Source: Chelatococcus sp. YT9
GTDB taxonomy: Bacteria > Pseudomonadota > Alphaproteobacteria > Rhizobiales > Beijerinckiaceae
DNA length: 64,000 nucleotides
NCBI RefSeq assembly: GCF_018398315.1
Contig: NZ_JAHBRW010000001.1
Span: 1,298,001 to 1,362,000 of the forward strand
Direction: 5' to 3'
Made by a program: the position numbers and the translations under genes. Below are positions 1 through 64,000 of this stretch, in pieces. How positions within the stretch are numbered: the stretch's first letter is position 1; the number at the start of each line of letters is the position of its first letter. The notes beneath the pieces are model-generated. The model made no database searches. It worked only from the letters and a program-made list of their open reading frames with translations, and was not told where the DNA came from.

Positions 1-1978
1 TAACAGCATTGGTGCCGCCGATATCGGCAAAACCGCCCATATAGTAGTAGGAGTCGGAATAGTCACCACCCGCCCATTGCGGATAGGCACCCTTATAACC
101 GAGGATCAGGTCGCCCTTGCCGCTGTTCTCAACAGTCAGAACACGCGTCACCGGGTGAGCTGCGTCGGTGATGTCAAACTGCCAGGCGTCGCCCGAAAGA
201 TCAGGCTGCTGGTTATTGAAGTACGTGTCGAACTGGCCTTTCGACTCGAAGTGGAACTCGCCGGCGCGCTTCACGCCGAGAGCACCCGCGTCGTCATTGG
301 CCTTGTTGTTCGCCCAGGTGACCTTCAGGTTGCTGTCGGAGACACCGGGAGCGTACTCGATAAGGTGATAGGCGTTGGCCTGCGTGCCGAACACGTTCAG
401 GTTCGCCACCGTCGAGTCCATGTTGATCAACGCGAAGCGGTTGCTGCTCTCGTTGACATTCACGGTCTTGACGTCATCGACCTTGGCGAAGTTGAGCGTC
501 GCATTGGCCTTGAACGTGAGGTCGAAGGTCTCGATCTCGGTGCTCGTCGGCGCGCGCGTGCCACCCGTGGTGAAGGTCGCATAGAGCGTGTCGTTGCCGC
601 CGTTCCCATCGAACACGTCGCCGTTGGAGAGCGTGTCGCCGGTGTAGAGCTTGTCGTTGCCCGCGCCGAGCTTGACATTGATGTCAGTGGTCGAGTCGGA
701 GATGTTCAGCGACAGGTTCGACTTGGCAGCCGAGGCGTCGATGCTGGTGAGGCCAGCGTCGAGGGCGTTCTTGATGCGGAAGTCGAGGCCGGCCGTGCCG
801 CCGTCGATCGTCAGCTTCGTGGTGCCCTGGGAGTGGAACGAGTTGACGTCCGACGTGAAGCCCGCCGTGTCGTTGATGGTCAGCGCGACCGTCTCGATCT
901 TGGCACCGGCGTCAGCCGTCAATTCGACATCGCCGCGAACTTCCTTGAGGCCGAGCTTCACAACCTTGCCGGCACCGACAGCCTGAGCGTCAAAGTCGAG
1001 CGTGGTGTGCAGCAGGCCGTTCGACGAGACATCGTCGTCGATGCTGTAGACGGTGTCCGAGCTCTGCAGATTGCTGAGCTTGGTGTCGACACGCAGCGTG
1101 TCGAGAGCGATCGCGTCGATCTCGGTCCAGCGGCGGGTGTCAACGGTGACCGGGCCCGTGCCAGCGGCGTCGCTGGTGCCGACCGTGATGAGGTCGACGT
1201 TCTTGATCGTCTGGCCGTCATAACCACCCGAGGTGAACTCGAGCTCGACCGAGCCGGAATTGCCGGTGATGATGTCGCCAGCCGTCAGCGTGCCCGTGCC
1301 ACCACGAACGACGTCGCCGTCATGGATGTTGAGGATGTCGACGCCCGAGGTCAGCGGAATGGTCTCCGGCTCCGGCTGCGGCTCCGGCGGCAGGAAGTCC
1401 GGATTGAACAGCGTGCCGGTGTAGACGGGCTCGCCATCAGCAGCGGCCTCGAGGAAGCCGGCGATGTATTCCTGCGCCGCGTCGGTAAATTCCGGCGACT
1501 GTGAGAACGACAGGACGAGGCGGGCGAGAGCTTCCTCGCGGCCGACTTCCTGGGTCCACTGGCCAAGAGCGGCGGTCCAGAACTGCACGCCAGCAGGCTC
1601 ACCTTCGCGGCCGAGCACGTTGACATACATCTTCGCGACGACAGCTGCGTCGGGAAGATTGTCATACTGGTCCTGGAACTCCTGGCTGACTGCGAAAGCG
1701 GTCGACAGATTGCCGAGCGTAAGCGTGCCGCCGACGTTCGCCTGCGTGTAGTTCTGCACCCAGAAGTCGAGACCAGCGCTGTCCGGCACGCGACCGAACA
1801 CAGCCTGGTAGAGCTGAACGACGGGGTTAACGCTGCCGCGAGCGGCGGTGATCAGAACATCCTGCAGCTCCTGCACGGTGTCGTAAGAACCGGCAAGCGC
1901 ATTCACTTGGGACTGGGTAGGCGTAACACGAAGAATTGCTTTGTAGTTGGCAGCAACTACTGCGGGATCAAGAGCCAT
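1..1978 (-). CDS. DUF4214-domain secreted / S-layer-like protein, 3' end beyond window
   Basis: The reading frame is open from an ATG at 1978 down to the window edge, about 659 codons, with the C-terminus missing. The start has an AGAGGAT ribosome site just upstream. The N-terminal 130 residues hold two DUF4214-type repeats (LYQAVFGRVPDSAGLDFW, then MYVNVLGREGEPAGVQFW). A proline/glutamate linker (PPEPQPEPE) leads into a long beta-rich region with many Asp, Asn, Thr and Gly, including GAGNDKLYTGD and DGNGGNDTLY, which are RTX-like calcium-binding turns. No signal peptide is visible. DUF4214 proteins with RTX-like repeats are usually exported by type I secretion, and a PrtD/HlyD pair lies 4-8 kb away, so I infer that this is its cargo, perhaps a surface-layer protein. 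It could also be an adhesin. The export signal would be in the missing C-terminus. Confidence 0.8.
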   Translation of the reverse strand, partial: MALDPAVVAANYKAILRVTPTQSQVNALAGSYDTVQELQDVLITAARGSVNPVVQLYQAVFGRVPDSAGLDFWVQNYTQANVGGTLTLGNLSTAFAVSQEFQDQYDNLPDAAVVAKMYVNVLGREGEPAGVQFWTAALGQWTQEVGREEALARLVLSFSQSPEFTDAAQEYIAGFLEAAADGEPVYTGTLFNPDFLPPEPQPEPETIPLTSGVDILNIHDGDVVRGGTGTLTAGDIITGNSGSVELEFTSGGYDGQTIKNVDLITVGTSDAAGTGPVTVDTRRWTEIDAIALDTLRVDTKLSNLQSSDTVYSIDDDVSSNGLLHTTLDFDAQAVGAGKVVKLGLKEVRGDVELTADAGAKIETVALTINDTAGFTSDVNSFHSQGTTKLTIDGGTAGLDFRIKNALDAGLTSIDASAAKSNLSLNISDSTTDINVKLGAGNDKLYTGDTLSNGDVFDGNGGNDTLYATFTTGGTRAPTSTEIETFDLTFKANATLNFAKVDDVKTVNVNESSNRFALINMDSTVANLNVFGTQANAYHLIEYAPGVSDSNLKVTWANNKANDDAGALGVKRAGEFHFESKGQFDTYFNNQQPDLSGDAWQFDITDAAHPVTRVLTVENSGKGDLILGYKGAYPQWAGGDYSDSYYYMGGFADIGGTNAV

Positions 1979-2300
1979 GGACGGATCCTCTCGAGACACA
2001 AGGGGCAGGCCAGGCCGTAAGCCGAGGCATCTGCCGTAGCCGGGGGTATACAGCGTTCTTCATACCCATACAAGCCAATAGTAAGTGTTTTTTATATCCA
2101 CTCGCACCTCGGCACGTTCCCTTAGCTCTCAAAATTTTCTTTTAAATCAATATGTTAAGTGTCGTTAACCGCAAGAATGCAACACTCAATTCTGATTTGT
2201 AAGAAAAATCATTACGTACGGCGTACAGCAAATATTGCACCGTGCGTGTAAGTGCAGTACCTTCACGCCAGGCTGGAAACGTCGCATTTTGAGGCGCGTC
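1979..2300. other. Divergent AT-rich control region between DUF4214 gene and XRE regulator
   Basis: This 322 bp gap has no convincing gene. It is clearly richer in A and T than its surroundings, especially 2060-2240, as expected for the promoters of two divergent genes. A short symmetric motif, GTAC-GGC-GTAC, lies at 2216-2226, about 75 bp before the regulator start, and could be an operator. That is inference only. I could not settle on -35/-10 boxes. Confidence 0.4.
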
Positions 2301-2606
2301 ATGTATGGAAATCCACAAAGACTTGATGATTCGGACGTTCAGTCACTCAGGCGCGACGCGGGACGGTGGCTGAAGGAACGGCGCGAAGCCGTGGGCCTTT
2401 CACAGCGTGAATTGGCAGGCCTAGTGGGCACTCAGTATTATACGTTCATATCCCAACTCGAACTGGGGCGCGGCCGCATCCCTCCGGACCGCTATCGCGC
2501 TTGGTCCAAAGCGCTCAAGGTCGACTTGAAGCTTTTTGTGCAGACCATGCTCAAGTTCTACGATCCTGTGACCTACGACATTCTCTTTGAGAGCGAAGGC
2601 GCTTAG
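2301..2606 (+). CDS. XRE-family HTH transcriptional regulator
   Basis: A 101-residue protein that is essentially one helix-turn-helix domain. The HTH spans about residues 20-75, with the recognition region LSQRELAGLVGTQYYTFISQ. The start at 2301 was preferred over an in-frame TTG at 2235 because the paralogue at 10048-10563 begins at the equivalent place. The two proteins share the stretch YTFISQ-x-E-x-G-x-GRIPP and a following WSKALKVD, then a Tyr-Asp-Pro/Tyr-Asn-Pro segment, so they belong to one narrow subfamily. This copy lacks the C-terminal coiled coil of the other. It lies 33 bp upstream of an uncharacterised gene and diverges from the DUF4214 gene. I infer that it regulates the surface-protein/secretion island. 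Confidence 0.85.
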   Translation: MYGNPQRLDDSDVQSLRRDAGRWLKERREAVGLSQRELAGLVGTQYYTFISQLELGRGRIPPDRYRAWSKALKVDLKLFVQTMLKFYDPVTYDILFESEGA

Positions 2607-2639
2607 CCGCCTACCGACTCGCGCTTGGCTGGGCTGGCC

Positions 2640-4199
2640 ATGGCAAGCAATCCCATTACCAATCTTTACTTCTTCAGACGCAAATCCAGGGACTGGACCC
2701 CACAGGACTTGGCGGATCTTGCGCGCCTCGAAGCCGCATTGCGGCGTTGCGGTCTCAATATCGAAACGGAGCATGGATGTTCCGATGAGGGAGACCCGTG
2801 GTTCATTTTCACAAGCGTCGACACGGAAGACCCGATTATCCATATCGCGTATATCGATGGGGTCTTTGTCATCGCGAGTGGTTTCGGCGAGGCCCTGCAG
2901 GATCGCGCGCTCGGGGCAGTCGTTGAAAGCTTCCTCACGCGGCATGTGTCTCGCTTGCCGGTGGCGCAGGCTTGCGACAGCAACTCAAATATAGTCGCGC
3001 ATCCCGCCGCGCTACTACCAGGGGTTGTTGCCCCGCTCTTTGTGAACAACCTGAGCGACAATCTCAACAATTCCTATAGCACTGGCGTGCCGATTGCGGC
3101 GACAAGCAAGCACGCCTGGGTTGCGACAGCTGCCTCGCGCTTGAAGGATAAGGGGTCTTTCCCAGCCGCGACTGTTGTTCTGGCCGCACTCGCCGCTGCG
3201 CTCCACCAGCGTGGGCATCTTGACGGGGCCGGCATCGCGCTGCCTCCTGCCGAGCCCGTGGTCCATGATTCGTCGTTCCCCGCCGTTGACGTGGCGATGT
3301 CCGAGGTGAGCGATCGCCCCGCGGCTCTCAAGACAGATCTGGCGGAAGCAGATGCGGGCTCGGGGAGTGCGCGGCAGGCCAATCCTTCCAGAACGTCGTC
3401 CGGCGCGCTGGAGGCAGCTGATCATCGTGGCGGGAGTGCCGACGATAAAGCCCCAGTGGCGATTGCAACGGATGTTAGCGGCGTCGTCAGCAAGGTCGTG
3501 GCGGCCGGCGAAGCGAGCTTGGCGATCGCAAGTGATTCGGTGCCGGAAGTTCATGCCGGTACTGATGATATCAGTGACGCGATAAAGCAGGCGATCGATC
3601 AGATGCTTGCTGGTGGCCGTGGCAGTAACGGTGCGCCCGAGGCTGAGCCGAGGGTGCAGCTCGCCAGCCTCGCCGTCACGAGCGACGATTTGCCAGCTCA
3701 TATGGTGGCCGATGATAGCACGCCCGATTCCGCTGGATGGGACATCACTGCCGCTCGCCAGAGCACCACTTCCCAAAATGCCGACTATACCGGCTCAATC
3801 GGCCGGGCGGCCGTCATTCCGCCAACGTCCCCCGATGACGCGACGCCGTCGGTGCCCGACCGCTCGATGGGATCGTCGTCCATTGATGCCCCCACCCCAC
3901 CGCCATCTACCCTCGTGCCACCTTCTCCATCAAAGCCGGCAACCGCAGCCGACAAGCGTGTATCAAATGACTTGGCGATTCGCCTCGTCGAAGACTTTAT
4001 GGATAGCAATCGCAACGTCCATATCAACGATGGCGCAGGAAAATCCTATATCGGAGGGGCGGGTAACGTAGTCTATTCCACCTCAGATTATACCCCCGTC
4101 GACGGCAAGACCTTTGTGATCGAAACACTGGCCGCCGAGGACGGCTCCCACATCACATTGATCGGCTACCTGAGTCCAGACCTCTGGCTCGCCACCTGA
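2640..4199 (+). CDS. Uncharacterised protein: novel N-terminal domain, long disordered linker, C-terminal domain
   Basis: A 519-residue protein of no family I recognise. Residues about 8-95 form a domain that recurs almost alone in the small protein at 4925-5224. Both have DL-x-DL-x-x-LE near the start, an acidic serine stretch before a conserved Trp, then I-x-HIA-x-IDGV followed by an alanine/serine end. Residues about 120-440 are low complexity, rich in Ala, Ser, Asp and Pro, and look disordered. The last 80 residues look folded again (EDFMDSNRNVHINDGAGKSY, later GYLSPDLWL). There is no signal peptide or membrane segment, so it is probably cytoplasmic. The ATG at 2640 was chosen over a TTG at 2625; it follows the XRE gene by 33 bp, so they may be co-transcribed. 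A secretion accessory or regulatory partner is possible, but unproven. Confidence 0.7.
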   Translation: MASNPITNLYFFRRKSRDWTPQDLADLARLEAALRRCGLNIETEHGCSDEGDPWFIFTSVDTEDPIIHIAYIDGVFVIASGFGEALQDRALGAVVESFLTRHVSRLPVAQACDSNSNIVAHPAALLPGVVAPLFVNNLSDNLNNSYSTGVPIAATSKHAWVATAASRLKDKGSFPAATVVLAALAAALHQRGHLDGAGIALPPAEPVVHDSSFPAVDVAMSEVSDRPAALKTDLAEADAGSGSARQANPSRTSSGALEAADHRGGSADDKAPVAIATDVSGVVSKVVAAGEASLAIASDSVPEVHAGTDDISDAIKQAIDQMLAGGRGSNGAPEAEPRVQLASLAVTSDDLPAHMVADDSTPDSAGWDITAARQSTTSQNADYTGSIGRAAVIPPTSPDDATPSVPDRSMGSSSIDAPTPPPSTLVPPSPSKPATAADKRVSNDLAIRLVEDFMDSNRNVHINDGAGKSYIGGAGNVVYSTSDYTPVDGKTFVIETLAAEDGSHITLIGYLSPDLWLAT

Positions 4200-4924
4200 G
4201 CGTGTCTCTTCTCTTTAGTTCAGTTCGAAACTAAGTATAGGCGCCTGTCGAGGGGCCTGTCTCATAATTCCATTCATCTTTGCCGCAGCCACCGGCGGAG
4301 GCTAGGGAGAACGCGGAGTGAATGCGAGAAAAGGGAAATACTGTCGAAAACGGTCAAGGCCAAACTTGCGCCGACATGGATATGAAACATTTGCGTGAGA
4401 TCAGCGGGCTCAGTCGAAGTTTCATTAAGGTCCAATCATGCGGCTCTCCGCACCATTATGCCCGGCTGATTGCTGTTGCTCACGCCGCCGGCGTCCGGCC
4501 GAGAGAATGCAAGTGCCGACAACGGAGGCGACTTTTCTGACAGCATCGCAGTAACGGGAGATCTCTCGCGCTGAATTGCAATCGCACCCGCCATTGTCGG
4601 GAGAGCAATTGATTCACGGCCAAATAGGCCACCGCGAATCTAGACCGACTTCGCCCCGTTTCAAGCTTGCCGGAAGCTGCCCGCGGCATTGTTCAAGCCG
4701 CGCCGGATGGCTGCCGCGATTGTTCCGGAGTATCGAGGTAACGTCATCTTTCTGTCTGCTCAGCGCCGATATGGCTGACTATCCACCTGAAACGTAGCGC
4801 ATCATCAAAGCTTGAATTTTCCGAACACACGAACGCAACAGTTGAACCCTATGATAAGCTCTTCCACGGCTTATAATTTTGGAAAATTCGGTATGCGTCG
4901 CGTAGCTTCATTATTGAGGAGAGT
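4200..4924. other. Long intergenic region within the T1SS island
   Basis: A 725 bp stretch with lower GC than the exporter genes. A 72-codon frame at 4322-4540 begins with ATG and has a nearby GGAG, but the spacing is poor and its product resembles nothing, so I do not call it a gene. The last 100 bp before 4925 are AT-rich and probably carry the promoter of the small gene that follows. Confidence 0.35.
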
Positions 4925-5224
4925 ATGAACTATCTTCACCTGAAGTCTGCGGGCAAGCAGGATCTTACCGATCTACTATGGCTTGAGAAGGTGTTGAATA
5001 AAGTCGGACCTCGATTCGAAATATCGTCGTCGGTCAGCGAAGATGGAAGCGAGTGGGTCGCCGTTATCGATGCGGAGTATGCGGAAACGATCGTCCATAT
5101 CGCTTGGATCGATGGTGTTGCGCTCGTTGCATCATCTCCACTGAGGGCCGCAAGCAGCGGTCCTCGCCTCCGTCCTCTCTTGAGGAACGCGCTTGAAGAA
5201 AACGGCATTAATGCAAGGATCTAG
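4925..5224 (+). CDS. Small uncharacterised protein sharing the N-terminal domain of the 2640-4199 product
   Basis: A 99-residue protein with a strong GAGGAG ribosome site directly before the ATG. It is essentially a stand-alone copy of the domain at the N-terminus of the 519-residue protein. The shared features in order are DL-x-DL-x-x-LE at about residues 14-22, a Ser-x-Glu-Asp-Gly stretch followed by Trp at about 37-45, and the signature TIVHIAWIDGV at about 57-67 followed by ASSPLRAASS. No catalytic motif, signal peptide or membrane helix is visible. Two copies of one domain within 2.5 kb suggest duplication, with one copy fused to a long linker. The function is unknown. I infer that it works with the secretion system because it sits between the cargo gene and the exporter. 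Confidence 0.7.
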   Translation: MNYLHLKSAGKQDLTDLLWLEKVLNKVGPRFEISSSVSEDGSEWVAVIDAEYAETIVHIAWIDGVALVASSPLRAASSGPRLRPLLRNALEENGINARI

Positions 5225-6084
5225 ACCCTTTCATCAACGCACACCCGAAGCGAAGCGATACGGCTTCCACACTGGTGCAGCATCCGCCTGCTCAGCAAGT
5301 GTCGCGGGTGCGCTTCCAGGCAGTACGGAGCGTGCGTCCAGCGGCGTTTCGGCGTCCTCAACGCGTCGTTCCATCCTATCGCGCGACACCAGCCACGAAT
5401 AAGAGCAGCGTCTGGTTGCCGGCAAATAAATACCCAGCACTTGCCAACGGTATGTAAAAATAATACACCCTTGGGTGCAAGGCTACCCCGATGAATTGCC
5501 TGGTACAAACTCGTGCAAATGAAAGCCCATCATTCGCGCGCCATGGCGGTCGCGCCAAACGCATCCTCTACATCCGAAGCTAGGCAAATGTGTAGATCGC
5601 CCGGCATTGCCACGCTTGATGACCTCGTAGAGACGGTGCCCTGCAGGAAGTGTTCTATTTCGGTAACAATTGAAGGTGGTGTGGTCAGTTTATCAAAAGG
5701 TGAGTGCTGCATCTGGACACATCTTTTCCTGCGTGACGGAGGCCTCCCAGGATCTTTGTCGCGCACCTGTCCGATTGTAGAGCTCTTGAGAAAGCTCGAA
5801 CTGGCCAAGAACAAGATATCGTTTTGAAGGGCGCAGTGTCTTCGCGCTAGGCCGTAGCGAGAATTCAACACGCACGTCACGCGAAATGGGATTGATCGCC
5901 GAGCGTCGCTGCGCGCCAGATGGCAAAGCCTTCCTGGCGCTGAAGTTGTTGCGCTCTGCTGTCGAACGAGGAGCGCGGGCGTGTCGCCAGGCGCTGCGGG
6001 GAACCGTGCGTTGGAGAACGCGGCCGATCCTACTTAGGATGAGACCGCGCGCCGGTGCTGCGCATGGGATTGGAGCGTAGATTG
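5225..6084. other. 860 bp region upstream of the exporter genes
   Basis: No gene here is convincing. A 104-codon frame at 5513-5827 contains a CRKC and a GECC stretch but has no ribosome site and no recognisable family. A small inverted repeat, CACCC-TT-GGGTG, lies near 5467-5478 beside an AT-rich patch (5450-5470) that could be a promoter. The region may hold decayed sequence or a long leader for the exporter operon. Confidence 0.3.
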
Positions 6085-7866
6085 ATGTCACAGGCGGGGA
6101 TTATGGGTGGGGGTAAGAAGGCTCCGACGGCGCTGAACGCGGCGATCCGCGCGACGCGACCCGCGTTTGTGACGGCGATCATTTTCTCGTTTTTCATCAA
6201 TCTTCTGGGTTTGACGGGTTCGTTGTACATGATGCAGGTCTATGACCGCGTCCTGTCGAGCCGGAACCTGACGACACTTGTTGTCCTGACGATCCTGATC
6301 GCGATTTTGTATCTTGTTTCGGCCTCGCTGGAGAGCCTCAGGACGCGCCTTCTGGTGCGCGCGGGTGTCCGGTTTGACGAGGAGGTGAACGCGGATGCGT
6401 TCAATGCGGTGCAGCGGGCCTCGCTGCGCCAGCCCGGTCCTGGCCATGTGCAGGCCCTGCGCGACGTCGACAGCATCCGGGAGTTCTTCACGGGCCAGGG
6501 GCTGATCACCTTCTGCGACGTGCCGTGGGTGCCGATCTACATCATCGCGGCAACGCTGCTGCATCCCTGGTACGGGATCCTGGCGATCATCACGGCCTTG
6601 ATCTCGGCGGCGCTGGCCTTTGCGAACGACCGTGCGACGCGGCCGGTGCTCGACCAGGCGACGAAGGCCAATATCACGGCGCAGAACCAAGCGCTGACCA
6701 CCTTCCGCAATGCGGAGGTGCTGCAGGCGATGGGGATGGTGGGACGGCTGCGCGAGAAGTGGGTGAAGCACCACTACGACGCGCTTGGCCACCAGGCGCA
6801 GGCCTCCGACCGGGCCGGCGGGCTGATGGCGGGCATCAAGTTCAACCGCGCCTTCATGCAGAGCCTGATCCTGGGGGTCGGAGCCTATCTCGCCATCAAG
6901 CGGGAGATCTCGCCGGGCATGATGATCGCGGCCTCGATCATCGTGGGGCGCTGCGTGCAGCCGATCGAGATGGCGATCAGCAACTGGAAGTCGCTGATCA
7001 ACATGCGCTCGGCCTATGAGCGCGTGCAGGGCCTGTTGCGGGCGCTGCCGGCGCCGGGCGCGCGCATGCGTCTGCCGGATCCGAAGGGTGACATCTCGGT
7101 CGAGAACCTGATCGTGCGGGTGCCGACGCGGGACGTGCCGGTGCTGAAGGGCATCTCCTTCGCGGTGCCGGCGGGCACGGTGCTGGGTGTCATCGGGCCG
7201 AGCGCTGCGGGCAAGTCGAGCCTGGCGCGGGCGCTCGTCGGGGTGTGGCCGGCGGCAGCGGGCTGTGTGCGGCTCGACGGATCGGACCTGACCCATTGGG
7301 ATCCCGAGCAGCTCGGGCGCTTCCTCGGCTATCTGCCGCAGGACGTGGAGCTGTTCTCCGGCTCCATCGCCGAGAACATCGCGCGCTTCGGCGACATGGA
7401 CGAGGCGGGGATCGTGGGGGCGGCGCAGCTGGCCGGCGTGCATGAGATGATCCAGCGCCTGCCGGACGGCTACAACACGCAGATCGGCGAAGGCGGGCAG
7501 GCCCTGTCGGGCGGCCAGCGCCAGCGCGTGGGACTGGCGCGGGCCCTTTACGGGTCGCCGCCGATCCTGGTGCTGGACGAGCCGAATGCGAGCCTCGACG
7601 CGGCCGGCGAGCAGGCGCTGATGACGGCGATCCGCCAGCTGAAGGCGGCCGGGCGCACGGTGATCCTGATCAGCCACAAGACCAATTCCCTGGCCTTGTG
7701 CGATTCCATCCTGGTGCTGGCGGAAGGTGGCGTGCAGGCCTTCGGGCCGCGCGACGAGGTGCTGGCCAAGGTGCTCGGGCCGCGCATCGTCGGGCCGCAG
7801 GGCGCAGGGCCGGCGACCGCCGCCCCCGGCCAGCCGGGCATCGCCGCGGCCGCCGCGCCGGGTTGA
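6085..7866 (+). CDS. Type I secretion system permease/ATPase (PrtD-like)
   Basis: A 593-residue ABC exporter of the PrtD/HlyB class, without the N-terminal C39-like domain of HlyB. Membrane segments fill residues about 25-300 (SFFINLLGLTGSLYMMQVYDRV, ITFCDVPWVPIYII and others). The nucleotide-binding domain follows, with Walker A GPSAAGKSS near residue 371, signature LSGGQRQR near 473 and Walker B ILVLDEP near 494. It should sit in the inner membrane and drive export with the HlyD partner and a TolC-like channel encoded elsewhere. ATG 6085 was chosen over GTG 6055 and ATG 6064 because GGAG lies 9 bases before it, in the same leader context as the next gene. The tail after residue 560 is Ala/Gly/Pro-rich. 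Likely cargos are the DUF4214 protein and the RTX protease at 32950. Confidence 0.93.
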   Translation: MSQAGIMGGGKKAPTALNAAIRATRPAFVTAIIFSFFINLLGLTGSLYMMQVYDRVLSSRNLTTLVVLTILIAILYLVSASLESLRTRLLVRAGVRFDEEVNADAFNAVQRASLRQPGPGHVQALRDVDSIREFFTGQGLITFCDVPWVPIYIIAATLLHPWYGILAIITALISAALAFANDRATRPVLDQATKANITAQNQALTTFRNAEVLQAMGMVGRLREKWVKHHYDALGHQAQASDRAGGLMAGIKFNRAFMQSLILGVGAYLAIKREISPGMMIAASIIVGRCVQPIEMAISNWKSLINMRSAYERVQGLLRALPAPGARMRLPDPKGDISVENLIVRVPTRDVPVLKGISFAVPAGTVLGVIGPSAAGKSSLARALVGVWPAAAGCVRLDGSDLTHWDPEQLGRFLGYLPQDVELFSGSIAENIARFGDMDEAGIVGAAQLAGVHEMIQRLPDGYNTQIGEGGQALSGGQRQRVGLARALYGSPPILVLDEPNASLDAAGEQALMTAIRQLKAAGRTVILISHKTNSLALCDSILVLAEGGVQAFGPRDEVLAKVLGPRIVGPQGAGPATAAPGQPGIAAAAAPG

Positions 7867-8091
7867 GCAAGCCTGGCCTCCAAAGGGGCCTCGCGTGACC
7901 TCAAGCGGCCGCCCAATGACCCCCGAGGGGGCTAACACCGATGTGATCGGAGCCGGCGGCTCTCCTGTGGCGAGCGGCGGCGCCGGTGTTTATGTTCGCT
8001 GGCCCGGTTGCCGCGTGGTCCGGACAGCGCTTGTCCCTGTTGTTCCTCCGGCTTGGTCCGGAGTCTGGTCTGTGACGCTGGAGCGTGGTTG

Positions 8092-10011
8092 ATGTCCGAG
8101 CAGAAGATCCCCCCGGTGCAGAAGGCTCCTGTGCAGAAAGCGCCTGTGCAGGCCGAGACAGGGCAGGCCCCAAACCAGCCCGCCCCCAACCCGCCCGCAT
8201 CGAGCCAGTCCCTGTTCGCACAGCCCGTTGCGGGTCACCATTCGCGGGTGGCCGTGTCAGCCCCCGGCGGCGTCCCGGCCGGCGCCGACGGCGAGAGCAC
8301 GCGCTTTCCGCGGCCGCTGACCTTCGGCAGACCCATTCCGCCAAACCAGCCCCCTCAAAGCCAGGCCAGCATGGGCCAGCCCACCATGGGCCAACCCATG
8401 TCGGGCCAGCCCACCCCTCCCCTTCCGGCCGGAGCGCGACCCGCCGGCCCCGCGGCGACAGCCGCCGCGCCGGAAGACGTTTCGGGAGCGAGGTTCGAGG
8501 GCGAAACAGCGGGGTCCACCCCCTTCGCCGCCATCACGCCGGCGAAGGTGCCGGCCCATGAGGCCATCCAGGGCCAGCCTCTGCAGAACAAGGCCATGCA
8601 GGACAAAACCGGACGCAAGCTGCCCTTCCTCGAAAAGGCCATCGATGCCGCCCTCAGCCTGGGCAAGAGCAAGCGCGACAAGGCGGAAGGCGGCAGCGAC
8701 GGCACCGGCTCCCCGGGCAAGCCCGACAGCGACTTCCGCCGCATCGCGCTGACCGGCTATGCCATCATCATCTTCACCTTCGGCGTCATGGGCGGCTGGG
8801 CCGCGCTCGCCAATATCGACGCCGGCGTCGTGGCGCCGGGTGTCATCTCCGTGGAGAGTAAGCGCCAGGTCGTGCAGCACCTGGAAGGCGGCATCATCAA
8901 GGAGATCAAGGTCCGCGAGGGCCAGAAGGTCGAGGAGGGCGACCTCCTGTTCCGCCTCGAGGACACCACCGCGCTCGCCAACCGCGACGCGGTGCGCAAC
9001 CAGGTGTATGCGGGCCTGGCGCTCGAGGCCCGCCTCGTCGCCGAGCGCGACGACGCCCCGGCGATCACCTTCCCCGCCCTCCTCGTCGACCATCCCGACG
9101 ATCCGGTGGTCAAGCGGGTCATCGCCGACGAGACCGCCCAGTTCACCGACCGGCGCGCCTCCATCACCGGCCAGCTCAACATCATCAACGGTCGCGTCGA
9201 CCAGCTCAAGGCCGAGATCGACGGCCTCGACCGTGAGCGCAAATCCGCCGAGCAGCAGCTCTACTTCATCAACGACGAGCTCGTCGGCATCCGCGACCTC
9301 GCCCTCAAGGGTCTCGTCCCGAAGTCGCGCCAGTCGGCGCTGGAGCGTGAGAAGGCCCGCCTCGACGGCGTCGTCGGCCGCAACCTCGCCGATGCCGCCA
9401 AGGCCCAGAACAATATCGGCGAGATGAACCTGCAGGCGACCCAGACCCGCCAGAAGTTCATCGAGGAGGTCGGCGCCCAGCTCCTCGACATCCGCCAGAA
9501 GCTCGGCGACATGCGCGAGAAGCTCAACGTCACCGAGGATGTCCTGCGCCGCACCGAAATCCGCGCGCCACGCGCCGGCGAAGCCCAGAACATCAATCAG
9601 CGCATCTTCACCGTCGGCGCCGTCGTACGCCCCGGCGACACCCTCGTCGAGATCGTTCCCCAGGACGAGCTCGTCATCGAGGCCCGCGTCCAGGTCACCG
9701 ATATCGACAATCTCAGGACGGAAACATCAACGGAAGTCCGCTTCCCGGCCTTCCACTCGCGCACCACGCCGCTCATCCTCGGCACCCTGCGCAACGTCTC
9801 CCGCGACCGCCTCGTCGACGAGCAGACCCGCGAGCCCTACTACCTCGCCCTCATCTCCGTCGCCGATACCGATATCCCCTCCGAGCTCAAGGGACGCCTC
9901 AGACCCGGTATGCCCGCCGAAATCATCTTCAATACAGGCGAGCGGACCGTCATGAGCTACCTCATGAGACCCCTCACAGACGCCATGTCCGGCGCCTTCA
10001 GGGAACACTGA
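8092..10011 (+). CDS. HlyD-family T1SS membrane-fusion protein with long N-terminal extension
   Basis: A 639-residue adaptor, clearly longer than the usual 430-480. The first 215 residues are low complexity and rich in Pro, Gln, Ala and Gly, with short repeats such as PVQKAPVQKAPVQ and MGQPTMGQPMSGQPT. A single membrane helix at about 218-240 (YAIIIFTFGVMGGWAAL) is followed by the lipoyl-like half-motif EGGIIKEIKVREGQKVEEGD near 265-285. A long alpha-helical hairpin occupies about 315-480, and the second lipoyl half and beta-barrel follow, containing EIRAPRAGEAQNINQRIFTV. The final part matches the HlyD C-terminus (RLRPGMPAEIIFNTGERTVM). GGAG lies 8 bases before ATG 8092. It spans the periplasm between the ABC exporter and an outer-membrane channel. 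The N-terminal extension should be cytoplasmic, where cargo is met. Confidence 0.92.
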   Translation: MSEQKIPPVQKAPVQKAPVQAETGQAPNQPAPNPPASSQSLFAQPVAGHHSRVAVSAPGGVPAGADGESTRFPRPLTFGRPIPPNQPPQSQASMGQPTMGQPMSGQPTPPLPAGARPAGPAATAAAPEDVSGARFEGETAGSTPFAAITPAKVPAHEAIQGQPLQNKAMQDKTGRKLPFLEKAIDAALSLGKSKRDKAEGGSDGTGSPGKPDSDFRRIALTGYAIIIFTFGVMGGWAALANIDAGVVAPGVISVESKRQVVQHLEGGIIKEIKVREGQKVEEGDLLFRLEDTTALANRDAVRNQVYAGLALEARLVAERDDAPAITFPALLVDHPDDPVVKRVIADETAQFTDRRASITGQLNIINGRVDQLKAEIDGLDRERKSAEQQLYFINDELVGIRDLALKGLVPKSRQSALEREKARLDGVVGRNLADAAKAQNNIGEMNLQATQTRQKFIEEVGAQLLDIRQKLGDMREKLNVTEDVLRRTEIRAPRAGEAQNINQRIFTVGAVVRPGDTLVEIVPQDELVIEARVQVTDIDNLRTETSTEVRFPAFHSRTTPLILGTLRNVSRDRLVDEQTREPYYLALISVADTDIPSELKGRLRPGMPAEIIFNTGERTVMSYLMRPLTDAMSGAFREH

Positions 10012-10047
10012 AACCACCCAAAACAAACCAAAAAACGGCGCGGACCA

Positions 10048-10563
10048 TCACACCTTCTTGCGGCCGCGCGCCCGAGACCCTTTGCCCGGCTGGGGAGGCA
10101 GCTCTTCCGCCGGTGGCTGAGCGTCCGCCTCGCTCTGCTCCAGACGCTTCTGAAGCCGCGCGACTTCGAGCGTCTTCTCGCCCAGCAAGCGCTGAAGCTC
10201 GCGGATCTCCTCCTGGAGTCCATGGGTATCGAGGAGCGATGACTTCGCGGATGCGCCGGCCTTGGCACGTGCGCCGGTGGGAAAAAGCAGGTCGTAGAGA
10301 AAAGGATTGTAATATTTTATAATATTGAGTGCGAACTCATGTGGATCGACCTTGAGCGCCTTACTCCAGACTAAATACTTTTCCGGGGGAATGCGTCCCT
10401 TGCCGATTTCCACCTGAGAAATAAATGTATAAAAGTCGATGTCGATGAGCTTAGCCAAGTCGCGCTGCGACAAGCCTGCATCCTCACGCAGGCGCCGCAA
10501 CCACACTCCTCCTTGTTGGCGCGCCTTCTTGGTCTTCTCATCAAGCTGAATTCTACCCACCAT
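10048..10563 (-). CDS. XRE-family HTH regulator with C-terminal coiled coil
   Basis: A 171-residue regulator. The HTH at about residues 20-85 (LRRLREDAGLSQRDLAKLID, then YTFISQVEIGKGRIPP) is a close relative of the 2301-2606 product. The region after it (WSKALKVD, then IIKYYNPFLYDLLF) also aligns. Unlike that copy, this one continues into a heptad-rich stretch at about 118-150 (LQEEIRELQRLLGEKTLEVA), predicted to form a coiled coil, and ends in a basic tail (GSRARGRKKV). It converges on the HlyD gene with 36 bp between stops. Together the two regulators bracket the secretion island. I infer that the longer copy forms dimers or heterodimers and may control the same promoters. Confidence 0.87.
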   Translation of the reverse strand: MVGRIQLDEKTKKARQQGGVWLRRLREDAGLSQRDLAKLIDIDFYTFISQVEIGKGRIPPEKYLVWSKALKVDPHEFALNIIKYYNPFLYDLLFPTGARAKAGASAKSSLLDTHGLQEEIRELQRLLGEKTLEVARLQKRLEQSEADAQPPAEELPPQPGKGSRARGRKKV

Positions 10564-10913
10564 AATGGCCGCTACATCCTAATTGGTTTTGTGGTGCCTG
10601 ATTCGCTGGAAATTCAGAAATCCACATATCCCTCGATTCACTGTGTCGTGCCCGCGCGCATTAGTCCATAGTCCAACCGACGCAAGCTCGACAGAGATTA
10701 TTGCGTTTTCACACCTGGAAATCCGGAAGCGGCCCAATTGCCAGGCGAGCGCCACGCGTTCCGCTCGAAATCGACAAGCCTCGCGCCAACCGCTGACATC
10801 ACAGCACCTCATGGGGAGGTGTAGCGGCAACAGCCATCCTGATCGACCGTCAGATTATCACGTTATTGTAGGCCACCGGGCTTTGGTAAGCGAGGGCTGG
10901 AGACAGTCCGGCA
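10564..10913. other. Intergenic region between XRE and tetR genes
   Basis: This 350 bp region contains the upstream sequence of the XRE gene, which reads leftward. I see no gene, strong hairpin or repeat in it. Confidence 0.35.
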
Positions 10914-11528
10914 TCAACCGGACCACGCCCCAGGAGGGGTTTCCTGCAATGCAGAGAGCCCACCGCGGATGAGTTGAGCCGCCGCCTCGCCCGCATCCTC
11001 CATATAGGATGGATCGCGGTGGAGAAGGACCACGGAAAAGGCCCCGTCGAGCAGCAGGATGATCTGGCGCGCGAGCGGCCTTGCCTGTTCCCCGATGCCT
11101 TCGGCGACGAGCGTCGCGCAGAACCAGTCTTCCACTCGTTTTTTGTGAGCCCGGCCAATCGCCAGAGCGGGGTGCCCGGGCAGATTGACGAGTTCGACGG
11201 ACGTACGCAGGAAACCGCATCCCTTCCACTTGGGGTGTCGCGCAGAACGGGCGAGATTGCGGAATATTCCCTCGACCTTCTGGGCAACATCGCCGTCGGC
11301 TTCTGCGAACCAGCGCTTGAAGATGACGAGGTTGGGCTGATCGCGGATTTCCAGATAGGCCGCGATCAGGTCGTCCTTGCTGCGAAAATGATAATAGAGG
11401 GTGCGCTTGGTCACCGCGGCCTTTTCCGCGACCGCGTCGACGCTCACAGCACGAACGCCCTCGGCGTGGAACAGCTTTGCGGCCGCATCAATGATGCGCT
11501 CTCGCGTGGGTCGGTTTTCTCGGGTCAT
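10914..11528 (-). CDS. TetR/AcrR-family transcriptional repressor
   Basis: A 204-residue regulator. The N-terminal HTH is canonical: RERIIDAAAKLFHAEGVRAV, then VAEKAAVTKRTLYYHFRSKD at about residues 30-50. The remainder is the all-helical ligand-binding domain, with a Cys-Gly-Phe at about residue 100 and a C-terminal region typical of the family. The start at MTRENRPT (11528) was chosen because TetR domains begin close to the N-terminus and because a 24 bp dyad lies just upstream. An in-frame start at 11558 would bury that dyad. The gene diverges from a hydrolase gene whose start is 58 bp away, the usual arrangement in which the repressor controls both itself and its neighbour. The ligand is unknown. 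Confidence 0.92.
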   Translation of the reverse strand: MTRENRPTRERIIDAAAKLFHAEGVRAVSVDAVAEKAAVTKRTLYYHFRSKDDLIAAYLEIRDQPNLVIFKRWFAEADGDVAQKVEGIFRNLARSARHPKWKGCGFLRTSVELVNLPGHPALAIGRAHKKRVEDWFCATLVAEGIGEQARPLARQIILLLDGAFSVVLLHRDPSYMEDAGEAAAQLIRGGLSALQETPPGAWSG

Positions 11529-11533
11529 GCCAA

Positions 11534-11557
11534 TGTATACCGACCAGTGAATATACA
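11534..11557. promoter_or_regulatory. Probable TetR operator between divergent genes
   Basis: Perfect 6 bp arms TGTATA / TATACA flank a 12 bp centre, and the inner part (ACCAGT) continues the symmetry imperfectly. The site is 6 bp from the repressor start and 30 bp from the hydrolase start, so binding would cover both promoters. The link to the repressor is by position only. Confidence 0.55.
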
Positions 11558-11586
11558 CACCACCCGCGATTTCTTATTGTCTCCCC

Positions 11587-12531
11587 ATGGATGAAGCCGC
11601 CGCCCCCGAAACGACATCAGTAAGCACTGCACTTCCGCTTGCTGGTGCAAAGGCCGTCACCATCCCCTGCCGCGACGGCCTGAGGCTCGGCGGTCACTTC
11701 TGGTCGGCGTCGACCACACCCTTGGCCAGCGTCGTCATCAATCCGGCAACGGGAGTTCAGGCGCGCTATTACCACCGCTATGCGTCGTTCCTGGCGAACC
11801 GGGGCTTCGACGTCCTCACCTTTGATTATCGCGGGATCGGCGCATCGCGTCCGGACAGGCTGCGCGGCAGCGGTTATCGTTGGCGAGACTGGGGCGAAAA
11901 GGACTGCGATGCGGCCTTGCGCTTCATGCATGAGCGCGCGCGCGGCGCGCCCTTGCGCGTTGTGGGCCACAGCATCGGCGGCTTCCTGCCGGGGCTGGCG
12001 GAAAGCGCCTCACTGATAGACAGGCTGCTGACCGTTGGCGCCCAATATGCCTGGTGGGGAGATTATGCCGCGCGCCGACGGCTCGGCCTTTTCCTCAAGT
12101 GGCATGTCGCCATGCCTGCCGTCACGGCTTTCCAAGGCTATTTCCCAGGCCGCAGGCTCGGTTGGCTGGAGGATCTGCCCGCAGGCGTGGCCAACGAATG
12201 GAGCTTTCGCGGGCCCCGCTTCGAACGCAGCCATCCCCGCAGCGACAGGAAAGCGGTGCTCGCCCGGATGGCCGCCGTGAAAGCGCCGATCCTCGCCGTG
12301 TCGGTCTCAGATGACGAACTCGGCACCCTGGCCGCGGTTCGGCGCACGCTTGGCTACTACACCGGAGCGCCGCGGACGCTGGTGTCACTGACACCCGACG
12401 ACTTCGGGCGAGAGACCATTGGTCACTTCAGGCTGTTCCATGACAGCCACGCTGGCGATTTCTGGATCGATACGATGCTCTGGCTCAGGGATGGCGTGAA
12501 TCCGTGGCCGCGGAAGGTGGTTGGCCTCTAG
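11587..12531 (+). CDS. Alpha/beta hydrolase (COG4757-like)
   Basis: A 314-residue alpha/beta-hydrolase-fold protein. The nucleophile elbow GHSIGG lies near residue 126, after the strand PLRVV. An earlier segment reads VVINPATGVQARYYHRYASF and LTFDYRGIGAS, typical of the predicted hydrolase group represented by COG4757. A candidate acid lies in SVSDDELGT at about 239-247, and the candidate catalytic His in GHFRLFHDSH near 280. No signal peptide or lid domain is obvious, so it should be cytosolic. The substrate is unknown. The divergent TetR gene and shared operator suggest induction by a small molecule, perhaps an ester or other xenobiotic. Confidence 0.88.
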   Translation: MDEAAAPETTSVSTALPLAGAKAVTIPCRDGLRLGGHFWSASTTPLASVVINPATGVQARYYHRYASFLANRGFDVLTFDYRGIGASRPDRLRGSGYRWRDWGEKDCDAALRFMHERARGAPLRVVGHSIGGFLPGLAESASLIDRLLTVGAQYAWWGDYAARRRLGLFLKWHVAMPAVTAFQGYFPGRRLGWLEDLPAGVANEWSFRGPRFERSHPRSDRKAVLARMAAVKAPILAVSVSDDELGTLAAVRRTLGYYTGAPRTLVSLTPDDFGRETIGHFRLFHDSHAGDFWIDTMLWLRDGVNPWPRKVVGL

Positions 12532-12703
12532 CGACCTCACCCTGGCTGATCCTGGAGGTTGGCCGAGATCATTTCCGATCCGAAGTTCAAAACAGGCTGG
12601 GCTGACGCACGGCCTTGCGCTTTCTCCCCAGATCTTCTCCGCTCGCCGTCAGCTCCACGGCGTTGCGAGGCACTTTTATCGCCCGAGTGCCCAGTCACTC
12701 GCC

Positions 12704-12997
12704 TCAGCGCTGCTTTCGGCCGCGCCGGGAGCCCGTTCGCAAAGAGCTCCCCGGCACCCATCGCCGAACATGTCGGGATGCGGGCTGCTCGCCGCAGGAC
12801 CCGGCCGACACATCGCCTTCCGGAACGCGATGGGCGATGCGGCAGGTCAACCCGCGCGTCTCGCCCGAGCCAGGACCAGCGATGACGATCAGGGGCCTGA
12901 TTGTCTGGGCGGCGCGCCTCTGGTCGGAGTCGAGGCCGGCCAGAACGCCCGTCTCGCCGGAGGAGACAGCACCGGAAGCCGCCCCGTAGGCCGGCAT
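12704..12997 (-). pseudogene. Decayed UvrD/PcrA helicase domain (remnant)
   Basis: Directly after the stop of the endonuclease-Q-like gene, one frame reads LAGLDSDQRRAAQTI, then LIVIAGPGSGETRGLTCRIA (12817-12943). This is the N-terminus of a UvrD/Rep-type helicase: the Q motif region, then the P-loop. The essential P-loop lysine (GPGSGKT in the family) has become glutamate. After about 40 recognisable residues the frame loses similarity and ends, and no helicase motifs II-VI are found in the other frames up to the next gene. The remnant is out of frame with the upstream gene. Such PHP/endonuclease-Q proteins occur fused to, or beside, UvrD helicases in some bacteria, so I infer a former fusion or operon that has lost its helicase half. 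Confidence 0.65.
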
Positions 12998-13023
12998 TGG
13001 CGGTGCTGAGATCCTGGCTGCGG

Positions 13024-14358
13024 CTATTCAGAAGCCTGAGCTTTCCTTGGCCGGGCTCGGCGCTGAGCCGGGACATCGTCGAGGAGAAAGCGGCTACCCA
13101 CGTTTGTGCCGATCTCACCTTCGTCGAAAAGCTTGATGACGCCATACTCGCCGTCATAGCCGGCAGTGCGGGTGACCTTGCCGGCGCGCAATCGGGTCAC
13201 CGCCTCGCCCAGAACCGGGTGGACCTTTGCGACGTCCTCGACCGGAAGGTCATCGAGCACGGACAGCTCCGCACCGAGCGCTGCGATGATCCTGTCATAG
13301 GCGCCCACCACCTTCTTTGACGCGACGCCGCTGCCGACGATTTCCGACAGGATTTCCGGCAGCGGCACGAGGCTCGACGCCTTGCCAGCCGTCTCGGGAA
13401 CGACCTCGCCTTCCTCGCGGTCAGCGAGCGCCTCGACGCGATGGGCCACGCCGACTGTGACGGATCGGCCGCAGACGGGGCAACGACCGCCGAGCTTGAT
13501 CGTCTCCTTGGGATCGAGCCGCACGCCGCAAGCGCGGTGGCCGTCCATGTGATATTTGCCTTCCTCCGGAAAGAACTCGACCGTACCGACATAGCCCTCG
13601 CCGGATTCCAGCGCGCGGCGTATGGCAAAATAGTCCGGCGCGCAGGAAAAACGCGTCGCCTCTCGCCCAAGCTTGCCGGGCGAATGCGCGTCCGAATTGG
13701 AAATCAGGCGGAAGCGGTCCAGGGAGGAGATGCGCCAGTTCATCTCCGGATCGGACGAGAGCCCGGTTTCGACCGCGAAAATGTGTTGGCTGAGGTCGCC
13801 GTAGCATGCGTCGATCGAGTCGAAGCCGGACTGCGAGCCCATCGCCGCGAACCACGGTGTCCAGATATGCGCCGGCACCAGGTAGGAATTCCCCCCTGAC
13901 TCCAGCGTCACCTCCAGGAGGTCGCGCGAGTCGAGGCCGAGTATCGGCCGTCCGTCCGACGCGATGTTGCCGATCCGGGCGAGGCGTGCGGCCAATCTGT
14001 CGGCCGAATCGATATCAGCGACATAAATGAGGTGATGGACCTTCCGCGTCTTTTCGTCCTTCTTGTAGATAGTCGAAATTTCCGTGCAGAGCATGAAGGA
14101 AACCGGCTGACGGCAAACCGGTGGCAGGGTCTCGAAAAGGGCAGCTTCGATCTCGGGCTTCAGCCGGAAAAGCCCATTGCCTTCCGGCAGGAGCTTATCC
14201 TTGATCTCCGCGAGCCATGCCGGATGCACACAGTCACCGGTGCCGACAACCCTGATGCCCTTGCGCGCCGCCCACCAGAACAGATGTTCCAGATCAAGAT
14301 CGCGACTGGTCGCGCGAGAATATTTTGAATGGATATGCAGGTCGGCGTGGAAGATCAT
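13024..14358 (-). CDS. Endonuclease Q-like PHP-domain protein (COG1379 type)
   Basis: A 444-residue protein. The PHP metal site begins at residues 6-10 (DLHIHSKYSR). Later metal ligands are visible in GTGDCVHPAWL, LCTEIS, HHLIYVAD and NSDAHSPGKLG. A zinc-ribbon candidate lies at about 285-310 (RACGV, then CPVCGRS), and a helical C-terminal region ends in basic residues. Endonuclease Q cleaves DNA 5' of deaminated bases and abasic sites, so a DNA-repair role is likely. The start at 14358 (MIFHADLHIHS) was preferred because the PHP domain normally begins at the first residues; the frame extends open to 14589 without similarity. Downstream lies the ruined helicase remnant, so this protein may now act alone. 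Confidence 0.85.
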   Translation of the reverse strand: MIFHADLHIHSKYSRATSRDLDLEHLFWWAARKGIRVVGTGDCVHPAWLAEIKDKLLPEGNGLFRLKPEIEAALFETLPPVCRQPVSFMLCTEISTIYKKDEKTRKVHHLIYVADIDSADRLAARLARIGNIASDGRPILGLDSRDLLEVTLESGGNSYLVPAHIWTPWFAAMGSQSGFDSIDACYGDLSQHIFAVETGLSSDPEMNWRISSLDRFRLISNSDAHSPGKLGREATRFSCAPDYFAIRRALESGEGYVGTVEFFPEEGKYHMDGHRACGVRLDPKETIKLGGRCPVCGRSVTVGVAHRVEALADREEGEVVPETAGKASSLVPLPEILSEIVGSGVASKKVVGAYDRIIAALGAELSVLDDLPVEDVAKVHPVLGEAVTRLRAGKVTRTAGYDGEYGVIKLFDEGEIGTNVGSRFLLDDVPAQRRARPRKAQASE

Positions 14359-14678
14359 TACACCCGGTCGATTGTCTTGCGCACATGAGGCGTGGAGTCG
14401 TTCGTCGACACTAGCGACTGCAAGAGCGTTTCTCCAGCGCTGAGCCACGGCCCTCGCGAGAAGGCCGCACGCCTCCCCAAAACGATCTGGGCAAACAGCG
14501 CCGGCCGACAGGCCGGATGGCGCTGTGACGCCTCGCCGGTCTTTACAAGATTGACACTTCCGCACGCAACGATTGACATCAGTTTTCACATTAACACGTT
14601 GATTTACAATAATTTCTTGCCTCTCGGAGGCGCGCTGTCAATCTATATACAAACCTCCAAGAGGACGAGGAGACAGCC
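14359..14678. other. Divergent promoter region between endoQ-like gene and isocitrate lyase
   Basis: A 320 bp region. The half nearest isocitrate lyase is AT-rich (14575-14660). A plausible -10 box TACAAT lies at 14605-14610, with TTTTCA 16 bp upstream, and two TTGACA hexamers occur at 14551 and 14573. A GAGGACGAGGAG ribosome site precedes the GTG start of isocitrate lyase. No gene is evident. Confidence 0.35.
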
Positions 14679-16379
14679 GTGTTGGACCAAATTCGTCAAG
14701 ATCGCCCCCGTTTCGCATCCGGCCGGGGCCTTGAGACGGTGAGCGCCGCCGGAACGGGCGCGCGCCCGCGCAAACGCTATTCCGAGCTGAAGGCGGAGGC
14801 TCTCTCCCGCTATCCCTCAGGCGTGGGCCCCGGCGGGATCACGGTGGATGACATCGTGCAGCTTCGCTTGCAGAACACCTTCGACACCCATCTCGACATC
14901 GCCCGCGCCATGGCCACGGTCGTCCGCCGCGATATGGCGCTGTATGACGAGGATACTTCCCAGTTCACCCAGTCACTCGGTTGCTGGTCCGGGTTTCATG
15001 CACAGCAGATGATCAAGGCGGTCAAGCGGCTGCGCGGCACCGCACGTGGCGCCTATGTCTATCTGTCGGGGTGGATGGTCGCGGGTTTGCGCAATCGCTT
15101 TGGCCATCTGCCCGATCAGTCGATGCATGAAAAGACGGCGGTCGCCGACCTGATCGAGGAAATCTATGTCTCCTTGCGGCAGGCCGATGAAGTGGCATTG
15201 AACGATCTATTCCGCGCACTCAAGGCGGCGCGCGCCGCCGGCGATGCCGAGGCGGAGACAGAGGTAATCGCAGCGATCGACGGCTTCGAGACCCATGTGG
15301 TGCCGATCATCGCCGATATCGACGCGGGCTTTGGCAACGAGCACGCAACCTATCTGCTCGCGAAGGAGCTCATCAAGGCCGGGGCCTGTTGTCTGCAGAT
15401 CGAGAACCAAGTCTCCGACGCGAAGCAATGCGGTCATCAGGACGGGAAGGTCACCGTCCCCCGAGAGGATTTCATCGAGAAGCTTCGGGCTTGCCGCCTC
15501 GCCTTCGAGGAACTCGGCGTCACCGATGGCATCGTCGTAGCCCGTACGGATAGCCTCGGAGCAGGGCTGACCCAGAAGATTCCTGTCAGCCAACGGCCCG
15601 GCGATCTGGCTGCCGAATATACGAAATGGCTCAGGACGGAGCCGGTGACCGAGGAAAAGCCCCTGCGCGAGGGCGAGGTGGCGCTGTGGCAGGGAGGCCA
15701 GCTGGTGCGGCCCGAGCGGCTTGCCAACGGCCTCTTCCAGTTCCGCGAAGGTTCGGGACGGGCGCGTGTCATCGAGGACTGCATTGCCTTCATCAATGAC
15801 GGCGGCGCGGATCTTCTTTGGATCGAGACCGACACACCGAATGTCTCCGAAATCGCGTCGATCGTGGCCGAGATCCGCAAAGCGGCGCCGGGGGCAAAGC
15901 TCGCCTACAACAACTCGCCGTCGTTCAACTGGACCTTGAACATCCGCAAGCAGGTGCGGTCGGAGTGGCTGGCCGCGGGGCGGATCAGCGCCGATACCTA
16001 TCCGGAGGGGAACGCCCTGATGAAGGCCGAGCTGGACGACACCGAACTTGGTCGTGAGGCTGATGCCCGGCTCGCCGGTTTCCAGGCCGACATCGCAGCT
16101 GAAGCCGGGGTGTTCCACAATCTGATCACCCTGCCGACATTCCACCTCACCGCCAAGAGCGTCGACGAACTCGCCCAGGGTTACTTCGGCGCGGACCGAA
16201 TGAAGGCTTACGTCAACACGGTGCAGCGTGAGGAAATCCGGCGCGGCATCTCGGCCGTGAAGCATCAGCACGAAGTGGGTTCTGATCTCGGCGACAGCTT
16301 CAAGGAAATGGTCGCGGGCGAGCGCGCCCTGAAGGCGGGCGGCCACGCCAACACCATGAACCAGTTCGCGGCGGCCTGA
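14679..16379 (+). CDS. aceA: Isocitrate lyase (long form)
   Basis: A 566-residue isocitrate lyase, which splits isocitrate into glyoxylate and succinate at the head of the glyoxylate shunt and is needed for growth on acetate or fatty acids. The catalytic loop KQCGHQDGK is at residues 249-257 (active-site Cys 251), with the metal-binding segment IADIDAGFGN at 211-220. KQCGH with an HQDGK continuation, and the length, place it with the longer ICL type seen in Pseudomonas aeruginosa rather than the 430-residue E. coli type. The GTG start has a GAGGAG site upstream; GTG is unusual but well supported. No malate synthase is adjacent. An inverted GCGGCC/GGCCGC pair spans the stop codon but has no T-tract. 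Confidence 0.95.
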   Translation: MLDQIRQDRPRFASGRGLETVSAAGTGARPRKRYSELKAEALSRYPSGVGPGGITVDDIVQLRLQNTFDTHLDIARAMATVVRRDMALYDEDTSQFTQSLGCWSGFHAQQMIKAVKRLRGTARGAYVYLSGWMVAGLRNRFGHLPDQSMHEKTAVADLIEEIYVSLRQADEVALNDLFRALKAARAAGDAEAETEVIAAIDGFETHVVPIIADIDAGFGNEHATYLLAKELIKAGACCLQIENQVSDAKQCGHQDGKVTVPREDFIEKLRACRLAFEELGVTDGIVVARTDSLGAGLTQKIPVSQRPGDLAAEYTKWLRTEPVTEEKPLREGEVALWQGGQLVRPERLANGLFQFREGSGRARVIEDCIAFINDGGADLLWIETDTPNVSEIASIVAEIRKAAPGAKLAYNNSPSFNWTLNIRKQVRSEWLAAGRISADTYPEGNALMKAELDDTELGREADARLAGFQADIAAEAGVFHNLITLPTFHLTAKSVDELAQGYFGADRMKAYVNTVQREEIRRGISAVKHQHEVGSDLGDSFKEMVAGERALKAGGHANTMNQFAAA

Positions 16380-16504
16380 ACGGCCGCGCCAGCGCTGCGA
16401 AGCGCGACGGAACACAAGGCGTCTCCAGATGACGAAAGTTTGGAGACCCGTCTTGAGCTCCGCCCGAACCTCCGTCCGTAGCCATCCCAGTGACCAGGAG
16501 ACTT

Positions 16505-16726
16505 ATGATGACCTCCTATGAAAGACCAAAGCAGATCATTGGATATTGTCTCGAACCGCTTGACCTGGATGAGAATGATCCAGCGACGCGGGAGACGGTC
16601 AGCCGGCTCGTGCATGTGATCCGCACGTTGCAGCTCGCGCTCGGCCCAAGGGGCCCTGTCTCCGTCGATTTCTCGAAGATGCCCACACTCGTCATCAACG
16701 AAGCCGCCCATGGGGATGGGGTCTAA
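16505..16726 (+). CDS. Small uncharacterised protein downstream of isocitrate lyase
   Basis: A 73-residue protein with an AGGAG site five bases before ATG 16505 (a GTG at 16490 is less likely). The middle reads CLEPLDLDENDPATRETVSR and LVHVIRTLQLALG, a helical, fairly acidic sequence. There is no signal peptide, membrane helix or known motif. It starts 125 bp after isocitrate lyase and ends before the operator of the next operon, so it may be transcribed with aceA. It is probably a genuine small gene, but I do not recognise the family. Confidence 0.6.
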   Translation: MMTSYERPKQIIGYCLEPLDLDENDPATRETVSRLVHVIRTLQLALGPRGPVSVDFSKMPTLVINEAAHGDGV

Positions 16727-16780
16727 GATCACATCATTGCGCGAATCCCTTCCCTCTTGGGGAGGGATCTCGCTAATTCA

Positions 16781-16823
16781 ATATTTTATCAAATCCATTG
16801 ACGCTCCATATTTTATCAAATAT
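16781..16823. promoter_or_regulatory. Tandem operator-like repeats upstream of the ABC importer operon
   Basis: ATATTTTATCAAAT occurs twice, at 16781-16794 and 16808-16821. The second copy extends to a perfect dyad ATATTT-TATC-AAATAT (16808-16823). The copies start 27 bp apart, nearly three DNA turns, and end 42 bp before the binding-protein gene. I infer binding by the GntR regulator encoded in the same operon. Just upstream (about 16747-16770) is a GGGAGGGAT hairpin that may be a terminator or a repeat fragment. Confidence 0.55.
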
Positions 16824-16865
16824 TCAACTCCCAAGGCTGCTCAAGCGGCTCAGGGAGGATTTCAC

Positions 16866-18413
16866 ATGTTCAACAAGCCGGCTCTCAAGGGAGCCATTGC
16901 GTTGGCGGCATTCGCCTGCGTGGCGTGGCCACACATGGCATCGGCCCAGAATTCGGCCCAAGTCCCGGCCAAGGGTTCGGCCAACGAGGCGGCGACGGAG
17001 TTGGTCCTGGCGCAGGGCGCGGACCCTTTGGGCTTCAATCCCACGCGCTTTTCCGCCCCCAACACATCCTATCTGCACCAGCTCTATGACACGCTTGTCG
17101 AAATCGGGCCTGATGGCCAGCCGCGTCCATCGCTCGCGGAAAGCTGGGAGCGTTCGGCGGACGGGCTGTCAGTCACCTTCAAGCTGCGTCCGGCGAAGTT
17201 CCATTCCGGCCGGCCCCTGACCGCCCAGGATGTGGTCTACAGCGTGCGTTATCACCTCGACCCCGCCAACGCCGCGAACCTCCTCGCGCGCCTCAGCGCG
17301 GTGAAGGATGTCGAGGCGCTCGATGACCGCACCGTCAAGCTCACCCTGTCGTCGCTGGCGCCGGGCCTTTACGATCTCCTGAGCGCGCTGTTCATCCTCG
17401 ACGAAAAGGCTGTCGTGAACATGGCCCAGCAAGATGCCGGCAGTGGGCCGTTCATCATGAAGAGCTGGACCCCGGGGGTGTCCTACACCATGGAGCGCTT
17501 CGCCGACCACTGGAGCAACGATCGCACCAAGCCCGATCGCATCACCGTGCGTATCGTGCCGGACGACGCGGCCGGCGCCGCGCTGCTCCAGACGCGGGCC
17601 GTTGATGTCCTCTATACCGCCGGCCCCCTCGCGCTCGCCCAGTTGAAGGATGCCGCCGGCACCAAGATCGAGCGCATCAAGCGCGCGCCGCGCAGCCATT
17701 ATCTCGCCCTCAACACGTCGCGCGCGCCGCTCGACAACAAGCTGGTGCGCCAAGCGATCTCCCATGCCATCAACCGCGATATGATCGCGTCGGTGGTCTA
17801 CAACGATTTTGCCGCGCCGAGTTGCCAGCCCTGGGCCGAAAGCCACTGGGCCTATGCGCCGGCAGTCGACAAGCTCTGCGGCTATGATCTCGAGAAAGCC
17901 AAGGCCTTGATGAAAGAATCGGGCGTAGGGCCTTTCACCATGACGGTGAACACTTCCACTGATTCCTACGCGCCCGGCAGTGTCGATACGGCTCAGATCC
18001 TGAAAGAGGATCTGGCTGCACTCGGCATCACCCTGAACATCGCCACCTATGAACCTGCGAAGGCGCGTGAACTCATCCTCGGCGCCAATTTCGACATGCT
18101 GCTGCACAACTACATCGAAGGCGGCAACGATCCGCAGTTCATCATCCCGAGCGCGATCTACGGGCCGACCAAGGGGCGCACCAAGTTCACCAGCCCCGCC
18201 TTCGAGGCGCTGGTGGAGAAGGCAGGCAAAACGCTGGATCTGAACGAACGCAAGGCGATCTATGCCGATATTTCTAAGCTCATCGCCGATGAAGCCTTCA
18301 TGCTGCCGTTCGCCCATGAGTTCCGGCCCATCCCGATGATCGACGCCGTCAAGAACTTCGAGATGGATGGCTCCGGCTTCTCGCAGTTGCAGCAGGTCGA
18401 CGTCACGCGCTGA
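16866..18413 (+). CDS. ABC transporter substrate-binding protein, family 5 (peptide/opine type)
   Basis: A 515-residue periplasmic binding protein of the DppA/OppA class (SBP_bac_5). The signal peptide at residues 1-27 (ALKGAIALAAFACVAWPHMA) ends in ASA-Q. Typical features are LVLAQGADPLGFNP, LYDTLVEIGPDGQPRPSLAE, then FKLRPAKFHSGRPLTAQDVV, then ISHAINRDMIASVVYNDF. GGAGG lies before ATG 16866. It delivers ligand to the two permeases that follow. The family binds peptides, opines, oligosaccharides and other compounds, so the substrate cannot be told from the sequence. The sugar-acid dehydratase at the end of the operon hints at a carbohydrate-derived ligand. Confidence 0.93.
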   Translation: MFNKPALKGAIALAAFACVAWPHMASAQNSAQVPAKGSANEAATELVLAQGADPLGFNPTRFSAPNTSYLHQLYDTLVEIGPDGQPRPSLAESWERSADGLSVTFKLRPAKFHSGRPLTAQDVVYSVRYHLDPANAANLLARLSAVKDVEALDDRTVKLTLSSLAPGLYDLLSALFILDEKAVVNMAQQDAGSGPFIMKSWTPGVSYTMERFADHWSNDRTKPDRITVRIVPDDAAGAALLQTRAVDVLYTAGPLALAQLKDAAGTKIERIKRAPRSHYLALNTSRAPLDNKLVRQAISHAINRDMIASVVYNDFAAPSCQPWAESHWAYAPAVDKLCGYDLEKAKALMKESGVGPFTMTVNTSTDSYAPGSVDTAQILKEDLAALGITLNIATYEPAKARELILGANFDMLLHNYIEGGNDPQFIIPSAIYGPTKGRTKFTSPAFEALVEKAGKTLDLNERKAIYADISKLIADEAFMLPFAHEFRPIPMIDAVKNFEMDGSGFSQLQQVDVTR

Positions 18414-18463
18414 CATCCCCCGCACGCGTCGACGACCGTTCATCCCGGCATCGCGGATCATTC

Positions 18464-19414
18464 ATGTTCGGCTTCATCCTGAAACGGCTTCTTCAGGCCA
18501 TTCCCGTCCTGCTCATCACGTCGTTGCTCATCTTCGTCGGCATGCGGCTGTCTCCCGGAGACCCCGCGACCATGCTGGCGGGCAACGATGCGACCGCCGA
18601 GACGATCGCGGCCGTCAGAAGCCGGCTTGGGCTCGATGAGAGCTATGCCACGCAATATGTGAAGTGGCTCGGGGCATTGCTCATGGGGGATCTCGGCCGA
18701 TCCATGGTCAGCGGGCTGCCGGTGTCGCGCATCATGGGCGAGCGTATCGCGCCGACGCTCGAACTGGCGTTCGGCGGTCTCCTCGCGAGCCTCGTGCTGG
18801 GCGGCTTGCTTGGCACCCTTGCGGGCCTGCGTCCAGACTCTCTGTTTGACCGGCTGATCTCTGCGGTTGCGGCGCTCGGGCTGGCGGCGCCAATGTTCTG
18901 GACGGGCATGCTGCTCGTCGCCGTCTTCGGCGTGTCTTTGAAATGGCTTCCACCCGCCGGGCGTGTGCCCTTTTCCCAAGGGGTCGGCGGGGCGCTCGCG
19001 AGCCTCGCCATGCCTGTGGCGACACTCGCCATCGCCAACGCACCAGTGATCATGCGCTTTCTGCGCGACAGCATCCAGGAAACGCGGCGCGCCGAATATG
19101 TGCGCGCCGCCCATGCCAAGGGACTGTCCAGGACTGTGGTGGCCCGCGATTATATCGTGCGCAACTCACTCATCCCGACCGTGACAGCCTCCGGCATTCT
19201 TCTTGGAAACCTCATCGGCGGCGCGGCCCTGGTCGAGATCGTCTTCTCCTGGCCGGGCATGGGTTCCCTGCTCGTCTCCGCCATGGGCAACCGCGACTAT
19301 TCGGTCATCCAGGCGGTTCTGCTGATCGCCGTGTTTGGCTTTGTCTTCGCCAATCTCGTCGTTGACCTCCTCTACGGGCTTCTTAACCCGAGAATTCGCC
19401 ATGCCCAGCATTGA
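18464..19414 (+). CDS. ABC transporter permease, DppB class
   Basis: A 316-residue inner-membrane permease. The N-terminus ILKRLLQAIPVLLITSLLIF is the standard first helix of DppB-type permeases, followed by RLSPGDPA. Five further helices follow, and the EAA loop that contacts the ATPase is visible (RRAEYVRAAHAKGLSRTVVA), then LIPTVTASG. It pairs with the DppC-class permease that overlaps its end by 14 bases, so the two are translationally coupled. Confidence 0.93.
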   Translation: MFGFILKRLLQAIPVLLITSLLIFVGMRLSPGDPATMLAGNDATAETIAAVRSRLGLDESYATQYVKWLGALLMGDLGRSMVSGLPVSRIMGERIAPTLELAFGGLLASLVLGGLLGTLAGLRPDSLFDRLISAVAALGLAAPMFWTGMLLVAVFGVSLKWLPPAGRVPFSQGVGGALASLAMPVATLAIANAPVIMRFLRDSIQETRRAEYVRAAHAKGLSRTVVARDYIVRNSLIPTVTASGILLGNLIGGAALVEIVFSWPGMGSLLVSAMGNRDYSVIQAVLLIAVFGFVFANLVVDLLYGLLNPRIRHAQH

Positions 19415-20222
19415 GCAAAAGAGCCGGGGCAGGCGCGGTTTCCTGATCGCGGTCGCCTTTCTCATCATCGTCGGGGCCCTGGCGCTTCTGACACCCGCGC
19501 TGCCTTTCGCGCCCTACACCAAGATGTCGGCGGCGCGCCTCATGCCACCCTCGTTCGATGCCTGGTTCGGCACGGACCAGTTCGGTCGCGACATTTTCGT
19601 GCGAACCCTCTGGGGCTTGCAGGTCTCGCTGGTCATCGCGGGCGCGGCCGTCCTGACCTCGCTCGCGATCGGGGTTCCGCTCGGCCTCGCCGCCGCCTAT
19701 TTCGGCCGCTGGAGCGACTCGGTCATCATGCGCGGACTTGATGCGCTGCTGGCGTTTCCCTCCCTGCTGCTCGCCATCGGCGTCGCGGCGATCATAGGTC
19801 CCGGCGCGGTCAGCGCGACGATCGCGCTCGGTATCGTCGGTGTGCCGCAGATGGCGCGGATTGCCCGTGGCGCGGCTCTCTCGGAACAGCAAGGACTTTA
19901 TGTCGATGCGGCGCGGGTTGTTGGCGTCGGCCCCCTGGGGATCATGATGAGCCATCTTCTGCCCAACATCCTGGCCCCGGTCGTGGTGCAGGCGACGCTC
20001 TACTTCGCCATTGCCATTCTCACCGAATCCGGGCTGAGCTTCATCGGCCTCGGCGTACAAGTGCCGCGCCCATCCCTTGGCGCGATGCTGAGCGATTCCC
20101 GCGCCTATACTGTATCCGCCCCCTGGTACGCCTTGGCGCCGGGTCTCACGATCACCGCCGTCGTGCTCGCCTTGAATATCGCCGCGGATGGCCTGCGCAC
20201 ACGCCTGGATCCGCAGAGATGA
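19401..20222 (+). CDS. ABC transporter permease, DppC class
   Basis: A 273-residue permease with an N-terminal helix (GFLIAVAFLIIVGALALLTP), the family segment WFGTDQFGRDIFVRTLWG, and a DppC-type EAA loop (YVDAARVVGVGPLGIMMSHL). ATG 19401 is chosen because it gives the usual short cytoplasmic N-terminus; the frame is open further upstream but only in overlap with the preceding permease. The stop overlaps the start of the next ATPase gene by four bases. Confidence 0.93.
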   Translation: MPSIEQKSRGRRGFLIAVAFLIIVGALALLTPALPFAPYTKMSAARLMPPSFDAWFGTDQFGRDIFVRTLWGLQVSLVIAGAAVLTSLAIGVPLGLAAAYFGRWSDSVIMRGLDALLAFPSLLLAIGVAAIIGPGAVSATIALGIVGVPQMARIARGAALSEQQGLYVDAARVVGVGPLGIMMSHLLPNILAPVVVQATLYFAIAILTESGLSFIGLGVQVPRPSLGAMLSDSRAYTVSAPWYALAPGLTITAVVLALNIAADGLRTRLDPQR

Positions 20223-21232
20223 CGACCATGACCGCAGCAGCACAGGCTCGCCCCGTCTCGGCAGGCGCCTCGTTCGAGGTCGAAGGTCTCACCGTCCGAT
20301 TTGGCGGCAAGACCGCCGTTGATAACGTATCCTTCCGTCTCGCCCCCGGCGAGGCGCTCGGCATCGTCGGAGAATCCGGCAGCGGAAAGAGCACGACAGC
20401 CATGGGCGCCGTGGGGCTGCTCGATCCGGAAACGGCCGAGGTCGAGACGCGTCATGTGCGCCTCGACGGTACGGATCTCGGCAAGCTGAACGGAAAGCAA
20501 GCCGGTGTGCTCGGCAGGCGGATCGGCGTCGTCTTTCAGAACCCCATGGTCGCCCTCAACCCGGTCCTGACCATCGAGCGTCAGCTCACGGACCACATGC
20601 GCCAACATCTGCGTCTCAACGCGCGGGCAGCGCGTGCGCGGGCTCTGCGCCTCCTCGGCGAGGTTGGCATCACCGACGCAGAGCGGCGACTATCCTTCTA
20701 TCCTTTCCAGTTCTCCGGCGGCATGCTGCAGCGGATCACCATCGCCATGGCGCTCGCCTGCGATCCCGAACTCCTGATCGCGGACGAGCCGACGACAGCC
20801 CTTGACGCGACAGTGCAGGCCGAGGTGGTCGACCTCATCCTCTCAATTCGGCGCTCACGCGGTCTCAGCCTCATCTGGATCACCCATGATCTCGCGCTCC
20901 TGAACCTTATCGCGGATCGGGTGGCCGTGATGTACGCAGGGCGACTCGTGGAGGTCGGTCCGGCGGATGCGCTCCTTGATCATCCCTCGCATCCCTATGC
21001 CGCCGGGCTTCTGGCCAGTGTGCAGAGCCTTTGGATGGGCGAAGGCGTGGAGTTCCGCACCATAGAGGGGACGCCCCCCGCGAATGGACCGGACATGCCG
21101 GGTTGCGCCTTCGCCCCGCGCTGCCCCCGCGCGTTCGCGCGCTGCGCGACCCGGCCGCCAATGGCATCTGTTCCCGGCGCATCCGCGCATGACGTCGCCT
21201 GCTGGTTGTTCAACCCCGAGGTACCGGCATGA
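20219..21232 (+). CDS. ABC transporter ATP-binding protein, DppD class
   Basis: A 337-residue ATPase. Walker A is GESGSGKST, the signature region FSGGMLQRITIAMALA, and Walker B LLIADEPTTALD. The C-terminal oligopeptide-type extension has the expected cysteines (CAFAPRCPRAFARC). The start overlaps the stop of the permease (ATGA). It works as a heterodimer with the next gene product to power import. Confidence 0.94.
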   Translation: MTTMTAAAQARPVSAGASFEVEGLTVRFGGKTAVDNVSFRLAPGEALGIVGESGSGKSTTAMGAVGLLDPETAEVETRHVRLDGTDLGKLNGKQAGVLGRRIGVVFQNPMVALNPVLTIERQLTDHMRQHLRLNARAARARALRLLGEVGITDAERRLSFYPFQFSGGMLQRITIAMALACDPELLIADEPTTALDATVQAEVVDLILSIRRSRGLSLIWITHDLALLNLIADRVAVMYAGRLVEVGPADALLDHPSHPYAAGLLASVQSLWMGEGVEFRTIEGTPPANGPDMPGCAFAPRCPRAFARCATRPPMASVPGASAHDVACWLFNPEVPA

Positions 21233-22248
21233 GCATGCTTCTCGAACTCGATGATGTCTCCGTGACATTGCGCGGGCCACGCCCTCATCCCTTCGCCGCG
21301 CCCACGCCAATCCGCGCGTTGCGCAAGGTGTCCCTCACCATGGTAGCGGGCGAGACCTTGGCTTTAGTGGGCGAATCCGGGTCCGGTAAAAGCACACTCG
21401 CGCGCGCCATCACGCGGCTCGTGCCGGCTGCGGGACAGGCGCGGTTTAATGGTATCGATATTCTGCGAGCCGACCGGGCTGGCATGCGCCGTGTACGACG
21501 CGGCCTGCAGATGGTCTTTCAGGACCCCTACTCCTCCCTCAATCGTCGGAAGCGAATCGCCGATATCCTGACCGAGCCCCTCAAAGTACACGGCGTTGGC
21601 AATAGTCAGGAACGGCACCGCCGCGTCGAGGCTCTGATCGCACAGGTGGGACTGAACACCGACATGCTGCAGCGCTTCCCCGCGGCGCTCTCCGGCGGTC
21701 AGCGCCAGCGCATCTCCATCGCGCGGGCTCTTGCCCTGCAGCCGCAACTGGTCATCTGCGATGAGGCCGTCTCCGCGCTGGACGTGTCTGTGCAGGCGCA
21801 GATCCTGAACCTGCTCGGCAACCTGAAACGCAGCTACGAACTCGCTTATCTCTTCATCACCCACGATCTCGGCGTGGTCAGACGCTTCGCCGATCGTATC
21901 GCGGTGATGCATGCGGGGCGGATCATCGAAGTGGCGCCAGCGGATGTTCTGTTCGCCCGCCCCTTGCATCCCTACACGCGCGCGCTGCTCTCGGCCGCGC
22001 CGCATCCGAACCGGGACCGGCCCGCGCCGCAGCGCATCGTCTTGCGCGGGGAGCCGGTCAGTCCGCTCACCGACCCGCCAGGCTGCCTGTTCGCCGGGCG
22101 TTGCCTGCATTTCCGCCCGGGGCTATGCGAAGCGAGCGATCCCGCCCTTGCCGCACATGGAACTGGGCATCAGGTCGCTTGCCACCGGGCACGGGGCGGC
22201 GTGCCAGCCTGGATCGCGGATGAGGCCACCGAAGGAGCGACACGATGA
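21229..22248 (+). CDS. ABC transporter ATP-binding protein, DppF class
   Basis: A 339-residue ATPase. Walker A is GESGSGKST, the signature is LSGGQRQRISIARALA, Walker B is LVICDEAVSALDVS, and the H-loop is FITHDLG. Walker B has Asp-Glu-Ala where Asp-Glu-Pro is commoner, a variation often seen in DppF proteins. The C-terminal cysteine-containing extension (GCLFAGRCLHF) is present. Both ends overlap their neighbours by four bases, so the whole operon is coupled. Confidence 0.94.
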   Translation: MSMLLELDDVSVTLRGPRPHPFAAPTPIRALRKVSLTMVAGETLALVGESGSGKSTLARAITRLVPAAGQARFNGIDILRADRAGMRRVRRGLQMVFQDPYSSLNRRKRIADILTEPLKVHGVGNSQERHRRVEALIAQVGLNTDMLQRFPAALSGGQRQRISIARALALQPQLVICDEAVSALDVSVQAQILNLLGNLKRSYELAYLFITHDLGVVRRFADRIAVMHAGRIIEVAPADVLFARPLHPYTRALLSAAPHPNRDRPAPQRIVLRGEPVSPLTDPPGCLFAGRCLHFRPGLCEASDPALAAHGTGHQVACHRARGGVPAWIADEATEGATR

Positions 22249-22940
22249 CGATGGTTGCTACCGCGACCGCGGCAGCCGGCGGAGAGGATGATCGTCTGCT
22301 CAGTGAGACGATCGTCGCGCGGCTGGCGCAGCGCCTGCGCGAGGAAATCCTAAGCGGGGATCTTCCCTTCGGAACACGGCTCAAGCTGCGCGAACTGTCG
22401 GATCGCTTCGGCGTCAGCCAGATGCCGATCCGCGACGCGCTGGTGAAATTGAGTTCGGAGGGGCTCGTCGAATTGCAGCCCAACCGCGGTGCGGCCGTGC
22501 GCAAGATCGATCATCAATTCATCGAGAACATGTTCGATATCCGCATGATGCTCGAGGAGCTCCTGGTTCGGCGCGCCATCGAACGATCAAGCGATGCCGA
22601 ACTCTCCAGCCTGCGCCCGCTCGCCGCTAAACATGCCGAAGTGGCGGCGAGCGGCGACTTTCGCGCCCTCATGGCTGCGAACCTCGCATTTCACGGACGC
22701 ATCACCGAGTTGGCCCGCAACGCTGAGGCGGCACGTATTCTCGATCAAGGCTGGGAGCTCATCTACTCCCTGCGCGGGCAGACCGGATACGCTGAAGGAC
22801 GCCTGGAAGAAATCATCAACGAACATAACCAGCTCGTCGTCGCCATCGAGGCCCGTGACGTCGAAACTGCCGGCCGTTTGGCCCGTCAGCACGTCCAGCG
22901 CTCGCGCGACGACGCGCTGTCGCGGTTCAAGCTTCGATAA
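22245..22940 (+). CDS. GntR-family regulator with FCD ligand domain
   Basis: A 231-residue regulator of the FadR subgroup. The winged HTH is at about residues 25-85 (LAQRLREEILSGDLPFGTRL, LSDRFGVSQMPIRDALVKLS, then GLVELQPNRGAAV). The C-terminal FCD domain keeps the metal-binding histidines in ANLAFHGRI, INEHNQLV and ARQHVQRS. Such regulators usually bind organic or sugar acids. It overlaps the ATPase gene by four bases and precedes the dehydratase, so it probably controls this operon through the dyads at 16781-16823. Confidence 0.93.
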   Translation: MTMVATATAAAGGEDDRLLSETIVARLAQRLREEILSGDLPFGTRLKLRELSDRFGVSQMPIRDALVKLSSEGLVELQPNRGAAVRKIDHQFIENMFDIRMMLEELLVRRAIERSSDAELSSLRPLAAKHAEVAASGDFRALMAANLAFHGRITELARNAEAARILDQGWELIYSLRGQTGYAEGRLEEIINEHNQLVVAIEARDVETAGRLARQHVQRSRDDALSRFKLR

Positions 22941-22977
22941 TGGCCGATAGGCCAGTCCATCAGCAGAGAGTAAGATC

Positions 22978-24132
22978 GTGAAGATCAAGGCAATCCGCAG
23001 CTTTCCCGTCCGCATTGGCGATCGCAATCAGCTCCTCGTCAAGGTGGAGACGGACGCCGGCATCCACGGCTGGGGCGAATCCGGCCTCGCCACGCGCGAG
23101 CGCGCCGTCATGGGCGTGATCGAGCACTACGAGAAATTTCTCATCGGGCAGGATGTCTTTGCCATCGGCGCGCTCTGGCAGGAGATGTACCGCAGCCAGT
23201 ATTTCGAGGGCGGCCGCGTGCTGACGGCGGCCATTTCGGCCATCGACATCGCGCTGTACGACATAAAGGGCAAGGCGCTTGGCGTGCCGGTCTATGAATT
23301 GCTCGGCGGCCGGCATCGCCACCATGTGCCCACCTTCGCCTCATTGAAGGGCAGCACCCTCGATGTGGTGCTGGAGCGCGGCCGCGCGGTGCGCGATGCC
23401 GGCTGGACCTGCATTCGCCTGCTCGTCGATGTCGGCGCGCCGGGTGCGCGTTTCGAACCCTGGGAAGCCGTTGCGCGCTACGCCGAGTGGTTGCCACGCC
23501 TGCGTCAGGAGTTGGGTATCGGCGTATGCCTGGGCATTGACCTGCATCATCGGCTGACGGTGGCGGAGACCGCCGCTTTGTGCCAACGGATGCCGGCCGG
23601 CACGCTCGATTTCGTCGAGGAGCCGATACGCGACGAGGACCCGGCTTCCTATGCAGCTCTGCGCCGGCTGACCTCCGTGCCCTTTGCCGTCGGTGAGGAG
23701 TTCTCCTCGAAATGGCAGTTCTTGCCCTACGTGGAGCAGCGCTTGACAGAATATGCGAGGGTCGACGTCTGCAATGTCGGTGGCTTCACTGAGGCGATGA
23801 AGGTCGCCGGCTGGTGCGAGGCGCATTACATCGATCTAATGCCCCATAATCCTTTGGGCCCGATCTGTATCGCCGCGAGTCTGCATCTCGCCGCCGCCGT
23901 GCCGAATTTCGCATGGCTCGAGTGCCGCGAAAGCCCTGGCGAGGAATATCGCCGGTATGACAGCGGCATCTTCCGCAGCCGTCCGCAACTGGATGGCACG
24001 AGCTACCCGGTCCCCACCACGCCCGGGCTCGGGATCGAAATTGACGAGGAGGCTCTTGCGGGGGCTGGCGAATTCCAGTTTGTCGAAATGCCCCATCTGA
24101 AACGCGACGACGGCTCTCACACCAATTGGTAA
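22978..24132 (+). CDS. Enolase-superfamily dehydratase, galactonate dehydratase type
   Basis: A 384-residue member of the mandelate racemase/muconate lactonizing family. The residues used by D-galactonate dehydratase are present with constant spacing: Asp 188 and His 190 (GIDLHHR), Glu 214 (DFVEEPI), Glu 240 (VGEEF) and His 290 (LMPHNPLGPI). The family trademark IDIALYDIKGKALG precedes them. It should remove water from an aldonic acid to give a 2-keto-3-deoxy acid. The GTG start has AGAGAG upstream and lies 37 bp after the GntR gene. The exact substrate is open, since close relatives act on several sugar acids. It is the only catabolic enzyme in the operon. Confidence 0.87.
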   Translation: MKIKAIRSFPVRIGDRNQLLVKVETDAGIHGWGESGLATRERAVMGVIEHYEKFLIGQDVFAIGALWQEMYRSQYFEGGRVLTAAISAIDIALYDIKGKALGVPVYELLGGRHRHHVPTFASLKGSTLDVVLERGRAVRDAGWTCIRLLVDVGAPGARFEPWEAVARYAEWLPRLRQELGIGVCLGIDLHHRLTVAETAALCQRMPAGTLDFVEEPIRDEDPASYAALRRLTSVPFAVGEEFSSKWQFLPYVEQRLTEYARVDVCNVGGFTEAMKVAGWCEAHYIDLMPHNPLGPICIAASLHLAAAVPNFAWLECRESPGEEYRRYDSGIFRSRPQLDGTSYPVPTTPGLGIEIDEEALAGAGEFQFVEMPHLKRDDGSHTNW

Positions 24133-24905
24133 GGTCCACGCGGGGGGATGGGACAATGCCAGCCCTCCGCACCCACGAGCGATCTTGGCGCCGTCGGCGC
24201 TGCTTGCCCGCTATCACCCTATACTCAAGTTCAATAGCTCCACATGTGTGGACCATTGCTGCCCTCTAGCGGGATTTCCTAGAACGAAGCTGCCCGCTTG
24301 CAAAGGACAGCCATGCCGACCGCCATACCCGCCTCCGGTAAGCGCTTGATCGATCGCGGCAGTCGCGCGCTCGTTCCTACAACGACGAACCGCGACGCTT
24401 CGGGACGAAGCCATCGAAATCCCGGGCCACTGCGCCATATTACAGCGGCATGTCCCCGCCTTGGAAGTAACAGGTATCGCGATAATAGCGAACCGAAGAC
24501 CTTCTTCGTTTTTCATATTCATGAAATTCTCGAATAATCTTTTAGTTTCAGTTCGCATCATACCGACTTCCGGCGAATACTGAGCGCTGACCCGCGCCAC
24601 CACGGGATCATGTGGAGCGTATGATCTTGGGTGTCACCCCGCCAAGTCGATGTTCAATATGTCGAGGAATCTACAGAGATCCGATTGGCGCCGACTTATT
24701 CGACGAAGTGTTTACCGCTCGGAGCTTGTGACGGGGGCCAGAAATGCGGTTATCAATGTGGCCGGCCTTGAGCGATACCCGATCGGGGCGCATGGTCTCA
24801 TCGCAAGGCCCGACCGATTGCCTTGGACAGGCTCTAGTACCTTCCGTCACGGCCTGCACCACAAGCCGTGGGAACCTCGATCACCACAGTGAAGGATTGA
24901 CCTCC
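24133..24905. other. 773 bp region without a recognised gene
   Basis: I find no supportable gene. Short frames on both strands have no ribosome site or similarity. A small inverted repeat TCGC-N7-GCGA near 24477-24491 and an AT-rich patch around 24500-24545 are the only notable points. The last 30 bp carry the AAGGA site for the following hydrolase. Confidence 0.3.
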
Positions 24906-25736
24906 ATGCCAAGCGTTACGACTAAGGACGGCGTCGAAATTTTCTTCAAGGATTGGGGTCCGAAGGATGCTCAGCCCATCATGTTCCACCATGGATGGCC
25001 GCTGAGCTCCGATGACTGGGACGCGCAGATGCTGTTCTTTCTTGCCAAGGGCTATCGCGTCGTTGCTCATGACAGACGTGGTCACGGCCGCTCCACGCAG
25101 GTTTGGGATGGTCATGACATGGACCATTACGCCGCCGATGCCGCGGCAGTCGTTGAGCACCTTGATCTGAAGAACTCGGTTCACGTCGGCCATTCGACAG
25201 GCGGTGGGGAAGCGCTGCACTTCACGGTCCGGCACGGCAAAGGCCGCGTTGCCAAGCTCGTGCTCATCGGTGCCGTCCCTCCCCTCATGCTCAAGACAGA
25301 CACCAATCCCGGCGGGCTGCCGATCGAAGTTTTCGACGGGTTCCGCAAAGCCTTGGCCGACAACCGCGCCCAGTTCTTCCTCGATGTTCCCGCCGGCCCG
25401 TTCTATGGTTTCAATCGCCCGGGCGCGAAGGTTTCCCAGGGGGTAATCGAGAACTGGTGGCGGCAGGGCATGGCCGGCAGTGCCAAGGCGCATTACGACG
25501 GCATCAAGGCCTTCTCCGAGACCGACTTTACGGACGATCTGAAGGCCGTCGAAGTTCCCACGTTGGTAATGCATGGCGACGATGACCAGATCGTTCCCTT
25601 CGCCGATTCCGCACCGCTCTCGGCCAAGCTCGTGAAGGGCGCCACTCTGAAGGTCTATCCCGGCTTTCCGCATGGGATGTGCACCACGCATGCCGATGTG
25701 ATCAACGCGGATCTCCTGGCGTTCATCGCGCAGTAA
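24906..25736 (+). CDS. Alpha/beta hydrolase, cofactor-free (non-heme) chloroperoxidase type
   Basis: A 276-residue protein of the bacterial perhydrolase/non-heme chloroperoxidase group. It shows [20 protein letters not shown] at the oxyanion region, HDRRGHGRS, the nucleophile elbow [10 protein letters not shown] near residue 97, the acid in [10 protein letters not shown] and the catalytic His in FPHGM. Members hydrolyse esters and can form peracids. AAGGA precedes ATG 24906; the frame is open upstream but without similarity. No signal peptide is visible, so it is cytosolic. It is not evidently in an operon. Confidence 0.92.
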
Positions 25737-25782
25737 GGCCCCAAAAAGCCCGTCCATCTGGCCGCCCCCTCCGCGCACCTCA

Positions 25783-26406
25783 GGGCTGATTACCTATTGG
25801 AACCGCGGCGCAGAGAGGCTCAATGGCTGGACCTCTGGCGAGGCCTTGGGGCCGGCGGCGCTCAGGGCTTCCCAGGTGGTTCGTCGCATTCGCATGTTCA
25901 TGACGCGCGTCGAGCCGGACCGGATGCCACTGCCGGTGAATGCGCTGATTGGGAAGGCCATTCACCTCATTCAGAATGAACTCGGCGCCAATAGCGTCAG
26001 ACTGACGACGGTTCTGGAGACTGACGGAGCCGCCATAGTGGGGGACAGGATCCTGCTTCAGCAGGTGATCATCAACCTGATGAACAACGCGATTCAGGCC
26101 ATAGCCCCCGATAAGCGCGCCTTGTCTGTCCGCACGGCGATAAGTGACGAGACCGTGATCATCACCGTAACCGATAGCGGACCTGGCTTCTCGGAAGAGG
26201 CAGCGAAGAAGGCCTTTGAGCCCTTCTACACCACCAAGGCTGCCGGGATGGGCCGTGGCCTGGCCATGTGCAGAACCATTCTTGCGGTCCATGATGGCGA
26301 TATCCGCGTCAAACCATCGGAGGCGCAAGCGGGCGGCGATGTCACGGTTCGCCTTCCCCTCAACGTCACGGCTCTTGCCGAAATACCCGTTCCGGTCGAG
26401 GCGTAA
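25783..26406 (+). pseudogene. Sensor histidine kinase relic: PAS fragment joined to HATPase domain
   Basis: The frame begins without a good start codon and reads LITYWNRGAERLNGWTSGEA, a typical first half of a PAS domain. It then passes directly to RASQVVRRIRMF, the end of a HisKA-type dimerisation helix. The rest of PAS and the phospho-acceptor H-box are missing. The ATP-binding part is nearly complete: N box LLQQVIINLMNNAIQAI, G1 VTDSGPGFSE, F box FEPFYTTKA, then GMGRGLAMCRTI. An in-frame internal deletion explains this. The first plausible starts (TTG 25846 and later) would yield an ATPase-only protein of about 186 residues. Without the histidine it cannot autophosphorylate, so I call it a relic, although a short protein may still be made. 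It ends two bases from the stop of the convergent lysR gene. Confidence 0.75.
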
Positions 26407-26407
26407 G

Positions 26408-27289
26408 TCAGTCGCGCGATTTCAGATGCTCTGACAAAGCGTCGATAAATAGCCGCACCTTGGTCGGGACCATGCGGCGGGTTGGATAGACGGCCCAGAT
26501 CGACAACGGCTCGGGTTGAGCATCGGCGAGGGAGATCGCAACAAGCGCGCCGTCCTTCAAGTCCTTGAGCACATCCCAACGCGACAGGTTGGCGATGCCT
26601 AGTCCGCCGCGACACGCTTCATGGATGGCGTCGATCGAATTGGCCGTGAACCGCCCGAGCACCTGCACCCGCCGGGACGTATCCGCCGCGCGAAAGTCCC
26701 AGTGCGGGGACGCGCTGACCGTAAGGCATTCATGCCGTTGCAAACCTGCGAGTTCTGCCGGTACGCCGAAACGCTCGATATAGGCCGGAGACGCGACCAG
26801 GAGGCGAGGATTATCCGCCAAACGTTTCGCGATCAGGTTGCTGTCGGCGAGGTCGGCGATGCGCACGGCGAGGTCGATTCCCTGCGCGACCACATCAACA
26901 AGGCTGTCGGTCAACAGGAGATCGACCTTCACCTCTGGATTTGCGCTCATGAACTCCACGACAAGGGGAGCCACCACCTGTCGGCCAAAAGCCAGCGAGG
27001 CTGTGAGGCGGAGAAGTCCGCTCGCGCCGGCGGTCGTCCCGCGAAGGCTGGCCAATGCGGCTGCCTCCCCTTCGACGAGTGCCTGCGCATGAGGCAGAAA
27101 GGCCTGCCCTTCCGCTGTCAGCGACAGCGACCGGGTGGTCCGCTGGACCAGCCTGACGCCTAATTCGCGTTCGAGAGCCGCCAGGAGCCGTGTCGCTGTC
27201 ATGGGCGGGATGCGCAGCCTTCGAGCTGCGCCAGCCAGGCTGCCCGCGGACGCCGTCTCGACCAGGACTGCAACTGCGGCGAGATCCAT
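26408..27289 (-). CDS. LysR-family transcriptional regulator
   Basis: A 293-residue LysR regulator. The N-terminal HTH reads SAGSLAGAARRLRIPPMTAT and RLLAALERELGVRLVQRTTR. The effector domain follows from about residue 90, with DLLLTDSLVDVVAQGIDLAV and GLGIANLSRWDV. It matches the large CrgA-like group common in proteobacteria. It diverges from an MFS transporter gene 157 bp away, and a T-N11-A dyad sits two bases before its start, consistent with autoregulation and control of the transporter. Confidence 0.93.
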   Translation of the reverse strand: MDLAAVAVLVETASAGSLAGAARRLRIPPMTATRLLAALERELGVRLVQRTTRSLSLTAEGQAFLPHAQALVEGEAAALASLRGTTAGASGLLRLTASLAFGRQVVAPLVVEFMSANPEVKVDLLLTDSLVDVVAQGIDLAVRIADLADSNLIAKRLADNPRLLVASPAYIERFGVPAELAGLQRHECLTVSASPHWDFRAADTSRRVQVLGRFTANSIDAIHEACRGGLGIANLSRWDVLKDLKDGALVAISLADAQPEPLSIWAVYPTRRMVPTKVRLFIDALSEHLKSRD

Positions 27290-27290
27290 A

Positions 27291-27307
27291 ATATCAAAAA
27301 CCGATAT
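27291..27307. promoter_or_regulatory. LysR-type operator (T-N11-A dyad)
   Basis: A perfect inverted repeat ATATC-N7-GATAT contains the T-N11-A core of LysR sites (T at 27294, A at 27306). It lies immediately upstream of the lysR start and within the promoter region shared with the MFS gene. Confidence 0.6.
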
Positions 27308-27446
27308 GACCGTACATCACGGGAAGACACTATAACAAAGATCGCTGCAATTCTATCTTCCGTGCCAATTCAGCGGCCCGTGATATCCGCGCGGGATCGC
27401 GCGCCACAGCTCCGGATGCAGAAGCCTTGGTGCCGAGGAGACCAGC

Positions 27447-28661
27447 ATGACCACTCAAGAGACAGTCCATAGCACAGCGTCCAGGGAGGAGCCCCGCCTT
27501 TCGGCTCCCGCGGGCTCCGGCACCATTTTCGCGATGGCCGCCGCAGCGGGATTGGCGGTCGCCAATATCTACTACAACCAGCCCATGCTGGCGCTCATCG
27601 AGCAGGACCTGCCCGGTGCCGCGAGCGCTGCGATCCCCACCGCAACACAACTCGGCTACGCCGTCGGCCTGTTTTTACTCGTACCGCTCGGCGATCTCGT
27701 GGAGCGTCGGCGTCTGATCGTCGTGCAGCTTGTCGTATTGGCAGCAGCATTGATTCTGGCGGCCGTTGCGCCGACTGCATCCCTCGTCGTCGCCGCTTCG
27801 TTCGCCGTCGGTCTGTCGTCGACGGTCGCACAGCAGATCGTGCCGCTCGCCGCCCATCTCGCGCCTGCTGACAAGCGCGGGGCAACGGTCGGCACCGTGA
27901 TGGCGGGGCTGCTGACGGGCATCTTGCTCAGCCGCACCCTCGCCGGCTTTGTGGCGACCCACGGGGGCTGGCGTGAGATGTTCTGGCTGGCGGTGCCAAT
28001 GGCGCTTGCCGCGGCTGCGCTGATGGCTGTGGTCCTCCCGCACAGCGTGCCCCCCGCCCGCATGACCTATCGTTCGCTGCTCCATTCGACTTTGCATCTA
28101 TGGCTGGAATTTCCGGCCCTTCGGATCGCCGCGCTGAGTCAAGCAGCTTTGTTCGCCGCCTTCACGGCCTTCTGGACAATTCTCGCCTTCCGACTGGAAG
28201 AGCCACGATTCGGACTGGGTGCCGATATCGCGGGATTGTTCGGCCTGGTCGGCGCCGTCGGCATCCTGGCCGCGCCGCTCGCGGGGCGCTTCGCCGATAG
28301 AAGCGGGCCGCGTCCTGCCGTCATGCTGGGCGCCGTCGCGACCCTTGCATCCTGGGTCATCCTTGGCGCATGGGGCTCCATCGTCGGGCTCATCGCCGGG
28401 GTCATTCTGCTCGACTTCGGCATACAGACTGCCTTGGTTTCGAACCAGCACATCACCTTCTCGCTGCGGCCCAGCGCTCGGTCACGTCTGAACACCATCT
28501 TCATGGGCGCGATGTTTCTCGGCGGCGCCTTTGGCTCGGCCATTGCAACGGTGGCGTGGGACTATGGCGGATGGTCGGCCGTCAGCGCGTTGGGCCTGAC
28601 GCTCAGTGCGCTCGCGACGATCCTGCAGGCGCCTGGCGGAAGGACACAGAACACGCCATAG
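27447..28661 (+). CDS. MFS transporter
   Basis: A 404-residue major facilitator with 12 predicted helices. The first helix includes [20 protein letters not shown]. The loop 2-3 motif appears as [19 protein letters not shown]. The helix-5 region ([20 protein letters not shown]) resembles the antiporter motif C group, so export of a small compound is likely. ATG 27447 follows a GGAGACC site. The substrate is unknown. The divergent LysR regulator suggests inducible efflux. Confidence 0.92.
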
Positions 28662-28906
28662 GTAGGAGGCCGCGCCAGGCCGGAGAACACTGTCCGTCCG
28701 GAACATCGACGCTGGACCCGGGTTGAACCCGTCCCTATCCACCGAGAACGCCCCAATCTGCAGTGCTGAGCCTATACGAAGGTATGGCGCCGCCACACTC
28801 TTCAGATATGAGATCAAACCCACGGAGAATAGCGGAAATGCCAGGGGACGATATTCTGCATGTATGGACGGCATGCGAATAACCGTAGCAACGGTTTGAA
28901 TGCTTC

Positions 28907-28937
28907 GCTGTTGATATAAATATTACATAACAACAGC
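28907..28937. promoter_or_regulatory. Inverted repeat upstream of the AraC-type gene
   Basis: Perfect 7 bp arms GCTGTTG / CAACAGC flank 17 AT-rich bases. The site lies about 50 bp before the AraC-family start, within the 326 bp gap 28662-28987, which otherwise shows no gene. It may be an operator; the AT-rich centre could also hold a -10 box. Confidence 0.4.
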
Positions 28938-28987
28938 TGCCGCCGCCCTAGAGATCATGCGATATCTACAGGCCAGGAGCTCCCGCT

Positions 28988-29929
28988 ATGTCATTTCATG
29001 TCTTGCCGCTTCCTGAATCCCGCTCCAGCTATCCAGTTGATGATGGATACCGTACATCGGGGAGCCTGCCGGAGCATCAGCTGTCTTCAATGGAGGGCCT
29101 TTCGCTTGACGGGAGCGCTTCGCATTCACCCGCTTGGGAAAGAGGAGTCAATCTGGCGGCCCTTGGGTTGCAAATCGCCCTTCCCAAGGCGGAGGGCGCG
29201 TCCGGCGCTATGACCGTGCGCGCCAATAACCACATATCCGGCCAGGTTTCCCGGTCCGGGGCGCCCGTTGACGACATCCAATCCAGGACGACGGAGGTCA
29301 TCACCGATCCGGTCATCAAGCAGATGTCGGAAGCGCTTGCCGCCCTTGCCCCGCGCGCCGACGAGCTCTCTAGCGTGACAGCGGACGCGTTGCGGCTGGC
29401 CATCGTCACACGCGTGCTGAGCCTTCGCCTCACAGTCCCGTCGCAACGCCTGGAGCATAGCGCGCGAAAGCCGCAGGCGGCAAAATCCGGTTTGCAGAAA
29501 TGGCGCTTCAAGCGGGTTGCCGACTACGTCAGCGCCAATCTGGCGGAGCCGATTACGTTGGAGGATATGGCTTCCGTCGCTGGATTGAGCCGCATGCATT
29601 TCGCAGCACAGTTTCGCATCGCCACGGGCATCCGGCCGCATGACTTCCTCCTTCGCCAAAGAATCGGGCGCGCACAGGAATTGATGACGACCGCCGAGAC
29701 CCCTTTGGTCGCGATCGCCCTTGATGTCGGCTTCCAGACGCAGGCCCATTTCACCAGCGCCTTCAAAAAGATCACCGGTGAGACGCCTCACCGGTGGCGC
29801 ATGGCCGTACGACATCGAGGGCAACGCGGAGATGGCGGCGGTCTTCCTTGCGAAGCGCCATGTGGTCACGGACAGTTCGAAGGGGGGCAACGCCGGATAC
29901 GCGCCAATGGGGTCGGGCCACTATGTTAA
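28988..29929 (+). CDS. AraC-family transcriptional regulator with unusual C-terminal tail
   Basis: A 313-residue regulator. The C-terminal double HTH of AraC/XylS proteins is clear at about residues 175-275: VADYVSANLAEPITLEDMAS, VAGLSRMHFAAQFRIATGI, then PLVAIALDVGFQTQAHFTSA and ITGETPHRWRM. The N-terminal 165 residues match no sensor domain I can name. AraC proteins normally end soon after PHRWR, but here about 40 residues follow (RHRGQRGDGGGLPCEAPCGH), rich in Gly, Arg and Cys. They look like read-through of non-coding sequence after loss of the original stop. GGAG lies 9 bases before ATG 28988. Confidence 0.87.
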   Translation: MSFHVLPLPESRSSYPVDDGYRTSGSLPEHQLSSMEGLSLDGSASHSPAWERGVNLAALGLQIALPKAEGASGAMTVRANNHISGQVSRSGAPVDDIQSRTTEVITDPVIKQMSEALAALAPRADELSSVTADALRLAIVTRVLSLRLTVPSQRLEHSARKPQAAKSGLQKWRFKRVADYVSANLAEPITLEDMASVAGLSRMHFAAQFRIATGIRPHDFLLRQRIGRAQELMTTAETPLVAIALDVGFQTQAHFTSAFKKITGETPHRWRMAVRHRGQRGDGGGLPCEAPCGHGQFEGGQRRIRANGVGPLC

Positions 29930-30103
29930 GGCCACCAGGCAATCTGTCCCGTGCCCCGGAGTTCTCCGGGAAAGCGGTAGCCCCATCCACCCGCCGAACC
30001 TGAAATCAGGGCTGGGGTTATAGCAAAGGAAGGATCTGGGCCGAAGTGATGGAATGAATGGTAGATCACCACCATCCCTGAACACATAGCTGATAGAGAT
30101 AGC

Positions 30104-30193
30104 TGGCGGAGAGGGGGGGATTCGAACCCCCGATGGGCTTGCACCCATGCCGCATTTCGAGTGCGGTGCATTCAACCGCTCTGCCACCTCTCC
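30104..30193 (-). tRNA. tRNA-Ser (anticodon CGA)
   Basis: A 90-base class II tRNA on the minus strand with an encoded CCA end. The acceptor stem is GGAGAGG/CCTCTCC, the anticodon stem CCGCA/TGCGG has the loop CTCGAAA (anticodon CGA), the long variable arm is TGGG-TGCAAG-CCCA, and the T arm is GGGGGTTCGAATCCCCC. The size and long arm identify serine. Confidence 0.96.
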
Positions 30194-30267
30194 GCGTCGG
30201 CGCGGCACTTATACGTCACAACGCCGCAAGATCAAGGGGCTCTTGTACATTTTGCACCGTCAACGCG

Positions 30268-30296
30268 TTGACATGCATGCCCGTGAGATGTATCGA
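30268..30296 (+). promoter_or_regulatory. Candidate sigma-70-type promoter for rplU-rpmA
   Basis: TTGACA (30268-30273), 17 bases, then TATCGA (30291-30296). The spacing and -35 are ideal and the -10 is moderate. It would give an L21 leader of roughly 145 bases. Confidence 0.45.
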
Positions 30297-30449
30297 CCCT
30301 CATTCTGTGCGAAGTCTTTTCGCGCTCCGTACGTGTGCGCGGCTCCTTCAGTCTTTGAGGTCGCCGCGTGTGAGTACGGCAACATCTGCCAAAAAGCCGG
30401 CCTTGTGGCGATCGCCGCAAAGAGCCGGGAGGAACACGGGACAAGAACG

Positions 30450-31097
30450 ATGTTCGCAGTTATCAAGACCGGCGGCAAACAGTACCGCGTCGCCGCCACC
30501 GACGTGATCACCATCGAGCGCCTTGCCGGCGAGCCTGGTGACATCATTGCCTTCAGCGACGTTCTGATGCTTGGCAATGGCGAGACGACCGAAGTGGGCG
30601 CGCCCTTCGTGGCCGGCGCCACCGTCGCTGGTGAGCTCGTGGAGCAGAGCCGTGGCGACAAGGTCATCGCCTTCAAGAAGCGTCGCCGGCAGAATTCAAA
30701 GCGCAAGCGCGGTCACCGCCAGGACCTGACCGTGGTGCGCATCACGGAGATTCTCACGGGTGGCGCCAAGCCGTCGGCGAAGGCCGCAGCAGCGAAGCCC
30801 GCGCCGAAAGCTAAGGCGCCAGAAGCCGCTCCCGCGGCTGGCGATCACAGCAATCTCTCGTTGATCGCGGGCATCGGCCCGACCATCGAGAAGAAGCTGC
30901 GCGCCGCAGGCATCACGAGCTGGGACGCGATTGCTGCCTGGACCGAGGCCGACGTCGAGAAGTATGATGCCGAGCTTGCCCTGCGCGGCCGCATTGCGCG
31001 CGATGAGTGGATCGAGCAGGCCAAGGAACTTCTGGCCGGCAAACCGCCCCGCGCGAAGATCGATCAGGCCGAGCTGAAGTCCGGCGAGGACGACTGA
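30450..31097 (+). CDS. rplU: 50S ribosomal protein L21 with C-terminal HhH extension
   Basis: A 215-residue protein, about twice the usual 103. The first 103 residues are L21 ([20 protein letters not shown], later [15 protein letters not shown]). A lysine/alanine/proline linker (105-130) follows, then a folded tail with a helix-hairpin-helix-like segment, [20 protein letters not shown]. This tail occurs on L21 of many rhizobia and relatives and resembles domains that bind nucleic acid. ATG 30450 is the L21 start; the frame is open upstream across the tRNA but is not coding there. It is followed by rpmA in the universal order. Confidence 0.96.
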
Positions 31098-31190
31098 GCG
31101 GCGAGGTTCAACGAAGGTTTAGGTAGTAGCGTTCAGAGTTGCGAAAAAGCGCCTCGCGCTACGGACGATAAGTAATTCAGGAGTTTCATC

Positions 31191-31457
31191 ATGGCTCACA
31201 AAAAGGCAGGCGGCTCGTCGCGCAACGGTCGTGACTCGGACGGCCGGCGTCTCGGCGTGAAGAAGTTCGGCGGCGAAAGCGTCGTTTCCGGCAACATCCT
31301 TATCCGTCAACGCGGCACCAAGGTGCACGCGGGCGCCAACGTCGGCATGGGCAAAGACCACACGCTCTTCGCGCTTTGCGCAGGCCGCGTCGACTTCACG
31401 AAACGTGCCGGACGAGCATTTGTATCGGTTGTACCCGCCCAACAGGCGGCAGAGTAA
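31191..31457 (+). CDS. rpmA: 50S ribosomal protein L27
   Basis: An 88-residue L27 with the conserved start [20 protein letters not shown] and [20 protein letters not shown]. It sits at the peptidyl-transferase centre of the large subunit. An AGGAG site precedes ATG 31191. It lies 93 bp after rplU, and a strong terminator follows at 31548. Confidence 0.97.
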
Positions 31458-31547
31458 ACGGCGCAGCTTAGACGAGGAGCTCCGCCGGCATCCCAGCGAA
31501 CCGGCGGATCAAGAGGCTCCTGACGATAGCTTCGGATCCAAGCGACA

Positions 31548-31584
31548 GGGGAGATGGGATGACCATCTCCCCTTCGTCGTTTTT
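31548..31584 (+). terminator. Rho-independent terminator after rplU-rpmA
   Basis: A perfect 10 bp stem GGGGAGATGG / CCATCTCCCC with a 5-base loop is followed by a T-rich tail (TTCGTCGTTTTT). A weaker 8 bp hairpin (TCCGCCGG/CCGGCGGA, 31481-31508) precedes it. Confidence 0.88.
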
Positions 31585-31633
31585 CGCCGTCGTTGCCAAC
31601 ACGAGCACACGGCCCTTTGGAACGGAGCGAACG

Positions 31634-32272
31634 ATGTTCACCTGCGGCATCATCGAAGACGCCTTCGTCATCGAGACGGAACGGCTTGCCCTGCGCTCGC
31701 CGCGCCTCGCCGACGCAGCCGCCATCGCATGCTTGGCCGGTGATAAAGCCGTAGCAGAGATGACGGCTCAAATTCCGCATCCATATCCACCAGGGCTCGC
31801 AGAACAATTCGTCAGCATGGCGCGCGCGGGCAACGCGGCCGGGCAACATCTCGTGCTGGTCGCAGCCTTTAGGCACACGCCCGATGAGATCATCGGCGCG
31901 TTCGGCGTCGCGCCAGACCGGGAAGCATCATTGCCATCGGTGGGTTATTGGCTGGGTACCCCGTTCTGGGGCTTGGGGCTGGCGACGGAAGCGCTGCGCG
32001 GCCTCATCGATACTCTGTTCGCCCGCAGCGACAGCCGGGGACTTTCAGCAGCCGTCCGCGTGGTCAATCCGGCCTCCCGCCACGTGTTGGAGAAGTGCGG
32101 GTTCCATCACGACGGTGCGGGTTTCAGGGACTTTCCAGCCCGTGGCGGACGGCTTCCCGTCGATCTTTTCACGCTTGAGCGCGGCATCTGGGCGAGCCTC
32201 AAGCGGTGGGGACCGGCGGTCGTGGTTGAAGGCGTGCGGAACGACACAGCCCTAACGGCACCACTGGGATAA
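31634..32272 (+). CDS. GNAT-family N-acetyltransferase (RimJ/RimL-like)
   Basis: A 212-residue acetyltransferase. It begins with the RimJ-like ETERLALRSPRLADAAAIAC, and the acetyl-CoA region reads VGYWLGTPFWGLGLATEALR. The C-terminal VVNPASRHVLEKCGFHHDGA is also typical of the group. The start at 31634 was preferred because GGAG lies 6 bases upstream, and an ATG at 31559 would overlap the terminator. The protein or small-molecule acceptor is unknown. A tandem homologue follows after 10 bp. Confidence 0.9.
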   Translation: MFTCGIIEDAFVIETERLALRSPRLADAAAIACLAGDKAVAEMTAQIPHPYPPGLAEQFVSMARAGNAAGQHLVLVAAFRHTPDEIIGAFGVAPDREASLPSVGYWLGTPFWGLGLATEALRGLIDTLFARSDSRGLSAAVRVVNPASRHVLEKCGFHHDGAGFRDFPARGGRLPVDLFTLERGIWASLKRWGPAVVVEGVRNDTALTAPLG

Positions 32273-32282
32273 GGAGGCGAGG

Positions 32283-32825
32283 ATGCTGGACAACGCGATC
32301 AAGACTCAACGCGCTCTTCTCCGCCCCATCGTCGCCGGGGATGCAAAAGCGCTGCATGCGGCTTTGTCATGGGCCGTGGTACGCCAGCTCAGCCAAGTCT
32401 CGTGGCCTCTGCCACTCCGGGACGTCGAGGATTTCGCTCGCAAGGCTGAAGAACAGACACGTGCCGGGATTAGCTTTCATCATGCAGTCGTCGTCGATGG
32501 AGTGCCCGCAGGCGTGATGTCGATCAGACCACAACACGGCGCGATGAATCTGGGTTACTGGCTCGCAGAGGCCCACTGGGGCAAGGGCTTGGCAACAGAA
32601 GCCGCCGCGGCTTACGTTTCCGGCTTCTTCGCCGGCTCCTCGGATGTGCATCTCACGTCCGGGGCGTTCAGTGACAACGAGGCATCGCTGCGCGTCCAGG
32701 AAAAGCTCGGCTTCGTGGTGGTGGGTGAAGGTCTCGTCGAATCACGGGCCTTAGGACAACATCGGCCCCATTCCGACACGATGCTTGGTCGGATACGCTG
32801 GCGTGAAAGCGCGATGGCGGCGTGA
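32283..32825 (+). CDS. GNAT-family N-acetyltransferase (RimJ/RimL-like), tandem homologue
   Basis: A 180-residue relative of the preceding gene. It has the start KTQRALLRPIVAGDAKALHA, the acetyl-CoA segment GYWLAEAHWGKGLATEAAAA and the end motif DNEASLRVQEKLGFVVVGEG. GGAGG precedes ATG 32283. The two are probably co-transcribed, and GNAT genes often lie between rpmA and obgE in this group. The acceptor is unknown. Confidence 0.9.
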   Translation: MLDNAIKTQRALLRPIVAGDAKALHAALSWAVVRQLSQVSWPLPLRDVEDFARKAEEQTRAGISFHHAVVVDGVPAGVMSIRPQHGAMNLGYWLAEAHWGKGLATEAAAAYVSGFFAGSSDVHLTSGAFSDNEASLRVQEKLGFVVVGEGLVESRALGQHRPHSDTMLGRIRWRESAMAA

Positions 32826-32949
32826 AAGAGCCGAGGTTCCCGGCCGTCACTTGTGGCGGCCGGGTTCCATCGTGTGGAGCGGGAGAGCCGGCTGGCTAGG
32901 CAGATTCTCCGGATGAGGCGCGGCGTGCGGCGAACAGTTGGCGTGGCGC

Positions 32950-34308
32950 TTAGAACAGCAGGATTGTGGAATCGGATCGGACCTCCTGCGCGGTCATGCC
33001 GATCAGGGTGAGCTCAGCTTCTCCTCCTCCATCGGAAGCGACAAGGTGCAGCGTCACCGAGCCGCCAAAGGCGGAGGTGTCCAGCATCTCGACATCCTCT
33101 GGCGCTCGCAGTCCGAAGCGCCTGAGGTCGATGACATTGCCCGACCCGCGCTTGAAATCTTGGATCACGTCATGTCCATCGCCCGGTGCAATGAAAAAGA
33201 GGTTCCTTCCCGTCCCCCCTGCGAGAAAATCCTTCCCCCGACCGCCCCAAAGCACGTCATCTCCCTCATTCCCTTCAAGGCAATCATCTCCGTCATACCC
33301 ACTGATGCGATCATTGCCCGCCCCGCCGCGAAGGTGATTGGCGCAGTCATTACCCATTATCGTGTCATTCCCGCCCCCTCCGATTGTGGCCTCGATAAGG
33401 AAACGAGAGTCGTTTGAGGACGACATCGGTGTGCAGACGACTATCTGCTCGGACGCCTCTCCGTACTTCAAAGGGCGCGGCACGATGTGGCTCGCAGTGC
33501 CTGGGCGAAGATCGATGTTTAAATCCTGATTAAAGTTCGAAAAGTCGAAAGTATCCCACCCCCCATCATCCACGATTGTCTCGAAGACGTAGTTGCCGGA
33601 TGCTTTATGACGATAGTAGCCATCGCGGAAACTGTGTCCCATCGCCGGATCCCAGGAATAGGAATTATCGGTACCGGACGTCGGGGAGCGACCGGGTTGG
33701 CCATAAAGCGTTTGAAGGGCCAACACATCCAGCGGCATGAAGCTTTGAGGATGCTCGTCTCGGCTGCAGCCCAAACTAGGGTGATCGCGGTAGTTATTAT
33801 AGCTCATGACCGTGAAACGACTACTGTCGTGTTCCTGCGGAACACGCCCGAAGGGGCCTAGGTTATGGGGATGCTTGAGCCCCAAGGCATGGCCAATTTC
33901 GTGACGTATGGCGTGGTGCTCGAAGCTTCCCTCATCAGGCTCGCGATAGTCATCCGTAACCGGGAACCAGACGTCGCCAGCGCAATGGTGGGAAGTTGGC
34001 AAATAGGCGCAAGGATTTTCCACGCGACACTGGGCGATACGAATGATAGCCCGACCCGGATTCGCTTCGTACTCATAAAATCTGATGTCGATTATCTTCT
34101 CTATTTCACGAAAAAATTCACGCGTTTTTTCTTTGATTCCCTTATCTAGCTCACGAAAATTTTCAATGTAATCAACGGGATAAGTATCTCCATACTCCGA
34201 TAGTGAGCTTGGAAAACTGTAAGTTATAATTTTTGAGCCCCATCTATATTCATGAATAAGTCCATCAATCGAGCGGTTGCCTGTCGGAATATTACTCGCT
34301 ATACTCAT
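32950..34308 (-). CDS. Serralysin-like RTX metalloprotease (M10B), probable T1SS cargo
   Basis: A 452-residue protein on the opposite strand to its neighbours. The zinc site HEIGHALGLKH and the Met-turn region TVMSYNNY identify a metzincin of the serralysin group. A substrate-domain start (GNRSIDGLIHEYRWG) lies near the N-terminus. About four glycine-rich calcium repeats follow (GGGGNDTIMGN, GGAGNDRISGY, GNEGDDVLWGG), and the C-terminus ends STILLF, like T1SS export signals. There is no signal peptide. The start at ATG 34308, with AGGAG four bases upstream, is preferred over GTG 34353. The N-terminal third looks AT-richer than flanking genes, suggesting acquisition. No protease inhibitor or exporter gene is beside it; export through the PrtD/HlyD pair at 6-10 kb is inferred. 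Confidence 0.92.
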   Translation of the reverse strand: MSIASNIPTGNRSIDGLIHEYRWGSKIITYSFPSSLSEYGDTYPVDYIENFRELDKGIKEKTREFFREIEKIIDIRFYEYEANPGRAIIRIAQCRVENPCAYLPTSHHCAGDVWFPVTDDYREPDEGSFEHHAIRHEIGHALGLKHPHNLGPFGRVPQEHDSSRFTVMSYNNYRDHPSLGCSRDEHPQSFMPLDVLALQTLYGQPGRSPTSGTDNSYSWDPAMGHSFRDGYYRHKASGNYVFETIVDDGGWDTFDFSNFNQDLNIDLRPGTASHIVPRPLKYGEASEQIVVCTPMSSSNDSRFLIEATIGGGGNDTIMGNDCANHLRGGAGNDRISGYDGDDCLEGNEGDDVLWGGRGKDFLAGGTGRNLFFIAPGDGHDVIQDFKRGSGNVIDLRRFGLRAPEDVEMLDTSAFGGSVTLHLVASDGGGEAELTLIGMTAQEVRSDSTILLF

Positions 34309-34510
34309 TGCACTCCTCACAGCAGCATTGTATGCATTGTTCACTCTTGTCACGGATTCGCGCGCTGACAGCGCTGAAAGCCTGGCAAGTCATGCGTGAG
34401 TTTGGGTTCTGTGTGCACGAGCTCACATGTTGGGCGACCTAGACGCGTTGCAGCCTTCGCCGAGCTCCTGTAGGAACAGGGTTCGTCCCGCAGTGGGCGG
34501 GAGTGGTGTC

Positions 34511-35542
34511 ATGAAGTTTCTCGATCAGGCCAAGGTCTATGTCCGTTCCGGTGATGGCGGCGCGGGATGCGTTTCCTTCCGCCGTGAAAAATTCATCGAA
34601 TTCGGCGGCCCGAACGGCGGTGACGGCGGCCGCGGGGGCGATGTCGTCGTGGAGTGCACAGACGGGCTCAACACGCTGATCGACTATCGCTATCAGCAGC
34701 ATTTCAAAGCGCGGCCCGGCATGCATGGCATGGGCAAGAACCGCAACGGTCCGCGCGGTGATGATGTGGTGCTCAAGGTTCCCCAGGGCACTGAAATCTA
34801 TACGGAGGATGGCGAGACCCTGCTCGCCGACATGACCGAGGTGGGCCAGCGCGTCGTTCTGGCGCGCGGCGGCAATGGCGGCTTCGGCAACGCCTATTTC
34901 AAGTCATCCACCAACCAGGCGCCGCGCCATGCCAACCCCGGCCAGACCGGCACGGAGATGTGGATCTGGCTTCGGCTGAAGCTTATCGCCGATGCGGGCC
35001 TTGTCGGCCTGCCCAATGCGGGCAAATCGACATTTCTTGCGGCGGTGAGCGCCGCAAAGCCCAAGATCGCGGACTACCCCTTCACAACGCTGCATCCTGG
35101 CCTTGGCGTGGTCGGCGTGGATGGTCGGGAATTCGTGCTGGCCGACATTCCGGGCCTCATCGAGGGCGCCCACGAGGGGCATGGTCTTGGCGATCGCTTT
35201 CTCGGCCATGTCGAGCGCTGCCGGGTGCTGCTCCATCTCGTCGACGGCACGGGCGAGCACGCCGGCAAGGCCTACAAGACCGTGCGCGCGGAACTTGAGG
35301 CCTATGGCCACGGATTGAGCGAAAAGCCCGAGATTGTGGTGCTGACAAAGGCCGATTCGCTCGATGACCAGACGCGCAAAGATCAGGTTGCGCGCCTGAA
35401 GCGGGCTTCCAAGCGTACCCCTTATGTGATTTCAGCGGCTTCCGGCGCTGGCGTGCGCGACGTGCTGCGCGCAGTCATGGCAACGCTCGACGGGGTCGCC
35501 GCCGCGGAAGCCGAATCCGACGACGCACCCTGGCAACCGTGA
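34511..35542 (+). CDS. obgE: Obg-family GTPase
   Basis: A 343-residue GTPase. The glycine-rich Obg fold comes first ([34 protein letters not shown]). The G domain follows with G1 GLPNAGKST, switch region [15 protein letters not shown]3 [12 protein letters not shown] and G4 LTKAD. Obg binds the large ribosomal subunit and takes part in ribosome assembly and stress responses. GGGAG lies before ATG 34511. In related genomes obgE directly follows the rplU-rpmA-GNAT genes; here the RTX protease lies in between. Confidence 0.96.
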
Positions 35543-35632
35543 GACGGCGACGGAGCGTAAACCCGGGTTGAAGCGAAGCATCCGGCGTCCATCCGGACGC
35601 CTCCGCCATCAATGATGAGGCGCCCGCCGCGC

Positions 35633-37036
35633 TTACCGCGCACGCACGCCAGCAATCAGCAATCCGCCAAGACCAAAAAAGCCGATGAGAACGGCAAGGC
35701 CCGCGGCCTGGCTGTTGAAGAGATAGGTGGCCGTGGCGACGAGGGTCGGCCCCAGAAACGACGTCACCTTGCCCGACAGGGCGAAGAGGCCGAAGAACTG
35801 TCCGGCCTGCCCTGGCGGCGCGAGACGAACGAGCAGGCTGCGGGAGGAGGCTTGTAGGGGTCCCGCGACGAGCCCGATGGCAAGGCCAAGCGCGACATAG
35901 ACCTTTTCGGGGATATGGGCGTAGAGCCCCGCCCCCGGCGTCATGGGACCGGTCGGCCAGACGAAGAGGATATGGTCACGGCCGAGGGAGAGGATTCCGA
36001 CGCAGCAGAGGACGAGGATCGCCAGCGCCCCGAGGATGACCCGCTTGCCCCCGATGGCATCGTCGAGGCGCCCGCCTATGAAGGCGCCGATCGTCCCCGT
36101 CAGGGTAAGCAGAATGCCGAAGACGCCGATTTCGATCATGCCCCACCCGAAGACGCCGGCGGCGTAAATGCCTCCGAAGGCAAAGAGCGCCACGAGACCG
36201 TCCTGGTAGATCATGTTTGCGAGGAGGAACCGGCCGATGTCCCCGAGGCTCCTTGCCTGGCGCACGGTCTCCCCCAAGGCATGGAAGCCTGCGCGCATGG
36301 CGACTTTGAGCGGAATGCCGCTGGGCTTCACATCTGGCGTCAAGGCCAGCATCGGCGTCACGAAGACGACAAACCACAGGGCTGTCAGGGGACCGACCAG
36401 GCGGTCACCGGCGAAAGTCGCGGGGTCGAGCCCGAAGAGCGGCGTCAGCCCGGCCAGCGTGCGGCCGGTCTCCGGCGACGCCGCGAAGAGGGCGAGCGTC
36501 AGGGCCAGTGATATCAATCCACCCACATAGCCCGTCGCCCAGCCGGCGCCGGACAGGCGGCCGATGCGTTCCGGCGGTACAAGATGCGGCATCATGGAAT
36601 TGTTGAAGACGGTCGCAAACTCAGCGCCGATGGTCGCAATGGCGAAGGCGACCAGCGCCAGGGCGACCGCCCCCGGTACTCCCGGCGCCGCCCACCACAA
36701 GGCGGCAGAGCCGATGGCGAGCAGCAGGCCAAAGAGCACGATCCAGGGCTTCTTGGGACCTGTCGTGTCAGCGACCGCGCCGAGAAACGGGGAGGTCAAG
36801 GCGATCGCGAGCCCTGCAACGCCCGTCGCGTAGCCCCAGAGGGCCTGTCCACTCACCGGATCGGACGCGAGGCGTGCGGCAAAATAGGGCGCGAACACGA
36901 AGGTGGTGATCAGGGTGAAGAACGGCTGCGTGGCCCAGTCAAAGAAGATCCAGGCAACGACTGCGCGCTTGGGCGGATAGCCTGGCTCTGCCGTCTCGGC
37001 GGGAAGCGACTTATGCCGCGATTGGAGTGATGACAA
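35633..37036 (-). CDS. MFS transporter, UMF1/Atg22-like
   Basis: A 467-residue carrier of the UMF1 type. The N-terminal signature (VAWIFFDWATQPFFTLITTF, then VFAPYFAARLA) is characteristic, and SPFLGAVADTTGPKKPWI is the loop 2-3 motif. Twelve helices are expected. The substrate is not known for the bacterial members. It converges on obgE, with a small hairpin (GGCGTCC-ATCC-GGACGCC, 35584-35601) between the two stops. Confidence 0.9.
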   Translation of the reverse strand: MSSLQSRHKSLPAETAEPGYPPKRAVVAWIFFDWATQPFFTLITTFVFAPYFAARLASDPVSGQALWGYATGVAGLAIALTSPFLGAVADTTGPKKPWIVLFGLLLAIGSAALWWAAPGVPGAVALALVAFAIATIGAEFATVFNNSMMPHLVPPERIGRLSGAGWATGYVGGLISLALTLALFAASPETGRTLAGLTPLFGLDPATFAGDRLVGPLTALWFVVFVTPMLALTPDVKPSGIPLKVAMRAGFHALGETVRQARSLGDIGRFLLANMIYQDGLVALFAFGGIYAAGVFGWGMIEIGVFGILLTLTGTIGAFIGGRLDDAIGGKRVILGALAILVLCCVGILSLGRDHILFVWPTGPMTPGAGLYAHIPEKVYVALGLAIGLVAGPLQASSRSLLVRLAPPGQAGQFFGLFALSGKVTSFLGPTLVATATYLFNSQAAGLAVLIGFFGLGGLLIAGVRAR

Positions 37037-37051
37037 TGGCGCCTTGCAGGG

Positions 37052-37714
37052 TCAACGGCTGTGAAGAACGGCTTCGATCGGCAAGGTCTCCTGCCAGCCG
37101 TGGCGGACGAGCTCCGGATCGAGATGTTCTTCACACGGCTCGCCGATGCATAGATAGGCGATAAACGACCATGTGGGCGGCACGTCAAGGGCCGCCTTGA
37201 CGCGTTCTGGATCGAGGATGGAAACCCAGCCCATGCCAAGCCCCTCGGCGCTGGCTGCGAGCCACAGCGTATGGATCGCCATCAGGGTGGAATAATGCAG
37301 CGTCTCCGGCATGGTTCGCCTGCCGAGGCCATATCCTGCCTCCGGCTTGTCTTCATTGAAGACAGCGAGATGCGCCGGCGCATCTCGCAGGCCGGCAAGT
37401 TTCAGCGTGGCATAGGATAAGGCACGATCGCCCGTGTAACTCTTCAGGGCGTCGGCATTGCAGCGCTCGAATTCGGCAATGATGGCATTCCGCCGCGCTG
37501 GCGTGACGACCTCGACGAAGCGCCACGGCTGACTGTTGCCGACCGAGGGGGCGAGCACCGCGAGATCGATGAGATGTCGCAGCATGCCCTCCGGCATGGG
37601 CGCGCCGGTGAAGCGGCGCACATCGCGCCGCCATGCCAGAAGCTCCTCCAGCTGTTTGCGAAAGGCCGGGCCGAATTCCGGCGGATCGACGGGCGGGCAT
37701 GGTCGCGTTGTCAT
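37052..37714 (-). CDS. bluB: 5,6-dimethylbenzimidazole synthase
   Basis: A 220-residue nitroreductase-fold enzyme that splits reduced FMN with oxygen to form 5,6-dimethylbenzimidazole, the lower ligand of vitamin B12. The BluB features are present: AWRRDVRRFTGAPMP, LAPSVGNSQPWRFVEV, GLGRRTMPETLHYS, and GMGWVSILDPERVKAALDVP. The start overlaps the stop of gdhB by four bases, so translation may be coupled although the functions look unrelated. No other cobalamin gene or B12 riboswitch was seen nearby. Confidence 0.93.
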   Translation of the reverse strand: MTTRPCPPVDPPEFGPAFRKQLEELLAWRRDVRRFTGAPMPEGMLRHLIDLAVLAPSVGNSQPWRFVEVVTPARRNAIIAEFERCNADALKSYTGDRALSYATLKLAGLRDAPAHLAVFNEDKPEAGYGLGRRTMPETLHYSTLMAIHTLWLAASAEGLGMGWVSILDPERVKAALDVPPTWSFIAYLCIGEPCEEHLDPELVRHGWQETLPIEAVLHSR

Positions 37715-40700
37715 GGCTTCACGAGATCCCCTATGAGGCCGGCCGCGACCGTGAGACGTGACAGAGTGAGCCCCGACGCCGCAATGCTTTCCACGGTCGA
37801 GCGGATGCGCTCCACCTCCCCGCCCCGGGCTGTCGCCCAGCGGTGGACGGCCTCGCGGGCCGCCGCAGCGTCCCGCGCGGGGGCGCCTGTCGCGACTATG
37901 GCTGAGGTCAGGCGGCGGTGCGCACTGGCGATGCCGCCCAGCGCGCGGCCGAGCGCCAGCCGGTCGTAGTAGTCCGTCACCGACAACTCCCGCGCGGCCG
38001 CGGCGAGCTCACGGAGGCGGAAGCTGCTCTCCACCGCGAAGTGGATGGCGGCGACCTCGTCGGCGCCGCGGTCACTCGCTTGGGAAATACGCACGATGTC
38101 CGGTGCGGCTCCCAGTTCGGACAAGGCCGCGAGACGCCGTGCCAGGGGCGCGGGAATCCCCGCCTCCTCGAGGCTCACGCTGCGCGCTTCGAGCCCCTCG
38201 CGGGCATCCGCTGACAGAGCGAGTGGAAGCGCTGCCTCGACAGTCGCGATGCCGCGGCGGTAGCGCGCGACGATCTTCTGGATGCCCTCGGCATGGAAAT
38301 CCGCGTTGCGGATGAACCAGGAGAGCCCATCGATCAGGAGGTCCTGCAGACCCGCATAGAGATCGAGCTGCATGGCCGCGTTGATGTCGTCAGCGGAATG
38401 GCCGATGCGCTCGTCCAGCGCGTCGATACCGGCATTCAGCTCGATGAGCCCGTAGGCGTCTCGCACCGCCGCATAGGCCGCAGCGATTGTCGGCGCATCC
38501 GCCCCTGTCTCATCCGCGAGGCGCGTGACGATCGTCGGCCCGCCTCGATTGATGATGGCATTGGCAAGCTGCGTCGCAATGATCTCCCGTCGCAGGCGAT
38601 GCGCCGTCACCGCGTCCGGGAATCGCTCCCGCAAGGGCTTTGGCATATACCGCATCAGTTCGCCCGCAAGATACGGGTCATCCGGCACCGGGCTTTCGAG
38701 AATCGCGTCGTAGAGCGCGAGCTTGGCATAGGCGAGGATGACGGCGATCTCAGGACGCGTCAGGTTCTCACCGCGCTGCTGGCGCTGCGCAAGCGTCGCG
38801 TCGTCCGGCAAGAACTCTACGGCGCGGTCGAGACGCCCTTCCGCCTCCAACACCCGCATGAGCCGGCGCGCAAAGCCGAGTTCCTCTGTCCCCCGCCGCT
38901 CGGCGAGAGAAATAGCCAAGGTCTGCAGATAGTTGTTCGTCAGAACGAGCCGTGCGACCTCGTCGGTCATCTCAACGAGCAGGCTGTCGCGGCCGGCTTC
39001 ATCGAGGCGTCCCTCCTTCACCGGCGGCGCCAGCGCAATCTTGATATTCACCTCGACGTCCGAGGAGTTGACGCCGGCCGAATTGTCGATTGCGTCAGTG
39101 TTGAGACGAACACCCGCCTCTGCCGCCTCGATACGCCCGCGCTGAGTCATCCCAAGGTTGGCACCCTCGCCGATCACTTTGGCTCGGACAGACCGACCGG
39201 TAATACGTATGGCGTCATTGTTGCGATCGCCGGCATCGGCATCGGTCTCCTCGCTGGCACGGATATAGGTGCCGATGCCGCCGAACCACAGGAGATCGAC
39301 CGGCGCCTTGAGGATAGCGGTGATGACCTCCTGGGGTGAGGCGTGATCTTGCTCAAGGCCGATGGCAGCCTGAACAGCCGGCGAGAGTGGAATGGATTTG
39401 GCAGCGCGCGAGAAGACCCCGCCGCCTGTCGAAATCAACGTGGTGTCGTAGTCCTGCCAGCTCGATCGCGGCAAAGCGAACAGCCGCTGCCGTTCCGCGT
39501 AGCTCACGGCAGGATCGGGGTGCGGATCAAGGAAAATGTCGCGATGGTCGAAGGCGGCCACGAGCTTCAGTTTTTCCGACAGCAGCATACCGTTGCCGAA
39601 CACGTCGCCCGACATGTCTCCGACGCCCGCCACCGTCACAGGCGTCGTCTGAATATCGATGTCGAGTTCGCGGAAATGCCGCTTCACCGCTTCCCAGCCG
39701 CCGCGGGCAGTGATGCCCATCTTCTTGTGGTCGTAACCGTGGCTGCCACCGGATGCGAAGGCATCGCCGAGCCAGAAGCCATGATCGGCCGAAATGCTGT
39801 TGGCAAGATCCGAGAAGGTGGCGGTGCCCTTGTCAGCGGCGACGACGAGATAGGGATCGTCGTCGTCATAGCGCACGGTCAGCGGCGGATGGACGATGGC
39901 CTCGCCTTCGCGATTGTCGGTGATATCGAGCATCGACGACACGAAAATGCGGTAGGCCTCGGCGCCCTCGGCCATGAAGGCTTGCCGGTCGCCCGGAGCC
40001 GGCAGGCGCTTGGGAAGAAATCCGCCTTTCGCGCCAACAGGCACGATGACGGCGTTCTTGACCTGCTGTGCCTTGACGAGACCGAGCACCTCAGTGCGGA
40101 AATCCTGCGCGCGGTCCGACCAGCGCAATCCGCCACGCGCCACCTTGCCAAAGCGCATATGGACACCGTCGACACGTGGCGAATGCACGAAGATCTCATA
40201 CAAAGGCTTCGGCATCGGCAAGCCGTCGACCCTGGCGCAGGCATATTTGATAGCAATGGTGCGGCGCGGATTACCGTCCTTATCCACCTGGAAGAAGTTT
40301 GTGCGGATGGCTGCGTCGACCAGGTTGACGAAACGCCGCAGAATGCGGTCGTCGTCGAGGCTGGCCACTCCCTGGAGCAGTGCCTCCACACGCGTATGGA
40401 TTTCAGCCTGGCGGGCCGATCGCGTCGCCTCGTCCAAGCGCGGATCGAAGCGGGCATAAAAGAGCGCCACGATCTCCGTGGCGATGGTGGCGTGGCGTGT
40501 GACGGCACCCGCAAGATAGCCGATGCTGAAATGCACGCCGATCTGACGCAGATAGATGGCGAGCGAACGCAGGAGGGAAACGTCGCGCCAGCCGAGCCCA
40601 GCCTCCAGCACGAGCGCGTTGAAGCCGTCCGATTCCGCCAAATCCCGGAAAAGCGCCATCAAGGCGGCTTCAATGGCGGGCTGCAGCGCGTCGACATCGA

Positions 40701-42699
40701 TAACCCCGCCCGCAGCGCGCTCCAGCCGCATGTCGTGCAGCCAGACCCGCGCATCATCATTCACCCCGGCGGGGAAGATGCGGTGGGTGCGCTCGTTCAC
40801 GACGCGAAAACCGAGATTCTCCAGCAAAGGCACCCGCTCGGACAACGGCATCGGGCGACCGCGCGAGAACACCTTAAGATTGGCGCTGGTGTCGTCCTCG
40901 CCCTGGCGGCGGTAGATATCCACCGCCCAAGGCCGCTCGACGCTCAGCTGCTCCAGGATATTGATATCCGTAAGGACGGCTTCGCCGCTGTAAAATTCCC
41001 GATAGGCCGCCCCGAAGGCGTCGCCATAGCGCTCTGCGAGCACACGACCGCGTCGGCCTCCGATCGCGGCTTCCAGCAATTCGCCGAGCGCGTCTCGCCA
41101 GGTCCGGACAATGGCACGAACGCCCGCTTCCAGGGCTTCCTGCCCGATTGCCGGGATCTTGCCCTCATGATGGCCGATGATGAAATGCGTGCGGGACAAG
41201 GGTCCTTCGGGATAGGCCGGGTAGGCGGCGGAGACATGACCGTCGAAGGTCCGCGCCAGAAATTCCCCGACCCGCCGACGCACCTCGGTATCGTAGCGAT
41301 CCTTCGGGATATAGACGAGTACGGACACGAAGCGGTCGAAGGCGTCGCGGCGAGCGAGCACGCGCACGCGCGGCCGTTCCGTCAGCTTCAGGATTTCCAG
41401 GCAGTAGCGATAGAGTGTCTCGACATCCACCTGAAACAGCTCGTCACGCGGATAGTCCTCGAGCACGTACAGCAACGCGCGGCCGGAGTAGCTTGCCGGA
41501 TCGAAACCGGCACGGGCGATGACCTGAGCCACCTTGTGGCGGAGATAGGGGACGTCCCGCGTCGTGCCCGTGTAGGCATCGGCGGTAAAGAGGCCGACAA
41601 TGCGCAACTCGCCGTCGAGCCTGCCATCCATCGAGAACAGTTTCACGCCGATATAATCGAGGTAAGCCCGGCGATGGACGCGCGATTTGACATTGGCCTT
41701 GGTCACGATCAACGGCACGGGCTCAGCGAGGAAGGCCCGCATTTCCGGCGTCATGACGACCATTTCCCGGCCCCGACGCAGGATCCGGACGGAAGGGTCG
41801 CGCAGGATTCCAAGACCCGATCCCTCCACGGGATCGGCGCTCGTATCGCCTCCTGAGAAGCTGTATTCACGGATGCCGAGGATGGTGAAATTCCCATCGG
41901 CCAGCCATGAGAGGAAATCGCCGGCCTCCTCCACCGCCTCCGCCGGCATGCTCGCCGGGGAAGATCTGACCACATCGGTGGCTCCACGGAGCCGGTCGCG
42001 CATCGCGCTCCAGTCATCGGTCGCCTGCCGCACCTCCGCATAGGTCCGCGCCAATTCCCCGACGAGGGCTGTGCGCACGGCCTCATCATCGATGCGATCC
42101 AGATGAATGTGAATGAGGCTCTCGCGCGCAACGGACCTATCGGCCTCCGCGTCAGGAATGATCCTGGTAAGGCGGCCATCGGTGTCGCGCTCCACGGCGA
42201 TGATGGGGTGCGCCACCAGCGCCAGCTCGGCCTCGAAGCCCTGGGCGATCAGAGCCGCAAGGGTGGAATCGAGCAGAAACGCCATGTTGTCGTTGACAAC
42301 TTCGAGCAGCGTGATCTGGCGTTGCTGACCGTCTCCATTGATGTCGCGATCGATGAGCTTGACAGCCGGAGGATGGCCACGGCGCCTCGGCTCTGCGAGA
42401 TGGGCGAAGGCGTCGGCCGTGAGGGCGGCGATCTCGTCAACCGCGTAACGCTCGAGATCCTCGGTCGCCGTCGCACCGAAGAGCTTGGCCACGAAACCCG
42501 GCGGAACCGTCGGCACCCGCTGGCGCAGCACCGTTTCGACCGAGGCGATCAGATGGACCTTCTGCCTGTCCGCCTCACCGCCGGAGACCTCTTCATAAGA
42601 ACGAATTCCTTGCTGATCAGGCGTCTCTGGAGACGTTCCCGAAGCATCGGCTCTCTCGTGATTATGGGGCTTCACTCGGTCCGGCTTCGCCGACGGCAT
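37711..42699 (-). CDS. gdhB: NAD-specific glutamate dehydrogenase, large type (about 180 kDa)
   Basis: A 1662-residue enzyme that oxidatively deaminates glutamate to 2-oxoglutarate and ammonia with NAD, the catabolic route typical of this large class. The N-terminal half (about residues 40-780) carries the ACT-like regulatory domains of the family. The catalytic domain includes ARGGLRWSDRAQDFRTEVLG near residue 855, then VPVGAKGGFLPKRLP, then VVAADKGTATFSDLAN and GSHGYDHKKMGITARGGWEA. The length fits the 1,580-1,660 residues usual in alphaproteobacteria. Its start lies 338 bp from the neighbouring methyltransferase stop. The gene has a very long shadow frame on the opposite strand because of its third-position GC. 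Confidence 0.96.
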   Translation of the reverse strand: MPSAKPDRVKPHNHERADASGTSPETPDQQGIRSYEEVSGGEADRQKVHLIASVETVLRQRVPTVPPGFVAKLFGATATEDLERYAVDEIAALTADAFAHLAEPRRRGHPPAVKLIDRDINGDGQQRQITLLEVVNDNMAFLLDSTLAALIAQGFEAELALVAHPIIAVERDTDGRLTRIIPDAEADRSVARESLIHIHLDRIDDEAVRTALVGELARTYAEVRQATDDWSAMRDRLRGATDVVRSSPASMPAEAVEEAGDFLSWLADGNFTILGIREYSFSGGDTSADPVEGSGLGILRDPSVRILRRGREMVVMTPEMRAFLAEPVPLIVTKANVKSRVHRRAYLDYIGVKLFSMDGRLDGELRIVGLFTADAYTGTTRDVPYLRHKVAQVIARAGFDPASYSGRALLYVLEDYPRDELFQVDVETLYRYCLEILKLTERPRVRVLARRDAFDRFVSVLVYIPKDRYDTEVRRRVGEFLARTFDGHVSAAYPAYPEGPLSRTHFIIGHHEGKIPAIGQEALEAGVRAIVRTWRDALGELLEAAIGGRRGRVLAERYGDAFGAAYREFYSGEAVLTDINILEQLSVERPWAVDIYRRQGEDDTSANLKVFSRGRPMPLSERVPLLENLGFRVVNERTHRIFPAGVNDDARVWLHDMRLERAAGGVIDVDALQPAIEAALMALFRDLAESDGFNALVLEAGLGWRDVSLLRSLAIYLRQIGVHFSIGYLAGAVTRHATIATEIVALFYARFDPRLDEATRSARQAEIHTRVEALLQGVASLDDDRILRRFVNLVDAAIRTNFFQVDKDGNPRRTIAIKYACARVDGLPMPKPLYEIFVHSPRVDGVHMRFGKVARGGLRWSDRAQDFRTEVLGLVKAQQVKNAVIVPVGAKGGFLPKRLPAPGDRQAFMAEGAEAYRIFVSSMLDITDNREGEAIVHPPLTVRYDDDDPYLVVAADKGTATFSDLANSISADHGFWLGDAFASGGSHGYDHKKMGITARGGWEAVKRHFRELDIDIQTTPVTVAGVGDMSGDVFGNGMLLSEKLKLVAAFDHRDIFLDPHPDPAVSYAERQRLFALPRSSWQDYDTTLISTGGGVFSRAAKSIPLSPAVQAAIGLEQDHASPQEVITAILKAPVDLLWFGGIGTYIRASEETDADAGDRNNDAIRITGRSVRAKVIGEGANLGMTQRGRIEAAEAGVRLNTDAIDNSAGVNSSDVEVNIKIALAPPVKEGRLDEAGRDSLLVEMTDEVARLVLTNNYLQTLAISLAERRGTEELGFARRLMRVLEAEGRLDRAVEFLPDDATLAQRQQRGENLTRPEIAVILAYAKLALYDAILESPVPDDPYLAGELMRYMPKPLRERFPDAVTAHRLRREIIATQLANAIINRGGPTIVTRLADETGADAPTIAAAYAAVRDAYGLIELNAGIDALDERIGHSADDINAAMQLDLYAGLQDLLIDGLSWFIRNADFHAEGIQKIVARYRRGIATVEAALPLALSADAREGLEARSVSLEEAGIPAPLARRLAALSELGAAPDIVRISQASDRGADEVAAIHFAVESSFRLRELAAAARELSVTDYYDRLALGRALGGIASAHRRLTSAIVATGAPARDAAAAREAVHRWATARGGEVERIRSTVESIAASGLTLSRLTVAAGLIGDLVKP

Positions 42700-43037
42700 A
42701 CCAGTCTCCCTAAATCCTACGCGTGGTTGCGCGTATTGATCGTTCGCGCTGTTGAAGGCTTAGTTCAAGGTTATGGATCAATCATGACCGCGAGGGGCCG
42801 ATCGCGATGAATGGTCGTGGAATCGGGGCTTACCGCTTCTCCGCGCTTCCATGATCGCACTCCCTGTCTTGCACCGCATGGCGTCGTCACCGGCATCTCT
42901 CCCTGCGTCAGTGGAGGAGCGGCATCGTTGCAGTTGGAATGCACCTTAGCAGGAATCGCTTGCAAAGCTCTCAGTTCCAAACGGCCGCACTGCACATTTC
43001 GGTCGCGCTCGGTGCAGCCGCGAAGGCTTCGGCAGGG
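42700..43037. other. Upstream region of gdhB
   Basis: A 338 bp gap. It must contain the gdhB promoter (reading leftward) and the end of the methyltransferase transcript. I see no gene, strong terminator or clear operator in it. Confidence 0.3.
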
Positions 43038-43832
43038 TTATTTGGCAGCTTCGACGAAAAGAACCATCGGTGCATGGGCATGCCAGCGCGCCAACCAGGG
43101 ATTCTCCTCTGAGGCCTTGGCGTCGGGGCGCGGTTCTTCAATCTTCGTGATGCGAAAACCCGCTCCAGTCAAAGCGTTGATGTAATCTGAGAGCATCCGC
43201 GGAAAGCGGGGCACTTCAAACGGCAAGATGCTGTCTGTCGATGGCCGCTTGCTGAAGAGCCAGCGCTCGACAAATGGCGCCTGATCGAAATACCGGCCCA
43301 CTCGCAGCCCAACGCAATTGCCGTCAGCATCCCTCTCCCATTGCGTCGCGGGCGTGATGAAACACGGGTGCAGCACGCTGAAGGACAGCAGACCGCCTGG
43401 CTTGAGAACGCGGTGCGCTTCTCTCATGGCTGCCGGCAGATCCGGACCATCCATGAGCGCCATCGTCGATAACGCCACATCGAAACTGGCCTCGCCGAAC
43501 GAGGACAGATTGCAATAGGATATGACCTGGTAATCTATCCCCAACGGCGTGGCGGCCTCTCTTTGGCGGGCCATTTCGATGAAACGGGGGGACAGGTCCA
43601 CACCTGTAACCTGGGCGCCGCGCGCGGCAAAAAGGCGTGTGTTGGAGCCTTCCCCGCATCCGAGATCGATGACCGATTGTCCCTTGAGATCAGGAACGAA
43701 GGCCAGATAAGCCGGCAGGGTATAGAGCTCGCGGTATCGATCGTAACCGCTCTGCACATCGTGGGTCCATTGATCGGCGTTTCGATCCCAGGCGGCTGCA
43801 ACAACCGCTTCATCGATTGTGTGTTTGGTCAT
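43038..43832 (-). CDS. SAM-dependent class I methyltransferase
   Basis: A 264-residue methyltransferase. Motif I is SVIDLGCGEGSNTRLFAARG, followed by VTGVDLSPRFIEMA, then the acid loop ALSTMALMDGPD and REAHRVLKPGGLLSFSVLHP, as in UbiE-like small-molecule methyltransferases. The start at MTKHTIDEA (43832) is chosen because homologues begin near there; the frame is open to 43931. The acceptor is unknown, and the gene stands alone. Confidence 0.88.
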   Translation of the reverse strand: MTKHTIDEAVVAAAWDRNADQWTHDVQSGYDRYRELYTLPAYLAFVPDLKGQSVIDLGCGEGSNTRLFAARGAQVTGVDLSPRFIEMARQREAATPLGIDYQVISYCNLSSFGEASFDVALSTMALMDGPDLPAAMREAHRVLKPGGLLSFSVLHPCFITPATQWERDADGNCVGLRVGRYFDQAPFVERWLFSKRPSTDSILPFEVPRFPRMLSDYINALTGAGFRITKIEEPRPDAKASEENPWLARWHAHAPMVLFVEAAK

Positions 43833-44048
43833 GTCGGCTCCATCTGGTGGGCTGGAGCAGCGCGGCGATCCGAGGGCTGGCGAGAACAAGCGCCGCGTCG
43901 GTCGCTTGGCGGGCCTATCATCGAGGCACATGCGGCTCCGATAGCTTTATAGGCATGTCGGGGCCTCGGATCACTGGACGCCTCGTCCCAAAGGTCGTGC
44001 AGGCCGCGCATTCGTCGTCACTTCTGCAACGATTTGCGCCAGCATAAG

Positions 44049-44077
44049 AAAAAGCCGGCGCTGAACGCCGGCTTTTT
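44049..44077. terminator. Bidirectional intrinsic terminator
   Basis: A perfect 12 bp inverted repeat, AAAAAGCCGGCG-CTGAA-CGCCGGCTTTTT, has a GC stem with A/T ends in both directions. No known gene ends at it on either side, which suggests an unannotated transcript. It lies in the 642 bp gap 43833-44474. Confidence 0.85.
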
Positions 44078-44094
44078 AGAAGTCAGGTACTCGT

Positions 44095-44200
44095 TACGCG
44101 TTGCCAAGTGGCCCGGCATTCCCCTGATACCGGGGGGCTGGGGGGCTGACGTATTCCGGCATCGGGAGATACCGAGCCACCAAGGCAACATGGAATTTAT
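44095..44200 (-). ncRNA. Candidate structured small RNA ending at the 44049-44077 terminator
   Basis: Upstream of the terminator on the minus strand, GTGGC (44108-44112) can pair with GCCAC (44176-44180), enclosing about 63 bases. Inside, a hairpin CGGTATC-TCCC-GATGCCG and a C4/G4 hairpin can form. Together with the terminator this resembles a small-RNA gene. I do not recognise a known RNA class, and the boundaries are guesses. No protein frame here is convincing. Confidence 0.25.
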
Positions 44201-44474
44201 CGCCGGGCAGTTGGGCCGCCGCTGGGCCTCTCTGCGGCGGAAATGTGGATTTTGCGATTTCTCAAATGGCACCGGCGGTCGGCTGAAATCGCGCGCTGCG
44301 CCAGCAGGCGTCCGCTTCATCCAGCTCATGACGCTTGCATGACACGGCGAGGCGCCCCATCATGAAATGCAGTAGCGCGAGCCCTTTTCGCGTTCTCGGT
44401 ACGGCGGCCGCCGTGGCCGCCGCTTCGGCGCTATGGCGTTCGTCAGGCGCGGAAGGCAGGAACAGGGTAACGGA

Positions 44475-44981
44475 ATGAGCGAGGAGGGTAGCTCGGACAT
44501 CGAGCCCAACCTGCCCGAGCCGTCGGCGTATCGCATCGAAGCGATCACAACGGCGGCGGACAACAAACCATCGCCAGGCCGCTTATCAGACCGGTCCGTC
44601 CTTCCCTTCACGGCAGCGCAAGGCCACCGCTCACCCGCTCCGGCCAATGCGGCGTTTTCCACCGCGTCCCAGCCGAGCGCGTTGCCGGTTGTCTCGTTCG
44701 ACCGGCTCGAACTTCGGGAAATTCTCAACCTCTACGGGCGCAAGGTCGCGGCCGGCGAGTGGCGGGACTATGCCATCGACTGCCTGAAAGACCGTGCCGT
44801 ATTCTCGGTATTCCGGCGCACATCGGAAGTGCCCATGTATCGGATCGAGAAAGACCCGAAGCTTGCGCGCCGGCAAGGAGCCTACAGCGTCATCGCGGCT
44901 TCGGGCTTGATTCTCAAACGCGGTCACGAACTCGCCCGGGTCATCAGCGTTCTCGACAGGCCCCTGCGCGTGGTTGGCTGA
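44475..44981 (+). CDS. DUF2794-family protein
   Basis: A 168-residue protein. After a variable, disordered N-terminal 75 residues, the conserved DUF2794 block runs to the end: VSFDRLELREILNLYGRKVA, EWRDYAIDCLKDRAVFSVFR, RIEKDPKLARRQGAYSVIAA and HELARVISVLDRPLRV. The family is almost confined to alphaproteobacteria and its role is unknown. ATG 44475 was chosen over 44433 because the conserved proteins start with a short acidic region. No neighbour suggests a function. Confidence 0.88.
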   Translation: MSEEGSSDIEPNLPEPSAYRIEAITTAADNKPSPGRLSDRSVLPFTAAQGHRSPAPANAAFSTASQPSALPVVSFDRLELREILNLYGRKVAAGEWRDYAIDCLKDRAVFSVFRRTSEVPMYRIEKDPKLARRQGAYSVIAASGLILKRGHELARVISVLDRPLRVVG

Positions 44982-45060
44982 TGGCGATCACAGTCGCAAT
45001 CACCTACAAGGCACTCAGTGCAAGGACGCTAGGAGCAGACGGCTTCTGACGGGGCCTGCT

Positions 45061-45951
45061 TCACATTTCGAGGCATTGCTTGTGATCAGCCAATACCTCC
45101 GCAATGATCTGCCATGACGTTTCAGCCTGGTGGAGATTGGTACCGGACGCGGCAATAGTGACCAGAGCTTTCCATAGCGCCCAGCCCCGGGCGCGGCTCC
45201 ATGTCGCCTCGTCGAGAGAAAGTGCCCCCCGAAAGATCTCGCGGCTTGCGCCGGAAAATAACGTCCACGCAATCACGAGATCACATGCGGGGTCGCCTAC
45301 AGCCGAGCTGCCAAAATCGATGACAGCGCTAAGATTGCCATCCCGCACCAACAAGTTGCCACCCGACACGTCCCCATGAACCCAGACCGGCGGCCGCTCC
45401 CATCGCGATGCGAGCGCGCGAGCCCATACATCCTCCATCACGCTCGTATCGATTTTATTGTGAAGGATGGCCAGCGCCGCGTGAACCTCGCTCTCGTATT
45501 CGGCAAGCCGACCGCCGCGATGGAAATTGTGCTGTCCCGGCAGAGGCCCGTCACAGGCATCAATCCGATGAAGCGCACCGAGAAAGTCGGCGAGCGAGCG
45601 AGCAATGCGCGAGAGATCCGCGTGGAGGTCCGCCGCGGCGGGATCGCCGGGCAGCCACTGATAGATGGACCACGGCCACGGGTATTCCGCGCTTGGCTGG
45701 CCTCTGGCCACGGGTACCGGGATCGGCAATGGCAGGTCGGGGGCCAGCACGGGGAGCCAGCGATGCTCTTTCGCGACCTGCGCGACATAGCGAGCTGCAC
45801 TGGGCAAACGAACGAGCATGGTACCGCCCAAACGGAAGGTGCGGTTATCCCAGCCTCCGGGCACGACTGGCGCGACCGCCAGATGGGCCAAACTGGGGAA
45901 CTGCTCGGCGACAAGCCTACGAACCAAATCGGCATCGATCTCGATGGTCAA
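45061..45951 (-). CDS. Aminoglycoside phosphotransferase-family kinase
   Basis: A 296-residue APH-fold kinase. The phosphate-transfer site is HGDVSGGNLLV, the metal site VIDFGSSAVGDPACDL, and the N-lobe shows GGWDNRTFRLGGTMLVRLPS. This subgroup is widespread and chromosomal; its members act on unknown small molecules, so I do not infer antibiotic resistance. TTG 45951 (TIEIDADLVRRLVAEQFP follows) is chosen; an upstream TTG at 45993 lacks a ribosome site and lies against the terminator of the preceding gene. Confidence 0.85.
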   Translation of the reverse strand: MTIEIDADLVRRLVAEQFPSLAHLAVAPVVPGGWDNRTFRLGGTMLVRLPSAARYVAQVAKEHRWLPVLAPDLPLPIPVPVARGQPSAEYPWPWSIYQWLPGDPAAADLHADLSRIARSLADFLGALHRIDACDGPLPGQHNFHRGGRLAEYESEVHAALAILHNKIDTSVMEDVWARALASRWERPPVWVHGDVSGGNLLVRDGNLSAVIDFGSSAVGDPACDLVIAWTLFSGASREIFRGALSLDEATWSRARGWALWKALVTIAASGTNLHQAETSWQIIAEVLADHKQCLEM

Positions 45952-46005
45952 AACGCGCCCCAGTTTGGGCCCCTGTTGAGCAAGGATCGCCAAGAAACGT
46001 CAAAA

Positions 46006-46031
46006 AAAAGCCCCGGCGAACCGGGGCTTTT
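46006..46031 (-). terminator. Intrinsic terminator downstream of the Bax-inhibitor-like gene
   Basis: An 11 bp inverted repeat, AAAAGCCCCGG-CGAA-CCGGGGCTTTT, lies 19 bases after the stop at 46050. On the minus strand it is followed by a further run of T residues. Confidence 0.9.
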
Positions 46032-46049
46032 CGTGATCTCGTAGCTTGC

Positions 46050-46838
46050 TCAGCTGCTGCGCTGCTGACCAAAGAGCTGCATCAGCATGACGAACATGTT
46101 GATGAAGTCGAGGTAGAGCATCAACGCGCCGAGGACAGACTTGCGGGCGGCCGAGGCACCGTCGTCCATCTCGTAGTACATCTCCTTGATCCGCTGGGTA
46201 TCCCAGGCGGTCAGGCCAGCGAAGACCAGCACGCCCGCAACCGAGATTGCGAACTGCAGGGCGCTCGACGCCAGGAAGATGTTAACCAGCGAGGCGATGA
46301 TGACGCCGAACAGGCCCATGATCAGAAACGAGCCCATCGCCGACAGGTTACGCTTCGTCGTGTAGCCATAGAGGCTCAGCGCGCCGAAGGTCGCCGCGGT
46401 GATGAAGAACACCCGCGTGATCGACGCGTGGGTGTAAACGAGGAAGATCGACGACAGCGACAGGCCCACCAGCGCCGCGTAGGCGAAGAAGAGCAGGCGT
46501 GCGGTGGCGGGCTGCAGCCGCGCTATCCGGAAGCTCAGGAAGAAGACCAACGCCAGCGGGGCGAAGATCACCACCCACTTCAAAGGCGAGCCGAACAGCG
46601 CGACACCGACGCTTGTCAGCATCAGGCCATTGCTGAACTGACCGGCGGCGGCAGCCGGATCAGTGGTGACAGCCGCCATGTAGGTTCCGAGCGCCGCCAG
46701 ACCGGTAATGGCCAAGCCCAGAACCATGTTGTTGTAGACACCGAGCATGAAGGCCCGCAGACCCTGGTCGAGCTCTGCGGTTCCGGCCCGGGCGACACCG
46801 CTGCCGTAGGCGTAGGTGTTGCGGTTCAGATCCGACAT
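46050..46838 (-). CDS. Bax inhibitor-1/YccA-family membrane protein
   Basis: A 262-residue protein with about seven membrane helices. The family end region is clear: VFAGLTAWDTQRIKEMYYEM, with the Asp expected in the pH-sensing pair, then ALMLYLDFINMFVMLMQLFG. The N-terminus has GLRAFMLGVYNNMVLGLAIT. Bacterial members act as calcium or ion leak channels or membrane stress proteins. The start at MSDLNRNTYAYG (46838) gives the usual cytoplasmic N-terminus. Confidence 0.94.
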   Translation of the reverse strand: MSDLNRNTYAYGSGVARAGTAELDQGLRAFMLGVYNNMVLGLAITGLAALGTYMAAVTTDPAAAAGQFSNGLMLTSVGVALFGSPLKWVVIFAPLALVFFLSFRIARLQPATARLLFFAYAALVGLSLSSIFLVYTHASITRVFFITAATFGALSLYGYTTKRNLSAMGSFLIMGLFGVIIASLVNIFLASSALQFAISVAGVLVFAGLTAWDTQRIKEMYYEMDDGASAARKSVLGALMLYLDFINMFVMLMQLFGQQRSS

Positions 46839-47026
46839 GATTCCCTCTCGAAACTCCAAAAATCGTTGTGCTGCGACATATTGGCAGCAGACGAAATATG
46901 GAACATCGCCGCCCGCGATACAAGGGCCGCTCACTCATTCCGTGCGCTCACGCAAGACATACGGCTCAACATGAACGTTTCGTAAAGATTAGAAGGGACC
47001 AAACGCCAGCCAGGAAGCGCCTTTTG

Positions 47027-49627
47027 CTACAGATCCCTCAAGTATGGCGCAGGCTTCTGGCCAAGTATTCTCCAGGTCCCGGCAAGCCCGATTCCTACGG
47101 CAACCACAACTGCAACGAGCGCTGCCAATATCGCGCTCATTGGCGACAAGTCAAAACTCAGCCTCATGATGCGCGTTATTATCGCCCATCCGGCAATGGA
47201 GCCCGCGATGAAGCCAAATATGGCCGTCGACAGGGCGATCACTCCATACTCGATTATATAGGCCGTCAGCAGATGCGCGCGGGTTGCGCCGATGGTCTTC
47301 AGCACAACCGCGTCATAGAGTCGTGCCTGATGCGACGCCGCCATCGCGCCCGCCAGGACCAGCACGCTCGCCGCGAGCGCGATTGAAGCTGCCGCCCGCA
47401 CGGCGAGCGCCAGTTGGGACACCATGTCGTCCACCGCCTGCAGCGCGTCCCGTACACGCACGCTCGTCACCACGGGAAAAGTTTCCGCGGCCTTGCGCAG
47501 CAGCGCTGCCTCCCGCGTGATCAGAGCGTTGTCCGCGATCTCGCCGCGTGGCCAGCTCAGCGTCGCGAGGTCGGTGTGAGGGGCTCCCGCAAAGGTGTTC
47601 GGCGTGAAGACCATCACGAAATTGATGCCGAGCGAACGCCATTCCAGCTTGCGAAGATTGGCGATCCGCGCCTCGATGCGGCGGCCGAGCACATTGACGG
47701 TGACAACGTCTCCGATACTCAGACGGAGCTTCTCCGCGATCTCGCTCTCGAAGGAGACGAGCGGGGGACCGGCATAATCGGCGGGCCACCATTCCCCGGC
47801 AACGAGCTTCGAATTCTCGGGTACGGTCGCGGAATAGGTGATGCCGCGATCGCCGTCGAGCACCCACTGCACGTCCTCCGGAGCCTTGTAGCCGTCGGCG
47901 GGCTCGCCCTTCAGCGTCAACAGGCGTCCCCGCAACATCGGAACCTGCTCGATCTTGGCGTTGGGCGCCTCGTCCGTCAGAAACGTCCGGAACTCCTCAG
48001 CCTGGTTCCCGGGCACATCAAGGAAGAAAAAGCTCGGCGCCTGCGCGGGCAAGCTGCCCGTGAGCTGGTTACGCAGGTTTGTCTCGATGAGGGCGAGCGT
48101 CACGATCAGCGTGATTCCGAGCCCAAGGGACAACACCAGGGACGGTGTCGGCGCCGCCGGGCGGTGGACGTTAGCGATAGCCAGCCGCATCGCCGGCCGC
48201 TGCACCCGTGGCAGCGCGCGGGCGAGACGCATGAGCCCGCTCGCCACCAGTCGCAGCAGGAGGAAGACAGCGGCTGCGGCGGCAACGAACATCAGCGCGA
48301 GCCAGCGGTCGTAAGAGAAGACCACAGCAACGGTCACCAGAGCGGCTATGGCGAGGGCCAGGGCAACAACATAGCGACGCCGCGGCAGGCGGCGGTCGAG
48401 CTGCACGGCCGAACGGAACAAGGCCGTCACGGGCACATCATGGGCGCGGCCGAGGGGTAGCAGGGCAAAGACGAAGGCGGTGAGCAGCCCATAGAGGGCG
48501 GCCAGCGCCAGTTCCAGCGGAGCGAAACTTGGCTCAAGCGGCAGCGGAATAAGCGTACGCCCAACCGTCGAAAGCAGGAAGGGCACTGTCGCCCCCAGCG
48601 CCATGCCGATTGCGACGCCGATCAGCGCCATCAGCATAACCTGAATCAGATAGATGGCCACCACCTGGCCGCCCGGGGCGCCTATGCTCTTCAGCGTCGC
48701 GATCGACGGTCGCTTACGATCCACGAAGGCATTCACCGCATTCGCAACGCCGACACCGCCGACAAGCAACGCTGTCAGCCCGACGAGGGTGAGGAACTGG
48801 GTAAAGCGCTCGATCTCGCGGGCGAGGCGCGGCGCGGCCTCGAGGCGGCTGCGCATCTCCCAGCCGGTGTCGGGAAAAGCCTGCTTCACGGCGCTCTGAA
48901 TCGTGGCGAGCGCCGCATCATCATCGGCGCCCGGCGGCAGCACGAGGCGATAAGTCCAGCGGACGAGGCTGCCAGGCTGCAGAAGCCCGGACGCCTTCAG
49001 CGCCTCCTGGGAGATCATGAGCCGCGGACCGAAGCCTACGCCTGCCACCACCTTGTCAGGCTCGGTGACAATCGCTGCCTTGAGGATGAGGGGCAAATGC
49101 CCCAGGGTTACGCGATCCCCGGCCTTCAGACCAAGCCGCGCGAGGAGCACCGGATCCGCGAACGCTCCGTAGGCTCCATCCGTCACACCGAGCGCCTCGC
49201 GCGGCAGGGGCGGGTCGGTTTCGAGTGCGCCCAGCGAGGGATAGCGACCATCAACGGCCTTGACCTCCACGAGGGCAGAGCCCTTGTCGCCCGCCACGAC
49301 CATCGCGCGAAGCGTCGCGACGCTCGACAGGTCGCCACGCGCGGCAAGGAAGGCCTGCTCACTCTCCGTCGCCTCCCGCTGAACAAGCGAGTAGCTGAGG
49401 TCTCCGCCCAGGATGAGGCGGCCTTGGGAGGCCAGGCCATCCGTGAGGCTACGTCCAACGGAGCCCACCGCCGCGATCGCCGCGACGCCAAGGGCCACGC
49501 AGGCAAGGAAGATCCCGAAGCCACGCAGGCCGCCGCGCATCTCTCTCAGCGCCAGCCTGACGACGAGAGTGAGGCCGGCCCAGCCGGATCGATCAGCAAC
49601 GAATCCCTGCACGGGGCTGCCTCTCAA
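47027..49627 (-). CDS. FtsX-like ABC transporter permease (YbbP-like)
   Basis: An 866-residue permease with two FtsX domains. The first helix is GFGIFLACVALGVAAIAAVG, and a large extracytoplasmic part of MacB type follows. The core FtsX helices are seen in TALLVGGVGVANAVNAFVDR and RKRPSIATLKSIGAPGGQVV, with a second set in the C-terminal part (YDAVVLKTIGATRAHLLTAY). It overlaps the ATPase gene by four bases and has the order seen for E. coli ybbP-ybbA-tesA. It should act with that ATPase in lipid or lipoprotein handling or export at the inner membrane; the cargo is unknown. Confidence 0.92.
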   Translation of the reverse strand: MRGSPVQGFVADRSGWAGLTLVVRLALREMRGGLRGFGIFLACVALGVAAIAAVGSVGRSLTDGLASQGRLILGGDLSYSLVQREATESEQAFLAARGDLSSVATLRAMVVAGDKGSALVEVKAVDGRYPSLGALETDPPLPREALGVTDGAYGAFADPVLLARLGLKAGDRVTLGHLPLILKAAIVTEPDKVVAGVGFGPRLMISQEALKASGLLQPGSLVRWTYRLVLPPGADDDAALATIQSAVKQAFPDTGWEMRSRLEAAPRLAREIERFTQFLTLVGLTALLVGGVGVANAVNAFVDRKRPSIATLKSIGAPGGQVVAIYLIQVMLMALIGVAIGMALGATVPFLLSTVGRTLIPLPLEPSFAPLELALAALYGLLTAFVFALLPLGRAHDVPVTALFRSAVQLDRRLPRRRYVVALALAIAALVTVAVVFSYDRWLALMFVAAAAAVFLLLRLVASGLMRLARALPRVQRPAMRLAIANVHRPAAPTPSLVLSLGLGITLIVTLALIETNLRNQLTGSLPAQAPSFFFLDVPGNQAEEFRTFLTDEAPNAKIEQVPMLRGRLLTLKGEPADGYKAPEDVQWVLDGDRGITYSATVPENSKLVAGEWWPADYAGPPLVSFESEIAEKLRLSIGDVVTVNVLGRRIEARIANLRKLEWRSLGINFVMVFTPNTFAGAPHTDLATLSWPRGEIADNALITREAALLRKAAETFPVVTSVRVRDALQAVDDMVSQLALAVRAAASIALAASVLVLAGAMAASHQARLYDAVVLKTIGATRAHLLTAYIIEYGVIALSTAIFGFIAGSIAGWAIITRIMRLSFDLSPMSAILAALVAVVVAVGIGLAGTWRILGQKPAPYLRDL

Positions 49628-50457
49628 CGGTTGACGGATGCATGGTCCGCCTCAACCAGGCCGGACCGGAGATGCACAACGCGATCACAACGAGCCGCAA
49701 GGCTCGGATCATGGGTCACGAGCACGAGCGTCGCATGGCGATCCCGCTTCAACTCGAACAACAGCTCGACGATGCTGCTCCCCGTCGCCTCGTCGAGATT
49801 GCCCGTGGGTTCGTCTGCCACAAGGATCGGCGGATGGCCGACCGTCGCCCGGGCTATGGCGACGCGCTGCTGCTCGCCGCCCGACAACTGGGACGGATAG
49901 TGGCTGAGGCGATGGCCGAGTCCCACGCGCTCGAGCGAAGCCGCCGCCCGCTCGAAAGCATCGCGCCCAGCGGCCAGCTCGATCGGTAGGGCGACATTCT
50001 CCAGCGCCGTCATCGTAGGCACGAGATGGAAGGACTGGAAAACGATGCCGATGTTGCGGCCGCGGAAGCGCGCCAACGCATCCTCATCAAGGTTCCCGAG
50101 CTCCTGGCCCGCGACGATGACCGATCCCTTATCAGCACGTTCAAGGCCCGCCAGCGTCATCAAGAGCGTCGACTTGCCGGAGCCAGAAGGGCCAACCAGA
50201 CCGATGGCCTCGCCGGGACGTACCGCCAGTGATATGCCTTTCAGAATATGCACGCGAGCAGCGGCATGACCGAGACTGAGGTGGACGTCCGCAAGCTGGA
50301 TAGCCATATCGGTGGATGCGGTCGGCGCGGCGGCGTTGGCATGGAGTTGTCCTTGCGGCACAATCTGTCCCACCTTGGGCTGTGAAGCGGAAGACGTCAG
50401 CCTGTCCTGGAGAGCATTGTGAACAGTGCGCTGATCTGCTTCCACTGTAGGTTCCAT
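49624..50457 (-). CDS. ABC transporter ATP-binding protein (YbbA-like)
   Basis: A 277-residue ATPase. Walker A is GPSGSGKST, the signature SQLSGGEQQRVAIARA, and Walker B ILVADEPTGNLDEATG, all typical of the LolD/MacB class. The first 50 residues before MAIQLADVHLS form an extension not needed for the fold. ATG 50457 has GGAG eight bases upstream; a start at 50307 is possible but lacks a ribosome site. It pairs with the FtsX-type permease that overlaps its stop and diverges from a tesA-type gene. Confidence 0.92.
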   Translation of the reverse strand: MEPTVEADQRTVHNALQDRLTSSASQPKVGQIVPQGQLHANAAAPTASTDMAIQLADVHLSLGHAAARVHILKGISLAVRPGEAIGLVGPSGSGKSTLLMTLAGLERADKGSVIVAGQELGNLDEDALARFRGRNIGIVFQSFHLVPTMTALENVALPIELAAGRDAFERAAASLERVGLGHRLSHYPSQLSGGEQQRVAIARATVGHPPILVADEPTGNLDEATGSSIVELLFELKRDRHATLVLVTHDPSLAARCDRVVHLRSGLVEADHASVNR

Positions 50458-50684
50458 ACCTTCCGCTCCGCTTCTGCCCACCCGGTCATGCAACGTTCGT
50501 CCGCCTTACAGCAAAGGCCCACGCTGCCATCATCACAATCCATCCATCATATCGAGCCCGCCAAGCGCCGGACCATTCCGGACCGCTTCTGTGGGCCCGC
50601 GCAGGGTACGGAACGCGCAGGGCCTGTTCTGCCGAGCATACGCCACTGTTCAGACAGCCAACGTCATATGGGAGAGATCGCGTC

Positions 50685-51368
50685 GTGATCCAATGTTTGT
50701 CTCACCTGGCTTCCTCTTTTCGAGGTGTGACAACGCACCTGATAGCCCTCTCACTCGCGCTAACGCTGTGCTTTCCGTTGATGATTTTCCCCGCTCACGC
50801 CGCCGAACCGCCCAAGATCGTCGTCTTCGGCGACAGCCTCGTCGCGGGCTACGGCCTGCCAGCGAACCAGGCCCTTCCGCCCGTCCTGCAGGCGATGCTC
50901 GCGGAGAAGGGCGTCCGGGTGGAACTGGTGAATGCCGGCGTCTCGGGTGACACTGCCTCCGCTGGGCTCGCCCGGCTCGACTGGTCCATCCCGGACGACA
51001 CGCAAGGGGTGATTCTCGAGCTCGGCGCCAACGACATGTTGCGCGGCATCGATCCCGCGGTGACGAAGGCTACCCTCGACAGCATCATCAAACGGCTGAA
51101 GGAGCGCAACATCCCCGTGCTGCTCGCGGGCATGCAGGCGGCTCCCAATCTCGGCGCCGACTATGTCCAGCGCTTCAATGCCATCTATCCGGAGCTTGCC
51201 AGGACGCATGGCCTGGCGCTTTATCCCTTTTTTCTCGAGGGGGTGGCTGGCAACACGTCGCTCAATCTTCCCGACGGACTTCATCCGACAGCCGAAGGCG
51301 TGCGGCGTATCGCGACGGCGATGTTGCCGACCGTCGAACAGTTCATCGCCTCTCTTCCCAAACGCTGA
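50685..51368 (+). CDS. tesA: SGNH/GDSL arylesterase, TesA-like
   Basis: A 227-residue secreted esterase. A signal peptide fills residues 1-39 (LIALSLALTLCFPLMIFPAH, cut near AHA-AE). The four SGNH blocks are visible: VVFGDSLVAGYG (Ser), NAGVSGDTASAG (Gly), LELGANDMLRG (Asn) and DGLHPTAEG (Asp/His). E. coli TesA is a periplasmic thioesterase, lysophospholipase and protease I with the same neighbour genes (ybbA-ybbP divergent). GTG 50685 is used; an ATG lies inside the signal peptide. The physiological substrate is unknown. Confidence 0.92.
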   Translation: MIQCLSHLASSFRGVTTHLIALSLALTLCFPLMIFPAHAAEPPKIVVFGDSLVAGYGLPANQALPPVLQAMLAEKGVRVELVNAGVSGDTASAGLARLDWSIPDDTQGVILELGANDMLRGIDPAVTKATLDSIIKRLKERNIPVLLAGMQAAPNLGADYVQRFNAIYPELARTHGLALYPFFLEGVAGNTSLNLPDGLHPTAEGVRRIATAMLPTVEQFIASLPKR

Positions 51369-51429
51369 CGGCAACTTGCCTGCGGCCCTTTCCACACTGA
51401 GATCAGCAACACGGGGACATCGCCCTTCC

Positions 51430-52476
51430 ATGCGCTACACCAAACTCGGCCGCACCGGCCTCGACGTCAGCCGGATCTGTCTCGGCACGATGACCTTCGG
51501 CGACCAGAACACGAAGGCCGAAGGTTTCGCCCAGATGGACTATGCCGTCGAACGGGGCGTAAATTTCTTCGATACAGCCGAGCTTTATTCGGTGCCGCCG
51601 AAGCCGGAGACACAAGGCTCAACCGAGCGCATCGTCGGGGACTGGCTCTTGGAACGCGGGCAGCGCGACAAGATCATCCTTGCCACCAAGATCGTAGGAC
51701 GCACCCCCAACACCTGGTTCCGGGAGGGCGGCCTACCCGGGGAACTGAACCGGGCCCAGATCCAGGAGGCGGTCGATAAAAGCCTCAAGCGCCTGAAGAC
51801 GGACTATATCGATCTTTACCAGCTGCATTGGCCTGATCGCGCAGTCAGCCAATTCGGCTCCAACCCCACGATTTTCAAGGAAATGAGTGGGCCCGAGAAT
51901 CCGATCCCCGAAATACTCGATGCCCTCAACGACATTGTCAAAGCTGGCAAGGTGCGCTTCATCGGCCTCTCCAACGAGAGCCCGTGGGGCGCAATGAGCT
52001 TCCTTCACGCCGCGGAGACGGGCGACAAGCCGCGCGTGCAATCAATCCAGAATGCGTATTCGCTGGTCAACCGCACCTTCGAGATTGGTCTCGCGGAAAT
52101 CGCGCTGCGGGAGAACACGGGCCTTCTCGCCTATTCACCGCTGGCGCAGGGTTACCTCACCGGCAAATACCAGAACGGCGCCCTGCCCAAGGGAAGCCGA
52201 AAGCAGCTTTACAACCGGCTGCAGCGCTACGAGACCCCCGGCGCGCAGGCGGCGTTCGACGCTTATCTTGGCCTCGCCGCCACAAGCGGCCTCGATCCCG
52301 CACAAATGGCGCTGGCTTTCGTGCTGTCCCGGCCCTTCGTGACCGCCGCCATTGTTGGCGCGAGCAACCTCGAGCAACTCAAGATCAATATCGATGCCAT
52401 CGACCTTTCACTGACGGAGGAAGTCGAACAGCAGATCAACAACATCCACCTGCTGCACCAGAACCCCTGCCCCTAA
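51430..52476 (+). CDS. Aldo/keto reductase, Tas-like
   Basis: A 348-residue NADP(H)-dependent aldo-keto reductase close to E. coli Tas in length and layout. The catalytic tetrad is visible: Asp and Tyr in FDTAELYSVPPKPETQGSTE, Lys in LATKIVGRT and His in LYQLHWPDR. The C-terminal NADP site GASNLEQLKINI is also present. Tas-like proteins reduce diverse carbonyls; the physiological substrate is unknown. ATG 51430 begins with RYTKLGRTGLDVSRICLG. Confidence 0.93.
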   Translation: MRYTKLGRTGLDVSRICLGTMTFGDQNTKAEGFAQMDYAVERGVNFFDTAELYSVPPKPETQGSTERIVGDWLLERGQRDKIILATKIVGRTPNTWFREGGLPGELNRAQIQEAVDKSLKRLKTDYIDLYQLHWPDRAVSQFGSNPTIFKEMSGPENPIPEILDALNDIVKAGKVRFIGLSNESPWGAMSFLHAAETGDKPRVQSIQNAYSLVNRTFEIGLAEIALRENTGLLAYSPLAQGYLTGKYQNGALPKGSRKQLYNRLQRYETPGAQAAFDAYLGLAATSGLDPAQMALAFVLSRPFVTAAIVGASNLEQLKINIDAIDLSLTEEVEQQINNIHLLHQNPCP

Positions 52477-52521
52477 GCTCAATCGACATTCACGCCCGAT
52501 AGGGCTCCGGCGGCGGGCGCT

Positions 52522-52691
52522 GATCCCTCCCCTCCAGGGGAGGGTGGCGCCGCAGGCGCCGGGTGGGGCCGACATGATGGTGCCGCGAGAAAATAGCAAC
52601 AGCAACTTGGCCAACGAGGCATCGTCCCGGCCTGGTGCCCCCACCCGACCTCGCTGACGCGAGGCCACCCTCCCCTTGGAGGGGAGGGATC
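52522..52691. repeat. Palindromic intergenic repeat element (170 bp)
   Basis: Arms of 27 and 28 bases (52522-52548 and 52664-52691), beginning GATCCCTCCCCTCC and ending GGTGGC, are inverted copies with a single-base bulge. A second inner pair (GGGTGGGG / CCCCCACCC) extends the fold. It lies between the aldo-keto reductase stop and the thpR start and looks like a dispersed intergenic palindrome. A shortened relative may lie at about 16747-16770. Confidence 0.85.
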
Positions 52692-52729
52692 GGCGCCGAC
52701 GAGAACGGAACACCCTTGAGGAGATGACC

Positions 52730-53263
52730 ATGCCGCGCTTGTTTTCCGCCCTCTCCATCCCGGAGGATGTCGCCAGCGCACTGTCACTCCTGCGTGGCGG
52801 GCTGCCAGGGGCGCGCTGGATGGAACCCGACGACTATCACATCACGTTGCGCTTCATCGGCGATATCGACGATGCCATGGCCCGTGACATCGACGAAACC
52901 CTGGCGGAAATCCACCGCCGTCCGTTCGATGTCACCATCGAGGGTCTCGACAGCTTCGGCGGCGCCCGCCCGCGTGCAATCATCGCCCGGGCGGCGCCCA
53001 CCGCGCCCTTGATGGAGTTGCAGGCGGACCACGAACGCCGCTGCCGTCGCGCGGGCCTCGACCCCGAAACCCGGAAATTCACGCCCCATGTCACTTTGGC
53101 GCGGCTGCGCGATGCCTCGCCACTTGATGTCGCGGATTATCTTTCGACCCGCAGCGCACCCCAGTCCATCACCTTCCCGGTCGATCATTTCGTGCTCATG
53201 TCGGCGCGCGCCTCGGTTGGGGGCGGGCCGTATATCACCGAGGCGGTCTATCCGCTGCTGTGA
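52730..53263 (+). CDS. thpR: RNA 2',3'-cyclic phosphodiesterase (LigT-like)
   Basis: A 177-residue 2H phosphoesterase. The two catalytic HxT motifs are HITLRFIGD near residue 38 and HVTLARL near residue 122. The N-terminus MPRLFSALSIPEDV is typical of the family. It opens 2',3'-cyclic phosphate ends of RNA and can ligate tRNA halves in vitro. The AGGAG site is 6-7 bases from ATG 52730, which decides against an ATG six bases earlier. Confidence 0.92.
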   Translation: MPRLFSALSIPEDVASALSLLRGGLPGARWMEPDDYHITLRFIGDIDDAMARDIDETLAEIHRRPFDVTIEGLDSFGGARPRAIIARAAPTAPLMELQADHERRCRRAGLDPETRKFTPHVTLARLRDASPLDVADYLSTRSAPQSITFPVDHFVLMSARASVGGGPYITEAVYPLL

Positions 53264-53423
53264 CGATCCGCTCATCGCGCGCGGCGGTTAGCCGCCCCCG
53301 TCACGGAGCGCTCTCGGCGGTTGCTCCGGCGGTTCGTCTTTGGCCACGCTTGCACCTTCCCCCTACTGACCCCATGTTTCAGGGCGATGTGGCTGCGGGC
53401 CTGGGTGCCCGCCACCGGGAAGG

Positions 53424-53849
53424 ATGCATAAGGCAATGGCTGCTGGCGATTTCGCTGGTTCCGGTTTCGGACATAGGCTCACGCCGGAAGAAATGGCCGA
53501 GATCCGGCGCCGGGCCAGGGCGGAGGACGGAGATGCCGAGGTGCGCGTCAAGCGTGGCTTCTGGCCTGCCCTGAAGCGGGTGGCGCGCAACGTGCCATTC
53601 GCGAACGACCTCGTCGCCGCCTATTACTGCGCGCTCGATCCCAAGACGCCACGCCGCGTGAAGGTGGTGCTCTACGGCGCGTTGGCTTATTTCATCCTGC
53701 CCTTGGACTCGGTTCCGGACATCATTCCGCTGCTAGGCTATGGCGATGACATGGCGCTTCTCGCGGCAGCAATCACGGGCGTTGCCACATCGATCACCGA
53801 TGATCATCGCCGGCGTGCTCACGAAACTTTGTCCGAGATGGACATCTAG
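53424..53849 (+). CDS. YkvA/DUF1232-family membrane protein
   Basis: A 141-residue protein. The DUF1232 signature VVLYGALAYFILPLDSVPDI is followed by IPLLGYGDDMALLAAAITGV. One or two membrane helices lie here; the 60 residues before are charged and cytoplasmic. The function of the family is unknown. ATG 53424 or 53436 could be used; both have purine-rich sequence upstream. Confidence 0.85.
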   Translation: MHKAMAAGDFAGSGFGHRLTPEEMAEIRRRARAEDGDAEVRVKRGFWPALKRVARNVPFANDLVAAYYCALDPKTPRRVKVVLYGALAYFILPLDSVPDIIPLLGYGDDMALLAAAITGVATSITDDHRRRAHETLSEMDI

Positions 53850-53916
53850 GCGGCAAAAGCCATTAACGTTCGCGCGTTACGCATCGCCCGTTCAGGGAAA
53901 ATTATGCCTGAGTTTC

Positions 53917-53950
53917 TATATCATGGTACAGAATATATCATGGTACAGAA
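53917..53950. repeat. Perfect 17 bp tandem duplication
   Basis: TATATCATGGTACAGAA occurs twice head to tail, 58 bp before the IalB-like gene, in an AT-rich patch. It could be a recent duplication or a pair of binding sites. Nothing else in the region repeats. Confidence 0.9.
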
Positions 53951-54007
53951 TACGGTTAAGGGAACGCGCCCGCTTTTCCTGCGGGCTGCGGGGAGTAACA
54001 TGCGTTC

Positions 54008-54565
54008 ATGATTCGGCATCTCTCCTTCCAGCCCCTTCGGGGCTTCTTCATGGTCACCCTGCTCTTGTGTGGTTACGGAGCAGCGACGACCAGCGCGACG
54101 GCGCAAGGCGCGGGCGGCCAGAGCCAGGCGGTTCTTCTCGCCTCCTCAGGTGACTGGGGCGCCTATGCCTCAGGCCAGGGACGCAACAAGGTGTGCTATG
54201 CACTGTCGCAGCCCAAGAGCCGCCTGCCTCAGGGCTTGAATCGCGATCCGGCCTATCTGTTCATTTCTACGCGGCCGGCTGAGAATGTCCGCAACGAGAT
54301 CAGTCTCGTGATGGGCTTTCCGACGAAGGAGGGCGCAGAGGCCACGGCGACCGTGGGTGATGCGAAATTTGCCCTCGTAACCAAAGACAGCAACGCCTGG
54401 GTCAAGAATCCCGCCGAGGAAGCCCGCGTGCTCGCCGCCTTCCGCGCCGGCGCCAAGCTCATCGTGAAGTCGCAATCGCGCCGCGGCAGCAACCTCACGG
54501 ATGAGTATTCGCTGGCTGGCTTCACCCAGGCGCTGGAGCGCGCCGCTGCAGAATGCAAGAAATAG
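54008..54565 (+). CDS. Invasion-associated locus B (IalB)-family protein
   Basis: A 185-residue secreted protein. The signal peptide at about residues 10-33 (FFMVTLLLCGYGAATTSATA) ends near AQG. The body has the family pattern: GDWGAYASGQGRNKVCYALS near the N-terminus, FISTRPAENVRNEISLVMG in the middle and a Ser/Thr-rich end with DEYSLAGFTQAL. IalB was named for Bartonella invasion, but the family is general in alphaproteobacteria and periplasmic. Its exact job here is unknown. Confidence 0.88.
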   Translation: MIRHLSFQPLRGFFMVTLLLCGYGAATTSATAQGAGGQSQAVLLASSGDWGAYASGQGRNKVCYALSQPKSRLPQGLNRDPAYLFISTRPAENVRNEISLVMGFPTKEGAEATATVGDAKFALVTKDSNAWVKNPAEEARVLAAFRAGAKLIVKSQSRRGSNLTDEYSLAGFTQALERAAAECKK

Positions 54566-54607
54566 CGAATCCTTTATTCGCCTCCAGATTGATTCCCGGT
54601 TCTAATG

Positions 54608-54628
54608 ACGGCGCCCGTGTGGCGCCGT
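54608..54628 (+). terminator. Probable terminator after the IalB-like gene
   Basis: An 8 bp stem ACGGCGCC / GGCGCCGT with a CGTGT loop is followed by a short TTT run, 43 bases past the stop. The T-tract is weak, so termination may be partial. Confidence 0.55.
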
Positions 54629-54659
54629 TTGCATGTATCGAACAATCGAGGAAGAAGCC

Positions 54660-54923
54660 TTGTCGCGTATGAAAGCCGTACTCTGCGCCCTCGCCGTGAC
54701 CGCGACCTTCACGAGCCACGCCCTTGCGGACGTTCCCGGCCCCGATTGGCTCCCGATGGAGCAAGTCATCGCGAAATTGAAGGCGACCGGCTACAGCGCC
54801 ATACATGCCCTCGAAGCCGACGATGGCCGCTGGGAAGGTGAAGGCATGAAGAACGGCCAGGTAATGGATTTTGCTGTCGATCCGCGCTCCGGTGCCCTGC
54901 TGTACGAGAGGCTCGACGGATAG
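54660..54923 (+). CDS. PepSY-domain periplasmic protein
   Basis: An 87-residue protein. A signal peptide (AVLCALAVTATFTSHALA) leads to a single PepSY-like domain: MEQVIAKLKATGYSAIHALE followed by GRWEGEGMKNGQVMDFAVDP. PepSY domains are small periplasmic modules, some linked to peptidase inhibition. TTG 54660, which has GAGGAAGAA just upstream, is used; ATG 54669 is the alternative. The neighbouring IalB-like gene is probably transcribed separately. Confidence 0.82.
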   Translation: MSRMKAVLCALAVTATFTSHALADVPGPDWLPMEQVIAKLKATGYSAIHALEADDGRWEGEGMKNGQVMDFAVDPRSGALLYERLDG

Positions 54924-55111
54924 CGGAAATGCGGAAACGGCATGGCCGTGCCGTCTCGACCGTGCTATAGCGGCGCATTCTGCATTCCTTGGAGCGCATG
55001 TCACCGCGGCGCACGCGACATCGCAGCTCCGGATGGACCACAACCCACATGCACGGTTCCATGACGCGTTGCCGTCCCGGTTTCGTGCATCGTTATATGA
55101 GATGACCATCG

Positions 55112-56410
55112 ATGGCCGAGGTTTCGCTCGACTTTGCCAGACGCAACAGCGCCTCCGTGGCGGCCGTCGCGCATGCGCCTGTCGGCGCCGCCCAGTCCGT
55201 CGATGAACGGGCGCCTTCACTGCTCGGCGCGACGCGCGGGGAATTGAGAACAGCCCTGTCGTCGATCGGCGTGCCCGATCGCGACCTCAAGATGCGGACA
55301 GCCCAGCTCTGGAGCTGGATCTACCAGCGTGGCGTCACCGATTTCGGGGCCATGACAACGATCAGCAAAGACCTGCGCGCGAGGCTTGGGGATGCGTTCA
55401 CGCTCGACCGTCCTGAAGTCGTCACCGAGCAGGTGTCACGCGACGGCACACGGAAATGGTTGATGCGTATGGCGCCCGTCGCCGCTCACGAAAAGGTGAA
55501 AGGCGTCGGCCCTGAGATCGAATGCGTCTACATCCCGGAGGCGGACCGGGCAACGCTTTGCATCTCGAGCCAAGTGGGCTGCACCCTGAACTGTTCCTTC
55601 TGCCACACTGGAACGCAGAAGCTGGTGCGCAATCTCACCGCCGCTGAAATTGTCGCGCAGCTCGTGGTTGCTCGCGATCGCTTGGGCGACTGGCCCGGCC
55701 AGTCGCCGCCGCCAGGCGCGCGTGAACAGGGCCTCCTGCCCGGCGACGGCAGCCGTTTCGTCACCAACATCGTCCTGATGGGCATGGGCGAGCCGCTTTA
55801 TAACTTCGACAATGTCCGTGATGCCATGGGCGTGGTCGCTGATGGCGACGGCCTGTCGCTCGGTAAGCGCCGCATTACTCTGTCGACCTCCGGCGTTGTC
55901 CCGATGATCCCTCGAGCCGGCGAGGAAATCGGTTCAATGCTCGCTATCTCGCTCCATGCGGTGCGGGATGACCTGCGCAATACGCTCGTTCCGCTGAACA
56001 AGAAATATCCGATCGCCGAGCTTCTGGACGCCTGCCGCAACTACCCCGGCGTCTCGAATGCCCGCCGAATCACGTTCGAATATGTGATGCTAAAGGGGAT
56101 CAACGACAGCCCGGCCGACGCGCGCGAGCTCGTGCGTCTCCTCAAGGGCATCCCGGCCAAGATCAACCTCATCCCATTCAATCCCTGGCCAGGAACACAG
56201 TATGAGTGCTCGGACTGGGATACGATCGAGACATTCTCCGACATCGTGTTCAGGGCCGGTTACGCGAGCCCGGTGCGAACGCCGCGCGGCCGCGACATCC
56301 TGGCCGCCTGCGGCCAGTTGAAGAGCGAGACGGAAAAGCTTCGGGCGCGAGCGCGCCTGATGGCGGAGAGCGGCATCGGCGCCGAAGGCCTGTTCACGGC
56401 CGGAGACTGA
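55112..56410 (+). CDS. rlmN: Dual-specificity RNA methyltransferase RlmN
   Basis: A 432-residue radical-SAM enzyme that adds the C2 methyl to A2503 of 23S rRNA and to A37 of some tRNAs. The iron-sulfur cysteines are 157, 161 and 164 ([12 protein letters not shown]). Further motifs are [14 protein letters not shown] and [20 protein letters not shown]. The second catalytic Cys is in the C-terminal [11 protein letters not shown]. The N-terminus is slightly extended. It is followed after 3 bp by a small membrane protein gene. Confidence 0.96.
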
Positions 56411-56413
56411 TCG

Positions 56414-56881
56414 ATGCGCCTTCTCGCGCGCTTTATCCTTGTGCCGCTCGGTATCGGCTGCGCCGTGACCGCCGGCCTCATCTTCCTCATGCTTGCCGCC
56501 ACATTCCAGCCCGCGCTCGCCCAGCTCTTCGCCGGGCTGAGCCTTGCGGGCCTGCTCGCTTTTTTCGATGCCCTGACGATGACCGGCGACGCCGAGGCGC
56601 CGCGCGGGGCGCTGCTGGCGCTCTGGATGCTGACGGTTGGTTTCGTCGCGCTGCCGCCCGCCGTCATCGCCTTCGTGGGCGAATTCGCCGGCTGGCGCTC
56701 CTTCGTCTGGTACTCCGGCGCCACTGCGCTTCTAACGGCAGCGCTACCCTGGATCGCGCGTGGTTCGACGGAGGGCACGCAAGGTGAGGCGGACATCACC
56801 CTCGTGCTGTTCCTGACCGGCGCGCTTGCAGGCCTGGTGTACTGGGCGACAGCCGGCCGTTCCGCGGGTCGCCAACCATGA
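56414..56881 (+). CDS. Uncharacterised small membrane protein
   Basis: A 155-residue protein with about four hydrophobic helices: ILVPLGIGCAVTAGLIFLM, LFAGLSLAGLLAFF, LLALWMLTVGFVALPPAVIA and LVLFLTGALAGLVYWATAG. It has no known catalytic motif. It starts three bases after the rlmN stop, so the two are probably co-transcribed. A conserved alphaproteobacterial membrane protein is likely; the function is unknown. Confidence 0.75.
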   Translation: MRLLARFILVPLGIGCAVTAGLIFLMLAATFQPALAQLFAGLSLAGLLAFFDALTMTGDAEAPRGALLALWMLTVGFVALPPAVIAFVGEFAGWRSFVWYSGATALLTAALPWIARGSTEGTQGEADITLVLFLTGALAGLVYWATAGRSAGRQP

Positions 56882-56960
56882 CGCCGGTGCGCCTGTTCTG
56901 GCGAGCATTCCGCCTTGCAACCACTTCATCTACACATCTGACGATCGGGGAAATCTGACC

Positions 56961-57545
56961 ATGGGGTCACGCGCGCTCATCAGCGTTGTCGCTGTCGTGA
57001 CGGCAGTGTGTTTTGGCGCGGCAACGGTTGTGTTCGCCAGGAACAGCGCCGCGGAGATCCCCATACGCGCAGAAAATGCAGTCGCCGCCTGGGGTAACGT
57101 CGAAAAGGAATTCAAGGCGCGCACGGCCGTGGCCCCGGCCATGGTTGCGCTCGCCATCCGCGTCGAGGCCAACGACCAGCTACGCGAGCGCATCGTGACC
57201 GCCGCCGAAGATGTCGAGGCACTATCGCCGGACCCCAGCACGCCCTATTCGCCCGACAAGCTGCGCGCTTTCATGGCGACTCAGGATGCCCTCTCGGATG
57301 CGCTCGGAGAGGTGCTGGATCTCGTCAACGCCCATCCGGCCGATGCCGCAGATCCCAAAGTCAAGGCGCTTCTGGCGCAATTGGCCGAGCACGAACAACG
57401 CATGGTCGTGGCGCGCAGCGACTATGTTCAAGGTGCGAAGGCATATAACGAAGAACTCGAGACGCTGCCGAACCGCTGGACGGTATCCTATTTCCATCCC
57501 GACGCGTCGCTGATGGTGGCAAGCTTCGACTTCAAGAAAAAGTAA
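56961..57545 (+). CDS. LemA-family protein
   Basis: A 194-residue protein. An N-terminal helix (ALISVVAVVTAVCFGAATVV) is a signal or membrane anchor. The remainder is helical, with VEKEFKARTAVAPAMVALAI and DYVQGAKAYNEELETLPNRW, which matches the LemA pattern. LemA proteins are cell-envelope proteins of poorly known role. ATG 56961 follows GGGGAAATC. A hairpin directly after the stop separates it from the convergent leuB. Confidence 0.7.
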   Translation: MGSRALISVVAVVTAVCFGAATVVFARNSAAEIPIRAENAVAAWGNVEKEFKARTAVAPAMVALAIRVEANDQLRERIVTAAEDVEALSPDPSTPYSPDKLRAFMATQDALSDALGEVLDLVNAHPADAADPKVKALLAQLAEHEQRMVVARSDYVQGAKAYNEELETLPNRWTVSYFHPDASLMVASFDFKKK

Positions 57546-57565
57546 GGAGCGCCCAAAGGCGCTCC
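57546..57565. terminator. Hairpin between lemA-like gene and leuB
   Basis: GGAGCGCC-CAAA-GGCGCTCC is an 8 bp perfect stem between convergent genes. It starts immediately after the stop and lacks a T-tract, so it may only block read-through weakly or mark RNA ends. Confidence 0.45.
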
Positions 57566-57593
57566 CACAACATCCGTCAGTCTCGCTGAGCTA

Positions 57594-58703
57594 TCAGCGG
57601 GCAAGCTTCTGCAGCTCGGCCAGAACGGCATCGCCCATCTCGCCGGTGCTGGCAGCATTGGTGCCCGGTCCCGCGATATCCCGCGTGCGCAGGCCGCTCC
57701 CCAGAACGTTGGCAACCGCCTTCTCCAGCAGATCCGCCTCCTCGACGAGATTGCAGGAATAGCGCAAGGCCATGGCGAAAGACCCGATCATGGCGATCGG
57801 ATTGGCAAGGCTCTGGCCGGCGATATCGGGCGCGGAACCATGCACGGGCTCATACATCGCGCGCCGCTTGCCGGTCGCAGGGTCAACGGCGCCAAGGGCC
57901 GCGGAGGGCAACATGCCGAGCGAACCCGTCAACATCGCCGCCACATCCGAGAGAATGTCGCCGAACAGGTTGTCGGTGACGATGACGTCATACTGCTTGG
58001 GGTTGCGCACAAGCTGCATCGCGCAGTTGTCGGCGAGCACATGCTCCAGCGCGATGCCTGGATAGTCGCCATGCACGCGGGTGACGACCTCGTTCCACAG
58101 CACGCCGGACTTCATCACGTTGCGCTTCTCGGCTGAAGCCACCTTGTTGCGGCGCTTGCCGGCAAGGTCGAAAGCGATGCGGGCGATGCGGTCAATTTCG
58201 TGAGTCGTGTAGAGCTGGGTGTCCACGGCGCGCTTTTCGCCGTTCTCCAATGTCACGATCTCCTTCGGCTCGCCGAAATAGACGCCGCCGGTCAACTCAC
58301 GCACGATGAGAATGTCGAGCCCCTCGACCAGCTCGCGCTTCAACGACGACGCGTCGGCCAGCGCGGGATAGCAGATGGCGGGGCGCAGATTGGCAAAAAG
58401 GCCGAGGTCCTTGCGGAGGCGCAGCAGGCCAGCCTCCGGGCGATGCTCGTAGGGAACCTTGTCCCATTTCGGCCCGCCGACGGCGCCGAACAACACCGCG
58501 TCGGACGCCATCGCAAGCCCCATCGCCTCGTCGGTGATGGCAACGCCGTTGGCGTCATAGGCAGAGCCGCCCACAAGGTGGCGCTCGGTTTCGAAACGAT
58601 TGCCGCTTTCCTTGTCGAACCAGCGAACGAGCTTCTCCACTTCGCTCATGACTTCGGGACCGATCCCGTCGCCGGGCAGGAGGAGGAGATTGAAGGATGC
58701 CAT
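57594..58703 (-). CDS. leuB: 3-isopropylmalate dehydrogenase
   Basis: A 369-residue enzyme of leucine synthesis that oxidises and decarboxylates 3-isopropylmalate with NAD. It has [13 protein letters not shown] at the N-terminus, [20 protein letters not shown] and [20 protein letters not shown], all diagnostic. The other pathway genes in the window are leuD and leuC, downstream on this map but separated by a terminator and a broken gene, so leuB likely has its own promoter. Confidence 0.97.
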
Positions 58704-58852
58704 GATGCCTCGCGAGACTACGCCGAGATGGATTGTGTCGGAGGTTTAAGACGTTCCGCGGGGACTTGGCAAGCATCGCACCTGACGACAATCGGATCCG
58801 GCAACAATCCGATCCATCAAGCGATTGGCATACAGGCTGATGAGAGGCTCCG

Positions 58853-59553
58853 TCAGAGGTCAACCCCGCCATAGGCGTGGTATTCCCCGATCACGGCCTC
58901 GGAATAACGAATGCCGAACACCAGGCCGGTAAAGACCTCGGCGACGAACTCCAGCGGATTGATCGTCGCGTAGCCGCTCACCTGCATCCCGATATGGGGC
59001 GCGACGAAGGCGTCCTGGACACCTTTTTAAATCTCCAGAACATATCCGGCCTGTGCGCCTCATGCAGGAAATGGCCAAACTCGTGCACGACAGCCGCGAT
59101 CCCGCGTATCGCCTCCGAGGCACTGCGGCTCGGTACCGGCGCGAGCCCAGCTATCTGGCTCGTGATGCCGGCGTCCCGCAGCTGATCCGGAATGCCACGC
59201 TTGCCCTTGGAGCCTTCCCCGAAGATTGGGCTCTGGCCGGGGTAATGATCATTCACGTCAAAGATCTTGTCACCCACGAACATGGTGCGCTTGCCACCCG
59301 GCCCCTCCGGCCACCAGCAGGCCTCGCATGGGACGCGAGGATGCAACATCACGTTCAGCGGCGAGATGCGAGGGAGATGATCAGGCAATCGGTCGATGAT
59401 GAAGCGAATGGCATTATGCACGCAGCCCATCTTGTCGTTGTGAAAACCTGCCATCCGGTTGAAGCTCGAATGAACGATCACTCCACCCATAAAGATATGA
59501 CTCACATATGCGTTGAAATCCCCAATTTCTGCAACACTTCTACTATATGGCAT
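58853..59553 (-). pseudogene. Frameshifted zinc-metallopeptidase-like gene
   Basis: The gene reads from ATG 59553 to about 59024 (MPYSRSVAEIG..., ending near DMFWRFKK) and then must change frame. The motif HEFGHFLHEAH lies near residue 154; it has HExxH with a third His at the metzincin position, although the usual glycine is His. The last part in the next frame reads VQDAFVAPHIGMQVSGYATI, NPLEFVAEVFTGLVFG, then AVIGEYHAYGGVDL and stop at 58853. EFVAEVF could supply a gluzincin-type Glu ligand. Adding one A to the A5 run at 59024-59028 restores one frame of about 233 residues. This may be a real mutation or a sequencing error. I do not recognise the exact family, and no signal peptide is visible. 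Confidence 0.7.
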
Positions 59554-59624
59554 GTCCCATCACGAAACTAAGATCGCAATTCGAATGCAATATTCATAAA
59601 TACATCCATTTCAGAAACAACAAC

Positions 59625-59654
59625 GGCGGGATGCCTCTTGGAGGCTCCCGCCGC
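59625..59654 (-). terminator. Intrinsic terminator downstream of leuD
   Basis: On the minus strand, CGGCGGGAGCCTC-CAA-GAGGCATCCCGCCG forms a 13 bp stem with one bulge, followed by TTGTTGTTT. It lies 51 bases after the leuD stop and isolates leuD from the broken gene beyond. Confidence 0.85.
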
Positions 59655-59704
59655 ATTTCAAGTCGCAAATGACGCCCCGGGCAGCCGGTGCGGGCCCCGC
59701 CCGA

Positions 59705-60310
59705 TCAGAGCCAGGGATGCGTCTCTTTCGTCTTGGTCTCATAGCTGGAGATCGCGTCCCGCTTCTCCATGGTCAGGCCGACACCGTCAAGGCCATTGAG
59801 CATGCAGTGTTTGCGGAACGGGTCGAGGTCGAAAGTGATGCTGCCGCCGTCCGGGCCCTTGATGGTCTGGCTCTCCAGATCGACCGTGAGCGTGGCATTG
59901 GCGCCGCGGCGCGCATCGTCCATGAGCTTTTCGAGGTCTTCCGGAGAGACCTTGATCGGCAGGATGCCGTTCTGGAAGCAGTTGTTGTAGAAAATATCCG
60001 CGAAGGACGTCGAGATCACGCAGCGGATGCCGAAGTCCAGCAATGCCCAAGGCGCGTGCTCGCGCGAGGAGCCGCAGCCGAAGTTGTCGCCGGCTACAAG
60101 GATTTGCGCGTTGCGATAAGCCGGCTTGTTAAGGATGAAGTCCGGATTCTCGGAGCCGTCTTCCTTGAAGCGCATCTCCGCGAAGAGGCCGGCCCCGAGA
60201 CCCGTGCGCTTGATCGTCTTCAGATACTGCTTCGGGATGATCATGTCGGTATCGACATTGACGATCTCCAGCGGCGCCGCGACCCCCGTCAGGGTTGTGA
60301 ATTTATCCAT
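59705..60310 (-). CDS. leuD: 3-isopropylmalate dehydratase, small subunit
   Basis: A 201-residue subunit of isopropylmalate isomerase. The diagnostic segment [15 protein letters not shown] is near residue 75, with [18 protein letters not shown] at the N-terminus. It pairs with LeuC, encoded 1.4 kb upstream with three small genes between. The start at MDKFTTLTG (60310) is typical of the family; the frame is open to 60373 without similarity. Confidence 0.96.
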
Positions 60311-60369
60311 CCGTCCAGTCCTTCCACCCAAATCCTCACGCAGCGGAGCCTCAGACTCCGCAGATTTCA

Positions 60370-60810
60370 TCAACCGGCTTCCCGCTCGATCGCCTCGATA
60401 TCCTCGTCAGACAAACCGAAATGATGCCCGATCTCATGCACGAGCACATGCGTCACGATCGCGCCGAGCGTCTCCTCATGCTCGGCCCAATAGTCGAGGA
60501 TCGGCCGACGATAGAGGAAGACCATATTCGGCATCTGCCCGCTCAAAGGCCCCGCGCCCTGTTGCGCCAGACCATGTCCGCGGAACAGGCCAAGGAGATC
60601 GAAAGGACTTTCGAGGTCCATTTCCTCGATCGTCTCTTCATCGGGAAAATCCTCGATCGTCAGCACGACGCCACTGCATAATGTGCGAAATGCGTCAGGC
60701 AGTTGTGCCAGGGCACGCTCCGCCAGAATCTCGACATCGGCCAAGGTCGGAGCCATTCGCCTGCCCCAGGCAAGCGGCTGGTCGCCCGCAAGATTGTGCA
60801 CCGATGCCAC
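60370..60810 (-). CDS. Minimal zinc metallopeptidase-family protein
   Basis: A 146-residue acidic protein of the small zincin-like family. The C-terminal motif [15 protein letters not shown] gives HExxH plus an adjacent His and Asp. The middle includes [20 protein letters not shown] and [16 protein letters not shown]. Such proteins are conserved in alphaproteobacteria and their substrates are unknown. GTG 60810 has GGAGAG seven bases upstream; ATG 60756 is the alternative. It lies 59 bp upstream of leuD. Confidence 0.88.
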
Positions 60811-60853
60811 GCTGTCACTCTCCGTTCACAGAATAGTCCCGAAAAGCCGTCGC

Positions 60854-61105
60854 TCAGCTCCGCAGCTGCGTGAACAGCGACACCGCGAGGTAGATGACGA
60901 TCACCAGCCCGATGGCCCGTCCGATCCGCCGTCCCCAGACTTCGATCGGATCACGACGTCCATCCGGCAAGACGGGCGCATCTGCCCCGGTCATGTGGCG
61001 AACGACACGGGCAACGCCGGAATCGGCAATCGCCTCGCTGTCACGGGAAACACGCTCCAGCGTTTCCTTCGCTTCCCGCTCCCGTTCGTCATCACCTTTC
61101 GTCAT
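60854..61105 (-). CDS. Small single-pass membrane protein
   Basis: An 83-residue protein with a charged N-terminal half (DDEREREAKETLERVSRDSE) and one C-terminal helix (AIGLVIVIYLAVSLFTQL). It has no known domain. It lies between the GNAT gene and the metallopeptidase gene on the same strand, so it may be part of the leuC-leuD transcript. Confidence 0.75.
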   Translation of the reverse strand: MTKGDDEREREAKETLERVSRDSEAIADSGVARVVRHMTGADAPVLPDGRRDPIEVWGRRIGRAIGLVIVIYLAVSLFTQLRS

Positions 61106-61154
61106 GACCCACCATCATGGCCCGCCACGGCCGTGCACCACTAGCGGTTAAGCC

Positions 61155-61682
61155 TCACCAGGAAATGCCTGGCTCAAGCCAGATCACATAGTTCTTCCAG
61201 GGCGCTGCCTCAGCTATGCGGTCATACAGCCGCTGCGCGCCGAGATTGTCGCGAGGAACCATCCAGCGCAATTGGATCCAGCCGCGCTTGCGCCCTTCGG
61301 CGACAATATCGTCGATCAACGCCCGGGCAATTCCCTGCCCCCGCGCTTCAGCGAGGACATAGAGATCGTCAATCTGCCCCGCGCGACGCCGGGAAATAGC
61401 CTCCGGCAGGTCGTAGTACAGAGCAAAGCCAACGAGCTTGCGATCTTCAGCCCTGCCACTGAAAGCGCCTCGGATGATGACGCCTGGCTCAGTCAGCAAC
61501 CGTTCGACATAGGCGAGGTCTGGCTTGTCGCCGCTGTCCTCGCCATGGCTGAGGGCCTCGCCATAGGCCGTGATCAGGGGCAGCAGCGCGCGCCCATCAG
61601 CGGGCTCAAGTTCCCGCAGCACAAGGTCGGCTGCTGCCGTCATGGTGGCCGCGCCGGCGGGCGACGGCCGGTTCGCGGTCAT
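61155..61682 (-). CDS. GNAT-family N-acetyltransferase
   Basis: A 175-residue acetyltransferase. The acetyl-CoA loop is visible in [20 protein letters not shown], followed by the C-terminal [18 protein letters not shown]. The start at MTANRPS (61682) overlaps the leuC stop by four bases (ATGA), so translation is coupled to leuC; an ATG at 61643 would remove the overlap. The acceptor is unknown. Confidence 0.88.
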
Positions 61683-63082
61683 CTCCAGTCCCGGATGTCG
61701 ACAAAGCGTCCCGCAATCGCCGCCGCCGCCGCCATGGCTGGCGAAACGAGATGCGTGCGGCCCTTGAAACCCTGGCGCCCTTCGAAATTGCGGTTCGAGG
61801 TCGACGCGCAGCGCTCGCCCGGCTTCAGCTTGTCGGCGTTCATGGCAAGGCACATGGAGCAGCCCGGCTCGCGCCAGTCGAAGCCCGCTTCGCGGAAGAT
61901 CACGTCCAGGCCTTCCTCCTCGGCCTGAAGCTTCACCAGACCCGAGCCCGGCACGACCATCGCGCTGACGCTCGGATGCACGGTCTTGCCCTGCACCATG
62001 GCGGCGGCAGCGCGCATGTCCTCGATACGGCCGTTGGTGCAGGAGCCGATGAACACACGATCCACCGTCACATCGGTCATTTTGGTACCGGGCTTCAGGC
62101 CGATATACTCGAGCGCACGCCACTTGGAGTTCCGCTTGTTCTCGTCCTGGATCTCGTCCGGATTGGGTACGACGCCAGTCACCGCGACGACATCCTCGGG
62201 ACTTGTGCCCCAGGTCACGATCGGCGGCAGGCTGGCGGCGTCGAGCCGGATCTCGCTGTCGAAGACCGCCCCCTCATCCGTCCTGAGGCTGTTCCAGAAG
62301 CGGACGGCCTCGTCCCAGGCGGCGCCCGTCGGCGCCTTCGGGCGGCCCTTCAGATATTCGTAGGTCTTCTCATCCGGTGCGACGAGGCCGGCTCGGGCGC
62401 CGCCCTCGATCGACATGTTGCAGACCGTCATGCGGCCTTCCATGGACAGCGAGCGGATCGCCTCGCCGGCATATTCGATGACATGGCCGGTGCCGCCGGC
62501 CGTGCCGATCTCACCGATGATCGCCAGCACGATGTCCTTGGCGGTGACGCCGGGCGGCAGCTGGCCGTCCACCGTCACGCGCATGTTCTTGGCCTTTTTC
62601 TGGATCAGCGTCTGGGTGGCGAGCACGTGCTCCACCTCCGACGTGCCGATGCCATGGGCAAGCGCGCCGAAGGCGCCATGAGTCGAGGTGTGGCTGTCGC
62701 CACAGACGATCGTGGTGCCCGGCAGCGTGAAGCCCTGCTCCGGCCCGATGACGTGGACGATGCCTTGGCGGACGTCGCGCTCGTTATAGTACTCGACGCC
62801 GAAATCGCGAGCGTTCTCTGCCAACGCCGCCACCTGCGTCGCCGCCTCGGGATCGTCGATGCCCTTCGAGCGATCGCTTGTGGGAACGTTGTGGTCGACG
62901 ACGGCGAGTGTCTTTTGGGGCGCACGCAGCTTGCGGCCCGCGACGCGCAGGCCCTCGAAGGCCTGGGGACTCGTCACCTCATGCACGAGGTGGCGGTCGA
63001 TATAGAGCAGGCAGGTGCCGTCGGGCTGTTCGTCGACCAGGTGGTCGTCCCAAATCTTGTCGTAGAGAGTGCGAGGCTTCAT
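61679..63082 (-). CDS. leuC: 3-isopropylmalate dehydratase, large subunit
   Basis: A 467-residue aconitase-family subunit. The 4Fe-4S cysteines are seen in [20 protein letters not shown] and [13 protein letters not shown], with [20 protein letters not shown] upstream. With LeuD it isomerises 2-isopropylmalate to 3-isopropylmalate. It heads the leuC-GNAT-small genes-leuD group. Confidence 0.97.
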
Positions 63083-63592
63083 GGCGTGATGATCTCAACT
63101 GCGGGATGGCTGTTCTTGGCGCCATCGATAACGGCCGCGCGCGCGGAGGATATCCACACGCGACATTTGAGCCGGCGGAGCCGGCGTCAGATCACCGTAA
63201 GTTGCGCGTTCGCGGCCGTGGTCAGGCGTCCGAAGAAACGTCCCGGCAGACGCGCGTGATCATGCAACGCAGCAAACTCGTGGGTCGTCACCACCGGTCG
63301 CGCCCTCAAGGCGCGCGACGAGGCCGGTAACAGCCGATCCTGTGGGCATTGCATGGTCATAATGTCTAGTTTTTAGCAGATCCAAAAAGATCCGACAATC
63401 AATACCGCGACAGAGGCAAAGAGAGGCGGCATCAATGCCGCGCACCCTAGCCGATCGTGGCTTCTGCGACGAGAACCCAAGAAAAAAGGCGGGAACCGCA
63501 TGCCTTCCGCGCAATCCCAAAAGGATCGTCAGCGAAAAGACAGGCAGGCCCGCCTCGACACTCCGGCATGAGAGCCGGAATGGAATATGCGA
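63083..63592. other. Upstream region of leuC / downstream of rplS
   Basis: A 510 bp region with no convincing gene. It contains a short perfect hairpin GCCGGC-GGA-GCCGGC (63171-63185) in the leuC leader and a hairpin TCCGGC-N6-GCCGGA (63562-63579) just after rplS, which with AGGC/GCCT beyond may act as the rplS terminator. I saw no run of leucine codons that would indicate a leucine attenuator. Confidence 0.35.
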
Positions 63593-63994
63593 TTACTCGG
63601 CGGCGGTTGCCTCGGCGCCCTTGGTCTTCTGCGCGCGATCGGCGCGCTCGGCGATACGGGCGGACTTACCGCGACGGTCACGCAGGTAGTAGAGCTTGGC
63701 GCGACGCACCTTGCCGCGGCGGACGACCTTGATGGAATCGATGTTCGGCGAATAGAGCGGGAACACGCGCTCGACACCTTCGCCATAGGAAATCTTGCGG
63801 ACAGTGAAGCTCTGGTTGATGCCACCGCCATCACGAGCGATGCAGACACCCTCATAGGCCTGGACGCGCGTGCGCTCGCCTTCCTTGACCTTCACGTTCA
63901 CCTGCACAGTGTCGCCGGGCTCGAAATCGGGAAGCTCGCGGCCTTCGGTGAGCTTGGCGATCTGCTCTTTGTCAAGCGCTTCAATGATGTTCAT
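63593..63994 (-). CDS. rplS: 50S ribosomal protein L19
   Basis: A 133-residue L19. Conserved segments are [60 protein letters not shown] and [20 protein letters not shown]. It sits at the interface of the ribosomal subunits. The C-terminus is extended by about 15 residues rich in Ala and Glu, as usual in alphaproteobacteria. rplS is commonly next to leuC in this group. Confidence 0.97.
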
Positions 63995-64000
63995 CGGTTC

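Follow-up and report, generated by a model that had tools for sequence, protein, structure and literature searches.

A recurrent XRE–SD gene pair beside type I secretion and surface-protein genes in Chelatococcus sp. YT9 and other Alphaproteobacteria

Introduction

At one end of the window (the whole stretch of Chelatococcus sp. YT9 DNA that was analysed, 64,000 nucleotides), a type I secretion system (T1SS) exporter and adaptor lie with a DUF4214 surface-protein gene, two proteins sharing an unnamed domain, and two helix-turn-helix regulators of one narrow XRE subfamily. Is this a self-contained surface-export unit and, if so, what do the regulators and their unnamed neighbours do in it? The partner protein of the XRE regulator has no name and is here labelled SD. 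The regulator–SD pair recurs across Alphaproteobacteria and their plasmids, and in some relatives SD itself looks like an exported protein; the cell may therefore adjust how much surface protein it makes to how that protein is secreted.

Gene content and conservation of the island

The features of the island are as follows.

1..1978, minus strand: gene of the DUF4214 surface protein, truncated by the start of the window
2046..2067, plus strand: first candidate operator for XRE, some 68 bp before the start of DUF4214
2221..2242, plus strand: second candidate operator for XRE, some 59 bp before XRE1
2301..2606, plus strand: XRE1, a 101-aa helix-turn-helix regulator (HTH_3)
2640..4199, plus strand: SD524, 519 aa from ATG, with the SD domain at its N-terminus, then a weak hydrophobic segment, a linker of low complexity and a conserved C-terminus
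4925..5224, plus strand: SD99, consisting of the SD domain and nothing else
5439..5485, plus strand: block conserved in four genomes, with a GGTAT-N-ATAC dyad, upstream of the small ORF and PrtD
5519..5827, plus strand: small Cys-rich gene, conserved, absent from the gene list of the sequence-only reading
6066..10011, plus strand: stretch repeated at 99.9 % identity in a second cassette, G000:C1:3774843-3778791
6085..7866, plus strand: PrtD-type T1SS permease/ATPase (TIGR01842, above the curated cut-off)
8092..10011, plus strand: HlyD-type T1SS adaptor whose N-terminus is extended by a Pro/Gln-rich stretch (TIGR01843, above the curated cut-off)
10048..10563, minus strand: XRE2, 171 aa, of the same HTH subfamily as XRE1, with a C-terminal coil

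All of the genes named in the sequence-only reading are present where it had placed them. PrtD scores 732.6 bits against a cut-off of 510.15 and HlyD 380 bits against 208.65; XRE1 and XRE2 match HTH_3 at 33 and 30 bits, with a gathering score of 23. No outer-membrane TolC-type partner was found among the scanned island proteins. The full-length DUF4214 protein (L031:11473-15000) has 1175 aa, with two DUF4214 stretches and RTX nonapeptide repeats (PF00353, E 9.7e-11).

The two regulators do share YTFISQ, GRIPP and WSKALKVD, and are about 50 % identical over 89 aa. Likewise, SD524 and SD99 have a domain in common; a local comparison on a small set aligned them at 39 % over 59 aa (E 4e-11 and 9e-12). 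The domain is about 110 residues long and matches no Pfam or NCBIfam family.

Genes of the island are under purifying selection. The dN/dS ratio is 0.01-0.05 for XRE1 (four genomes), 0.02-0.10 for SD99, with saturated dS in one pair, about 0.2 over the whole of SD524, and 0.08-0.41 for the small Cys-rich gene (four genomes), which is confined to this genus among the loci examined. It is possible that the conserved block at 5439..5485 is a second regulatory site. Two further species of the genus, L114 and L115, retain the full gene order, and the grouping of a DUF4214 or RTX protein with XRE, SD and T1SS is seen again in other families. Scattering of these genes in relatives, which would speak against an island, was not observed, although some relatives have no exporter nearby.

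Co-occurrence of XRE and SD, and proximity to the exporter

At the family level, SD and the XRE subfamily are present in the same 6 of 80 genomes (Fisher 3e-9). At the class level, both are found in 21 of 387 genomes (SD in 22, XRE in 26; one with SD only and five with XRE only; Fisher 6e-29, relatedness ignored). On plasmids, 57 records carry both, out of 58 with SD and 59 with XRE. Most of the regulators behind the XRE profile were SD-linked, and overlap is therefore favoured in these counts.

One XRE gene lies directly upstream of SD for 20 of the 25 SD genes in the class sample, therefore bracketing by two regulators, as the layout had been described, is not a general rule. Two XRE-SD pairs describe the bracket better, though it is uncertain which of the SD genes goes with XRE2. 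What stands of the proposed surface-export unit is that it is conserved and has its own regulator and an unnamed partner. A separate set of seven loci, one of them apparently on the same contig as a class-sample locus, has XRE immediately before SD in every case. Other arrangements occur: XRE is located beyond PrtD-HlyD in G138 and G219, and on a Pseudosulfitobacter plasmid 31 kb separates XRE from SD.

Excluding the genome of the window itself, 10 of the 21 other class-sample genomes, representing 6 of 13 genera, have PrtD no more than 10 kb from SD, where 0.15 would be expected. Eight of the 11 genomes without PrtD at this distance have SD on contigs that end within 10 kb; G146, G152 and G227 are truly without it. 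T1SS genes are present in 6 of 8 named plasmid regions, which were picked by the authors. On the plasmid of Rhodospirillum rubrum ATCC 11170, the genes are RRU_RS19805 (XRE), RRU_RS19810/19815 (SD) and RRU_RS19795/19800 (T1SS). In the Tabrizicola locus L022, an OEP gene adjoins XRE.

Many plasmid copies of XRE-SD are near glycosyltransferase and methyltransferase genes and, in R. rubrum, also rhamnose genes. This would fit shared transfer on attachment-type plasmids or islands, in which XRE, SD, T1SS and glycosylation genes co-occur as cargo without joint function. Such hitch-hiking is quite unlikely, however, as the adjacency of XRE and SD and a common promoter motif are kept in many genera, and some genomes have XRE and SD without a nearby T1SS.

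A partner gene just after a small XRE gene is also the layout of a toxin-antitoxin or defence-like pair, and the XRE HTH weakly matches antitoxin and control-protein models, in its HTH part only and below the curated NCBIfam cut-offs. Against this, neither SD524 nor SD99 matches a toxin-antitoxin or defence family at E 0.1 (NCBIfam) or 0.01 (PADLOC), and XRE-SD is associated with T1SS and surface proteins. This function is extremely improbable.

A candidate operator

A 22-bp candidate operator precedes the DUF4214 gene in all three such modules of the Chelatococcus sp. YT9 genome. A search of the whole genome (6.74 Mb) with its core pattern gave three exact hits, each ahead of the DUF4214 gene of a different module, and the genome count is taken from these three alone; with one mismatch allowed there are nine matches, compared to five for the pattern read backwards. 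The element was first noticed through dyads enriched among 49 promoters from all genera, and through promoter alignment. As it was found by inspecting promoters, it is post hoc in this genus. As a dyad it is only weakly symmetrical (correlation 0.33). Perfect palindromic dyads of 5-mers were considered as the operator and rejected, their frequency not being above the shuffle maximum (3).

A matrix trained on eight sites, all from this genus, was run on 47 regions upstream of XRE in other genera, whose promoters had been inspected beforehand; 20 of these regions have a site at p<0.05. On the same regions, 60 permuted matrices gave a mean of 4.2 and a maximum of 11, and the reversed matrix gave 7. 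Control windows are mostly coding DNA, therefore the column-permuted matrices are the fairer control. When near-duplicate loci are removed, leaving 38 regions, 16 have a site at p<0.05, compared with a mean of 3.4 and a maximum of 10 for the permuted matrices and 4 for the reversed one. The remaining 27 of the 47 regions have no significant site. The matrix scan found no sites of at least 9 bits near SD99, PrtD or XRE2 in the window; a weaker operator-like site is present before PrtD copy B.

Architecture of the SD proteins

SD proteins begin with the domain, which is usually followed by a hydrophobic segment and a linker, and some relatives have RTX repeats. The longer proteins (SD-long) have an N-terminal domain, a hydrophobic segment, a long variable linker and a conserved C-terminus. 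There are 51 of these, three of which lack the anchor motif used in scoring; L087_7581 was anchored at the wrong place and kept. The segment reaches at least 1.8 (15-residue window) in 37 of the 48 scored, and positive charges favour an N-in orientation in 32 and the reverse in three. The segment of SD524 is among the weakest, at 1.59, and contains prolines. SD99 has neither segment nor linker.

This layout could be that of an envelope-spanning mechanical partner of the exporter or surface protein, a TonB-like anchor or periplasmic clamp, with XRE as a local repressor only. Such a part would hardly suit SD99, which lacks the spanning portion, and it is very unlikely.

It is fairly unlikely that the SD-long proteins are just small surface proteins or T1SS substrates of an ordinary kind, with the N-terminal domain serving anchoring or retention, XRE acting on them as a plain operon regulator, and no signals passing between XRE and SD. 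In Methylobacterium, SD is the gene directly after HlyD, encoding 1122 and 1587 aa, and RTX repeats (PF00353) are inside the SD proteins of L079 and L086. Strong RTX arrays are present in five SD loci, four of these from one genus. PF00353 was not found in the SD relatives of L070, L072 and L089, nor in SD524 by Pfam scan. SD99-type proteins, however, occupy the same kind of locus with no export part, and short SD-like genes follow XRE in G174 and G299 also. The N-terminal domain alone is very conserved, as the dN/dS of SD99 against that of whole SD524 indicates.

The best explanation, held tentatively and at somewhat less than even chance, is that the island is conserved, serves a surface layer or adhesin, and has an XRE-SD control unit of two parts dedicated to it. 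It draws on the observed gene order and its conservation, the co-occurrence of XRE and SD, the domain architecture, with RTX arrays in some SD proteins, and the recurring promoter motif. Fold comparison gave no clear match, which counts against this control unit, as do the weak segment of SD524, its lack of RTX repeats and the concentration of strong RTX arrays in one genus.

XRE2, SD99 and the second exporter copy

XRE2 is possibly the partner of SD99. Two observations count against this pairing: the regulator at g268 is nearer to XRE1 in its HTH part (57 % over 96 aa) and XRE2-like in its C-terminal extension only (43 % over 133 aa), and in G775 the short SD comes after an XRE1-like regulator. 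A second PrtD-HlyD cassette elsewhere in the genome is 99.9 % identical to that of the window, and the two exporter copies are 99.9-100 % identical inside each of three congeners. Of the three modules in the genome, module B additionally carries SapC.

Proposed working of the island

In the control-unit explanation, XRE1 would bind the 22-bp operators in the gap separating two divergent units, DUF4214 and XRE1-SD524, and control both. The DUF4214/RTX surface protein would be exported by PrtD-HlyD with an outer-membrane channel, for which no gene was found in the island. SD-long would be the cognate partner that XRE1 binds, its N-terminal domain remaining cytoplasmic, the predicted membrane segment holding it at the inner membrane, and the flexible C-terminal part extending into or through the envelope. 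The N-terminal domain would thereby report the state of export or of the envelope to XRE. SD99 may perform the same role in soluble form, perhaps for XRE2, which may govern the adjoining exporter.

A variant, considered decidedly improbable, is an export-coupled switch, in which SD-long would be a self-retained substrate, entering the exporter C-terminus first with its N-terminal domain left in the cytoplasm on XRE, and the short SD proteins would be cytoplasmic members. The cell would then sense exporter availability or outside calcium and adjust surface-protein synthesis.

Genes annotated as 'hypothetical protein' and 'helix-turn-helix transcriptional regulator' near surface exporters of many Alphaproteobacteria, and on plasmids, become one testable module with candidate operator sites. 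If SD does report on secretion, type I secretion would have a principle of regulation of which no description was found in the literature searched.

Comparison with known systems

In the S-layer T1SS loci of Caulobacter (RsaADEF) and Campylobacter fetus (Sap), a PrtD-type exporter and HlyD adaptor are beside a large surface protein. The window is similar, with PrtD and HlyD near a large surface protein, and SapC is present in module B; the surface protein here is instead DUF4214/RTX. Neither of these loci is known to have an XRE-SD control pair.

Roseobacter biofilm plasmids reportedly carry a rhamnose operon. XRE-SD is comparable in its presence on plasmids with glycosyltransferases, and the R. 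rubrum plasmid also has T1SS and rhamnose genes, whereas the copy in the window belongs to contig C1, of 4.37 Mb.

Transmembrane regulators of the FecI/FecR type have a cytoplasmic N-terminal domain, a membrane segment and an outer part, with a DNA-binding partner nearby. The proposed working of SD and XRE is likened to these on the layout predicted from sequence. In contrast, the partner here is an XRE HTH protein and not a sigma factor, and no FecR domain was matched in SD524 or SD99 (Pfam scan, E up to 1).

In the FlgM export checkpoint, the partner of a regulator is itself linked to export. The likeness to FlgM applies to the export-coupled switch, for which export of SD is putative, and the exporter would be a T1SS rather than the flagellar exporter.

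Layout of the island

The window carries two regulators of one narrow XRE subfamily (XRE1 and XRE2), two proteins (SD524 and SD99) with a shared domain (SD) of about 110 residues, and a type I secretion (T1SS) exporter and adaptor, PrtD-HlyD.

Genes of the island, in window positions
Cut by the window start, minus strand: DUF4214 surface-protein gene
2301-2606, plus strand: XRE1, regulator
2640-4199, plus strand: SD524, long SD protein
4925-5224, plus strand: SD99, short SD protein
5519-5827, plus strand: small Cys-rich gene (102 aa), absent from the gene list of the sequence-only reading
6085-7866, plus strand: PrtD, T1SS permease/ATPase
8092-10011, plus strand: HlyD, T1SS adaptor
10048-10563, minus strand: XRE2, regulator, on the opposite strand to XRE1

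Past XRE2 are a TetR-type regulator and an alpha/beta hydrolase, which look unrelated to the island. Among the loci compared, the small gene is conserved at this locus (A) of Chelatococcus only; its product has no match in Pfam, NCBIfam, PHROGs, or PADLOC. GC content is 68-71 % in the PrtD-HlyD region (6001-10000) and about 55-62 % in the flanking sequence. Between three Chelatococcus species, PrtD has a synonymous divergence of about 0.2, lower than the 0.3-1.1 of neighbouring genes. Of the named relatives found, Chelatococcus asaccharovorans (L021) is the nearest.

The 6.74 Mb genome has five XRE-subfamily and five SD-domain matches. Three loci combine DUF4214 and SD with a divergent XRE1-type regulator: the window (A, at C1:1298001-1362000), C1:3786k (B, L028), and contig C3:135k (L029), where SD is an ORF of 306 aa at a distance of 1.2 kb from the XRE gene. 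No XRE adjoins a fourth SD gene (C1:2508554, L038), and no SD adjoins the XRE at C1:12416 (L030). DUF4214 of locus B has beside it SapC and a methyltransferase that carries a regulatory domain (L028:3267-5756); such methyltransferases are also present in L071 and on a Rhodospirillum rubrum plasmid.

XRE and SD genes occur together

The expectation that the XRE subfamily and the shared domain would co-occur in related genomes was borne out, with both in 21 of 387 class genomes. SD is present in 22 (E 1e-5) and the XRE subfamily in 26 (E 1e-12), the latter by a profile biased in being drawn mostly from SD-linked regulators. The same-family search with XRE2 alone is free of that bias; in this sample SD and the XRE subfamily are in the identical 6 of 80 genomes. 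The single SD-only class genome (G230) has its SD on a 3.8 kb contig. XRE alone is found in five (G089, G170, G174, G295, and G299). Two of these, G174 and G299, have a distant SD-like gene immediately after XRE (E 5e-7 and 2e-10 when six sequences were searched). In the phylum sample, SD is present in 6 of 397 genomes, all six Alphaproteobacteria.

Among 72 556 plasmid records, SD is in 58 and XRE in 59 (E 1e-5 and 1e-12), with 57 records in common when the two full listings were compared by eye. Independent cases are far fewer than 57, because 30 are plasmids from Pseudosulfitobacter (276-281 kb) that all have the same match. The SD-matched gene is annotated 'hypothetical protein' in 56 of the 58 records and has no annotation in two. 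On the R. rubrum plasmid it is annotated as two overlapping ORFs (L183:10935-12546), which may be one interrupted gene.

Gene order is also conserved. XRE is directly upstream of SD for 20 of 25 SD genes in the class-sample loci and in all seven loci of one genome-contig scan. The exceptions are G328 (at a contig edge, with a partial XRE on it), G230, G028 (both families present, not adjacent), and G138 and G219, where XRE is situated past PrtD-HlyD. A Roseovarius locus (L027) has the window order of DUF4214, XRE, SD, PrtD, and HlyD. At L182:11061-19901, the gene divergent from XRE and a short SD encodes at least 2947 aa, with peroxidase domains and RTX repeats.

Association with type I secretion

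The proposed link to the exporter extends to a number of relatives: 10 of 21 other class genomes with SD (G012, G091, G116, G138, G199, G219, G269, G333, G369, and G381), from 6 of 13 genera, have PrtD no more than 10 kb from it. With 0-2 PrtD genes per genome, 0.15 would be expected (binomial 8e-17, uncorrected for relatedness). In 8 of the 11 remaining genomes a contig ends within 10 kb of SD (G028, G086, G127, G193, G230, G265, G328, and G383); in G086, PrtD is about 15 kb off on the other side of SD. G146, G152, and G227 have no PrtD near SD. Of eight named plasmid regions of our own choosing, T1SS genes adjoin the pair or are a few genes away in six (R. rubrum, Ruegeria TM1040, Shinella, Aureimonas, Methylobacterium radiotolerans, and M. 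nodulans); none is in the stretch from the Sulfitobacter mediterraneus P5 and Pseudosulfitobacter plasmids, for which the gene table is incomplete.

The sequence-only reading had taken the island as a possible surface-display unit bracketed by two paralogous regulators. Other Chelatococcus species (G399 and G438) have the full window order including both regulators. The bracket is better interpreted as two XRE-SD pairs: XRE1 with SD524, associated with the surface protein, would adjoin XRE2 with SD99, associated with the exporter. This is preferred because in genus g268 (G390 and G430) a regulator whose C-terminal extension is XRE2-like is beside a short SD and divergent PrtD-HlyD, and these loci have neither XRE1 nor DUF4214. 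The assignment is not clean: in its HTH part the g268 regulator is closer to XRE1 (57 % over 96 aa; 43 % over 133 aa to XRE2), and G775 has a short SD after an XRE1-like regulator.

Three Chelatococcus species each have two copies of PrtD-HlyD, at matching places and both near XRE-SD modules; in this genome the cassettes are window 6066-10011 and C1:3774843-3778791 (L037). Judged from identity levels, the 4-kb pair is under concerted evolution, because the cassettes are 99.9-100 % alike within a genome (3949 bp, 99.9 %; 4186 bp, 100 %; 3922 bp, 100 %) yet about 88-94 % between species. Gene conversion would be the simplest form of this.

A candidate operator

A 22-bp element, near VTRTACAGYRAWNWBCATACYC (14 sites of our own choosing), is common to XRE/DUF4214 promoters and has weak dyad symmetry (correlation 0.33). 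The promoters of A and B have no match of their own in nucleotide comparison. The strict core of the element has three exact matches in the genome, one before each module's DUF4214 gene, these being the sites from which it was derived; with one mismatch there are nine, against five for the reversed pattern. The window sites (2046-2067 and 2221-2242) score 28.9 and 22.5 bits by a 14-site matrix that includes them, and the next best in 64 kb scores 10.9. With a matrix from eight Chelatococcus sites, 20 of 47 regions upstream of XRE in other genera reach p<0.05 and 13 reach p<0.01. For 60 column-permuted matrices the means were 4.2 and 1.4 (maxima 11 and 5), and the reversed matrix gave 7 and 2. 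The site before PrtD copy B, outside the training set, scores 15.7 bits in two of three species and 10.6 in the third. No site of at least 9 bits was found for window XRE2, SD99, or PrtD.

The SD protein

Searches of Pfam, NCBIfam, PADLOC, and PHROGs with the N-domain (about 110 aa) gave no notable match. A model built on 10 sequences (pLDDT 81) has a helix, five strands, and a helix, with no clear fold match. Of 51 long SD proteins 48 were scored, and in 37 of these the N-domain is followed by a segment with hydropathy of at least 1.8, usually with an acidic stretch after it. The predicted topology is likely N-in, because positive charge favours the N-terminal side of the segment in 32 of 48 and the other side in 3. 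In SD524 this segment is one of the weakest (1.59, with prolines). Given total lengths of about 370 to 1587 aa, the linkers should span roughly 200 to 1400 residues, and at least two profile types are seen among the C-termini. Arrays of 6-12 RTX repeats were found by regular expression in five SD loci (L079, L083, L084, L085, and L086), four from one genus (g121), and a few further SD proteins have 3 to 5 repeats; Pfam bore out RTX in both array-bearing proteins scanned. dN/dS is 0.01-0.05 for XRE1, 0.02-0.10 for SD99 (dS being saturated in one pair), 0.16-0.23 for SD524, and 0.08-0.41 for the small Cys-rich gene.

Comparison with described systems

The likeliest prior description is in Michael et al. 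2016, reportedly a study of biofilm plasmids, which the literature search did not reach. No description of the XRE-SD pair was found in the literature searched, on DUF4214, XRE, T1SS/RTX, S-layer, export feedback, Chelatococcus adhesin, biofilm plasmids, R. rubrum, and Ruegeria, including parts of PMC10090131 and PMC8319176. XRE-SD is a recurrent, unnamed regulator-partner pair, with a putative mechanism of control, that is associated with surface proteins and type I secretion in the Alphaproteobacteria.
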